From Phenylobacterium sp. (lineage in GTDB: Bacteria; Pseudomonadota; Alphaproteobacteria; Caulobacterales; Caulobacteraceae), in NCBI RefSeq assembly GCF_030697305.1, contig NZ_JAUYQL010000026.1, forward strand, positions 1-42,582: a stretch of DNA of 42,582 bases, read 5' to 3'. The notes under the pieces are model-generated. The model was not told where the DNA came from, did not search any database, and was given only the letters and a program-made list of their open reading frames with translations. The translations under genes were made by a program, and so were the position numbers. Positions 1 through 42,582 of this stretch are shown here, piece after piece. Position 1 is the stretch's first letter. Each line of letters starts with the position of its first letter.

Positions 1-503
1 CCGCGCTTCAGTCGAAGCTGGTTCAGGCGCGTGCCGTAGCGCGCCAGCACCGAGAAGGTCTGCGGCGCGATCTCCGCATAGATCGGGCCCGAGTAGCCGG
101 CGATGACGTCATCGAAGGCGCGGCTGTGATCGGTCAGCAGCCGCACGAACACGTCGATCCGCCCCGTGGAGCTTTTCGGGTTGGCCCTCGCCGAGACGCC
201 GATCGGCAACGCCAGTCGCTCCTGCAGTTCGGCGATATAGACGCAACCGCGCTCCAGCACGGCGCCACGCGTCAGGTCCAGCTCGTGCATGGCGACGTCG
301 GCCATCCGCTCAGCGACGGTGCGTCCCACGCCAGGCAGGAAGGAGGCGCGCACCCGCCAGACCCGCGCGCCCAGGCGCAGGTCCAGGCTCGCCGGCTGCA
401 CCTGGTCGGCGTCGAACGGCGTCTGCGCGGTGATCGCACGCTCGCCGATCAAGGCGTCGATGGATTGGCAGGGCAGAATGCCTGCGCTCAGGGCCTTGGT
501 CAT
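1..503 (-). CDS. dcd: 2'-deoxycytidine 5'-triphosphate deaminase, N-terminal part (cut by window edge)
   Basis: Reading the minus strand from the ATG at 503-501 gives an open frame of 167 codons that runs off the left edge. It begins MTKALSAGILPCQSIDALIG and contains the family signature ANPKSSTGRIDVF followed by RLLTDHSRAFDDV and a YSGPIYAEI segment. These match the dCTP deaminase/dUTPase-like fold (COG0717), most like the long alphaproteobacterial form of about 350 residues, so roughly half is visible. The family deaminates dCTP to dUTP, feeding thymidylate synthesis in the cytoplasm. The start is divergent from metZ, with about 118 bases between the two start codons that must hold both promoters. 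The function is assigned from motifs; the C-terminal half is not in the window. Confidence 0.9.
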   Translation of the reverse strand, partial: MTKALSAGILPCQSIDALIGERAITAQTPFDADQVQPASLDLRLGARVWRVRASFLPGVGRTVAERMADVAMHELDLTRGAVLERGCVYIAELQERLALPIGVSARANPKSSTGRIDVFVRLLTDHSRAFDDVIAGYSGPIYAEIAPQTFSVLARYGTRLNQLRLKR

Positions 504-621
504 CGCCGCGACACTCGCTTCCACCCTTGAGTCTGGCAAGCGAAGGATGACCCCGCGAAGGCTTGACCGGACACCCTCAGGCGCCGTTCATGCCGCCTCC
601 ATTGAGACCAAGAGGCCCGAG

Positions 622-1806
622 ATGTCCGAAGATCCGCGCGATTGGGAAGTCGAAACCCGCCTGGTGCGCGGCGGCCTGGCGCGCAGCCCCTACGGCGAGA
701 TCAGCGAAGCGCTGTTCCTAACCCAGAGCTTCGCCTACGAGAGCGCCGGCGCGGCCGACGCCCGGTTCTCCGGCGACGAGCCCGGTTTCATCTACCAGCG
801 GTTCGGCAACCCGACGACGCAGATGTTCGAGGACCGGCTGGCGCTGCTGGAAGGCGCGGAAGCCTGCCGCGCGACGGCGTCGGGCATGGCGGCGGTGCAC
901 GCCGCGCTCACCGGGCTGCTGCGCGCCGGCGACCATCTGGTGGCGGGCCGCGCGCTGTTCGGCTCGTGCCGCTGGATCATCGCCGAATGGCTGCCGCGTT
1001 TCGGCGTAGAGACCACCTTCGTCGACGCCACCGACCTGGAAGCCTGGCGCGCCGCGGTGCGCCCCAACACCAAGGCCTTCTTCATCGAAAGCCCGGCCAA
1101 CCCGCTGCTGGAGGTGGCCTCGGTCGGCGCGGTCGCCGCGATCGCGCATGAGGCCGGCGCGCGGCTGGTGGTCGACAACGTATTCGCCACGCCGATCTTC
1201 CAGAAGCCCCTGGTGCTGGGCGCCGACATCGTCGTCTATTCCGCCACAAAGCACATCGACGGTCAGGGGCGCGTGCTGGGTGGCGCGATCCTTGGAAACG
1301 CCGAGTTCATGCAGGAGACCTATCGCGACATCCTGCGCCACACCGGCCCCGCCTTGTCGCCGTTCAACAGCTGGGTGCTGCTGAAGGGCTTGGAGACTCT
1401 GGAGCTGCGGGTTCGCCGCCAGACTGAGAACGCCGGCAAGGTCGCCGACGTGGTCGCCGATCACCGCAAGTCCTTGAAGACCGTCTATTGCGGCCGCGCC
1501 GACCACCCGCAGGCCGCAGTGATCGCTAAGCAGATGACCGGCGGCGGCAACGTGCTGGCCTTCGATCTGGGCTCGCGCGAGGCGGCCTGGCGATTCCTGG
1601 ATGCGCTACAGATCGTCGACATCTCCAACAATCTCGGCGACGCCAAATCGATGGCCACCCATCCCTCGACGACCACGCACCGCTCGTTGTCGGAAGAGGA
1701 TCGCCTGGCCATTGGCCTGACCGAGGGCTGGGTGCGGGTGAGTGTCGGCCTGGAGGGCCCGAACGACCTGATCCGCGACGTCAGCCGCGCGCTGGACGCC
1801 GCCTAG
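622..1806 (+). CDS. metZ: O-succinylhomoserine sulfhydrylase
   Basis: This 394-residue PLP enzyme belongs to the Cys/Met metabolism family. It makes homocysteine from O-succinylhomoserine and sulfide, the direct sulfhydrylation route to methionine. Visible marks are the YQRFGNPT phosphate/substrate loop near residues 58-65, Asp185 in VVDNVFATP, and the Schiff-base lysine Lys210 in SATKHIDGQGR; the HIDGQGR continuation is typical of MetZ rather than MetB or MetC. The frame stays open upstream to 289, but homology begins at the ATG at 622; an alternative ATG at 547 would add 25 residues. The stop codon overlaps the convergent hslO stop by four bases (CTAG). Divergent from dcd. Confidence 0.93.
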   Translation: MSEDPRDWEVETRLVRGGLARSPYGEISEALFLTQSFAYESAGAADARFSGDEPGFIYQRFGNPTTQMFEDRLALLEGAEACRATASGMAAVHAALTGLLRAGDHLVAGRALFGSCRWIIAEWLPRFGVETTFVDATDLEAWRAAVRPNTKAFFIESPANPLLEVASVGAVAAIAHEAGARLVVDNVFATPIFQKPLVLGADIVVYSATKHIDGQGRVLGGAILGNAEFMQETYRDILRHTGPALSPFNSWVLLKGLETLELRVRRQTENAGKVADVVADHRKSLKTVYCGRADHPQAAVIAKQMTGGGNVLAFDLGSREAAWRFLDALQIVDISNNLGDAKSMATHPSTTTHRSLSEEDRLAIGLTEGWVRVSVGLEGPNDLIRDVSRALDAA

Positions 1807-2714
1807 CCGACGGCGCTTTCCAACTCGCCCGGCTCGACGGCGTAGACCCGACTGCAGTACTCGCAGGTGACGCGGATCTTGCCGTCCGGCTCGACCATGT
1901 CGGCGCGCTCCTCGGCGGCGAACGAGCGGAGCACGCCCATGATCCGCTCCTGGGAACAGCGACACGACGCCTTCAGCGCCGTCGAGCCGAACACCCGCAC
2001 GCCGTCCTCGTGGAACAGGCGGTAGAGTAGCTGATTGGACGCCAGCAGCGGGTCGATCAGTTCGTCCTCGCCCAAGGTCTCGAACAGCGCCTGGGTGCGC
2101 GTCCAGGCCTCGGCCGTGGGGCCGCGGGCGTCGTCTTCGGCGATGTTCTGAATCAACACGCCGCCGGCCCGCCAGTGCGGACCCTCGCCGCTGTCGGCCT
2201 GCCCGACGGCCAAGCGCACGCGGGTGGGGGTCTGTTCAGACTGGGCGAAATACTGTTCGGCGCACAGGGCCAGGGTCTCGCCCTCGATCGGGGTGACGCC
2301 CTGGTAGCGCTCGGTGTCGGGCCCCTGGTCCAGGGTCATGATGAAGATCCCCTGCCCCAGCAGGCTGCGCGCGCCGGGACGAACGAAGCCCTCCTCGATC
2401 TTCGACACCGCCTCAGGATCGAAGCGACAGTAGCCGCGCAACGCGCCGCTGGCGTCATAGTCGGCGACCACGTAGCGCACCGGACCGTCGCCCTGGGCCT
2501 GGACGATCAGCCGACCGTCGAACTTCAGGCTGGACCCCACCAGGGCCGCCAGCGCGCAGGCCTCGCCCAGCAGGTTGGCGACCGGCTCAGGATAGGCGTG
2601 GCCGTTGATGATCTGGTCGACGGCGTCGCCCAGGCGCACCAGGCGCCCACGCACCGGCTCGCCTTCGATCTGGAAGGCCGCGACCAGGTCGTCGGAGAGG
2701 TTTTCTGATGACAT
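1803..2714 (-). CDS. hslO: 33 kDa redox-regulated chaperonin Hsp33
   Basis: A 303-residue Hsp33. This cytoplasmic holdase binds zinc through four cysteines when reduced and becomes active on oxidative unfolding. The zinc-switch cysteines are present as C251-x-C253 (SCRCSQERI) and C284-x2-C287 (TCEYCSRVY), so the redox switch looks intact. The N-terminal core (GRLVRLGDAVDQII, GDGPVRYVVADY) matches the family. The gene is last in an argD-argF-hslO run on the minus strand, 64 bases after argF, and ends tail to tail with metZ, sharing a CTAG stop overlap. The start is the ATG at 2714. Confidence 0.95.
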   Translation of the reverse strand: MSSENLSDDLVAAFQIEGEPVRGRLVRLGDAVDQIINGHAYPEPVANLLGEACALAALVGSSLKFDGRLIVQAQGDGPVRYVVADYDASGALRGYCRFDPEAVSKIEEGFVRPGARSLLGQGIFIMTLDQGPDTERYQGVTPIEGETLALCAEQYFAQSEQTPTRVRLAVGQADSGEGPHWRAGGVLIQNIAEDDARGPTAEAWTRTQALFETLGEDELIDPLLASNQLLYRLFHEDGVRVFGSTALKASCRCSQERIMGVLRSFAAEERADMVEPDGKIRVTCEYCSRVYAVEPGELESAVG

Positions 2715-2778
2715 GGCGCCGATATAGGGGGCCAGGCGCTGTGATGCGAGCCGGACGTTCAGCCGCAGCCGAAGCGCC

Positions 2779-3720
2779 TCAAACCTTGCCCAGGCGGTCG
2801 AAGCACCAGGCCAGCACCGACTTCTGCGCGTGGATGCGGTTCTCCGCCTCGTCCCACACCGTGCTGCGCGGGCCGTCGAAAACCTCCGCGGTGACTTCCT
2901 CGCCGCGATGGGCGGGCAGGTCGTGCATGAAGATCGCGTGCGGCGCCGCCAGCGCCATCAGGCCTGCGTCGACCTGATACGGCCCCAGCGCCGCAAGACG
3001 CGCGTCGCGGTCGGTGTCGCCCATGGACACCCAGGTGTCGGTGATCACCGCATCGGCGCCGGCCACAGCTGCGCGAGGGTCTTCGGTGACCTCCACCCGG
3101 CCCTGCCGCTCGGCGGTGCGCGCGAGGTCGACGGCGTTCGGCCCGTAGGCCGCGGGCGCGGCGATGCGAAGCTCGAAATTGAACGCCGCCGCAGCGTGGA
3201 TGAAGCTGGAGCAGACGTTGTTCCCGTCGCCCACCCAGGCCAGCACCTTGCCGTCGATCGAGCCGAAGCGCTCCTCGATGGTCAGGAAGTTGGCGAGGAT
3301 CTGGCACGGATGGCTGCGGTCGGTCAGGCCGTTGATCACCGGCACGCTGGCGACGCGGGCGAACTCCTCGACGTCCTCGTGGCTGTTGGCGCGGATCATC
3401 ACCGCATCGACCATGCGCGAGAGCACCATGGCGGTGTCGGCGACCGTCTCGCCGCGCCCCAATTGCATGTCCGCGGCCGTGGAGATGATCACGTCGCCGC
3501 CGAGCTGGCGCATCGCCGCGTCGAACGAGAAGCGGGTGCGGGTCGAGTTCTTCTGGAAGATCATCGCCAGCGTCCGCTCAGCGCCAGGCGCGTCAGCATC
3601 CACGCGCCCCTGCGGCCAGCCCTTGCGCGCAGCCTTGCGGGCCCGCGCATCATCCAGGATAGCGCGCAGGTCGGACGGCGCGAGCCGCCACAGATCGATG
3701 AAGTGCCTCGGCTCCGCCAT
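2779..3720 (-). CDS. argF: Ornithine carbamoyltransferase with HDLP variant
   Basis: A 313-residue transcarbamylase that converts ornithine and carbamoyl phosphate to citrulline in arginine synthesis. The carbamoyl-phosphate loop S-T-R-T-R is at residues 59-63, HPCQ at 137-140, and the ornithine-loop motif DTWVSMG at 228-234. The usual HCLP motif reads HDLP: the codon at 2922-2920 encodes Asp267 where Cys normally contacts ornithine. The rest of the motif (PAHRGEEV) and the C-terminus ([15 protein letters not shown]) are normal. The frame can also start at a TTG at 3729 overlapping the argD stop (TTGA); I prefer the ATG at 3720. Both arrangements imply coupling with argD. Confidence 0.92.
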
Positions 3721-3725
3721 CGGCT

Positions 3726-4943
3726 TCAAGCGGCCGCCTTGGCGTGCGCCTGGGCGGCCTGACAGGCGCGCTCCAGCCGGGCGATGGCGTCGCTGGCTTC
3801 CTCGGTGGTGATGATCAGGGGCGGAAGCAGCCGCACGCAGTTGTCGCCGCCGCCGGCCACCAACAGGTGCTGGTCGCGGGCGTGCTGCATGAACTCGCGG
3901 TTCGGCGTGGCGAGCTTGATGCCGATCAGCAAGCCCTTGCCGCGGATGTCGAGGACCACGTCGGGGTAGCGGTCCTTCAGACCTTCCAGCTGTTGAACGA
4001 AATAGCCCGCGACGTCGCGCACGTGGGCCAGCAGCTCCGGCCTAGTCAGCTCCTCGAACGCCGCCAGCCCGACCGCCATCGCCAGCGGGTTGCCGCCGTA
4101 GGTGGAGCCATGCGAGCCGAACGCCATGCCGCTCCCGGCCTCGGCGGTGGCCAGGCACGCGCCCACCGGGAAGCCGCCGCCCAGAGCCTTGGCGATGCAC
4201 ATGATGTCCGGCTCAGCGCCGTCCGCCCACTCGTAGGCGAACAGCTTGCCGGTGCGCGAGAGGCCGCACTGGATCTCGTCGTAGATCAGCAGAGCGCCGG
4301 CCTCGTCGCAGATCGCGCGCAGTTCACGCAGCGCCTCGGGCGAGAGCGAGCGAGCGCCGCCCTCGCCCTGCACGGGCTCGATGATGATCGCCGCCGTCGT
4401 CGGGCCGACCGCGGCGCGGAGGGCGTCCATGTCGCCGAACGGCAGTTGCAGGAAGCCGGGCATGCGGGGGCCGAACCCCTCCAGGTAGCTCGCGTTGCCC
4501 GAGGCGTTGACCGCCGCCAGGCTGCGGCCGTGGAACGAGCCGTCGAAACCGATGATGTCGACCCGATCGACGTCGCCCTTGGCCCAATGGTACTTGCGCG
4601 CGGTCTTGATCGCGCATTCCACCGCCTCGGTGCCCGAGTTGGTGAAGAACACCACGTCGGCGAAGGTGGCGTCGGTCAGGCGCTTGGCCAGCGCCTCCTG
4701 CCCTGGGATCGTGAAGATGTTGGACACGTGCCACAGCTTTTCGGCCTGGTCCTTGAGCACCTGCACCAGCTTGGGATTGGCGTGGCCGAGCGCGTTCACC
4801 GCGATACCGGCCAGGCAATCGAGGTACTGCTCACCGTCGGTGGTGTAGAGGTGCACGCCCTCGCCGCGCTCGAAGTTCAGCGGCGTTCGGCTGTAGACGC
4901 CCAGCAGATGATCGGGCGGAACGGGCGCGGCTGACTCGGTCAC
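3726..4943 (-). CDS. argD: Acetylornithine aminotransferase (class III PLP aminotransferase)
   Basis: A 405-residue class III aminotransferase of arginine synthesis, converting N-acetylglutamate semialdehyde to N-acetylornithine; ArgD enzymes often also serve lysine synthesis as succinyl-DAP aminotransferase. Marks: [15 protein letters not shown] (PLP phosphate binding), [20 protein letters not shown] with the PLP-ring Asp, and the Schiff-base Lys252 in [15 protein letters not shown] chose the GTG at 4943: a clear GGAGGG lies seven bases upstream and the protein then begins as family members do. The longer open frame to 5036 would prepend a low-complexity 31-residue leader. It is directly followed by argF; an inverted repeat sits in its leader at 4970-4990. 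Confidence 0.93.
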
Positions 4944-4969
4944 GGAGAGGCCCTCCAATAGCGAAACAT

Positions 4970-4990
4970 CCCCGCCGCGTCGCGGCGGGG
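4970..4990 (-). promoter_or_regulatory. Perfect 10-bp inverted repeat in the argD leader
   Basis: Bases 4970-4979 (CCCCGCCGCG) are the exact reverse complement of 4981-4990, with a single base between. In RNA this gives a very stable GC hairpin, with a practical loop of three to five bases, about 12 bases upstream of the argD Shine-Dalgarno site. Only a weak U-rich stretch follows on the minus strand, so it could be a weak terminator of the upstream permease transcript, an attenuator, or an operator. The structure is seen; the role is not known. Confidence 0.5.
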
Positions 4991-5058
4991 ACCCGAAAAG
5001 GCGGCGACTTTTCTGCCCCTGACCGGGGTCTGTCAATCGCGCGGTCTGCAGTGCGGTC

Positions 5059-5877
5059 TCAGGTCTTGATCTTGTAGCCCGTCTCGAACATCCACAGGCT
5101 GACGCAGGCGCAGAACACCATCAGCCCTGCGGTCATCCCCACACCCGCAACGAGCGAACCTTCCGCATGGCCGCTGAAGCCATAGCGGAAGCCGTCGATC
5201 AGATAGAAGAACGGGTTGTAGTGACTGGCCGTGCGGAACGGCTCCGGCAGCCTCTCGACCAGATAGAAGGTGCCCGACAGGAAGGTCATCGGCATGACGA
5301 TGAAGTTGGTGACCACCGCCATATGGTCGAACTTCTCCGACCACAGGCCCGCCATGATGCCCAGCAGCGACAGGATCATCGCCGCCCCGCCGCCGAAGTA
5401 GAGGATCGCCCAGGGGTGCGCGATAGGCAGCCGTGTGAACGGCAGCACCGCCATCCAAGTGACTGCGCCCACCAGCACGCCGCGCGTGGCGCCACCCAGG
5501 GAGAACGCCGCCACATGCTCCAGCGGCGTCAGCGGCGGCGTCAGGAAATCGCCCATCAAACCGTTCATCTTGGATTGCAGCAGGCTGGACGACGAGTTGG
5601 CGAAGGCGTTGTTGAGGATCGACATCATGATCAAGCCGGGCGCCACGAAGGTGGAGAACGGCGTGCCATGCACCGGCGGCCGAGCGCCCTGGGCGGCGAC
5701 CACGAACACCATCATGTAGAGCAGCGCCGTGACCACGGGCGCGGCCAGCGTCTGTGCGCCCACCTTCCAGAATCGGCGCACCTCACGCATGTACAGCGTG
5801 CGGAACCCAGCCCAGTTGATCCCGTGGTAGTCGCGCGGAACGGGAGGGACCGCGGCTTCGACCGGCTCGTGCTTCAT
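5059..5877 (-). CDS. ABC-2 type transporter permease
   Basis: A 272-residue integral membrane protein with about six hydrophobic segments, for example TLAAPVVTALLYMMVFVVA near residue 45 and VAGVGMTAGLMVFCACVSL near the C-terminus. The fold and the MSILNNAFANSSSSLLQSK segment match the ABC-2 (YadH/NodJ-like) permease family, which exports drugs, polysaccharides or lipids with a separate ATPase. No ATPase gene is adjacent in this window, so the partner must lie elsewhere. It precedes argD on the same strand with a gap of about 115 bases that contains a strong hairpin. The substrate cannot be inferred from sequence alone. Confidence 0.88.
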   Translation of the reverse strand: MKHEPVEAAVPPVPRDYHGINWAGFRTLYMREVRRFWKVGAQTLAAPVVTALLYMMVFVVAAQGARPPVHGTPFSTFVAPGLIMMSILNNAFANSSSSLLQSKMNGLMGDFLTPPLTPLEHVAAFSLGGATRGVLVGAVTWMAVLPFTRLPIAHPWAILYFGGGAAMILSLLGIMAGLWSEKFDHMAVVTNFIVMPMTFLSGTFYLVERLPEPFRTASHYNPFFYLIDGFRYGFSGHAEGSLVAGVGMTAGLMVFCACVSLWMFETGYKIKT

Positions 5878-5970
5878 GGCTGTCTGAATGCCCCCAATCG
5901 GGCGCCGGCCGCAAGGGTGCGGCGCACTGACGCTATATGTAGTTCCTGTGGACGAAGAGCGGGGCGCCTA

Positions 5971-5998
5971 TTGTGGCTGTTAAGCGTTTGGTTACGAT
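5971..5998 (+). promoter_or_regulatory. Candidate gcrA promoter with CtrA-like half sites
   Basis: A TTGTGG at 5971-5976 and a TACGAT at 5993-5998, 16 bases apart, form a plausible -35/-10 pair about 100 bases upstream of gcrA. A TTAA (5980-5983) and a TTAC (5992-5995) separated by eight bases resemble, but do not match, the CtrA box TTAA-N7-TTAA. A TGTGGACGA at 5947-5955 is 7/9 to a DnaA box. In Caulobacter gcrA is controlled by DnaA and CtrA; here this is inference from imperfect motifs. Confidence 0.3.
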
Positions 5999-6101
5999 AT
6001 CTGGTGGCTGCTGGCAGGTGGAAGCCTGAGGCGGCACAAGATGTTGATCCCCATGAGGCGTGCGGGCGCTGCGGGGGTCGATCAACGCGGTGGAGGCGAA
6101 G

Positions 6102-6611
6102 ATGGGTTGGACAGATGAGCGCGTCGATACGCTTAAGCGGCTCTGGCAGGACGGCTTGTCCGCGAGCCAGATCGCCAAGCAGCTCGGCGGGGTGACCCGC
6201 AACGCAGTGATCGGCAAGGTTCACCGCCTGGGGCTCTCGGGGCGCGCGACGCCTTCGAAGCCTGCACGGCCAGCCTTCAAGCCACCCAGAGCCCAGCGTC
6301 CGGCCGCGCAAGCGCCGTCGCAGCCGCGCCGCATCGCCGAACAGGTCACCGCCCAGGCCCCTGCGCCCATGCCGTTACCCGTGCGGGTGATCGACGAGGC
6401 TCCGGGTTCGGCCACCGTGCTGACGCTCGGCGCGCACATGTGCAAATGGCCGATCGGCGATCCGTCGTCGGACAATTTCACCTTCTGCGGCCGTCGCCAG
6501 ACCGACGGCCCTTATTGCGGCGAACACGCCAGCGTCGCCTACCAGCCGGCGCAATCGCGCAAGCGTTCCGGCCCCAACGACCTCGCCCGGTCGCTGCGCC
6601 GCTACATCTGA
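6102..6611 (+). CDS. gcrA: GcrA cell cycle regulator
   Basis: A 169-residue GcrA. It starts MGWTDERVDTLKRLWQDG, followed by the N-terminal helix-turn-helix (SASQIAKQLGGVTRNAVIGK), a proline/alanine-rich linker, and a C-terminal sigma70-interacting domain with CKWPIGDP and YCGEHASVAY. GcrA binds sigma70 holoenzyme and activates promoters carrying CcrM-methylated GANTC sites, controlling S-phase genes. I place the start at the ATG at 6102, preceded by GGAGG six bases upstream, not at the earlier in-frame codon at 6060. Length and motifs are normal. Its presence restricts the organism to Alphaproteobacteria and supports Caulobacterales. Confidence 0.96.
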   Translation: MGWTDERVDTLKRLWQDGLSASQIAKQLGGVTRNAVIGKVHRLGLSGRATPSKPARPAFKPPRAQRPAAQAPSQPRRIAEQVTAQAPAPMPLPVRVIDEAPGSATVLTLGAHMCKWPIGDPSSDNFTFCGRRQTDGPYCGEHASVAYQPAQSRKRSGPNDLARSLRRYI

Positions 6612-6659
6612 CGACCGCGCAGGTTGGGCGGCGACTCGCAAATCGCCTATGTTGAGGCC

Positions 6660-8102
6660 ATGAGCGACGTCGCCGCCGACCCGCAGTCCAACGTCCAGGC
6701 CTATTCGGTCTCGGAGCTGGCGTTCGCGCTGAAGCGCACGCTGGAGGACGCCTACGGCTTCGTGCGTCTGCGCGGAGAGATCTCCAAGGTCACCCACCAC
6801 TCCAACGGCCACGTCTACCTCACGCTCAAGGACGAGCGCGCGGCGATCGACGGCGTCGTCTGGAAAGGTTCGGTGCGCGGCCTGGGCGTGCGCCCTGAGC
6901 AGGGCCTCGAGGTCATCGTCACCGGCAAGATCACCGCCTACCCGGCCGGATCGCGCTATCAGATCGTCATCGAGACCATGGAGGCGGCCGGCGTCGGCGC
7001 GCTGCTGGCCCAGCTTGAGCGCCTGAAGGCGCGGCTGAGCGCCGAGGGCCTGTTCGAAACCTCGCGAAAACGTCCCCTGCCCTCGACGCCGGCGATCGTG
7101 GGCGTCATCACCAGCCCCACCGGCGCAGTGATCCGCGATATCCTGCACCGGATCCGCGAACGCTGGCCCTGCCGGGTGATCGTCTGGCCGGTGGTGGTCC
7201 AGGGCGAGCAGGCCGCGGCCCAGGTCCGGGCGGCGATCGAAGGCTTCTGCGCCATGGATGCGAACTCCGGCGTGCGCCCTGACGTGCTGATCGTGGCGCG
7301 CGGCGGCGGGTCGGTGGAGGACCTCTGGGCGTTCAACGACGAGGCGCTGGCTCGCGCCGTGGTCGCCGCGGACATCCCGCTGATCAGCGCCGTCGGCCAC
7401 GAGACCGACACCACTCTGATCGACTTCGTCTCCGATCGTCGCGCGCCGACGCCGACGGGCGCGGCCGAGATGGCGACGCCGGTGCTGGCGGAACTGCGAG
7501 CCGCCGTGGCCGACCTCGGCGCACGGATGCATCGCTGCGGCGGCCGGGTGCTGGAGGATCGCCGCACAAGGGTCACGGCGGCTGGCCGCAGCCTCACGCG
7601 CGCCCTGGACCAGGTGGAGTTCGCCGCCCAGCGCTTCAACCTCGCCGCCAGCCGCCTGGCGGCCGGCCTGGAGAAGAACGCCACCGCCCACGAGCACGCC
7701 CTGACACGGGTGGCCGCGCGGCTTAGCCCGCTGCTGCTCCAGCGTCCGCAGCGTGTCCAGCAGGAGCGGCTGGACAGGTTGGCCGTGCGCCTGACGCCTG
7801 CGTTCCAGCGCGGCCTCGCGCGGACCACCGAGCGGCTGGCCGGCCTCGGCAAGCTCCACGCCGCGGTGAACCCCGACCTGCCGATGCAGCGCGGCTTCGC
7901 CCGCGTCCATCGCGCCGACGGCGGCCTGGTGCGCTCCGGCGCATCGCTGGCGTCGGGCGAGGCCGTGCGCCTGGTGTTCAGCGACACCGCCCGCGACGCG
8001 GTGATCGACGCCGACACGACCGTGCCTGTCGCTGCGGTCGCACGGACGCAACGCCCGCCTGCGCGGCCGAAGGGCGCAGCGGATCAGGGCGACCTGTTCT
8101 GA
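6660..8102 (+). CDS. xseA: Exodeoxyribonuclease VII large subunit
   Basis: A 480-residue XseA. With XseB it degrades single-stranded DNA in both directions. The N-terminal OB-fold domain ([28 protein letters not shown]...HVYLTLKD) is followed by the catalytic domain with [33 protein letters not shown] and [29 protein letters not shown], then a coiled-coil-rich C-terminal part. The start is the ATG at 6660, 48 bases after gcrA; the in-frame codon at 6624 lacks homology. A GACTC (CcrM-type GANTC) site lies at 6633-6637 in the spacer, so GcrA/CcrM control is possible. No xseB is in the window. Confidence 0.95.
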
Positions 8103-8130
8103 TCGGCCTTGGCGCGCTACATTGGCGCGG

Positions 8131-8349
8131 ATGAATGCACATGACCGCGATTTCGCGGGCGCCGATCTGGCGACCCTGCACTACGGCGACGGCGAGTTCG
8201 CCGTCCTGAAGCCTGGCCGTTTCGTCCGCTGCGCGGTGAGCGGCGCGATGATCCCGCTGGACGCTTTGCGCTACTGGAGCCCTGTGCTGCAGGAAGCCTA
8301 TGCCGGTCCCGCCGAGGCCCTGGCCCGGTGGAAAGAGACCAACCCCTGA
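8131..8349 (+). CDS. DUF2093 domain-containing small protein
   Basis: A 72-residue protein starting MNAHDRDFAGADLATLHYGD. The stretch FAVLKPGRFVRCAVSGAMIPLDALRYWSPVLQEAY is the DUF2093 pattern, known only as a conserved alphaproteobacterial family of unknown function, usually next to xseA. The ATG at 8131 is favoured over an in-frame TTG nine bases earlier. It lies 28 bases after xseA and is probably co-transcribed. Its last 52 bases overlap the 3' end of the convergent glycosyltransferase gene. Confidence 0.85.
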   Translation: MNAHDRDFAGADLATLHYGDGEFAVLKPGRFVRCAVSGAMIPLDALRYWSPVLQEAYAGPAEALARWKETNP

Positions 8350-9509
8350 TGGTTCGCGGCTGAGCGCCTGACGATCGGTGCGGCCAACAGCACGGCGATG
8401 AACGGTCCGATCGGGATCGACAGATGGCCATAGGCCAGCGGCGCCAGATAGGCCGCGATCACGCACGCCGTATCGAACGGATGCGGCTTGGTCCGAGACT
8501 CGCTGAGCAGCAGGATGGCCGCCGCCGCGTACAACGGAAAATCATAGACCCAGCTATAGGGCGACGCCGCCAGCATGCCTGTCAGCAGGGCCGCCGATCG
8601 GCATTGGACTGAGGCTGGCGATCGCCACACCCAGACCACGCCCAGCGCAACAGCGGCTGACGCGATCCCTTGCGCGGCCCAGGCGATCGCCGTCCCGCCG
8701 CCCAGTGCGTGAACCAGGGCGTATGCGCTCTGCTGCTTGTAGGCCTCCAGCACGCCGGCCTGGATGACCTTTTCGCCGCCCGCATGCATCGCGTGCAGGA
8801 ACAGCGGATAGGACGACCAGCCGAAAGCGAGGCCCGCGAGCGTTGCGCCGCCAATCGCGCTCGCCGCCGCCCCGGCGAAAGCGCGCCACCGCCCCGTCGC
8901 CATCAGCACCAAGGGCAGCAGCACGCCGAAATGAGGCTTGTAGGCGATCAATCCCAGCAGGACGCCGGCCAGCACCGGTCGACGATCCAGCAGCGCCAGG
9001 CCCGCCACCGCGAGCGCGGCGGTGAGCAGGCCGTTCTGGCCGACCATGACGGAAGCTAGCGCCGCCGGCGCCGCAAGCGCGATCGTCATGTCGTGGTTGC
9101 GCCCTGTGGCGAGGCGTACAGCGGCGGTGAATGCCGCCAGCCCCGCGGCGATCCATAACGCCCCGGCCCAGACGTAGGGTAAAGTCCCGAACGGCGTCAC
9201 CAACAGCAGCATCGACGGCGGATAGAACATCGGTAGGTTGCAGTCGCGGGGCAGTCCCTCCCCCACCAGCAGCGCCTGGACACTGGGCCAGTCGTAGGTG
9301 GCCGCGGCCATGCCCTGGCCGGCCAGTCGGCCCGACGCCCAGAAGACGCTGAAGTCGCGGCACAGCGGCGCGCCGGCCGCATCTGTCAGCCAGGCATGCT
9401 GCTGAAGGCCGGCGCAAAGGAAGGCGATCTCGAGCGCCAGCAGACACAGAGGCGCCCCGCGCACGACCGTGTCGAGAGTGATCGACGGGGCTCCGCCCGG
9501 CTTGCGCAT
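8298..9509 (-). CDS. GT87-type (DUF2029) polytopic membrane glycosyltransferase
   Basis: A 403-residue protein with roughly ten hydrophobic segments. The first extracytoplasmic loop has CRDFSVFWASGRLAGQG and the Asp in this DF-x-x-F/Y-W context resembles the catalytic region of GT-C enzymes of the GT87/DUF2029 family; MFYPPSMLLLVTPFGTLP and GLIAYKPHFGVLLPLVL are further family-like blocks. Such enzymes use polyprenyl-phosphate sugars at the membrane. The ATG at 9509 has GGAG six bases upstream. It follows the LpxL-like gene on the same strand after a 70-base gap, suggesting an envelope role. The acceptor is unknown. The 3' end overlaps the DUF2093 gene by 52 bases. Confidence 0.78.
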   Translation of the reverse strand: MRKPGGAPSITLDTVVRGAPLCLLALEIAFLCAGLQQHAWLTDAAGAPLCRDFSVFWASGRLAGQGMAAATYDWPSVQALLVGEGLPRDCNLPMFYPPSMLLLVTPFGTLPYVWAGALWIAAGLAAFTAAVRLATGRNHDMTIALAAPAALASVMVGQNGLLTAALAVAGLALLDRRPVLAGVLLGLIAYKPHFGVLLPLVLMATGRWRAFAGAAASAIGGATLAGLAFGWSSYPLFLHAMHAGGEKVIQAGVLEAYKQQSAYALVHALGGGTAIAWAAQGIASAAVALGVVWVWRSPASVQCRSAALLTGMLAASPYSWVYDFPLYAAAAILLLSESRTKPHPFDTACVIAAYLAPLAYGHLSIPIGPFIAVLLAAPIVRRSAANHQGLVSFHRARASAGPA

Positions 9510-9579
9510 GCGTTCTCCACCGTCAGGGCGATGGCGAGCACGCTATCCGGGCGCCGTCACCAAACGGTGAAACCCATGG

Positions 9580-10488
9580 CTAGCGACGCTTGTAGATCTC
9601 GTTGGGCCAGCGCTTGTGGACCCAGAACCATTCTTCGGGCCGCTCGCGGATGCGTTCTTCGATGAAGGCGTTGACCCGGCCGACGCCGGTCTCGATGTCG
9701 GCGGTGCGGTCGCCGGTGCTCTCCAGACGGATGGGTTCGTGCACCACCACCCGGAAGCGGGCTTTGTCCTTGCGCTGCACAGACATCGGCTGCAGCGCCG
9801 CGCCGAACCGCAGGGCCAGGCGCGAGGGCCCCGGCGCAGTATGAGCGGTGACGCCGAACAGCGGAGCCGCGACACCGCCGTTGAACTTCTGGTCGTTCAT
9901 CAGCGCCACCGACTCGCCGCGCCCCAGCGCCTCGAGCAGTTCGCGCGCGCCGTCGCCGCCCTTCGGCGCGAACAGCCGCACGCCGTAGCGCCAGCGGCTC
10001 TTGCGGATGCGCGCGTCCACATAGGGGTTGTTGGTCGCCCGATAGGTCACCTGACAGGTGACGCCGGCGTGGATGATCGCCGCCGGCATGATCTCGAAAC
10101 TCGAGAAGTGACCCGAGATGAACACCACCGGCTCGCTGTCGCGGGCGATCTGGGCCAGGCGCTCGCCGTTGACCAGTTCGACCCGGGACGGATCGGCGAT
10201 GATCCGGTCGAGTATTGGGAACTCCGCAGCCCAACGCCCCGCCGCCGCCCACTGGGCGCGCAGCAGTCGGGCGATCTCCGCATCGGGGGCTTGTGGGAAG
10301 ACGATGCGCAGGTTGGTCTCGGCGGTCCGGTGGGCGCTGGTGAGCGGGCCCAGCCGCTGGAACGCCCAGGCGCCGGCGTCCGAAACCATGTCGATGGGGA
10401 AGATGCGGGCCAGCGCCGTAAGCGCGTCGAACCCCACGGCCTCCAGCCGCCAGAGCAGGTCCTGCGCGATCGAGGGCCGGTTCGCCAT
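9580..10488 (-). CDS. Lauroyl/myristoyl (LpxL/HtrB-type) lipid A acyltransferase
   Basis: A 302-residue member of the LpxL/HtrB lysophospholipid acyltransferase family, which adds secondary acyl chains to Kdo-lipid A or related acceptors at the inner membrane. The catalytic H-x4-E is H127-E132 in SGHFSSFE; NDQKFNGGVAAPLFG and the C-terminal RPEEWFWVHKRWPNE are strong family signatures. The ATG at 10488 begins the expected N-terminus. It is followed by the GT87 glycosyltransferase gene and is divergent from the XRE regulator. The exact acyl donor and acceptor cannot be read from sequence. Confidence 0.9.
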   Translation of the reverse strand: MANRPSIAQDLLWRLEAVGFDALTALARIFPIDMVSDAGAWAFQRLGPLTSAHRTAETNLRIVFPQAPDAEIARLLRAQWAAAGRWAAEFPILDRIIADPSRVELVNGERLAQIARDSEPVVFISGHFSSFEIMPAAIIHAGVTCQVTYRATNNPYVDARIRKSRWRYGVRLFAPKGGDGARELLEALGRGESVALMNDQKFNGGVAAPLFGVTAHTAPGPSRLALRFGAALQPMSVQRKDKARFRVVVHEPIRLESTGDRTADIETGVGRVNAFIEERIRERPEEWFWVHKRWPNEIYKRR

Positions 10489-10612
10489 GCCTCTCTACTA
10501 GGGGCGCCACGCCGCCCCGCGCAACGCCTGGGCGAATTCGCTTGGCGCGCGACTTGCCCCGAACCGCGCAGGCTGTCCCGACCTGGGACGCAGACAGACA
10601 TTGAGAGGGGCG

Positions 10613-11002
10613 ATGGATCCCATGGGCAATGACATCGACGTTCACCTCGGCAAGCGCCTGCGTCGGCGCCGCCGCCTGCTGGGTCTGACCCAGCAGCAGC
10701 TGGCCGGTTCCTGCGGCGTTCGCTTCCAGCAGATCCAGAAGTACGAGTGCGGCGCGAACCGCATCTCCGCCGCGCGTCTCTGGCAGCTCTCCGAAGCCCT
10801 GGAAGTGCCGGTCGGCTACTTCTACGACGGCCTGTCGGAAGCCGAGCGCGCACTGCACGCCGAGAAGGAACCCGCGGGCGAGGTGTTCGCGCGCAAGGAG
10901 ACGCTCGACCTGATCCGCGCCTACTACCAGCTCAGCGAACGGCCCCGCCGCCGCCTGCTGGACCTGGCCAAGTCACTGCACGGCGAGACCGACGCCGGCT
11001 GA
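10613..11002 (+). CDS. XRE-family helix-turn-helix transcriptional regulator
   Basis: A 129-residue protein with an N-terminal Cro/CI HTH: VHLGKRLRRRRRLLGLTQQQ, then SCGVRFQQIQKYECGANRIS and the third helix AARLWQLSEALEVPVGYFYDG, followed by a charged C-terminal tail ending RRLLDLAKSLHGE. This is the common alphaproteobacterial PhrR/PraR-like class, whose members regulate stress or surface traits; the target here is unknown. GAGAGGGG precedes the ATG at 10613 closely; a second in-frame ATG at 10622 is also possible. It is divergent from the LpxL-like gene (124 bases apart) and precedes hisN by 67 bases. Confidence 0.88.
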   Translation: MDPMGNDIDVHLGKRLRRRRRLLGLTQQQLAGSCGVRFQQIQKYECGANRISAARLWQLSEALEVPVGYFYDGLSEAERALHAEKEPAGEVFARKETLDLIRAYYQLSERPRRRLLDLAKSLHGETDAG

Positions 11003-11069
11003 AGTCGCTTTGCGCGCCGGCGCACGGGGGCCGTTCCCTGTCGCCGGCCGCACGGCTAGAGATGTGCGC

Positions 11070-11891
11070 ATGCTCGCGCCCGACGTCCTCGCCGAGCTCG
11101 ACGGCTTCATCGTCGAGCTGAACCGCGCCTCTTCCGAGGTAATCCTGCCGCTGTTTCGCGCCGAACACGGGATGGAGAACAAGAACCTCGCCCTGGGCAA
11201 GGCGGGGTTCGATCCGGTCACCGCCGCCGACAAGGGCGCGGAGGCCGCGATCCGTCAACTCATCGCCGCGCGCTATCCCGACCACGGGGTGATCGGCGAG
11301 GAATACGGCGAGGACCGTCCCGACAGCGAATTCGTCTGGGTGTTGGATCCGGTGGACGGGACCCGCGCGTTCATCGCCGGCCTGCCCCTGTGGTGCACCC
11401 TCATCGCCCTGCGCCACGAAGGCCGCCCGGTGCTGGGCTCCGTCGGCCAACCGTTTCTCGAAGAGCTCTACCTGGGCCACGCCGGCGGCTCACGGATCAT
11501 CGACCGTCGTGGCGAACGCGCCTTGAATGTGCGGCCCTGCCCGCACCTGACGCAGGCGACGATCACCACCACCGATCCCGACACCTATTTCGACGGCGCC
11601 GAGCGGGGCGCGTGGCGCCAGTTGCGCGACGCAGCCCGCGTGGTGCGCCTGGGGCTGGATTCGTACGGCTACGCCATGGTCGCGGCCGGCACGATCGACC
11701 TGCTCGTGGAAGGCGCGGGGATCAATTCCTGGGACATCGAGGCGGCGATCCCGCTGATCGAGGGCGCAGGCGGGCTGATCACCGACTGGCGCGGCGACCC
11801 GCTGGGCTCCGATGGCGGCCAGGTGGTGATCGCCGGTGACCGCGCCTGCCTGGACGAAGCCCTGGTCGCGCTCAGGCGCTCGGCGACCTAA
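11070..11891 (+). CDS. hisN: Histidinol-phosphatase, inositol monophosphatase family
   Basis: A 273-residue IMPase-fold phosphatase. Metal-binding motifs are all present: GEE at residues 76-78, DPVDGT at 93-98 and SWDIEAAIPLIEGAGG near the C-terminus, with FDPVTAADKGAE upstream. The SYGYAMVAAGTIDLLVE block and overall length fit the alphaproteobacterial HisN type, which dephosphorylates L-histidinol phosphate in histidine synthesis; a different sugar- or inositol-phosphate substrate is not excluded because no other his genes are nearby. I use the ATG at 11070. Its TAA stop overlaps the stop of the convergent hydrolase gene by four bases. Confidence 0.85.
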   Translation: MLAPDVLAELDGFIVELNRASSEVILPLFRAEHGMENKNLALGKAGFDPVTAADKGAEAAIRQLIAARYPDHGVIGEEYGEDRPDSEFVWVLDPVDGTRAFIAGLPLWCTLIALRHEGRPVLGSVGQPFLEELYLGHAGGSRIIDRRGERALNVRPCPHLTQATITTTDPDTYFDGAERGAWRQLRDAARVVRLGLDSYGYAMVAAGTIDLLVEGAGINSWDIEAAIPLIEGAGGLITDWRGDPLGSDGGQVVIAGDRACLDEALVALRRSAT

Positions 11892-12835
11892 GCGACCGCG
11901 GATGCGACCTCGTCGAACGCCGTCCAAAAAGCGGCGCGGCGATCGTCGGTCTCCATCAAAATCTCGTGGCGCGAACGCGGCGCTACGACCAGGCGGCCCT
12001 TCGGCAGGTTCGAGACCGCAGCCCGCTGCGACGCAGGATCGACGATCGAGTCCTCCTGCGCCTGGACGATCACCACCGGGATGGCGACGCCGGCCAGGTT
12101 GGCGCTGCGCTCAAGCCAACCCATGGCGATGAAGGCGAAGGCCAGCCAGCCCCAGGTGACGCCGCCCAGCGCCAGGTCCGGGCAGGCGTCGATCTGCGCG
12201 CGGTGGCGGGCGAAGCGCGCTTCGTCATGGGTCAGGGGATTGCCGGCGAACGCCGCGTCGAACGGCTTGCCGCCGTAGCGCAGCATGTAGCCGTCGCCGC
12301 GGCCGATCTGGCGGAACAGCCGCGCGAGCGCCCCGGCCAAGTGCTTGCCTAGCGGCGTGCGCAGACCCAGCATCGGCGCCGAGAGGACGGCGGCGGCGAA
12401 CCGCGGCGCCTGTCCCGCCGCCAGCGCCATCAGCGCCAAACAGCCGCCCATCGAATGGCCGAGCGCGATCCACGGCTTTGGGGCCCTCGCCTCGAACGCG
12501 TCGAGCATCGCGGCGTAGTCGTCCAGGAAGGTCTGGTAGCTGGCCGCGTGGCCCTTCAGCCGGTCCGGCAGGAAGCGGTCGGACAGCCCCTGCCCGCGCC
12601 AGTCGTGGGCCAGGACTGCGAAACCGCGCCCGAGCAGTTCGTCGATCACCTCGAAATATTTTTCGATGGGCTCGGTGCGCCCGCCGCTGAGCACCACCGT
12701 CCCGCGGGCCTCCCCAGACGGAGCAAACAGCGCAACCCGCAGTCGCGCCCCGTCGGCGGCCTTCACCCATTCCGCGCCGCCGCCCGGAGGGATCGGCGCC
12801 GCAGGCGTGGCGATCAGCGGCGCGGCCTCGGCCAT
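11888..12835 (-). CDS. Alpha/beta hydrolase, PldB (lysophospholipase L2)-like
   Basis: A 315-residue alpha/beta hydrolase of the serine aminopeptidase S33/hydrolase-4 type. The nucleophile is Ser128 in GHSMGG; the oxyanion-side strand VVLSGGRTEPIEKYFEV and LAHDWRGQGLSDR are typical of PldB-like lysophospholipases and monoacylglycerol lipases (COG2267). The catalytic Asp and His are probably in IVQAQEDSIVDP and APRSRHEI. No signal peptide is evident, so it is likely cytoplasmic. It starts at the ATG at 12835, five bases after the SCP2 gene stop, so the two are co-transcribed, suggesting lipid or acyl-ester substrates. The substrate is inferred only. Confidence 0.85.
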   Translation of the reverse strand: MAEAAPLIATPAAPIPPGGGAEWVKAADGARLRVALFAPSGEARGTVVLSGGRTEPIEKYFEVIDELLGRGFAVLAHDWRGQGLSDRFLPDRLKGHAASYQTFLDDYAAMLDAFEARAPKPWIALGHSMGGCLALMALAAGQAPRFAAAVLSAPMLGLRTPLGKHLAGALARLFRQIGRGDGYMLRYGGKPFDAAFAGNPLTHDEARFARHRAQIDACPDLALGGVTWGWLAFAFIAMGWLERSANLAGVAIPVVIVQAQEDSIVDPASQRAAVSNLPKGRLVVAPRSRHEILMETDDRRAAFWTAFDEVASAVA

Positions 12836-12840
12836 CCGCC

Positions 12841-13149
12841 CTAGACCGACCGCGCGAACAGCGCCTGGATCTGCGGCTGCATTTTCATCGCCAACCCCAT
12901 GTCGGAGAGCTTCAGCCGACCGCTCATCATCGCGCGCACCGGATCCAGGTCTCCGCGGCCCAGCGCCTGCAGGTCGGCCTGGCTGACGCTGACGGTCAGA
13001 TCGGCGGGGGCATGCTCGGTGGTGACCTCAGCGCCAGCCACGTGGATCACGCCCTCGCCGCGCAGATCGAGCAGCACCGAGGCGTCCAGGCCCGGTCCCT
13101 CGCCCATCGCGCCGCGGATCCTCGCCGCCAGTTCGTCCACGCTCGCCAC
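12841..13149 (-). CDS. SCP2 sterol-carrier domain protein
   Basis: A 102-residue single-domain SCP2 protein: VLLDLRGEGVIHVAGAEVTT, then DLTVSVSQADLQALGRGDLDPVRAMMSGRLKLSDMGLAMKM, which is the conserved lipid-pocket half of the fold. SCP2 proteins bind hydrophobic ligands such as acyl-CoAs and phospholipids. The start is a GTG at 13149 with GGAGG five bases upstream; an ATG at 13151 is out of frame. It forms a two-gene unit with the following PldB-like hydrolase. Ligand unknown. Confidence 0.85.
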   Translation of the reverse strand: MASVDELAARIRGAMGEGPGLDASVLLDLRGEGVIHVAGAEVTTEHAPADLTVSVSQADLQALGRGDLDPVRAMMSGRLKLSDMGLAMKMQPQIQALFARSV

Positions 13150-13190
13150 ATCGGCCTCCGACCTGCCCCGTCGGCGTCGACTATAGGGCC

Positions 13191-14066
13191 TTAGCGCGGC
13201 TTGACGAACCGCAGCGTCATCCGATCGCTCTCGCCGATGGTGTCGTATCTGGCGTGATCGAACGACGGGTCGTCTGGCTGGCCGCGCAGAGACGAGCGAC
13301 GCACTGGGGGCAGGGTCCAGACGCCGAACGGATGGTCGCGGGTGTCCTTGGGATTGGCGTTGACCTCGCTGGCCCCGTCGGCTGCGAAGCCTGCCTCGCT
13401 GGCGAGCTGGGTCATGTACGCCTGCTGGACATAGCCATCGGCGGCGAGCGGGTCCTGGACGCCGCCAGGCGCGGCGCGATGCTCCTCCACGCCCAGCACG
13501 CCGCCGGGCTTCAGTGCGGCGAAAGCGTCGCGGAACGCCTTTTCGGCGAGGCCCGCGGCCATCCAGTTGTGGACGTTGCGCAGAAACAGCACGAGGTCGG
13601 CGCTCGCGTCGGGCGCCACCGGGCCGCTGGTCGGTCCAAAGGCGGTGAAGTTGATCCGACCATAAAGCTTCGGATCGGCTTCGAAGCGCTTGCGGTAAGC
13701 CTCGACCACCTGGCGGGTCGACGGGTCGACGGGCTCACGCAGCTCCAGGTTCGCCGCGTGCAGCTTTCCCCTGTTCGCGGCCAGGTAGGGTGCGAGGATG
13801 TCGGTGTACCATCCGGAACCGGGCCAGAATTCGACCACCGTCTGACCCGGCGCCAATCCCCAGAAGCGCAGGCTTTCCACGGGATGACGTGCGGCGTCGC
13901 GGGCCTTGTCCTGTGGCGTGCGCCACACGCCGGCGACAGCGTCCTCCAAGGTCATCGCGCTGGCGGGCGCGGCTTTTGGCGCATCGGCGGGCTCAGCGCC
14001 CCGTCCGCAGGCCGCGAGGCCAAGCGCGCCCAGCAACACGGCTCGGCGCGGGACGGAACGCTGCAT
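13191..14066 (-). CDS. Exported lipoprotein with class I methyltransferase fold (copy 2)
   Basis: A 291-residue protein starting MQRSVPRRAVLLGALGLAAC: a short signal with paired arginines (Tat-like) and a lipobox ending in Cys20. The mature part has the methyltransferase motif I region VVEFWPGSGWYTDILAPYLA, LVLFLRNVHNWM and LKPGGVLGVEEHRA, and ends NPKDTRDHPFGVWTL...SDRMTLRFVKPR. It resembles the COG4798 predicted methyltransferases. It is a clear paralogue of the gene directly upstream. The ATG at 14066 is used; the frame can extend to a TTG at 14075 that overlaps the upstream stop (TTGA). The substrate is unknown, and a SAM-dependent reaction outside the cytoplasm would be unexpected. Confidence 0.82.
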   Translation of the reverse strand: MQRSVPRRAVLLGALGLAACGRGAEPADAPKAAPASAMTLEDAVAGVWRTPQDKARDAARHPVESLRFWGLAPGQTVVEFWPGSGWYTDILAPYLAANRGKLHAANLELREPVDPSTRQVVEAYRKRFEADPKLYGRINFTAFGPTSGPVAPDASADLVLFLRNVHNWMAAGLAEKAFRDAFAALKPGGVLGVEEHRAAPGGVQDPLAADGYVQQAYMTQLASEAGFAADGASEVNANPKDTRDHPFGVWTLPPVRRSSLRGQPDDPSFDHARYDTIGESDRMTLRFVKPR

Positions 14067-14071
14067 AGGTC

Positions 14072-14914
14072 TCAACCCGGCTTGCGGAAGCGCAGGGTCA
14101 TTCGATCGCTTTCGCCGATGAGGTCGTACTTGGTGCGATCAAAGGCTGCGTCCGCCGGTTTGCCCTGCGGCGCCGTCAGCTTCGTCGGCGAAAGCGTCCA
14201 CACGCCGAACGGGTGGTCCTTGGTGTCCTTGGGATTGGCGTTGATCTCCGAGCTGGCGTCTAGCTTGAACCCGGCCTTCTCGGCGGCGGCGACCACCGAG
14301 GCGGTCGCCACATAGCCGTCGCGCGCCTCGGCCACTTGCGGGCGGGGATCGGCGCGATGCTCCTCCACCGCCAGGACGCCGCCGGGCTTCAGCACCGCGT
14401 AGAAGTCGCCCATAGCCTTATCGAGATAGCCCGGCTGCCACATCCAGTTGTGGATGTTGCGCGCGGTCAGCACGATGTCAGCCGAGCCTGGCGCGCCCAG
14501 CGGCTTTGAGACCGGACCGAAACCGACGCTGGTGATCTTGCCGTATTTTGCGGGGTCGGCGAACTTGGCCTCGAAGGTCGCGCGACCTTTGCGTGCGCCT
14601 TCCGAGAGGGCCGGATTGTCGAGGTCGGCGACGCCGGCCACGTAGGCGCCGCCGGTCGCCTTGGCGTAGGGCGCGAGGATTTCCGCCCAGTAGCCGTCGC
14701 CCGGCGAGATCTCGATGATCGTCTGCTTCGGCGCGACACCCCAGAAGGTCAGGCTCTCCAGCGGGTGGCGGGCGCCATCGCGGGCCACGGCCTTTTCCGA
14801 ACGCTCGGGACTTGCGACGGCAGCGGCGAGGGCCGCGTCCGCGGCTTGCGACGGCGCAGCGAGCGCCATCGCCGCGACGGCGGCCAGGACGGAAGGTAAC
14901 AGGGTTTGGGACAT
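14072..14914 (-). CDS. Exported protein with class I methyltransferase fold (copy 1)
   Basis: A 280-residue protein beginning MSQTLLPSVLAAVAAMALAA with a Sec-type signal peptide and probable cleavage after PSQA (residue 24). The mature region carries TIIEISPGDGYWAEILAPYA (motif I), IVLTARNIHNWMW, LKPGGVLAVEEHRAD, and the C-terminal NPKDTKDHPFGVWTL and ESDRMTLRFRKPG shared with its neighbour. The open frame extends to 15052, but the ATG at 14914 has GAGGA eight bases upstream and gives a proper signal peptide. It is first in a two-gene unit with its paralogue. Function unknown beyond the fold; ligand binding without methyl transfer is possible. Confidence 0.82.
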   Translation of the reverse strand: MSQTLLPSVLAAVAAMALAAPSQAADAALAAAVASPERSEKAVARDGARHPLESLTFWGVAPKQTIIEISPGDGYWAEILAPYAKATGGAYVAGVADLDNPALSEGARKGRATFEAKFADPAKYGKITSVGFGPVSKPLGAPGSADIVLTARNIHNWMWQPGYLDKAMGDFYAVLKPGGVLAVEEHRADPRPQVAEARDGYVATASVVAAAEKAGFKLDASSEINANPKDTKDHPFGVWTLSPTKLTAPQGKPADAAFDRTKYDLIGESDRMTLRFRKPG

Positions 14915-15026
14915 CTCGGGGATCCTCGCAAAGGGCGTTCGCAGCACGAAATCGCGGGCCGCGAGCCTAGAGCAGGAGTGTGCGGTTGCAAGCTGGAGCC
15001 GCGCTGATTTCGCCGTCCCGAGACCT

Positions 15027-15054
15027 CTTGAACACCGTCGATCATCACCCATCT
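15027..15054 (+). promoter_or_regulatory. Sigma32 (RpoH)-type heat-shock promoter of hsp20
   Basis: CTTGAA at 15027-15032 and ACCCATCT at 15047-15054, separated by 14 bases, match the RpoH consensus CTTGAAA / CCCCATNT closely. Transcription would start near 15061, giving a leader of about 105 bases before hsp20. The sequence match is seen; use under heat shock is inferred. Confidence 0.65.
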
Positions 15055-15060
15055 GGAGCT

Positions 15061-15160
15061 GGAAGGTGCTGGAATTCCGGGCCTTCCGGGTCTTTGGCGA
15101 GGCCGTTTCGGCTCGCCCGGCCCGCGTCTGAAACCTTGCTTAAGCCAAGAAGGATTCGTC
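15061..15160 (+). promoter_or_regulatory. ROSE-like RNA thermometer in the hsp20 leader
   Basis: The leader has three successive hairpins. The first pairs GGAAGG (15061-15066) with CCTTCC (15082-15087). The second is GGCGAG-g-CCG / CGG-CTCGCC (15096-15105 with 15109-15117) around a TTT loop, with one bulged G. The third pairs CCTTGCTT (15134-15141) with AAGAAGG (15147-15153), with a bulged G inside TTGCTT, and thereby masks the Shine-Dalgarno AAGGA at 15150-15154. A UYGCU motif with a bulged G opposite the Shine-Dalgarno sequence is the hallmark of ROSE thermometers of alphaproteobacterial small heat-shock genes. Confidence 0.65.
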
Positions 15161-15164
15161 TCAC

Positions 15165-15617
15165 ATGCGTACGCTTGATTTCTCCCCCCTGTACCGCTCC
15201 GTCGTCGGTTTCGACCGTGTCGCCGATCTGCTGCAGACCGCGGCGTCCGACGCCGCCACAGGCTATCCGCCCTACAACATCGAACGCACCGACGAGAACG
15301 CCTACCGCGTCGAGATCGCGGTGGCGGGCTTCCGACCAGAAGAGCTGAACATCGAGGTTAAGGAGAACCTGCTGACCGTACAGGGCCGCAAGGCGGCTAA
15401 CGACGAGCCCCGCCGCTATCTGCATCGCGGCCTCGCCGAGCGGAACTTCGATCGCCGCTTCCAGCTCGCGGACTATGTGGTGGTGACCGAGGCCGCGCTC
15501 GCCGACGGCCTGCTGTCGATCAGCCTACGCCGCGAGTTGCCCGAGTCGCTGAAGCCGCGCCGGATCGAGATCAGCACCGGTCAATCGACCCTGATCGAAG
15601 GTGAACAGGCGGCCTAA
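15165..15617 (+). CDS. Small heat-shock protein, Hsp20/IbpA family
   Basis: A 150-residue alpha-crystallin-type chaperone that binds unfolding proteins without ATP. The N-terminus MRTLDFSPLYRSVVGFDRV and the alpha-crystallin domain (YPPYNIERTDENAYRVEIAVAGF, LTVQGRK, YLHRGLAERNFDRRFQLADYV, GLLSISLRRELPE) are typical of the class A IbpA-like proteins of alphaproteobacteria. The C-terminal tail has PRRIEI in place of the I-x-I anchor. The gene stands alone between a heat-shock promoter plus ROSE-like leader and a strong terminator, indicating a monocistronic heat-induced unit. Confidence 0.95.
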   Translation: MRTLDFSPLYRSVVGFDRVADLLQTAASDAATGYPPYNIERTDENAYRVEIAVAGFRPEELNIEVKENLLTVQGRKAANDEPRRYLHRGLAERNFDRRFQLADYVVVTEAALADGLLSISLRRELPESLKPRRIEISTGQSTLIEGEQAA

Positions 15618-15649
15618 GCCCCAGGCCCACATCTCTCGATCGGACTGGA

Positions 15650-15679
15650 GGGCGGCGCCGCAGGGCGTCGCCCTTTTTT
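15650..15679 (+). terminator. Rho-independent terminator of hsp20
   Basis: GGGCGGCG (15650-15657) pairs with CGTCGCCC (15666-15673) with one G-U pair and an eight-base loop, followed by six T residues (15674-15679). It lies just past hsp20 and ends eight bases before the stop of the convergent pentapeptide-repeat gene. Confidence 0.85.
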
Positions 15680-15687
15680 CGTGCCGG

Positions 15688-16956
15688 TCAGGCGACGCCC
15701 AAGGCCACGTCGAGGCCGATGGCGGCGGCATATTCGGCGCCGCGCAGGCTGGCGCCCTTCATCCGCGCGCCGGTGAGGTCGCAGCCCGCGAGGTCGGCGC
15801 CGTCGAGGATCGCGCCGGTCATGTCGGCGGCCTGGGCGCGGACATAGCGCATCCGGGCCTGCTGCAACGCGCCGGGCGCTGTGCGATCGGGCCCCAGCGG
15901 CAGCGGACCCAGGATCACCGAGCGCAGGTCGGCCTTGGTGAGGTTGGCGCCGGAGAGCCTGGCGCCGCGCAGGTCGGCGTCGCACAGCCGCGCGCCGCGC
16001 AGATCCGCACCTTCCAGATTGGCGCCCTGCAGTTGCGCACCGCTCAGGTCCAAGTCGACCATGCAGGCGTTGCGGGCGCTGATCGCGGTCATCCGGAAGC
16101 CCTTCAGGCGGCCTGCAAGCGAACGCAGGTCCTCGCCGTCGAGCACGGCCGCTGCACCTTCCTTGCCGCCGGTCCGGCACCAGGCCTGGTGGGCGGCGGC
16201 CATATCGAACAGTTGCTCGGCGCGGGCGACCACCTCGGGCGTGGGCGCAGACAGGCTGCCGCCCATCTTGGCGCCGGACATCCGCGCGCCGGCGATGTTG
16301 ACGCCGGTGAGCACGGCGCCCGTCAGGTTCGCGCCCTCCAGGTTCGCCCCGCCGATCTCGGCGCCCTCTAGCAAGGCGCCGGACAGGTTGGCTTCCTTGA
16401 GGTTCGCGCCGGATAGCTTTGCGCCCTTCAGCGAGCAGTCGGAGAAATCGGCGGCGAAGGCGGAGACGCCGTCGAGTTGCGAGCCGTCGAGCGTCGCGCC
16501 GGCGAGGTTGGCGTGGTCCATCTCCCCGCTGCGCGTCTCGTGCCGCACGGAGGCCAGGCCGCGGCTGGGGTGCGGAACCGCCACCTGGCCCTCGCGAAAG
16601 TCGGCCTGGGTGAGGTCGGCCTCGCTGAGGTCAGCGCCTCTCAGGCACGCGCCGCGCATATCAGCGCGCACCAGGATCGCGCGGCGCAGGTTGGCCTTGC
16701 GCAGGTCGCAGCCGAACAGGTTGGCGCGGGTGAAGTTCGTGCCGACCAGCTTGGCGCCCTCGAACACCGAGGCGGAGAGGTCGGCGTCCGACAGGTTGCG
16801 GCCTGACAGGTCCATGCCCGAGAAGTCGGCGAATCGCAGCGAGGCGCGCTTGCCGCCTGGACGTCCCGCGATCAGCTTCTCATGGGCTGAAAGGATCATC
16901 TGCAGGTCGCCCGCGGACAGGCGGCGGCGGCCGGACAGGGCGGCTGTGGCGGTCAA
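15688..16956 (-). CDS. Pentapeptide-repeat protein (copy 2)
   Basis: A 422-residue protein built mostly of A(D/N)LxG pentapeptides, predicted to form two right-handed quadrilateral beta-helices (about residues 40-235 and 280-415). The segments flank a non-repeat linker with the motif H-x2-WC-x-TGG-x-EG (WC at 259-260). A short helical head (LSAGDLQMILSAHEKLIAGR) precedes the repeats. There is no signal peptide. The start is a TTG at 16956 supported by GGGGAGGG seven bases upstream. It is a full-length paralogue of the next gene upstream on the same strand and probably shares its transcript. Some pentapeptide proteins mimic DNA and bind gyrase; there is no specific evidence for that here. Confidence 0.88.
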   Translation of the reverse strand: MTATAALSGRRRLSAGDLQMILSAHEKLIAGRPGGKRASLRFADFSGMDLSGRNLSDADLSASVFEGAKLVGTNFTRANLFGCDLRKANLRRAILVRADMRGACLRGADLSEADLTQADFREGQVAVPHPSRGLASVRHETRSGEMDHANLAGATLDGSQLDGVSAFAADFSDCSLKGAKLSGANLKEANLSGALLEGAEIGGANLEGANLTGAVLTGVNIAGARMSGAKMGGSLSAPTPEVVARAEQLFDMAAAHQAWCRTGGKEGAAAVLDGEDLRSLAGRLKGFRMTAISARNACMVDLDLSGAQLQGANLEGADLRGARLCDADLRGARLSGANLTKADLRSVILGPLPLGPDRTAPGALQQARMRYVRAQAADMTGAILDGADLAGCDLTGARMKGASLRGAEYAAAIGLDVALGVA

Positions 16957-17045
16957 TTCGGATCCCTCCCCGGACAGCGAATGGTCAGTCGCAGAACGTA
17001 GGTCTCAGGAGAGACGAAAGGATTAATGCGAAGCTTCACACGGCG

Positions 17046-18305
17046 TCAGATCGCGCCGTCCAGGCCACGGGAGCCCTCGCGTACGGCGCCGCTGAGGTTG
17101 GCCTGTTTAAGCACCGCGTTGGTGAAGTTGGCGCGCGACAGGTCGGCGTCGACAAGCAGCGCCTGGCGCAGATCGGCGCGCGCAAGATCTGCGGCCTTGA
17201 GGCTCGCGCCCGTAAGGTCGCAGGGCAGCACGCGGTCCGCGCCGAGCAACAACGGCCCCATCTGGGCGTCGCGCAGATCCGCTCCCCCCAGCTTCACACC
17301 CAACAGGCGCGCGCCGCGCAGGTCGGCCCGCCGCAGATTGCAGGCTCGCAGGTCGGCGCCTTCAAGGTGTGCGCCCTGCAGTTGCACGCCCTCCATGTCG
17401 AGGCCGTAGAACACCGCGCCCTTGGCGGACAGGGCGGTCAGGTTGTAGCCGCGGATCGACTCCAGCGTGCGCAGGTCGGCGTTGTCGAACACCGAGGGTT
17501 TTCCCTCCGCGCCGCCAGTCTCGCACCAAAGGGCGTGATCGCGGATCATCGCCTGGTAGGGCATGTCGTCGACCGCCGTGCCCATCGGCTGATCGGTCAG
17601 CACGCCGGCCATGTTGGCGTCGCTGACGTTCCACGACTGGGTGCGAGCGCCGACCAGGATGCAGTCGCGCAGATCCGCGCCGGCGAGATCGGCGCCCGAC
17701 AGATCCGCGCCGGCGAGGTTCGCGCCGGTCATGGTCGCCTGCTTCAGGTTGGCCCGCACCAGCTTAGCGTCCTTCATCACCGCGTCGGTGAAATCGGCGC
17801 GTACGGCCATGACGCCGGACAGCCTGGAGCGCTCCAGGTTGGCGCCGGCGAGGATCGCGCCCTGGGCCTGGCCGGGACGGCTGACAGCTTCCAGCATCCG
17901 CAGGCCCTTCTCCTTATCGATGGCGGCGATGGCGCCTTCGCGCAGGTCGGCCTCGAACATGTCGGCGCCGCTCAGGTTCGCCCCGCGCAGGCAGGAACCG
18001 CGCAGATCGGCCCGACGCAGCGAGACCTCCTGCATCTGGGCGTTCTGCAAGTCGGTTCCGAACAGGGTGGCGTGGTCCAGGCGCGCGCCCTGCATGCGGC
18101 AATCGGCGAGGCAGGCGCCGGTGAAGTCGGCGTCGCAGAGATTGCGCCCGCGCAGGTCCAGACCGGAAAGGTCCTTCCACGCGAAGACCGCGCGCGCGCC
18201 GCCCGGCTTGGACGTCCACAGCCGGTCGTGCTTGGCGCAGATGACATCCACTTCGGCTTGGGTCAGGCGCCTGGAAGAGGTGGCGGTCGCGGGTGATGCG
18301 GACAT
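17046..18305 (-). CDS. Pentapeptide-repeat protein (copy 1)
   Basis: A 419-residue paralogue of the preceding entry with the same plan: helical head (RLTQAEVDVICAKHDRLW, then PGGARA), a first repeat block, a linker with H-x2-WC-x-TGG-x-EG (WC at 260-261), and a second block ending ADLSRANFTNAVLKQANLSG. The near-identical linker position (259 versus 260) shows that whole-gene duplication made the pair. I start at the ATG at 18305; a TTG at 18338 would add 11 residues, and neither has an obvious Shine-Dalgarno site. The 89-base gap to copy 2 suggests co-transcription. Function unknown; cytoplasmic by lack of signal. Confidence 0.87.
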   Translation of the reverse strand: MSASPATATSSRRLTQAEVDVICAKHDRLWTSKPGGARAVFAWKDLSGLDLRGRNLCDADFTGACLADCRMQGARLDHATLFGTDLQNAQMQEVSLRRADLRGSCLRGANLSGADMFEADLREGAIAAIDKEKGLRMLEAVSRPGQAQGAILAGANLERSRLSGVMAVRADFTDAVMKDAKLVRANLKQATMTGANLAGADLSGADLAGADLRDCILVGARTQSWNVSDANMAGVLTDQPMGTAVDDMPYQAMIRDHALWCETGGAEGKPSVFDNADLRTLESIRGYNLTALSAKGAVFYGLDMEGVQLQGAHLEGADLRACNLRRADLRGARLLGVKLGGADLRDAQMGPLLLGADRVLPCDLTGASLKAADLARADLRQALLVDADLSRANFTNAVLKQANLSGAVREGSRGLDGAI

Positions 18306-18377
18306 GGGATTGAACTTAGTGAACGAGGGATTCACCAACAGCCTAGGCCGCGCAGATTAACGACGTATTTCGTGGAC

Positions 18378-18833
18378 TTAGGCCGGCGGACCGGCTTTTC
18401 CCGCGGGCGTGTAGCTGGAATAGAGGCTGGCCGCCTCGTCAGCCAACAACCCCAGGTCGAGCATCACGCCAGCCGCCCTCAGGCGCGCCAGGCCCTTGCC
18501 GCCGGCGAAGGTCGAGGGATCCTCGGACGCCACCACGACGCGGGAGACACCGGCGCCGATCATCCGCTCGGCGCAACTGCGGCCGCCCGCCGAGCGGGCG
18601 CCGCAAGGCTCCATGGTGACATAGGCGACGGCGCCGCGCGCCCTGTCGCCGGCCTGTTTCAGGGCGCGCTCTTCGGCATGGGGCCTGCCGCCTGGCGCGG
18701 TGGCGCCCTCGCCCACCACCTGGCCGTCCAGCGCCACGACGCAGCCCACAGCCGGATTGTCGCCGGTGTTCCCGACGACGGCGCGCGCCAGCGCGATGGC
18801 GCGGCGCATCAGGTCCTCGTCGGGCGCGCTCAT
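18378..18833 (-). CDS. Stand-alone RibD-type pyrimidine deaminase domain protein
   Basis: A 151-residue zinc-dependent deaminase of the CMP/dCMP deaminase superfamily. Zinc and proton-shuttle residues are visible: H52-A-E54 in PHAEERAL and C77...C87 in EPCGARSAGGRSC. The NPAVGCVVALDG start and VVVASEDPSTFAGGKGLARLRAAGV end follow the RibD deaminase domain, but the C-terminal reductase domain of RibD (about 200 residues) is absent. It could act on a riboflavin intermediate or another pyrimidine or guanidine-like substrate. The ATG at 18833 overlaps the gpmA stop as ATGA, so the genes are translationally coupled. Confidence 0.82.
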   Translation of the reverse strand: MSAPDEDLMRRAIALARAVVGNTGDNPAVGCVVALDGQVVGEGATAPGGRPHAEERALKQAGDRARGAVAYVTMEPCGARSAGGRSCAERMIGAGVSRVVVASEDPSTFAGGKGLARLRAAGVMLDLGLLADEAASLYSSYTPAGKAGPPA

Positions 18834-19543
18834 GCCGCGGCGGGCAAGGCCTCGGCGCGGCCTTGGTCGAGATAGCGGGCCGCCACCGGACGAAGCTGGG
18901 CGTCGAGCTCGATCAGCAGGGGATTGCCGGTCGGGATCTCGACGCCGATGATCGCCACGTCGTCGAGCTCGTACAGCAGCTTGACGATGGCGCGCAGGGA
19001 ATTGCCGTGGGCGGCGATCAGCAGGGTCTCGCCCGCGACGAGCTTCGGCGCGATCTCGGCGCTCCAATAGGGTTCGACGCGCTCGAGCGTGGTCTTCAGG
19101 CTCTCGGTATCGGGCACCTTGGCGCCGGCGTAACGGCGGTCGGCTGCGAAATCGAATTCGCCGCCAGCCGCGAGCGGCGGGGGCGGGACATCATAGGACC
19201 TGCGCCAGACCTTGACCTGATCGGCGCCGAACTTCGCCGCGGTGTCGGTCTTGTTCAGCCCGGTGAGGCCGCCGTAGTGCCGCTCGTTCAGCCGCCAATC
19301 CTTGACCTCAGGCACATAAGCCTGTCCGGCGGCGGCAAGCGCCAGCCACGACGTGCGGATCGCGCGCGTCAGCACCGAGGTGAAGCAGCGGTCGAAAGAC
19401 ACGCCCGCGGCCTTGATCAGTTCGCCGCCCTTGCGCGCCTGCGCCTCACCCTCCGGGGTCAGGTCGACATCGACCCAGCCGGTGAATTTGTCCTCGAGGT
19501 TCCAGCGGCTCTGGCCGTGGCGCAGCAGCACAAGCTTCGGCAA
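18830..19543 (-). CDS. gpmA: 2,3-bisphosphoglycerate-dependent phosphoglycerate mutase
   Basis: A 237-residue dPGM that interconverts 3- and 2-phosphoglycerate in glycolysis and gluconeogenesis. The phosphohistidine motif LLRHGQSRWN, the FTGWVDVDLTPEGEAQA block, LNERHYGGLTGLNK and the second active-site histidine in AAHGNSLRA are all present. The start codon is TTG (19543-19541), supported by AGGAGGA eight bases upstream; no better ATG precedes the RHG motif. The downstream RibD-type deaminase overlaps by four bases. Confidence 0.94.
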   Translation of the reverse strand: MPKLVLLRHGQSRWNLEDKFTGWVDVDLTPEGEAQARKGGELIKAAGVSFDRCFTSVLTRAIRTSWLALAAAGQAYVPEVKDWRLNERHYGGLTGLNKTDTAAKFGADQVKVWRRSYDVPPPPLAAGGEFDFAADRRYAGAKVPDTESLKTTLERVEPYWSAEIAPKLVAGETLLIAAHGNSLRAIVKLLYELDDVAIIGVEIPTGNPLLIELDAQLRPVAARYLDQGRAEALPAAA

Positions 19544-19661
19544 GGCGGGATCCTCCTGGGCTTCGGGTCCGACTGGCGCTAGGGCGGCGAAAGGCCGGCG
19601 TCAAGCGCTGCGCGCGCGGCGCGCTTGGCCTGAGTTGCTTGGAACGGCTATACCGTGCGCC

Positions 19662-19907
19662 ATGCTCGATCGCCTCTTTCTGCCGATCCTGGGCGCGCTG
19701 GCCGCCGGCGTCATCGCGCTTGCGCTAGTGTGGCCGCAAGGCCTGGGCGACCGCTCGCCTGCGCCCTTCGGCCATACACCGGTGCAGCGCACGCCGGAGA
19801 TGAAGGCAGCCATGCAGAAGGCCACCGATTCGGCAGTGCGGCGCATGGAGCGCGCCCGTCAGGCGGTGCGGGAGTTGCAGACCGAGGCGATCGCGCCTTC
19901 GCAATGA
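19662..19907 (+). CDS. Small single-pass membrane protein coupled to kdsD
   Basis: An 81-residue protein starting MLDRLFLPILGALAAGVIAL: one N-terminal transmembrane segment, a proline-rich stretch (PAPFGHTPVQRTPEM) and a charged, helix-prone C-terminus (MERARQAVRELQTE). No family recognised. Its TGA overlaps the kdsD ATG (ATGA), a sign of translational coupling, so it is probably the first gene of the kdsD unit. The upstream start has only a weak ribosome binding site, and the frame extends further upstream to 19353 without similarity, so the start is the most likely rather than certain. Confidence 0.65.
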   Translation: MLDRLFLPILGALAAGVIALALVWPQGLGDRSPAPFGHTPVQRTPEMKAAMQKATDSAVRRMERARQAVRELQTEAIAPSQ

Positions 19908-20869
19908 CCCCTTCCGAAGCCATCGCCGTCGGCCGCCGGGTGCTCGCCGCCGAAGCTGACGCCCTCCGCGCCCAGGCCGACGCCCTGGGCGAGGCGTTCG
20001 CTAACGCCCTGGACGTGCTGTACGCCGCGAAGGGGCGGATCATCTGCACCGGCATCGGAAAGTCCGGCCATGTGGCGCGCAAGATCGCCGCAACCTTCGC
20101 GTCCACCGGCAGCAACGCCATGTTCGTCCACGCCACCGAGGCCAGCCACGGCGACCTGGGCATGATCGGCGAGGACGACGTGATCCTGGCGCTGTCGAAG
20201 ACCGGCGAGACGCGGGAGCTGGCCGACGTGCTGGCCTACGCGTCACGCTTCAAGATCCCGCTGATCGCTTTGACCGCGCGGCCCGACAGCGCGCTGGGCC
20301 GCGCGGCGAACATCGTCCTACAGCTGGTCGACGCGCCGGAGGCCGCCGACGAACTGAATGCGCCCACCACCTCGACCACCCTGCAGATCGCCCTGGGCGA
20401 CGCGCTGGCTGTCGCCCTGCTGGAGCGCCGGGGTTTCGCTCCGTCGGATTTTCGCGTGTTCCACCCGGGCGGCAAGCTGGGGGCCATGCTGCGCACGGTC
20501 GCAGATCTGATGCATGGCGCCGACGAACTGCCGCTGGTGGCCGCCGGCGCCTCGATGCGCGAGGCGTTGCTGGTGATGACCGAGAAGCGTTGGGGCGTGG
20601 TCGGCGTGCAGGATACGGACGGCCGCCTGCTGGGGGCGATCACCGACGGCGATTTGCGCCGCCACATCGACGGCTTGTTGGAGCGCACGGCGGGTGAGGT
20701 GATGACGCCCGGCCCGCGCAAGACCGCCCCGCCCGGCATGCTGGCCGCCGAAGCGCTGTCCATCATGAGCGACCCTGCGCCGGCGGTGACGGTGCTGTTC
20801 GTCGTCGAAGCCGGCCGGCCCGTCGGCATCCTGCACGTCCACGATCTGCTGCGCGCCGGCGTGATCTAG
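19904..20869 (+). CDS. kdsD: D-arabinose 5-phosphate isomerase (KdsD/KpsF family)
   Basis: A 321-residue isomerase converting ribulose 5-phosphate to arabinose 5-phosphate, the first committed step to Kdo of LPS. The SIS domain (about 35-180) has CTGIGKSGHVARKIAATFASTG and ALSKTGETRELADVL; STTLQIALGDALAVALLERRGF is a family hallmark, and two CBS domains follow (about 205-321; VMTPGPRKTAPPGMLAAEAL). The ATG at 19904 overlaps the stop of the upstream small gene. The longer in-frame ORF from 19655 is out-of-frame noise over that gene. It leads into the hexose-phosphate mutase and ugd genes, fitting envelope sugar supply. Confidence 0.94.
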   Translation: MTPSEAIAVGRRVLAAEADALRAQADALGEAFANALDVLYAAKGRIICTGIGKSGHVARKIAATFASTGSNAMFVHATEASHGDLGMIGEDDVILALSKTGETRELADVLAYASRFKIPLIALTARPDSALGRAANIVLQLVDAPEAADELNAPTTSTTLQIALGDALAVALLERRGFAPSDFRVFHPGGKLGAMLRTVADLMHGADELPLVAAGASMREALLVMTEKRWGVVGVQDTDGRLLGAITDGDLRRHIDGLLERTAGEVMTPGPRKTAPPGMLAAEALSIMSDPAPAVTVLFVVEAGRPVGILHVHDLLRAGVI

Positions 20870-20960
20870 CCTGACCGAACCAAGCTTTGCGGCCGGGCGT
20901 TGGGTTGGCCTTAACCGCGGGGCGTTCTAACAACCCGCTGATCTTGCCCCCGGAGATGCG

Positions 20961-22460
20961 ATGCACGTCCCTCGCGCCGACCTCGTCCCCAACACCGCCG
21001 CCTTCGAGACCATTCCGCTGGTCAAGGCGACCGGCTTTCGCGAGTACGACGCGCGCTGGCTGTTCGGCCCGGAAATCAACCTGCTTGGCGTCCAGGCGCT
21101 GGGCATGGGGCTTGGTACCTACATCCACGAGCTCGGCCAGAAGCGCATCGTCGTCGGCCACGACTTCCGTTCCTATTCGCTGAGCATCAAGCAGGCGCTG
21201 ACGCTGGGCCTGATCGCCGCGGGCTGCGAGGTGCTGGACATCGGCCTGGCGCTGTCCCCGACCGCCTATTTCGCGCAGTTCGACCTCGACGCGCCCTGCG
21301 TCGCCATGGTCACCGCCAGCCACAACGAGAACGGCTGGACCGGGGTGAAGATGGGCGCCCAGCGTCCCCTCACCTTCGGGCCCGAGGAGATGGGCCGGCT
21401 GAAGGAGATCGTCTTGAACGGCGACTGGGTGGAGCGCCCGGGCGGCAAACTCACCCAGGTGGACGGTGTCGCCGAACGCTACATCGCCGATGCAGCCTCG
21501 CGCGCCAGCATCAGCCGGCCGCTGAAGGTGGTCTGCGCCTGCGGCAACGGCACCGCCGGCGCCTTCGCGCCGGAAGCCCTGCGCCGCATGGGCGTCGCCG
21601 TTGTGGTCGAGATGGACTGCGACCTCGACTGGACCTTCCCCAAGTACAATCCCAACCCCGAAGACAGCGTCATGCTGCACGCCATGGCGCAGGCGGTGCG
21701 CGACCATGGCGCCGACCTGGCGCTGGGCTTCGACGGCGATGGCGATCGCTGCGGCGTGGTCGACGACGAAGGCGAGGAGATCTTCGCCGACAAGATCGGG
21801 CTGATGCTGGCCCGCGACCTGTCCGCGCTGCACAAGGACGCGACCTTCGTGGTCGATGTGAAGTCCACCGGCCTGTTCGCCACCGATCCAGTCTTGCATG
21901 CGAACGGCGCGACCACCGTCTATTGGAAGACCGGCCACAGCTACATCAAGCGCAAGACCGCCGAGCTGGGCGCGCTGGCCGGCTTCGAGAAGAGCGGCCA
22001 CTTCTTCTTCAACCCGCCGATCGGGCGCGGCTACGACTGCGGCATCGTCTCGGCCGCGGCGATCCTGTCGATGCTCGACCGCAACCCGACCAAGACGTTG
22101 TCGGAGCTGAAGCACGCCCTGCCCGTCGCCTACACTTCGCTGACCATGTCGCCGCACTGCGCCGACGAGGTGAAGTACGGGGTGGTCGACGATGTAGTGG
22201 CCGAATACACGGCGCTGCGCGACGCGGGGACGAAGATCCTGGGCCGCAAGATCATCGACCTGATCACCGTCAACGGCGTGCGCGTGGCGCTGGAGGACGG
22301 CTCCTGGGTGCTCGTGCGCGCCTCGTCCAATAAGCCGGAGATCGTGGTGGTCGTGGAAAGCACGCAATCAGAGGACGATATGCGAGCGTTGTTCCGCGAG
22401 GAAGTTAAGCCCCGCCTGGGCAAACGCGCCCAGGTCGGCGCCTACAACCAGGAAATCTGA
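20961..22460 (+). CDS. Phosphomannomutase/phosphoglucomutase
   Basis: A 499-residue alpha-D-phosphohexomutase that interconverts hexose 6- and 1-phosphates. The phosphoserine loop TASHNENGW, the magnesium loop GFDGDGDRCG, the sugar loop GFEKSGHFFF and the C-terminal phosphate loop RASSNKPEIVVVVES occupy the expected order. The AlgC/ManB-type length and bacterial PMM/PGM features suggest dual specificity, supplying mannose-1-P and glucose-1-P. The ATG at 20961 has GGAG five bases upstream. It lies between kdsD and ugd; glucose-1-P from this enzyme is the substrate of the galU product encoded downstream in the window. Confidence 0.93.
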   Translation: MHVPRADLVPNTAAFETIPLVKATGFREYDARWLFGPEINLLGVQALGMGLGTYIHELGQKRIVVGHDFRSYSLSIKQALTLGLIAAGCEVLDIGLALSPTAYFAQFDLDAPCVAMVTASHNENGWTGVKMGAQRPLTFGPEEMGRLKEIVLNGDWVERPGGKLTQVDGVAERYIADAASRASISRPLKVVCACGNGTAGAFAPEALRRMGVAVVVEMDCDLDWTFPKYNPNPEDSVMLHAMAQAVRDHGADLALGFDGDGDRCGVVDDEGEEIFADKIGLMLARDLSALHKDATFVVDVKSTGLFATDPVLHANGATTVYWKTGHSYIKRKTAELGALAGFEKSGHFFFNPPIGRGYDCGIVSAAAILSMLDRNPTKTLSELKHALPVAYTSLTMSPHCADEVKYGVVDDVVAEYTALRDAGTKILGRKIIDLITVNGVRVALEDGSWVLVRASSNKPEIVVVVESTQSEDDMRALFREEVKPRLGKRAQVGAYNQEI

Positions 22461-22545
22461 CGCCGGCGCGGCGGCGCGATTGTCGCCGCGGCCAGCGTAT
22501 GTCAGAGCGCCGCTTTGCGCTCCATAGCCCGCAGGGAAGCCGTTC

Positions 22546-23877
22546 ATGCATGTGGCGATGATTGGGACAGGCTACGTCGGCCTGGTCAGCGGGGCGTGCT
22601 TCGCCGACTTCGGTCATACGGTGACCTGCATCGACAAAGACGCCGGTAAGATCGAGCGGCTGAAAGGCGGCGGCATCCCGATCTTCGAGCCCGGCCTCGA
22701 CCTGCTGGTCGCACAGAACGTGCGCGCCGGGCGGCTGTACTTCGACACCGAAGCGGCGAAGGCGGTGGCAGAGGCCGACGCGGTGTTCATCGCCGTCGGC
22801 ACCCCGTCGCGGCGCGGCGACGGGCATGCGGACCTGTCCTATGTCTACGCCGCCGCCGAGGAGATCGCCGGCCTGATCGACGGCTTCACGGTGATCGTCA
22901 CTAAGTCGACGGTGCCGGTCGGCACGGGCGACGAGATCGAGGCGATCATCCGCCGCGTGCGCCCCGACGCCGAGTTCGCCGTGGTCTCCAACCCGGAGTT
23001 CCTGCGCGAAGGCGCCGCGATCGAGGACTTCAAGCGGCCCGACCGCGTGGTGGTCGGCACCGACGACCCGCAGGCCCGCGCGGTGATGACCGAGCTCTAC
23101 CGTCCGCTCTACCTCAACGAGACGCCGATCGTGTTCACCGCCAGGCGGACCTCGGAACTGATCAAGTACGCGGCGAACGCCTTCCTGGCGCTAAAGATCA
23201 CCTTCATCAACGAGATCGCCGACCTTTGTGAAGCGGTGGGCGCGGATGTGCAGCAGGTGGCCCGCGGCATCGGCCTGGACAACCGCATCGGCGGCAAGTT
23301 CCTCAACGCCGGCCCGGGCTACGGCGGCTCGTGCTTTCCCAAGGACACCCTGGCGCTGGTGCGCACGGCGCGCGACGCGGGCTCTCCCGTGGCGCTGATC
23401 GAGACCACCGTGGCGGTAAACGACGCGCGCAAGAAGCAGATGGCCGAAAAGGTCGCCCGCGCCCTGGACGGCGACGTCACCGGCAAAACGGTCGGCGTGC
23501 TGGGACTCACCTTCAAGCCCAACACCGACGACATGCGTGATGCGCCCTCGCTGGACATCGTCCCGGCCCTGCAAGCCCTGGGCGCGAAGGTGCAGGCGTT
23601 CGATCCGGAAGGGCTGCACGAGGCGCGCCAGTTGCTGCGCGACGTGGATTTCAAGGACAGCCCTTACGACGTAGCCGAGGGCGCCGACGCCCTGGTCATC
23701 ATCACCGAATGGGATCAGTTCCGCGCGCTGGACCTGGACCGCATCAAGCTGCTGATGAAACGGCCGGTGCTGGTGGATTTGCGCAACATCTACAAGCCGG
23801 ACGACATGCGCGCTCGCGGCTTTAGCTACACGAGCGTGGGTCGGCCGCTGACGGGACCGATCACCGGCAAGGCCTGA
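22546..23877 (+). CDS. ugd: UDP-glucose 6-dehydrogenase
   Basis: A 443-residue NAD-dependent enzyme that oxidises UDP-glucose to UDP-glucuronate for exopolysaccharide or LPS core. The N-terminal Rossmann motif is MHVAMIGTGYVGLVSG; VGTPSRRGDGHADLSYV, STVPVGTG and SNPEFLREGAAIEDF follow, and the catalytic cysteine is in the motif YGGSCFPKDTLAL. The C-terminal NAD/UDP domain starts at VGVLGLTFKPNTDDMRDAPS. Length is standard. It is preceded by AGGGAAG and sits 85 bases after the mutase gene. Confidence 0.96.
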   Translation: MHVAMIGTGYVGLVSGACFADFGHTVTCIDKDAGKIERLKGGGIPIFEPGLDLLVAQNVRAGRLYFDTEAAKAVAEADAVFIAVGTPSRRGDGHADLSYVYAAAEEIAGLIDGFTVIVTKSTVPVGTGDEIEAIIRRVRPDAEFAVVSNPEFLREGAAIEDFKRPDRVVVGTDDPQARAVMTELYRPLYLNETPIVFTARRTSELIKYAANAFLALKITFINEIADLCEAVGADVQQVARGIGLDNRIGGKFLNAGPGYGGSCFPKDTLALVRTARDAGSPVALIETTVAVNDARKKQMAEKVARALDGDVTGKTVGVLGLTFKPNTDDMRDAPSLDIVPALQALGAKVQAFDPEGLHEARQLLRDVDFKDSPYDVAEGADALVIITEWDQFRALDLDRIKLLMKRPVLVDLRNIYKPDDMRARGFSYTSVGRPLTGPITGKA

Positions 23878-23889
23878 TCCCGAGGCGCT

Positions 23890-24048
23890 CTAGAGACCCT
23901 GAGCCATGGCGGCGAGGATCATGCCGATCCAGAGGACGCCGGCCCAGACGGCCGCACCGAGCGCCAGGACGAACGCAAGGCAGGCCAGCGACTTCGTGCA
24001 CCTTTGCACGCCCGGCGCCACACCCCCATGCATGGGGATCCGCAGCAT
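23890..24048 (-). CDS. 52-residue hydrophobic membrane protein
   Basis: The minus strand encodes a 52-residue protein starting at the ATG at 24048 with an excellent GGAGG five bases upstream. It begins MLRIPMHGGVAPGVQRCTKS and then has a single long hydrophobic segment (about residues 21-50, LACLAFVLALGAAVWAGVLW onward), ending MAQGL. The positively charged N-terminus predicts an inward N-terminus. No family recognised. It lies 100 bases downstream of glmM on the same strand; a GANTC site (GAATC, 24100-24104) lies in that gap. Its stop is close to the end of the convergent ugd. Confidence 0.6.
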   Translation of the reverse strand: MLRIPMHGGVAPGVQRCTKSLACLAFVLALGAAVWAGVLWIGMILAAMAQGL

Positions 24049-24148
24049 GTTTCCTCCAGTTCATTCATCGCGCGCCGGTCGAGCGGCGCGGACCATTACG
24101 AATCTGACATGAAACCCGCGGATTGGACAGGAGTTCGTTTACGCTAGG

Positions 24149-25501
24149 TCAAGCCGCCGCCTTCTTCACGGCGGCGGCGATCTCGCGGACTACCTGGGAA
24201 ACCAGCTTCTCGTCGTCGCCCTCGGCCATGATGCGAATCAACGGCTCGGTGCCCGAAGCGCGCACCACCAGCCGGCCCGCGCCGTTCAGCCGCTGCTCGG
24301 CTTGGGCGATGACGCCCTGGACCTGCTCGCTCTCCAGCGGTTTGCCGCCGACGAAGCGGACATTCTCAAGTTTCTGCGGTGCAGGCTCGAACTGGCGGGC
24401 GAGCGCGCTCATCGGCTTGCCGGACTCGCGCAGGCAAGCCAGCACCTGCAGCGCCGCGATGAGCCCATCGCCGGTGGTCGAGAAGTCAGAAAGAATAATG
24501 TGGCCCGACTGTTCGCCGCCCAGGTTGAACCCGCCCTCGCGCATGCGCACCATAACCGAGCGGTCGCCCACCGGGGTGCGCTCAAGCGTCAATCCGCGCG
24601 CTTGCAGGAATCGCTCCAGGCCCAGGTTGGACATTACGGTCGCCACCACGCCGCCGCCGGTCAGCCGCCCCTGGCGCGCCCAATGGTCGGCGATCAGCGC
24701 CATGATCTGATCGCCGTCGACGATCTGGCCGCGCTCGTCACTGATCACCAGCCGGTCGGCGTCGCCGTCCAGGGCGATGCCCAGGTCGGCGCGGTAGTGC
24801 TTGACCATCCGTGCCATGGCCTGGGGCGCAGTCGACCCGCAGTCCTGGTTGATGTTGAAGCCGTTGGGCTCGACGCCCAGCGGCAGCACCTCGGCGCCGA
24901 GCTCCGACAGCGCCAGGGGGGCCACCTTGTAGGCTGCGCCATTGGCGCAATCGATGACGACGCGCAGGCCGGCGAGGCTGAGTTTCCTTGGGAAGGTCGC
25001 CTTGGCGATCTCCACATAGCGGGCCTGGGAGTCGTCGATGCGGGCGACGCGGCCGAGCTGCGAGGGACCGGTGAGGCCTTCGTCCAATCCGCCGGCCATC
25101 AGCGCCTCGATCTCGATCTCGCGGGCGTCCGACAGTTTGAAGCCGTCTGGGCCGAATAGCTTGATACCGTTGTCGGAGAAGACGTTGTGCGAGGCCGAGA
25201 TCATCACGCCCAGGTCGGCGCGCATGGAGCGGGTCATCATCGCCACACCCGGCGTCGGCATCGGCCCCAGCAGGCGCACGTCCATGCCGACGCTGGTGAA
25301 GCCCGCCACCAGGGCCGGTTCGATCATGTAGCCGGACAGGCGCGTGTCCTTGCCGATCACCACCAGATGTCGGCGCTCGTCCTGCGACATGAACACCCTG
25401 CCCGCAGCCATGCCGACCCGCAGGGCGACCTCCGCGGTCATCGGATGGCGGTTGGCTTCGCCGCGGATGCCGTCAGTGCCAAAGAAGGCGCGCTTGCTCA
25501 T
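24149..25501 (-). CDS. glmM: Phosphoglucosamine mutase
   Basis: A 450-residue GlmM that converts glucosamine-6-P to glucosamine-1-P for UDP-GlcNAc, hence peptidoglycan and LPS. Diagnostic motifs: [12 protein letters not shown] at the start, the phosphoserine loop [15 protein letters not shown], the magnesium loop [19 protein letters not shown] and the C-terminal [15 protein letters not shown]. The ATG at 25501 opens divergently from glmS (117 bases between starts), an unusual but logical pairing of consecutive pathway steps that could share control. Confidence 0.96.
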
Positions 25502-25618
25502 ACGTCAGCTCTCGAAACGATCGGAAACCGAGATTTAGTCGACGTCGCGTTTGCGAATGCTAAAGGCCGCGGGGGCGACGCAGTCCTGTAAGCCCCAATT
25601 TATCACAAAGGATGGCCC

Positions 25619-27436
25619 ATGTGCGGCATCATCGGCATCGTGGGAACGAGCCCGGTGCAGGCGCGGCTGATCGAAAGCCTCAAGCGCCTCGAATACCGCG
25701 GCTATGACTCCGCGGGGATAGCGGGCGTGCGCGACGGCAGCGTCGAGCGCCGCAGGGCCAAGGGCAAGATCCGGGCGCTGGAGGAGGTGCTGGCGGAAGA
25801 GCCGCTGTACGCCCAGACCGGCATCGGCCACACCCGCTGGGCGACCCACGGCGCGCCGTCCGAGCGTAACGCTCACCCTCACCGCGCCGGCCGCGTAACC
25901 CTGGTCCACAACGGCATCATCGAGAACTTCGCCGAGCTGCGCGCCGAACTTCAGGCCCAGGGCCGCGTGTTCGAGAGCGAGACCGACACAGAGGTGATCG
26001 CCCAGCTCATGGATGCGCGCCTGGCCGACGGCCTGGAACCGCTGGCGGCGCTGAAGGCGACCCTGGACCGGCTGACCGGCGCCTACGCGCTGGCCGTGCT
26101 GATCGACGGCTGCAACGACTTGATCCTGGGCGCCCGCCGCGGCAGTCCCCTGGTGGTCGGCTACGGCGCCGGCGAGATGTTCCTAGGCTCCGACGCGCTC
26201 GCCGTTGGGCCCTTCACCAATCGCATCGCCTATCTGGACGAGGGCGATTTCGTCTCCATCGACCATGCCGGCGCCCACGTGTTCGACGCCGCCGGCCATC
26301 CGGTCTCGCGCCCCGCTCACGCCGTCCCTGCCTCCGCGGCGTTGGTGGAGAAGGGGAACTACCGCCACTTCATGGAGAAGGAGATTCACGACCAGCCGGA
26401 CGCCTGCCAGCACACGCTGTCGGCCTATGTGGACGCCGTGTCGTCGCGCGCCCAGGCGCCGGGCGGCGTGGACTTCGCCAAGGTCGAACGCTTGCAGATC
26501 GTCGCCTGCGGCACCTCGGCCTACGCAGGCCAGATCGGCCGCTATCTGTTTGAGCGCCTGGCCGGCCTGCCCGTGGACGTGGAGGCCGCATCCGAATTCC
26601 GCTACCGCGAGCCGGCGGTGACGCCGGGGACGCTGGCGGTCGGCATCTCTCAGTCGGGGGAAACCGCCGACACCCTGGCGGCGCTGCGCTGGTGCAAGGC
26701 GAAGGGGCTCACCACCGCGGCCCTGGTCAATGTCGATCAATCGACGATGGCCCGCGAGGCCGACATCCTGTGGCCGACCCACGCGGGGCCCGAGATCGGC
26801 GTCGCTTCCACCAAGGCGTTCACCGGCCAGGTCACAGCCCTCACCGCCCTGGCCATCGCCGCGGCGGTCGCCCGCGGGCGCATCGACGCCGAGGAAGAGG
26901 CCCGCCTCACCCGCCTGCTGCTGGAAGCCCCGCGGCTGATCGCCGAGTCCATCGCCATGGAGGACGCCATCCGCCTGCTGACGCCCGAGCTGGCGAAGGC
27001 CCGCGACGTGCTATATTTCGGCCGCGGCCCGATGTTCCCGCTGGCTTTGGAAGGCGCCCTGAAGCTGAAGGAAATCAGCTATATCCACGCGGAAGGTTAC
27101 GCGGCCGGCGAGCTCAAGCACGGCCCAATCGCCCTCATCGACGAGGCGACGCCGGTGATCGTGCTGGCCCCCTCTGACGACCTGTTCGACAAGACCATGT
27201 CGAACATGAGCGAGGTGATCGCGCGCGGCGGCCAGATCGTGCTGATCACCGATGCGCAAGGTGCGCGCCACGCACCGGCGGGCGTGCGGGTGCTGGTCGG
27301 GCCGGCGTGCGACCCGCTGATCGCGCCGCTGGTGTACGCCGCGCCGATCCAGCTGCTCGCCTACCATGTGGCCGTCCACAAGGGCGCCGACGTCGATCAA
27401 CCGCGCAACCTCGCCAAATCGGTGACCGTGGAATAG
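25619..27436 (+). CDS. glmS: Glutamine--fructose-6-phosphate aminotransferase (isomerizing)
   Basis: A 605-residue GlmS, the entry step of amino-sugar synthesis: fructose-6-P plus glutamine gives glucosamine-6-P. Cys2 of MCGIIGIVGTS is the glutaminase nucleophile; LEYRGYDSAGIA and HTRWATHG complete that domain. Two SIS isomerase domains follow (IVACGTSAYAGQIGRYLFER; GRGPMFPLALEGALKLKEIS) and the end PRNLAKSVTVE is canonical. AAGGA precedes the ATG. Divergent from glmM; galU follows after 59 bases. Confidence 0.97.
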   Translation: MCGIIGIVGTSPVQARLIESLKRLEYRGYDSAGIAGVRDGSVERRRAKGKIRALEEVLAEEPLYAQTGIGHTRWATHGAPSERNAHPHRAGRVTLVHNGIIENFAELRAELQAQGRVFESETDTEVIAQLMDARLADGLEPLAALKATLDRLTGAYALAVLIDGCNDLILGARRGSPLVVGYGAGEMFLGSDALAVGPFTNRIAYLDEGDFVSIDHAGAHVFDAAGHPVSRPAHAVPASAALVEKGNYRHFMEKEIHDQPDACQHTLSAYVDAVSSRAQAPGGVDFAKVERLQIVACGTSAYAGQIGRYLFERLAGLPVDVEAASEFRYREPAVTPGTLAVGISQSGETADTLAALRWCKAKGLTTAALVNVDQSTMAREADILWPTHAGPEIGVASTKAFTGQVTALTALAIAAAVARGRIDAEEEARLTRLLLEAPRLIAESIAMEDAIRLLTPELAKARDVLYFGRGPMFPLALEGALKLKEISYIHAEGYAAGELKHGPIALIDEATPVIVLAPSDDLFDKTMSNMSEVIARGGQIVLITDAQGARHAPAGVRVLVGPACDPLIAPLVYAAPIQLLAYHVAVHKGADVDQPRNLAKSVTVE

Positions 27437-27495
27437 CGCGCTTGCTGGATTTCCCGCGCGGCGTCGGCTAGTTGCGAGCCCGACGGAGGACGCGG

Positions 27496-28365
27496 ATGAC
27501 CAAGCGTGTGCGTAAGGCGGTGCTGCCGGTGGCGGGTCTCGGGACGCGGGTGCTGCCCGGCGCCAAGACCACGCCGAAGAACATGCTGAACATCTTCGAC
27601 CGGCCGATCCTGTCGTACATCGTCGACGAGGCGCGGGCCGCCGGCATCGAGCATTTCGTGTTCATCGTCGGCCGAGGCCAAGGCGCGATCGAGGACTACT
27701 TCGACGCCAATCCGGAGCTGGAGACCACGCTCCAGACCAAGGGCAAGACCGACATCCTGGCCGAGGTGCTGGCCGAACTGCCGAAGCCAGGCGAGATGAG
27801 CTTCATCCGCCAGATGGCCCCGCTGGGCCTGGGCCACGCGGTGTGGTGCGCCCGCGACGTGATCGGCGACGAGCCGTTCGCGGTGATGCTGCCGGACATG
27901 CTGATGGCGGCCCCGCGCGCGGCGCTCGCCCAGGCCGTCGACGCCTACGACAAGGTCGGCGGCAACATCGTGGTGGTCGAACCCGCGCCCGAGGGCGAGG
28001 CGCACAAGTACGGCATCGTCGCCCTCGACGGCCGCGAGGGCCGTCTGAACCGAATGACCGGCATGGTCGAGAAACCGGCGCCCGGGACCGAGCCTTCGAA
28101 CCTGTTCATCAGCGGCCGCTATATCCTGCAGCCCGACATCTTCGATCGCCTGGAACGCCAGGAACGCGGCGCGGGCGGCGAGATCCAGCTCACCGACGCC
28201 ATGGCCCGGTTGATGGCCGACCAGCCGTTCCACGCGCTGGAGTACGAAGGCGTGACCTACGACTGCGGCGACAAGATCGGCCTGCTTCGAGCCAATGTGG
28301 CCTTCGCGCTGGCGCGCCCGGACATGGGCGAGGCGGCGCGCGCGGCGATCCTCGCCCTGCTCTGA
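27496..28365 (+). CDS. galU: UTP--glucose-1-phosphate uridylyltransferase
   Basis: A 289-residue nucleotidyltransferase making UDP-glucose from glucose-1-P, the substrate of the ugd product. Motifs: LPVAGLGTRVLPGAKTTPKN (nucleotide loop with catalytic Lys), GLGHAVWCARD, MLPDMLM (metal-binding Asp) and GRYILQPDIFDRLERQ. GGAGG lies six bases upstream of the ATG at 27496; the frame open from 27472 is disregarded. It is seven bases upstream of the reductase gene and likely co-transcribed with glmS. Confidence 0.95.
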   Translation: MTKRVRKAVLPVAGLGTRVLPGAKTTPKNMLNIFDRPILSYIVDEARAAGIEHFVFIVGRGQGAIEDYFDANPELETTLQTKGKTDILAEVLAELPKPGEMSFIRQMAPLGLGHAVWCARDVIGDEPFAVMLPDMLMAAPRAALAQAVDAYDKVGGNIVVVEPAPEGEAHKYGIVALDGREGRLNRMTGMVEKPAPGTEPSNLFISGRYILQPDIFDRLERQERGAGGEIQLTDAMARLMADQPFHALEYEGVTYDCGDKIGLLRANVAFALARPDMGEAARAAILALL

Positions 28366-28372
28366 CCGAGCG

Positions 28373-29233
28373 ATGAAGCTCTTCGTCTTCGGCTACGGCT
28401 ATACGGCCCGCGCCCTGGCCCGGCGCCTGACGCCGAAGGGGTGGAGCATCGCGGCGACCTATCGCGAAGACGACGCCGCCGAACGCATGCGCGCCGAGGG
28501 CGTGGAGCCAGTGGCCCTGGGCGACGAAACTGCGCTGGCGGCCCAACTCGCGTCCACTGACGCCCTGCTGATCACCGCCCCGCCTGGCGCCGCCGGGTGC
28601 CCGGCGCTGAAGCCCCTGGTGCCGGCCTTGGCCCGCGCGGGCGCCTTCCCGGATTGGGTGGGGTATCTGTCCACCACCGGCGTCTACGGCGACCGCGGCG
28701 GTCGTTGGGTGTTCGAGGACGGGCGCCTCGCGGCGCTGTCCACCGAGGGCGCGCGCCGGGTCGCCGCCGAACGCGACTGGCTGCAGGTGGGCCGCGGCAT
28801 GGGCCTGACGGTGTGCGTGTTCCGCCTGCCCGGCATCTATGGGCCGGGACGCTCGCCCTTCGACCGATTGCGGGCCGGCACGGCGCGGCGGATGGCGGTG
28901 GAAGGCCAGGTGTTCTCGCGCATCCATGTGGACGACCTGGCCGCGGGACTTGAAGCTTCGATCGCCCGGCCCCGCGCCGGCGGGATCTACAACCTGTGCG
29001 ACGACGAGCCGGCCTCGGGGGCGGAAGTGGTCAGTCATGCCGCAGGATTGATCGGCGTCGAACCACCGGCTCAGACAGCTCTGGACCTGGACGCGATGTC
29101 CCCGCAGGCGCGGCGCTTCTATGCGGAGAACAAGCGGGTCTCCAACGCACGCGCGAAGGCCGAGCTTGGCTGGCGGCCGCTCTATCCGACCTATCGCGAA
29201 GGCCTGCGTGCGGTGCTGGCCGCTGGCGGCTAG
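28373..29233 (+). CDS. YeeZ-like NAD(P)-dependent epimerase/dehydratase (SDR)
   Basis: A 286-residue extended-type Rossmann protein. The nucleotide loop is MKLFVFGYGYTARALARRL; ADSS-type features WVGYLSTTGVYGDRGG and VFRLPGIYGPGRSPFDRLRAG, IHVDDLAAGLEASI and a C-terminal NARAKAELGWRPLYPTYREG match the SDR family that includes E. coli YeeZ. The classic Y-x3-K catalytic pair is not obvious, so catalysis is uncertain. It starts at the ATG at 28373, just after galU, and ends with a CTAG stop overlap with the convergent hydrolase. Confidence 0.82.
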   Translation: MKLFVFGYGYTARALARRLTPKGWSIAATYREDDAAERMRAEGVEPVALGDETALAAQLASTDALLITAPPGAAGCPALKPLVPALARAGAFPDWVGYLSTTGVYGDRGGRWVFEDGRLAALSTEGARRVAAERDWLQVGRGMGLTVCVFRLPGIYGPGRSPFDRLRAGTARRMAVEGQVFSRIHVDDLAAGLEASIARPRAGGIYNLCDDEPASGAEVVSHAAGLIGVEPPAQTALDLDAMSPQARRFYAENKRVSNARAKAELGWRPLYPTYREGLRAVLAAGG

Positions 29234-29976
29234 CCGCAGAGCTCTTCCACCGCGGCCAGCAGGCGGGCGATGTCCTGCGGGCGCGACAGGCGGTGATCGC
29301 CGTCGCGGATCAGGCTGAACACCAGGTCGCGGCTGTTGAGGGCCTGGGCGAGCTCCAGGGCGTGGCGCCACGGCACGTCGGGGTCCTCGCCGCCCTGCAG
29401 GATGCGCACCGGCGCCTCGATCGGGACCGGCCCCGGCAGGATCGACCAGCGCGCTCCGTCCTCCAGAAGGGTGCGGGTGATTGGATATGCGTCGCCATAC
29501 AATGACGGTCGCAACCACACCCCATCAGTCTCCAGGGCGCTACGCGCATCGGCCGACAGCTCCGGCGTCATCAGCTTCTCGGTGAAATCGGCCGCCGGCG
29601 CGACCAGCACCATGCCCGCAACGCGCTGCGCCCGCACCATCGCCGCCAGGCAGGCGATCCAGCCGCCCATGGATGAGCCGACAATGATCAGCGGGCCTTT
29701 TGTCAGCTCGTCGATCGCCGCCAGCGCGTCCTCGCGCCAGCGGGTGATCGTACCGTCGGCGAAGTCGCCGCTGGAGGCGCCGTGACCGAAATAGTCGAAG
29801 GCGAGGAAGCCCCTGCCCTCCGCTTTCGCCCAGTCCGCCAGCGCCAGCGCCTTGGTCCCAGCCATGTCCGACCGGAACCCGCTCATCCACACGATGGTGG
29901 GCGCCGCGCCCGCGACGGCGCGCCAGGCGATGTGCTCGCCGCCCGGGCGGGGCAGCATTCCGGTGGATTCGTTCAT
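29230..29976 (-). CDS. Alpha/beta hydrolase, ABHD10-like
   Basis: A 248-residue alpha/beta hydrolase. The nucleophile elbow is G-S-S102-M-G-G (residues 100-105); FLAFDYFGHGASSGDF and WMSGFRSDMAGTKALAL give the oxyanion side, LQGGEDPDVPW the acid and DGDHRLSRPQDI the His. The pattern resembles the ABHD10 esterase/thioesterase group. No signal peptide. The ATG at 29976 is used; the frame opens at 30000 without similarity. It is divergent from the GT4 gene (46 bases between starts) and shares a CTAG stop overlap with the reductase gene. Substrate unknown. Confidence 0.82.
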   Translation of the reverse strand: MNESTGMLPRPGGEHIAWRAVAGAAPTIVWMSGFRSDMAGTKALALADWAKAEGRGFLAFDYFGHGASSGDFADGTITRWREDALAAIDELTKGPLIIVGSSMGGWIACLAAMVRAQRVAGMVLVAPAADFTEKLMTPELSADARSALETDGVWLRPSLYGDAYPITRTLLEDGARWSILPGPVPIEAPVRILQGGEDPDVPWRHALELAQALNSRDLVFSLIRDGDHRLSRPQDIARLLAAVEELCG

Positions 29977-30022
29977 GTCCCGGCCTTTACCACAGCGCAC
30001 GAGGCGCTATGCAGGGTGCACG

Positions 30023-31183
30023 ATGCTGCCGCCAGACTTCACGCTGCTGCAAGTCGTCCCGGAACTGGAAACGGGCGGCGCCGAGCAGACGACGATCGAC
30101 GTGGCCCACGCCGTGGTCCGCGCCGGTGGCAAGGCCTTGGTCGCCACGCGTGGCGGCCGGATGACCGCCAGGCTCGAATCGGACGGTGGCCGACTGGCGC
30201 AGATGCCGGTGCAGTCGAAGAACCCGCTGGTGATGCTGGGCAACGCCGCCCGGCTTGTCGACCTGATCCATCGCGAGAAAGTGAGCATCATCCACGCCCG
30301 CTCGCGCGCGCCAGCGTTCTCGGCGCTTTGGGCGGCGCAGACCACGAAGACGCCGTTCGTGGCCACCTACCATGGGGTCTACAACGCCCAGAGCCGGCTG
30401 AAGCGCTGGTACAACGCGGTGATGACCCGCGGCGACCTGGTGATCGCCAATTCCGACTACACCCGCGACCACGTGCTGGGCCAACACAAGGTGCCGCCGG
30501 AGAAGATCGTCACCATCCCGCGCGGTGTCGACCTGGAGCGCTTCAATCCGGCGTGGGTGACGCCCGACCGGGTGGACGCCCTGCGCGGCGCCTGGGGCGT
30601 GGATCCCGACGACCGCCGCATCAAGTTCGTGCTCGCCGGACGCATGACCCGCATCAAGGGACACCTCCTGATCGCGGAGGCCGCAGGGCGGCTGAAGGCC
30701 GAGGGGCGCGACGATTTCATGGTGCTGATCGTCGGCGACGACCGCGGCAACACCGACTATCGCGCCGAGGTCGAGGCGGCGATCGCCAAGGCCGGCGTGA
30801 CCGACGAGATTCGCCTGGTCGGCCACTGCGACGACATGCCGGCGGCCTATATGGTCGGCGACGCCGCCATGCTGCCGACCACCAAACCGGAGTCGTTCGG
30901 TCGCACCGCGGTGGAGCCGCAGGTGATGGGCCGCCCGGTGCTGGCGTCCGACCATGGCGGCACCACGGAGACGGTGGTCAACGGCGAGACGGGCTGGCTG
31001 GTCGCGCCCGGCGACGTGGCGGCCTGGGCGAGCGCGCTGGGCAGGGCGCTGCACGCCGGGCGCACGCGGCTTTCGGCTATGGGCCAGACGGCCGCTAATC
31101 GCGCGCGGAGGCTCTATTCGGTGGACGCCATGTGTGATGCGACCCTGGCCGCCTACGGCCGCGTGCTCGAGGCCCGCGCCTGA
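30023..31183 (+). CDS. Glycosyltransferase family 4
   Basis: A 386-residue GT-B enzyme. The N-terminal domain begins LLQVVPELETGGAEQTTIDV, where the GGAE loop is typical of retaining GT4; the donor domain has VLAGRMTRIKGHLLIAEAA and the E-x7-E motif in KPESFGRTAVEPQVMG. It lacks a signal peptide and would act at the cytoplasmic face on lipid-linked or LPS-core acceptors. The ATG at 30023 is used although the frame runs upstream to 29852 over the divergent gene. Its TGA overlaps the GT9 start by one base (TGATG), so the two are coupled. Confidence 0.9.
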   Translation: MLPPDFTLLQVVPELETGGAEQTTIDVAHAVVRAGGKALVATRGGRMTARLESDGGRLAQMPVQSKNPLVMLGNAARLVDLIHREKVSIIHARSRAPAFSALWAAQTTKTPFVATYHGVYNAQSRLKRWYNAVMTRGDLVIANSDYTRDHVLGQHKVPPEKIVTIPRGVDLERFNPAWVTPDRVDALRGAWGVDPDDRRIKFVLAGRMTRIKGHLLIAEAAGRLKAEGRDDFMVLIVGDDRGNTDYRAEVEAAIAKAGVTDEIRLVGHCDDMPAAYMVGDAAMLPTTKPESFGRTAVEPQVMGRPVLASDHGGTTETVVNGETGWLVAPGDVAAWASALGRALHAGRTRLSAMGQTAANRARRLYSVDAMCDATLAAYGRVLEARA

Positions 31184-32049
31184 TGGCGCCGGTGATCCAG
31201 CCCCAGATCCTGGTCATCAAGCTGGGCGACCTGGAATCGTTCGTACAGTCGCTGGGCGCGATGCAGGCGATCCGCGAGGCGCACCGTGACGCGCGCATCA
31301 CCCTGCTCACCTCGACGCCGTTCGAGCCGTTGGCCAAGGCCTCTCCGTACTTCAACGCCGTGGAGCTGGACTCCGGCGGCGGCTTCGCCACCGGCATGCG
31401 CCTGCGCGCCTCGCGCTTCAGCCGCGTCTACGACCTGGAGGGCGGCGGCGGCTCGGCGCAGATCCGCCTCGGCCTGTGGCCTGGCCCGACCTGGTTGCGG
31501 TCGGCGCCCACAACCGATGGCGAGACGCCGCCGCCGGACCTGTCGTGGATTCTGCAGAAGACCGCCCCCGAGCGCGCGTCCAGCAGCGGCCAGCGCAAGC
31601 CCTATGTGCTGTTCATTCCCGGCGGCGGATCGAAGAAGCCGCAGGACCGGTGGCCCGGCGAGCGCTTCGGCGAGCTCGGCAAGCTGCTGCACGACCGCGG
31701 CTTCGACATCGTCGTGGTCGGCGCGCCGCAGGACGCCAACCTCGCCCGCGACATCCAGCGCAAGGTCGGCGCGGCCCGCGACCTGACGGGGGCCAGCGAC
31801 TACGCGCGCATGGCGGCCCTGTGCGCACGCGCCGCCCTTGTGGTCGGCGGGACCCATGAGGCGATGCATCTGGCCGCGGCGGTCGGCGCGCCGACCATCG
31901 TCGTGCTGCCGCGCAGCGCCGACCCGGCCAAGGCTGCGCCGCGCGGTCATGTCACCGTGCTGCAGGCCGACGTCCTGGCCGAGCTTCCGGCCGCCACTGT
32001 GGCTCAGGCCGCCAACACGCTGACGCCTGCGCCGGCTCGCGGCGCTTGA
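31183..32049 (+). CDS. Glycosyltransferase family 9 (heptosyltransferase-like)
   Basis: A 288-residue GT9 protein: ILVIKLGDLESFVQSLGAMQAI replaces the usual LGD-x-x-x-x-P heptosyltransferase start, keeping the conserved Asp; FIPGGGSKKPQDRWPGERFGEL and VVVGAPQD are the mid-protein blocks. The donor site reads GGTHEAMHLAAAVGAPTI, whereas most GT9 enzymes have DTGxMHLAAALG, so the Asp-Thr-Gly is altered. It is shorter than WaaC/WaaF (about 320-350). It probably acts on LPS core or a related glycan; the sugar is uncertain. Coupled to the upstream GT4 gene and followed by infC. Confidence 0.85.
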   Translation: MAPVIQPQILVIKLGDLESFVQSLGAMQAIREAHRDARITLLTSTPFEPLAKASPYFNAVELDSGGGFATGMRLRASRFSRVYDLEGGGGSAQIRLGLWPGPTWLRSAPTTDGETPPPDLSWILQKTAPERASSSGQRKPYVLFIPGGGSKKPQDRWPGERFGELGKLLHDRGFDIVVVGAPQDANLARDIQRKVGAARDLTGASDYARMAALCARAALVVGGTHEAMHLAAAVGAPTIVVLPRSADPAKAAPRGHVTVLQADVLAELPAATVAQAANTLTPAPARGA

Positions 32050-32076
32050 TCGTGCGCGGGCGCTTGGCCATATAGT
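32046..32076 (+). promoter_or_regulatory. Possible infC promoter
   Basis: TTGATC at 32046-32051 and TATAGT at 32071-32076 resemble a sigma70 promoter but with a long 19-base spacer. The -35 overlaps the end of the GT9 gene. A transcript would start about 65 bases before the ATT start of infC. Weak support. Confidence 0.25.
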
Positions 32077-32146
32077 CGAAGGGAATATCCGATACGCTTG
32101 AGCGCTTCGGCCGTTCCTCGCTGAAACAACCCACGGAGCATAGCCT

Positions 32147-32680
32147 ATTCGCCGCCCCATGCAGTCGCCTCCCGTCAAGGACGGGCCGCGCATCAACGAC
32201 GACATCCGCGTCCCCCGCGTTCTGCTGATCGATCAGCACGGCGAGAAGCAGGGCGTGGTGCCGACGACCTCCGCGCTGGAGGCCGCCGAGGAAGCAGGCC
32301 TGGATCTCGTCGAAATCGTCCCGAACGCGGATCCGCCCGTCTGCAAGATCCTGGACTACGGCAAGTTCAAGTTCCAGGAACAGAAGAAGAAGAACGAAGC
32401 GCGCAAGCGGCAAAAGGTCGTTGAGATCAAGGAGATCAAGCTCCGTCCCAACATCGATATCCACGACTATGAAGTAAAGTCGCGCTCGATGTATCGGTTC
32501 TTCGAAGAGGGCGACAAGGTCAAGGTGACGCTGCGCTTCCGCGGCCGCGAACTGGCCCACCCGGAACTGGGCATGAAGCTGCTACAGAAGGTGCGCGCCG
32601 ATTTCGACGAGGTCGCCAAGTGCGAATACGAGCCTCGTATGGAAGGCCGCCAGATGATCATGATCCTCGCCCCGCGCTGA
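32147..32680 (+). CDS. infC: Translation initiation factor IF-3, probable AUU start
   Basis: A 177-residue IF-3 if read from the ATT at 32147. IF-3 binds the 30S subunit, checks start-codon pairing and blocks 50S joining. The N-domain ([25 protein letters not shown]), linker ([20 protein letters not shown]) and C-domain ([27 protein letters not shown]) are complete. GGAG at 32135-32138 is eight bases from ATT but 20 bases from the first ATG (32159), and the intervening IRRP residues match the usual N-terminal extension. An AUU start lets IF-3 repress its own translation, as in E. coli. A terminator follows. Confidence 0.93.
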
Positions 32681-32703
32681 TCGGCCGGGCGGACTGAGCG
32701 ATC

Positions 32704-32735
32704 AACGCCGCGTCGGACAGGCGACGCGGCGTTTT
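32704..32735 (+). terminator. Rho-independent terminator after infC
   Basis: AACGCCGCGTCG (32704-32715) and CGACGCGGCGTT (32722-32733) are perfect reverse complements (12 bp) around a six-base loop and lead into T residues. It lies 24 bases beyond infC and separates infC from the rpmI-rplT unit. Confidence 0.85.
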
Positions 32736-32772
32736 CGTTGCGGCGGGCGTGGGCAGCTGAGCGCCGCCGGCC

Positions 32773-32801
32773 TTGCGTTTACCCGCCGTTTCACGTAATC
32801 A
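32773..32801 (+). promoter_or_regulatory. Candidate rpmI-rplT promoter
   Basis: TTGCGT (32773-32778) and TAATCA (32796-32801) are 17 bases apart and lie just after the infC terminator. Matches to sigma70 consensus are moderate (four of six at -35, fewer at -10). A start near 32808 would place the structured leader at the 5' end of the mRNA. Confidence 0.35.
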
Positions 32802-32804
32802 CCC

Positions 32805-32874
32805 GCCCCTTCGGAACCGTCTGGCCCAATGGCATGCCAGGGCGGTTATCAATACGCCAGAGGACGGGGCTTTT
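32805..32874 (+). promoter_or_regulatory. Structured rpmI-rplT leader with terminator-like end
   Basis: CCGTC-TGGC (32817-32825) can pair with GCCA (32856-32859) and GACGG (32863-32867), leaving a GAG bulge. GCCCC (32805-32809) can alternatively pair with GGGGC (32866-32870), which is followed by TTTT (32871-32874). TGGCATGCCA at 32830-32839 is an internal palindrome. Two exclusive folds, one ending in a T run just before the rpmI start, suggest ribosomal-protein autoregulation by attenuation. L20 is known to control this operon in E. coli and Bacillus; the alphaproteobacterial case here is inference. Confidence 0.45.
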
Positions 32875-32890
32875 ACGGCTCCGCAGAGAA

Positions 32891-33091
32891 ATGCCGAAAC
32901 TGAAGACGAAATCGGGCGCCAAAAAGCGCTTCAAGATCACTGCGTCCGGCAAGATCAAGGCCGGCGTGGCGGGTAAGCGGCACAGGCTCCTGAGCCACAG
33001 CGCCAAGTACATCCGCCAGAACCGCGGCACCAAGGTGATGAGCGATTCCGACGCTAAAATCATCAAAACCTACCTGCCTTACGGCCTGTGA
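32891..33091 (+). CDS. rpmI: 50S ribosomal protein L35
   Basis: A 66-residue L35 beginning [20 protein letters not shown] and containing [19 protein letters not shown], the family consensus. The ATG at 32891 defines the canonical MPKLKTKS start; the upstream in-frame extension to 32738 is leader sequence. rplT follows after 20 bases with its own GGAG site. Confidence 0.97.
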
Positions 33092-33111
33092 TCTTAGGAG
33101 CTTAGACAGAT

Positions 33112-33468
33112 ATGGCTCGCGTCAAACGGGGCGTCACGTCCCACGCCAGGCACAAGAAGGTTCTCGAGCAGGCCAAGGGTTTCTATGGCCGCCGCAAGAA
33201 CACTATCCGCACCGCCAAGGCCGCCGTCGACAAGGCCGGCCAGTACGCCTATCGCGACCGCAAGGTCCGCAAGCGCAACTTCCGTTCGCTGTGGATCCAG
33301 CGGATCAACGCCGCGGCGCGTCTCGAGGGCATGACCTACGCCCGATTTATCCACGGCCTTGACCTGGCCGGGATCGAGATGGACCGCAAGGTGCTCTCCG
33401 ATATCGCGGGGAACGATCCCGCCGGCTTCAAGGCCATCGCAGACAAGGTCCGCGCCGCCCTGGCCTAA
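33112..33468 (+). CDS. rplT: 50S ribosomal protein L20
   Basis: A 118-residue L20: [46 protein letters not shown], then [21 protein letters not shown]. It binds 23S rRNA early in 50S assembly and is the autoregulator of rpmI-rplT in model bacteria. TAGGAGC precedes the ATG. Followed by a strong terminator. Confidence 0.97.
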
Positions 33469-33499
33469 GGAGTTCGCGAGCAGCCTGCTCAGCGCATCC

Positions 33500-33534
33500 A
33501 AAAGCCCTCCGGCGACGCGTCGGAGGGCTTTTTT
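33500..33534 (+). terminator. Rho-independent terminator after rplT
   Basis: AAAAGCCCTCCG (33500-33511) pairs perfectly with CGGAGGGCTTTT (33521-33532) and runs into a six-T tract (33529-33534). The A-rich 5' arm makes it potentially bidirectional. It closes the rpmI-rplT unit, so pheS must use a promoter in the short gap before 33580. Confidence 0.9.
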
Positions 33535-33579
33535 GCGCCCGCTTCCCGCAATCCGATCGACACGCTAGAGCAAGCACCC

Positions 33580-34689
33580 ATGACGAACCTCGCAGACCTG
33601 GAAGCCGCCAACGCCGCGCTGATCGCCGCGGCCCCCGACACCGCGACGCTGGACGAGGCCCGCGTCCAGATCCTCGGCAAGGCCGGCAACGTCAGCCTGC
33701 TGCTGAAGACCCTGGGCGCGATGAGCCCGGACGAGCGTCGCGAGCAGGGCCCGGCGATCAACGGCCTGCGCGAGCGGATGGCCGAGCAGATCGCCGCCCG
33801 CAAGGCCGCGCTGGAGGCGGCCGAACTCGACGCCGAACTGGCGGCGGTGCACGTGGACCTGACCCTACCCGCGCCGCCGCGCCGCCGCGGCTCGGTGCAT
33901 CCGACCATGCAGACCATGGACGAGATGATCGCCATCTTCGCCGACATGGGCTTCTCGCTGGCTGAGGGGCCGGACATCGAGACCGACTTCAACAACTTCA
34001 CCGCCCTGAACTTCCCGCCGAAACACCCGGCGCGGGAGATGCACGCCACCATCTTCCTGCCAGCAGACGCGAACGGCGAGCGCAAGGTGCTGCGCACCCA
34101 CACCAGCCCCGTGCAGGTGCGGGTGATGAACCGTACCAACGAGAAGCTGCCCAACTGGATCGCCCAGGGCCAGGAGCCGCCGATCCGGGTGATCGTGCCC
34201 GGCCGCACGTTCCGCAAGGACAGCGACCAGACCCACACGCCGATGTTCCACCAGATCGAAGGCCTGGTGATCGACCGCGACATCCACATGGGCCACCTGA
34301 AGTGGACGCTGGAGACCTTCATCGCCCGGTTCTTCGAGACGCCGGAGGTGGTGACGCGCTTCCGCCCCCACCACTTCCCGTTCACCGAGCCGTCGGCCGA
34401 GATCGACGTGCGCTGCGACCGCTCCGGTGGCGAAGTGCGCATCGGCCAGGGGAACGACTGGCTGGAGATCCTGGGCTGCGGGATGGTGCACCCGAACGTG
34501 CTCCGCAACTGCGGTCTCGACCCTGACGAGTGGCAGGGTTTCGCCTTCGGTTGCGGCGTCGACCGGCTGGGGATGCTGAAGTACGGCATGCCGGACCTAC
34601 GCGACATGTTCGCCAGCGACGTGCGCTGGCTGCAGCACTACGGCTTCTCCCCCTTCGCCATGCCGAACCCGGCGACGGGGTTGTCGTGA
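33580..34689 (+). CDS. pheS: Phenylalanine--tRNA ligase alpha subunit
   Basis: A 369-residue catalytic subunit of the (alpha-beta)2 enzyme. The N-terminal coiled coil (residues 1-90) is followed by the class II core: [24 protein letters not shown], motif 2 region [34 protein letters not shown] and motif 3 [24 protein letters not shown]. The C-terminus is intact. Its TGA stop (34687-34689) overlaps the GTG of the inserted small gene (GTGA), which separates it from pheT. Confidence 0.97.
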
Positions 34690-35105
34690 CTCTGGACAAT
34701 GAGGAGCCCGAGTGGATCGAGTTGAGCGTCCCCGGGGCTTCCCTCGCAATGGCCTCTGACGGACCAGTCGGCTACGGACACCCTGCTCGAGTCCGGCTGA
34801 ATGCAGGCGAGGTGCGGCTCGAACGCCGCTGCGAATTCGTCGACCTTCCTACGTTCTGCAACCGGCTTTCCGTATTGCACGCGACGTTGTCGGGACGGGC
34901 GGAGCTCAACAGTCTTGATCGGGACGTAGCGCTCTCCTTGACCGCGCATGATCATGGGCACGTTCAAATCGCCGCCAAGTTTGCCGAGCGTATCGGTGGA
35001 CCCTTCGACTACGATTTCAACGTCACATTCGAGATCGACCAATCCTATCTTCCCTCCCTGCTCAGCAGGTTGAAGGCCGAATTCCTGAATCGAGCCCGCC
35101 CATGA
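34686..35105 (+). CDS. Unrecognised 139-residue protein lodged between pheS and pheT
   Basis: A GTG-started frame (34686) that overlaps the pheS stop as GTGA and ends in a TGA overlapping the pheT ATG as ATGA, filling the gap exactly. The protein starts [20 protein letters not shown] after the initiator and has [40 protein letters not shown] and [20 protein letters not shown]. This single-domain mixed alpha/beta layout recalls DUF6228 or WapI-type immunity-like proteins, a resemblance from memory only. GC is about 53-60% in its second half against about 70% in pheT, so it looks acquired. It contains no signal peptide. Confidence 0.7.
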
Positions 35106-37477
35106 AATTCACACCATCCTGGTTGCGCGAGCATCTGCAGACCGACGCCTCCACGCCGCGCATCGTCGAGGCGATGACCATGGCCGGCCTCGAGGTCGAG
35201 CACGTTGACGACCCCGCCGCCAAGCTCGCCGCCTTCTCGGTGGCGAAGATCGTCTCGGCCGTGCAGCACCCCAACGCCGACCGGCTGCAAGTCTGCCAGG
35301 TGGACACCGTCGACGGACGCAAGGAGATCGTCTGCGGCGCGCCGAACGCGCGGGCGGGCCTGACCACCATCTACGCCCCGATCGGCGCCTATGTGCCCGG
35401 CAGCGGCGTGACCCTGGAGGCGCGGCCGGTGCGCGGCGTGGTCTCCAACGGCATGCTCTGCTCCGCCCGTGAGCTTGAGGTCTCCGAGGAATCCGACGGC
35501 ATTCTGGAGCTTTCGGGCGATCTGGCGGTGGGCGCGCCCGCCGCCGAAGCGCTGGGCCGCGAGGCGGTGATCGACTTCGAGGTGACGCCGAACCGCCCCG
35601 ACTGGCTGGGCGTCGCCGGCATCGCCCGCGACCTGGGCGCGGCCGGCGTCGGCAAGCTGAAGGACCTGTCGGTGGTTCCCGTCGCCGGCGCGTTCGCCAA
35701 TCCGATGGAGATCCGCCTGGACGGCTCGGACGCCTGCCCGGTGTTCGCCGGCCGGCTGATCCGCGGCGTCAAGAACGGCCCCTCGCCGGCCTGGCTGCAG
35801 GACCGCCTGTCCTCGATCGGCCTGCGCCCAATCAACGCCCTGGTCGACGTGACCAACTTCATCTCCTACGATCGCGCGCGCCCGCTGCACGTCTATGACG
35901 CAGGCAAGCTCGCCGGCGGCTTCATCGAGGCGCGGCTGGGCCGTGACGGCGAGACGCTCGAGGGCCTCGACGGCAAGACCCATCAGATCACCACGGAGAT
36001 GTGCGTGATCGCCGACGGCTCCGGCGCCATCGGCCTGGGCGGGGTGATGGGCGGGTCGTCCACCGGCTGCTCGGAGACCACCACGGAGGTGTTTGTCGAG
36101 AGCGCCTGGTTCGATCCGATCCGCACCGCCCAGACGGGTCGCGTGACCGGCATTACCTCCGACGCCCAGTACCGCTTCGCGCGCGGGGTGGACCCTGAGT
36201 TCGTGGTCCCCGGGCTGGAACTCGCCACCGCGTTGATCCTGCAGATCTGCGGCGGGGAGGCTTCGGAGATCACCGTGACCGGCGCGCCGCCCGCCCCTCC
36301 CGCCCCCATCGCCTTCAACCGGAGCTATGTCCGCCGACTGTCCGGCCTGGAGGTTGGCCCTGAGCGCATCGACGCGATCCTGCGCGACCTGGGTTTCACG
36401 GTCGAGGCCGGCCAGGTGACGCCGCCGTCGTGGCGTCGCGACGTCGAGGGCAAGGCCGACCTGGTGGAGGAAGTGGCGCGCATCGAGGGCTTCGACGCCC
36501 TGCCTACCGAGCCGCTCCCGCCAATGGCGACGGCGATCGGGGGCGTGCTGACGCAACGCCAGCGCCGCATCCGCACCGCGCGCCGGGCGCTGGCCGCGAC
36601 GGGCTACGCCGAGACCATCACATGGAGCTTCACCGCCCAGGCCAAAGCCGTGCTGTTCGGCGGCGGCCAGCCCGAGCTGGTGGTGACCAACCCGGTCGCC
36701 TCGGACCTGGACGCCATGCGGCCGTCAATCCTGCCGAACCTGATCGAGGCGCTGGGTCGCAATGCGCGCCGGGGCTTCGCCGACGCCGCCCTCTTCGAGA
36801 TCGGACCGATCTACCGTGGCGACCAGCCGGCCGACCAAGCGACGATGATCACTGCGGCGTTCGCGCCACGCACGCAGCGTCGTTGGGACGGCCGCGACCT
36901 CGATCCGGTGTTCGAGCTTAAGGCCGACCTTATGTCCCTGCTCGACGAACTGGGAGCGCCCACCGCCTCGCTTCAGATCGACCAGAGCGGGCTGGCGGAC
37001 TGGTGGCATCCCGGCTGCGCGGCCGTGCTGCGGCTGGGCAAGCAGGTGGTCGCCGAGTTCGGCGAACTGCATCCGCGCGTGCTCAAGACGTTGGATGTCG
37101 AGGGTCCGGTGTACGGTTTCGAGATAGCGGTCGAGGCGATCCCCGAGCCTAAGCGCAAGGCGACCAAGACCAAGGCCGCCCTGAAGCTCTCAGCGCTGAT
37201 GCCGCTGCGGCGCGACTTCGCGTTTGTGGTCGACGAGGCCGTTGCGGCTGGAGACCTCGCCCGCGCGGTGCAAGGCGCCGACAAGGCGCTGATCGCCGAG
37301 GCGCGCGTGTTCGACGTCTATCAGGGACCGGGCGTCGCCGAGGGCTCGAAGTCGGTCGCCGTGGAAGTCACCGTGCAGCCGCAGGACAAGACCCTGGCCG
37401 AAGCCGAGATCGAGGCGCTGTCGGCCCGCATCGTCGCGGCCGCCGGCAAGGCGACCGGCGCGAAACTGCGCGCCTGA
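35102..37477 (+). CDS. pheT: Phenylalanine--tRNA ligase beta subunit
   Basis: A 791-residue beta subunit of phenylalanyl-tRNA synthetase. Domains in order: the N-terminal [20 protein letters not shown], the OB-fold tRNA-binding domain (residues about 40-150, [16 protein letters not shown]), the B3/B4 editing domain ([28 protein letters not shown]), B5 ([19 protein letters not shown]), a class II-like core with [10 protein letters not shown], and the C-terminal FDX anticodon domain ([19 protein letters not shown]). Full length. Its ATG overlaps the TGA of the inserted gene. Confidence 0.97.
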
Positions 37478-37564
37478 CGTAAGCCCGTCATCGAAGCGTC
37501 ACGCCGCCGTTAACCTTCGCCGCTAGTCCAGCTTACGCCGGGGGTCCGGCGGGGGCGCGGGCCG

Positions 37565-37582
37565 CCCCTTTGCGCGAAGGGG
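37565..37582 (+). promoter_or_regulatory. Hairpin masking the Shine-Dalgarno site of the RTX gene
   Basis: CCCCTT (37565-37570) pairs with AAGGGG (37577-37582) across a six-base loop. The second arm is the Shine-Dalgarno sequence itself (AAGGGGA, seven bases before the ATG at 37590). Translation would require the hairpin to open, or an alternative pairing of CCCC with the upstream GGGGG. A TTAACC half site at 37510-37515 lies further upstream. Confidence 0.5.
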
Positions 37583-37589
37583 AATTTGG

Positions 37590-39926
37590 ATGATCGACGT
37601 CGGCGGGATCAAGGTTTTCGACGCTGCGCCGTCGCTGCAGGGCGCCGTGGCGGCGCCGCTCGGCACGGATGCGGTGCAACTGATCCGCCTGGGCGAGTTC
37701 ACCGGCTCGGGCGCGGTCGCCGCAGGGCGGGCCGAGTCGGTCGACTTCGACGCCAGGTCCGACAACCTCTACGTCACCAACCTCGCGCAGGGGCGCATCG
37801 ACATCGCCCATCTCGGGGCCGATGGAGCGACCAGCGCCAACGGTTCGATCGACCTGAATGGCCTGCCAGCCTACGGCGGCGTGAACTCGGTGGCCGTGAA
37901 GAACGGGGTCATCGCTGTCGCCTATCAGAACACCGCCGGCGACCAGTCCGGCTACGTCGCGCTCTTCGACACCGCGACCAACACACTCATAAAGACCATC
38001 GCGGTGGGCGTGCTGCCCGACCAGGTCGTGTTCAGCCCCGACGGCAAGAAGCTGCTTGTGGCCAACGAGGCCGAGACGGTGTCGCCGACCAACAACCCTG
38101 CCGGCTCGATCAGCATCATCGACATGTCGGGCGGCGCGGCGAATGCGGCGGTCTCCAACACCATCTCGTTCGGCGCGCTGAACGGGTCGGAAGCCGCGCT
38201 GAAGGCCCAGGGCCTCGCGCTGTTCCCCGGTCAGGCGGCGGGGAACGACATCGAGCCCGAATACATCACCATCTCGCCCGACGGCACGCGCGCCTATGTG
38301 ACCTTGCAGGAGGTCAACGGCGTGGCGGTGATCGACCTCACCAACCCGACGGCTGATCGTCCGATCGCCATCCAGCCGCTGGGCGGTATCGACCGCACGC
38401 TGGCCGGCAACGCCTTCGACCCCAACGACCAGAACGGGGTGTCGATCGGCAATTTCGACATCGTCAGCCTGCTGCAACCCGACGCCATCGCCAGCTTCAA
38501 GGCGGGCGGCGCGACCTATTTCATCACCGCCAACGAGGGCGACGCGCGCGTCGGCGGCCTGGTCGACGAAGGCCGGCTCTCCGCGAACAGCTACAAGCTC
38601 GATCCGACCGCCTATCCCGACGCTGCAGCCATCAAGGCCAGCGCCGGACGCTTGAATGTGCTGTCCAATGTCGGCGACACCGATGGCGACGGCGACTACG
38701 ACCAGATCACCACCTTCGGCGGGCGCGGCGTGTCGATCTTCCGCCAGAACGCCGACGGCACGATCACCAAGGTGCGCGAAACGGGGGGCGAGTTCGAGGC
38801 GATCATCGCCCAGAAGTTCCCCAACCTGCACAACACCGAGAACGGCGCGACGCCAGACAACCGCTCGGACAACAAGGGTCCCGAGCCAGAGGGCGTCGCG
38901 GTCGGCGTGGTGGGCGACAGGACCTACTCCTTCGTGACGCTGGAGCGCGTCGGCGGGGTGATGATCTACGACGTCACCGACCCGGCCCAAGCGAGCTTCG
39001 TCGGCTACAAACCTGCGACCAGCCAGGACTATGCGCCCGAGGTGGTGAAGTTCGTGTCCGCCGCCGACAGCCCCACTGGCCAGGCCCTGCTGATCAGCGC
39101 CAACGAGGTCAGCGGGACGACCACGATCTACACCATCGCCAACCAGAGCGAGGGCGCAGACAGCATCACCGGCAGCGCGCTCGGCGACCGCATCGAGGGC
39201 CGTGGTGGGGCCGACACCATCGCGGGCCTGGCCGGCGACGACACCTTGGACGGCGGCGCGGGCGCGGACCTGCTGCGCGGCGGCTTCGGAAACGACACCT
39301 ACATCGTCGACTTGGCCGCAGACCGCATCGACGAGCGCCAGGGCGAAGGGACCGACACCATCCAGACCGGGCTCGCCTCGTTCACCCTGAGCGGCCAGGT
39401 GGAGAACCTGCGTTTCACCGGCGACGGGACGCATTCCGGAACCGGCAGCGCATTCGACAACGTGCTCACCGGCGCCGGCGGCTCGGACACGCTGAACAGC
39501 GGCGCGGGCGACGACACCCTGCAGGGTCTGGGGGGTGTGGACTCGCTGCTGGGCGGCGCGGGCGCGGACAGCCTGTCCGGCGGCGCGGGCGCCGACACCC
39601 TGGACGGTGGTTCAGGCAATGACGTCCTGGCCGGCGGCGCGGATGCGGACGTGCTGCGCGCCGGCTCCGGCGCCGACACGCTGAGCGGCGGCGCGGGCGA
39701 CGACACGCTGGAGGGTGGTTCAGGCGCCGACCTGTTCGTGTTCGCGGCCGGCTTCGGCGATGACGTGGTGACCGACTTCCGCAACGGCGACAGCCTGGAC
39801 TGGTCGGCGGTGGGCGGAGATGCGCCGATCATCACCGCCGACGGGGGCGACACCGTGATCAGCTTCCTCGACGGGTCCTCGATCCGGCTGGCGAACTACG
39901 CCTACGAGGACTTCATCGGCGCCTGA
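37590..39926 (+). CDS. Secreted RTX protein with choice-of-anchor I domain
   Basis: A 778-residue protein. Residues about 10-525 form a beta-propeller-like choice-of-anchor I region (RAESVDFDARSDNLYVTNLA, then VLPDQVVFSPDGKKLLVANE, ISPDGTRAYVTLQEVNGVAV, and NKGPEPEGVAVG). Residues about 530-730 are calcium-binding RTX nonapeptides (GGAGADTLDGGSGNDVLAGG, DVLRAGSGADTLSGGAGDDT). The tail FVFAAGFGDDVVTDFRNGDS to YEDFIGA is a type I secretion-type C-terminus, and there is no N-terminal signal peptide. Such proteins are exported by ABC/MFP/OMP systems, and none is in the window. Related propeller proteins include extracellular phosphatase-like proteins, but no catalytic residues can be assigned here. 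Confidence 0.85.
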   Translation: MIDVGGIKVFDAAPSLQGAVAAPLGTDAVQLIRLGEFTGSGAVAAGRAESVDFDARSDNLYVTNLAQGRIDIAHLGADGATSANGSIDLNGLPAYGGVNSVAVKNGVIAVAYQNTAGDQSGYVALFDTATNTLIKTIAVGVLPDQVVFSPDGKKLLVANEAETVSPTNNPAGSISIIDMSGGAANAAVSNTISFGALNGSEAALKAQGLALFPGQAAGNDIEPEYITISPDGTRAYVTLQEVNGVAVIDLTNPTADRPIAIQPLGGIDRTLAGNAFDPNDQNGVSIGNFDIVSLLQPDAIASFKAGGATYFITANEGDARVGGLVDEGRLSANSYKLDPTAYPDAAAIKASAGRLNVLSNVGDTDGDGDYDQITTFGGRGVSIFRQNADGTITKVRETGGEFEAIIAQKFPNLHNTENGATPDNRSDNKGPEPEGVAVGVVGDRTYSFVTLERVGGVMIYDVTDPAQASFVGYKPATSQDYAPEVVKFVSAADSPTGQALLISANEVSGTTTIYTIANQSEGADSITGSALGDRIEGRGGADTIAGLAGDDTLDGGAGADLLRGGFGNDTYIVDLAADRIDERQGEGTDTIQTGLASFTLSGQVENLRFTGDGTHSGTGSAFDNVLTGAGGSDTLNSGAGDDTLQGLGGVDSLLGGAGADSLSGGAGADTLDGGSGNDVLAGGADADVLRAGSGADTLSGGAGDDTLEGGSGADLFVFAAGFGDDVVTDFRNGDSLDWSAVGGDAPIITADGGDTVISFLDGSSIRLANYAYEDFIGA
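39170..39740 (+). repeat. Tandem RTX nonapeptide-coding repeats
   Basis: Short, imperfect tandem units of about 27 bases encoding GGxGxDxLx, with recurrent GGCGGCGCGGGCGCGGAC and CTGGACGGTGGTTCAGGC-like blocks. This is coding repetition within the RTX gene, not a CRISPR or satellite array. Confidence 0.85.
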
Positions 39927-39937
39927 CGACGACGGTC

Positions 39938-39961
39938 GGGGCGAGCGTTGGCGCTCGCCCC
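39938..39961. terminator. Perfect hairpin between convergent genes
   Basis: GGGGCGAGCG (39938-39947) and CGCTCGCCCC (39952-39961) are perfect reverse complements around TTGG. No T run follows on either side. It lies between the RTX gene stop (39926) and the DUF1134 gene stop (39968), where a bidirectional transcript end or 3' stabiliser is expected. Confidence 0.6.
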
Positions 39962-39967
39962 AGCGCG

Positions 39968-40615
39968 TCAGAACGGCAGGATGTTGCGCTGACGGCTGTA
40001 GGCGAGGTAGCCGATGTTGGCGCCCAGTCGCAGGCCGACGCCGGCGCGGATGGGGGCGAGTGTGATCTCGTCGGCGCGCTGGTAGTTTACGCCCATGCCG
40101 CCCAGCAGGTAGGCTGAACCCTCGACGCCCGGGAAGCGTTGGAAGATCGCGTCCGGGAACTGGAGGTTGTAGCAGAGGGTGAACACGCGGCTGGCGTTGC
40201 CGCCGATGTCCCAGCCGATCGACGGGCCCTGCCAGAACAGCTCCTGGGTGGGCCGGTTCTTCATGTACAGCAGACCGCGGCCGTAGCGTGCGCCAACGGT
40301 GATGGCGCCGGAGGCTTCCTCGCCGGCGATATAGGCGGTGGGCCGGCCATACTCGCCGAACACCCGCTCGATCACGCCGCCGGCCGTTTCTGCGGTGACG
40401 CCCAGGAAATCCGAGACGTTGGTGACAATCTCTTCGCGCGAATAGGTCTCTGCGACCTGAGTGTTCGGGTCGGCGGGCTGCGAGCGCGGCGGCGTCGGGC
40501 TCGACACCGGTCCAAGGCCTGGGCCCTGGTTGTACGGATCACGCGGCCGCGCCGTGGCGCACCCGGCGGAGCCCAGGACGGCGATGCCTGAAATGATCAG
40601 CTTGCGGCGATCCAT
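39968..40615 (-). CDS. DUF1134 lipoprotein
   Basis: A 215-residue protein starting MDRRKLIISGIAVLGSAGC, with paired arginines and a lipobox ending at Cys19, so an exported lipoprotein, possibly by Tat. A proline-rich linker follows, then the DUF1134 domain: YSREEIVTNVSDFLGVTAETAGGVIERVFGEYGRPTAYI, YGRGLLYMKNRPTQELFWQGPSIGWDIGGNASRVF and the C-terminal LGANIGYLAYSRQRNILPF. The family is conserved in alphaproteobacteria with unknown function (YSC84-like fold). The ATG at 40615 with AGGAGAG upstream is preferred to the long frame from 40702. It is divergent from lepA. Confidence 0.87.
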   Translation of the reverse strand: MDRRKLIISGIAVLGSAGCATARPRDPYNQGPGLGPVSSPTPPRSQPADPNTQVAETYSREEIVTNVSDFLGVTAETAGGVIERVFGEYGRPTAYIAGEEASGAITVGARYGRGLLYMKNRPTQELFWQGPSIGWDIGGNASRVFTLCYNLQFPDAIFQRFPGVEGSAYLLGGMGVNYQRADEITLAPIRAGVGLRLGANIGYLAYSRQRNILPF

Positions 40616-40683
40616 GGACGCGTCTCTCCTAAAGGTATGAGCCAGCCTCCCATCCCCTGGCGTTCTGAATGCGGCGGTGTGGA

Positions 40684-40698
40684 TTAAGACGCGGTTAA
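40684..40698. promoter_or_regulatory. CtrA-type box TTAA-N7-TTAA
   Basis: TTAA (40684-40687), seven bases, TTAA (40695-40698) is an exact match to the core of the Caulobacter CtrA binding site. It lies in the 146-base region between the divergent DUF1134 lipoprotein gene (69 bases from its start) and lepA (63 bases from its start). The presence of gcrA in the same window makes a CtrA circuit likely; binding itself is inferred. Confidence 0.5.
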
Positions 40699-40761
40699 GC
40701 ATGACGGTCCCGCACCGACGCGCGCTCGCACGCCCGCCCGAATGTGCTAGACGCTGGCGCC

Positions 40762-42567
40762 ATGACGACCCCGCTCGAACGCATCCGCAACTTTTCCATC
40801 GTGGCCCACATCGACCACGGCAAGTCGACGCTGTCCGACCGGCTGATCCAGGAGACCGGCGGGCTGACGGCGCGCGAGATGAAGGAGCAGGTGCTCGACT
40901 CCATGGAGATCGAGCGCGAGCGCGGCATCACCATCAAGGCCCAGACGGTGCGGCTGAACTACCGCGCCAAGGACGGGCTGGACTACGTCCTGAACCTGAT
41001 GGACACGCCCGGCCACGTCGACTTCGCCTATGAGGTCAGCCGCAGCCTCGCCGCGTGCGAGGGCTCGATCCTGGTGGTGGACGCGAGCCAGGGGGTGGAG
41101 GCCCAGACGCTGGCCAACGTCTATCAGGCGATCGACAACAACCACGAGATCGTGCCGGTCCTGAACAAGATCGACCTGCCGGCGGCCGAGCCCGAGCGGG
41201 TGCGCCAGCAGATCGAGGACGTGATCGGCATCGACGCCTCGGAGGCTGTGCTGGCCTCCGCCAAGAGCGGCGTCGGTATCGTCGACGTGCTGGAGGCGGT
41301 GGTCGCCCTCCTGCCCGAGCCCAAGGGAGACAGCGTCGCGCAGTTGTAGTACCTGCTGGTCGACGCCTGGTACGACGCCTATCTGGGCGTGGTGGTGCTG
41401 GTGCGAGTGTTCGACGGCACGCTGCGCTCCGGCCAGAAGGTGCGGATGATGAACGCCGGCGCCACCTACCAGGTGGATCGCATCGGCGTGTTCCTGCCCA
41501 AGCAAACCGAGCTCGAGGAGCTGGGCCCGGGCGAGATCGGCTTCATCACCGCCCAGATCAAGCAGGTGGCCGACGCGGCCGTCGGCGACACCATCACCGA
41601 CGAACGACGCCAGACCGAAAAGGCGCTCACGGGTTTTCGCGAAGTGCAGCCGGTGGTGTTCTGCGGCCTGTTCCCGGTGGACGCCGCCGACTTCGAGGAT
41701 CTGCGCGCGGCGATCGGGCGCCTGCGCCTGAACGACGCCTCGTTCACCTACGAGATGGAGACCAGCGCGGCGCTGGGCTTCGGCTTCCGCTGCGGGTTCC
41801 TCGGCCTCCTTCACCTCGAGATTATCCAGGAGCGGCTCTCCCGCGAATTCGACCTGGACCTGATCGCGACCGCGCCCAGCGTGGTCTACAAGATCGGCAT
41901 GACCGACGGCTCGGTCATCGACCTGCATAACCCCGCCGACCTGCCCGATCCGGTGAAGATCGCCTCGATCGCCGAGCCGTGGATCAAGGCCACCATCCTA
42001 ACCCCGGACGAGTACCTGGGCGCGGTGATCAAGCTGTGCCAGGACCGCCGCGGCGAGCAGCGGGAGCTGTCCTATGTCGGCAGCCGCGCCATGGCCGTCT
42101 ACGACCTGCCGCTGAACGAGGTGGTGTTCGACTTCTACGACCGGTTGAAAAGCATCTCCAAGGGCTACGCCTCGTTCGACTACCAGATCGAGGGATACCG
42201 CGACGGCGACCTGGTGAAGATGTCGATCCTGGTGAATTCCGAGCCGGTGGACGCGCTGTCCATGCTGGTGCACCGCGACCGCGCCGAGGCGCGCGGCCGT
42301 TCAATGGTCGAGCGGATGAAGGACCTGATCCCGCCGCACATGTTCCAGATCCCGCTACAGGCGGCGATCGGCGGTCGGATCGTGGCGCGCGAGACGATCC
42401 GGGCGCTGCGCAAAGACGTGACCGCCAAGTGCTACGGCGGCGACGCCAGCCGAAAGCGCAAGCTGCTGGACAAGCAGAAGGCCGGCAAGAAGCGCATGCG
42501 CCAGTTCGGCAAGGTGGAGATCCCACAGGAGGCGTTCATCGCCGCCCTGAAGATGGACGCCGACTAG
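40762..42567 (+). pseudogene. lepA: lepA (elongation factor 4) with an in-frame amber stop at codon 196
   Basis: The frame from the ATG at 40762 to the stop at 42567 would give 601 residues, the usual LepA length. Residues 1-195 hold the GTPase domain: [64 protein letters not shown] at 41347-41349 (codon 196) then stops translation, and the same frame continues at once with [20 protein letters not shown] (domain II), later [17 protein letters not shown] and the C-terminal [19 protein letters not shown]. The four codons around the TAG (CAG TTG TAG TAC) differ from the usual PL(K/Q)A, so it may be a real nonsense mutation or a sequence error. No restart site with a Shine-Dalgarno sequence is seen. 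The rest looks under normal coding constraint. Confidence 0.88.
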
Positions 42568-42582
42568 GCGAGCCTGCGTGCT

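Follow-up and report, generated by a model that had tools for sequence, protein, structure and literature searches.

We analyzed a stretch of 42,582 bp (the window), which is an entire contig (C127) of a Phenylobacterium-like draft genome comprising 136 contigs and 2.8 Mb, with a completeness of 93.07% and a contamination of 2.65%. At its 3' end lies lepA, the gene for elongation factor 4 (EF4), whose reading frame is interrupted by an in-frame TAG between the GTPase domain and domain II. A homologue of EipA (Envelope integrity protein A) is located directly upstream of lepA on the opposite strand (39968-40702, minus strand). The window also encodes, at 37590-39926, a protein of 778 residues in which RTX-type calcium-binding repeats follow a choice-of-anchor I domain. 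The features of the lepA locus are listed in Table 1.

Table 1 Features of the lepA locus and of the adjoining contig end (positions in the window).
Feature	Position	Strand	Evidence or remark
Reading frame of lepA (elongation factor 4): 601 codons and a TAG terminator	40762..42567	+	ATG at 40762 to TAG at 42565-42567; interrupted at codon 196
In-frame TAG, lepA codon 196	41347..41349	+	Sequence of the window
lepA half with the GTPase (G) domain	40762..41346	+	Pfam GTP_EFTU, 3.4e-55
lepA half from domain II to the C-terminal domain	41350..42564	+	Pfam GTP_EFTU_D2, EFG_C, LepA_C
Tract with 11 bases absent from 36 near relatives	41247..41351	+	Density climbs to 41351, then ends; interpreted as the low-quality tail of a read
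Last 99 bp of the contig	42484..42582	+	Exact identity to an interior stretch of contig C76 (L145)

Translated through its one internal TAG, the frame matched the curated lepA model TIGR01393 over positions 2-595 with 957.4 bits, against a cut-off of 533.9 bits. The LepA-specific C-terminal domain, LepA_C, was matched 3' of the TAG at 4.4e-49, and an EFG_III match on the same side falls under its Pfam cut-off. The gene thus has the full-length model match and the C-terminal domain of a LepA and lacks only the uninterrupted frame. A preliminary description of the locus had reported a TAG at codon 196 in an otherwise full lepA frame, and the domains found on both sides bear this out. The nearest named records for the gene are Phenylobacterium draft genomes; the nearest full-length relatives come from genomes of the same genus, and one partial match reaches 89% across 897 bp. 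Compared with LepA of Phenylobacterium and other Caulobacteraceae, the domain order and length are the same and the DNA identity to the nearest full-length relatives is 88%, but here one in-frame TAG lies within a 105-bp tract of odd bases.

We then compared codon 196 across relatives. We aligned 109 fetched lepA loci, 108 of which span the codon. It encodes Lys in 106 of the 108, Gln in one and Arg in one, so that the Lys or Gln expected from homologues holds with a single Arg in addition. None of the 109 loci contained an internal stop in its aligned part. A search of 390 genomes of the family gave a match in all 390, where matches can include related GTPases, and among the 150 lepA matches listed the internal stop occurred only here. 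Its own genome yielded no second intact lepA copy and, besides this one, just a fragment of 241 codons at the end of contig C76. In the set of relatives, one record titled Bacillus subtilis SK6B4 (L069) carries a lepA of alphaproteobacterial type and is perhaps mislabelled or contaminated. Two genomes, G026 and G390, with listed contamination of 7% and 3%, have two near-full-length lepA matches each and are possibly mixed bins.

To describe the surroundings of the TAG, we defined a private base as a lepA base found in none of 36 distinct near relatives in a codon-by-codon comparison, leaving out two identical copies. The gene has private bases at 21 positions, and 11 of them fall inside the 105-bp tract (41247, 41282, 41309, 41318, 41328, 41332, 41336, 41342, 41347, 41350, and 41351). 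The gaps between them shrink from 35 and 27 through 9, 10, 4, 4, 6, 5, and 3 to 1 (Spearman -0.89), and the cluster is followed by 54 clean bases, the next private base being at 41406. When private bases were placed at random, none of 100,000 trials reached 11 in 105 bp, and none of 100,000 reached 7 in 24 bp. The same analysis of each of the 36 relatives gave a comparable cluster in one alone, L042, with 7 private bases within 24 bp and 12 within 105 bp. L042 is an uncultured Caulobacterales draft genome whose lepA has 59 private bases and perhaps also carries a sequence fault. In the wider set of 108 loci, five of the 11 tract bases occur in one to six more distant loci each, and the other six (41309, 41318, 41328, 41336, 41347, and 41351), including the T that forms the first base of the TAG, occur in none. 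The preliminary description had noted a local anomaly with atypical neighbouring codons. The anomaly is confirmed, but it extends over about 105 bp and thus well beyond a few codons, and TTG, which had been listed as an atypical replacement of Leu, still encodes Leu and is present in some relatives.

The private bases of the tract also differ in kind from those elsewhere in the gene. First or second codon positions hold 9 of the 11 in the tract versus 1 of the 10 elsewhere (Fisher p 0.0019), while third positions hold 9 of the 10 outside the tract. Transitions make up 1 of 11 in the tract versus 8 of 10 elsewhere in lepA (p 0.0019) and versus 191 of 404 private bases of the relatives (p 0.013), and A/C or G/T swaps make up 7 of 11 versus 110 of 404 (p 0.014); the counts behind these codon-position and spectrum tests are small, the tests are several, and the transition and swap tests are not independent. 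A further 3 of the 11 changes in the tract are A to T. The A or T outcome of tract bases is no evidence, because in this GC-rich gene most private bases are A or T in any case (9 of the 10 outside the tract). In a windowed scan for A/T changes, lepA did not stand out, since variable genes score much the same.

We next asked whether the rest of the assembly shows similar faults. In the sampled stretches, 109 genes at least 70% identical to those of the relative G028, with 40,102 aligned residues, contained two in-frame stops. One of these is at residue 2 of its alignment and was read as a start-site difference, leaving the lepA TAG as the only mid-gene stop. At an identity of at least 60%, 7 of 72 genes from G028 ran into a stop in this genome, and in the reverse control 7 of 76 genes of this genome ran into one in G028; many of these stops were near alignment ends, and three frameshift-like cases were seen in the reverse direction only. 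The similar counts in both directions show no excess in this genome. A codon-model scan returned 20 candidate in-frame stops in 0.83 Mb versus 15 in 0.8 Mb of the G028 control. The lepA TAG scored highest of the 20, and by eye most of the others resemble neighbouring genes that share one frame. A generally error-ridden assembly was therefore rejected; since the sampled part is otherwise clean, the fault is local.

The assembly is confused at the 3' end of lepA. The contig stops 15 bp past the gene, and these 15 noncoding bases belong to the 99-bp stretch that is also found in C76. There, the stretch follows the lepA fragment, which is 78% like the window lepA and has as its closest match among the fetched loci an alphaproteobacterial locus from outside Phenylobacterium (80.7%; best same-genus locus 78.7%). 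Past the stretch, C76 is collinear with the lepA flank of G028 at 71 to 73% identity. Because a foreign-like lepA part is joined to a G028-collinear flank, C76 is probably either a chimera joining the lepA end of another organism to the downstream region of this genome, or a contig of another organism sharing this end. Either way, the window lepA has been confused with another lepA at its 3' end. The fetched contig ends also show exact end-to-end overlaps of 141, 141, and 113 bp, the last joining the 5' end of the window contig and C89, which suggests a multi-k short-read graph assembly.

Taken together, these observations argue that the TAG is most likely a feature of the sequence file and not of the organism. 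We put the probability at roughly 90% that it is a consensus error in the draft assembly, with a poor read tail taken into the contig. This reading is based on a cluster that rises and then ends abruptly, ignores codon position and is rich in transversions, and on the confused assembly at the 3' end of lepA. The tract has what such an artefact would leave, being one-sided, sharply ended, indifferent to codon position and machine-like in spectrum, although the fit of the spectrum is partial. A single forward read of poor quality, with more and more errors toward its 3' end, would have been the only or main evidence across the tract; its tail would have entered the contig, and other reads would take over from 41352. 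Low coverage, a single read and the sequencing platform are what we infer from the consensus. The cell itself probably carries an intact lepA. A perfect 7-bp inverted repeat near the tract (41240-41246 / 41254-41260) and a stretch within it that is, by eye, rich in GGC/GGT (41295-41303) are weak candidates for error inducers, and the latter is not among the strong error-inducing motifs of PMC3622629. As to dephasing, inspection by eye alone suggested that the odd bases are not copies of the bases beside them. If the TAG is an artefact, it calls for caution: where a draft genome seems to have lost a gene, the private bases around the site should be checked before the loss is counted.

Published read-error profiles from two studies agree with this reading in part. 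Like Illumina B-tails and laser-pair substitutions, in which errors gather at the read end and A/C and G/T swaps are frequent (PMC3334598, PMC4381044), the tract combines a terminal cluster with such swaps. In HiSeq data these swaps are the commonest substitutions, and low-quality tails have an error rate of 6.5% versus 0.11% overall (PMC3334598). Toward the end of MiSeq reads (last 50 bp), C changes most often to A and G most often to T (PMC4381044). The tract differs in that it was inferred from a finished consensus, and in that its A to T changes are not favoured in the profiles described there: A most often becomes C in MiSeq reads (PMC4381044), and the dominant change at error-prone HiSeq sites is mostly toward G or C (PMC3334598). 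The cluster in L042 and the five tract bases that occur in distant loci also count against an artefact. Assemblers, moreover, usually drop sequence seen only once.

The preliminary description had offered three readings, namely that EF4 is lost or truncated, that the TAG is read through or suppressed, or that the base calls are wrong. Wrong base calls are best supported, and the other two fit poorly. A real and very recent lesion would mean that a single-event burst of clustered transversions within about 100 bp, for example from error-prone repair synthesis, broke lepA and left a natural lineage without EF4 or with a free G domain. Error-prone synthesis can make transversion clusters, and the cleanness of the rest of the sampled assembly speaks for such an event and counts against an artefact. 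E. coli tolerates deletion of lepA with no obvious growth defect (PMC4245954). However, the density climbs toward one end and stops sharply, as in a read rather than in a repair patch, and none of the other lepA matches listed has a stop. A single-base nonsense mutation does not account for the neighbouring changes. Loss of EF4 fits poorly because the gene outside the tract still looks normally selected, and pseudogene decay was rejected, as the third-position bias there shows no relaxed selection. We consider a genuine lesion unlikely; only if genuine would it be important, as the case of a wild bacterium that does without a near-universal translation factor.

The tract could instead be chimeric, joining in lepA sequence from another organism in the sample, rather than a read tail. 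C76 does show that another lepA was confused with the window lepA at the 3' end. A foreign working gene, however, would not bring a stop, and six of the odd bases were absent from all 108 fetched loci, which makes this origin very improbable.

Less likely still than a chimera is readthrough or suppression of the TAG with production of full-length EF4. This would demand an intact and conserved downstream frame, which the gene has, but the residues beside the TAG are altered too, and none of the 36 tRNAs found, an incomplete set without Tyr, Cys or Ile tRNAs, has a CUA anticodon. The genome has the release-factor gene prfA, which scores above its cut-off, and it uses TAG as an ordinary terminator at the end of lepA itself and of 18 of 76 conserved ORFs (TGA 51, TAA 7). 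A suppressor tRNA or an altered code finds no support in the 36 tRNAs found, in prfA or in the use of TAG. That a template switch or gene conversion copied the odd tract from elsewhere is just as remote: several short inverted repeats, among them one of 11 nt with 82% complementarity, touch the tract, but a 17-base core of the tract has no other match within two mismatches in the whole genome, no 12-mer from an 18-base core is found again in the 0.83 Mb sampled from this genome, and local templates account for two changes versus two to three for random substitutions.
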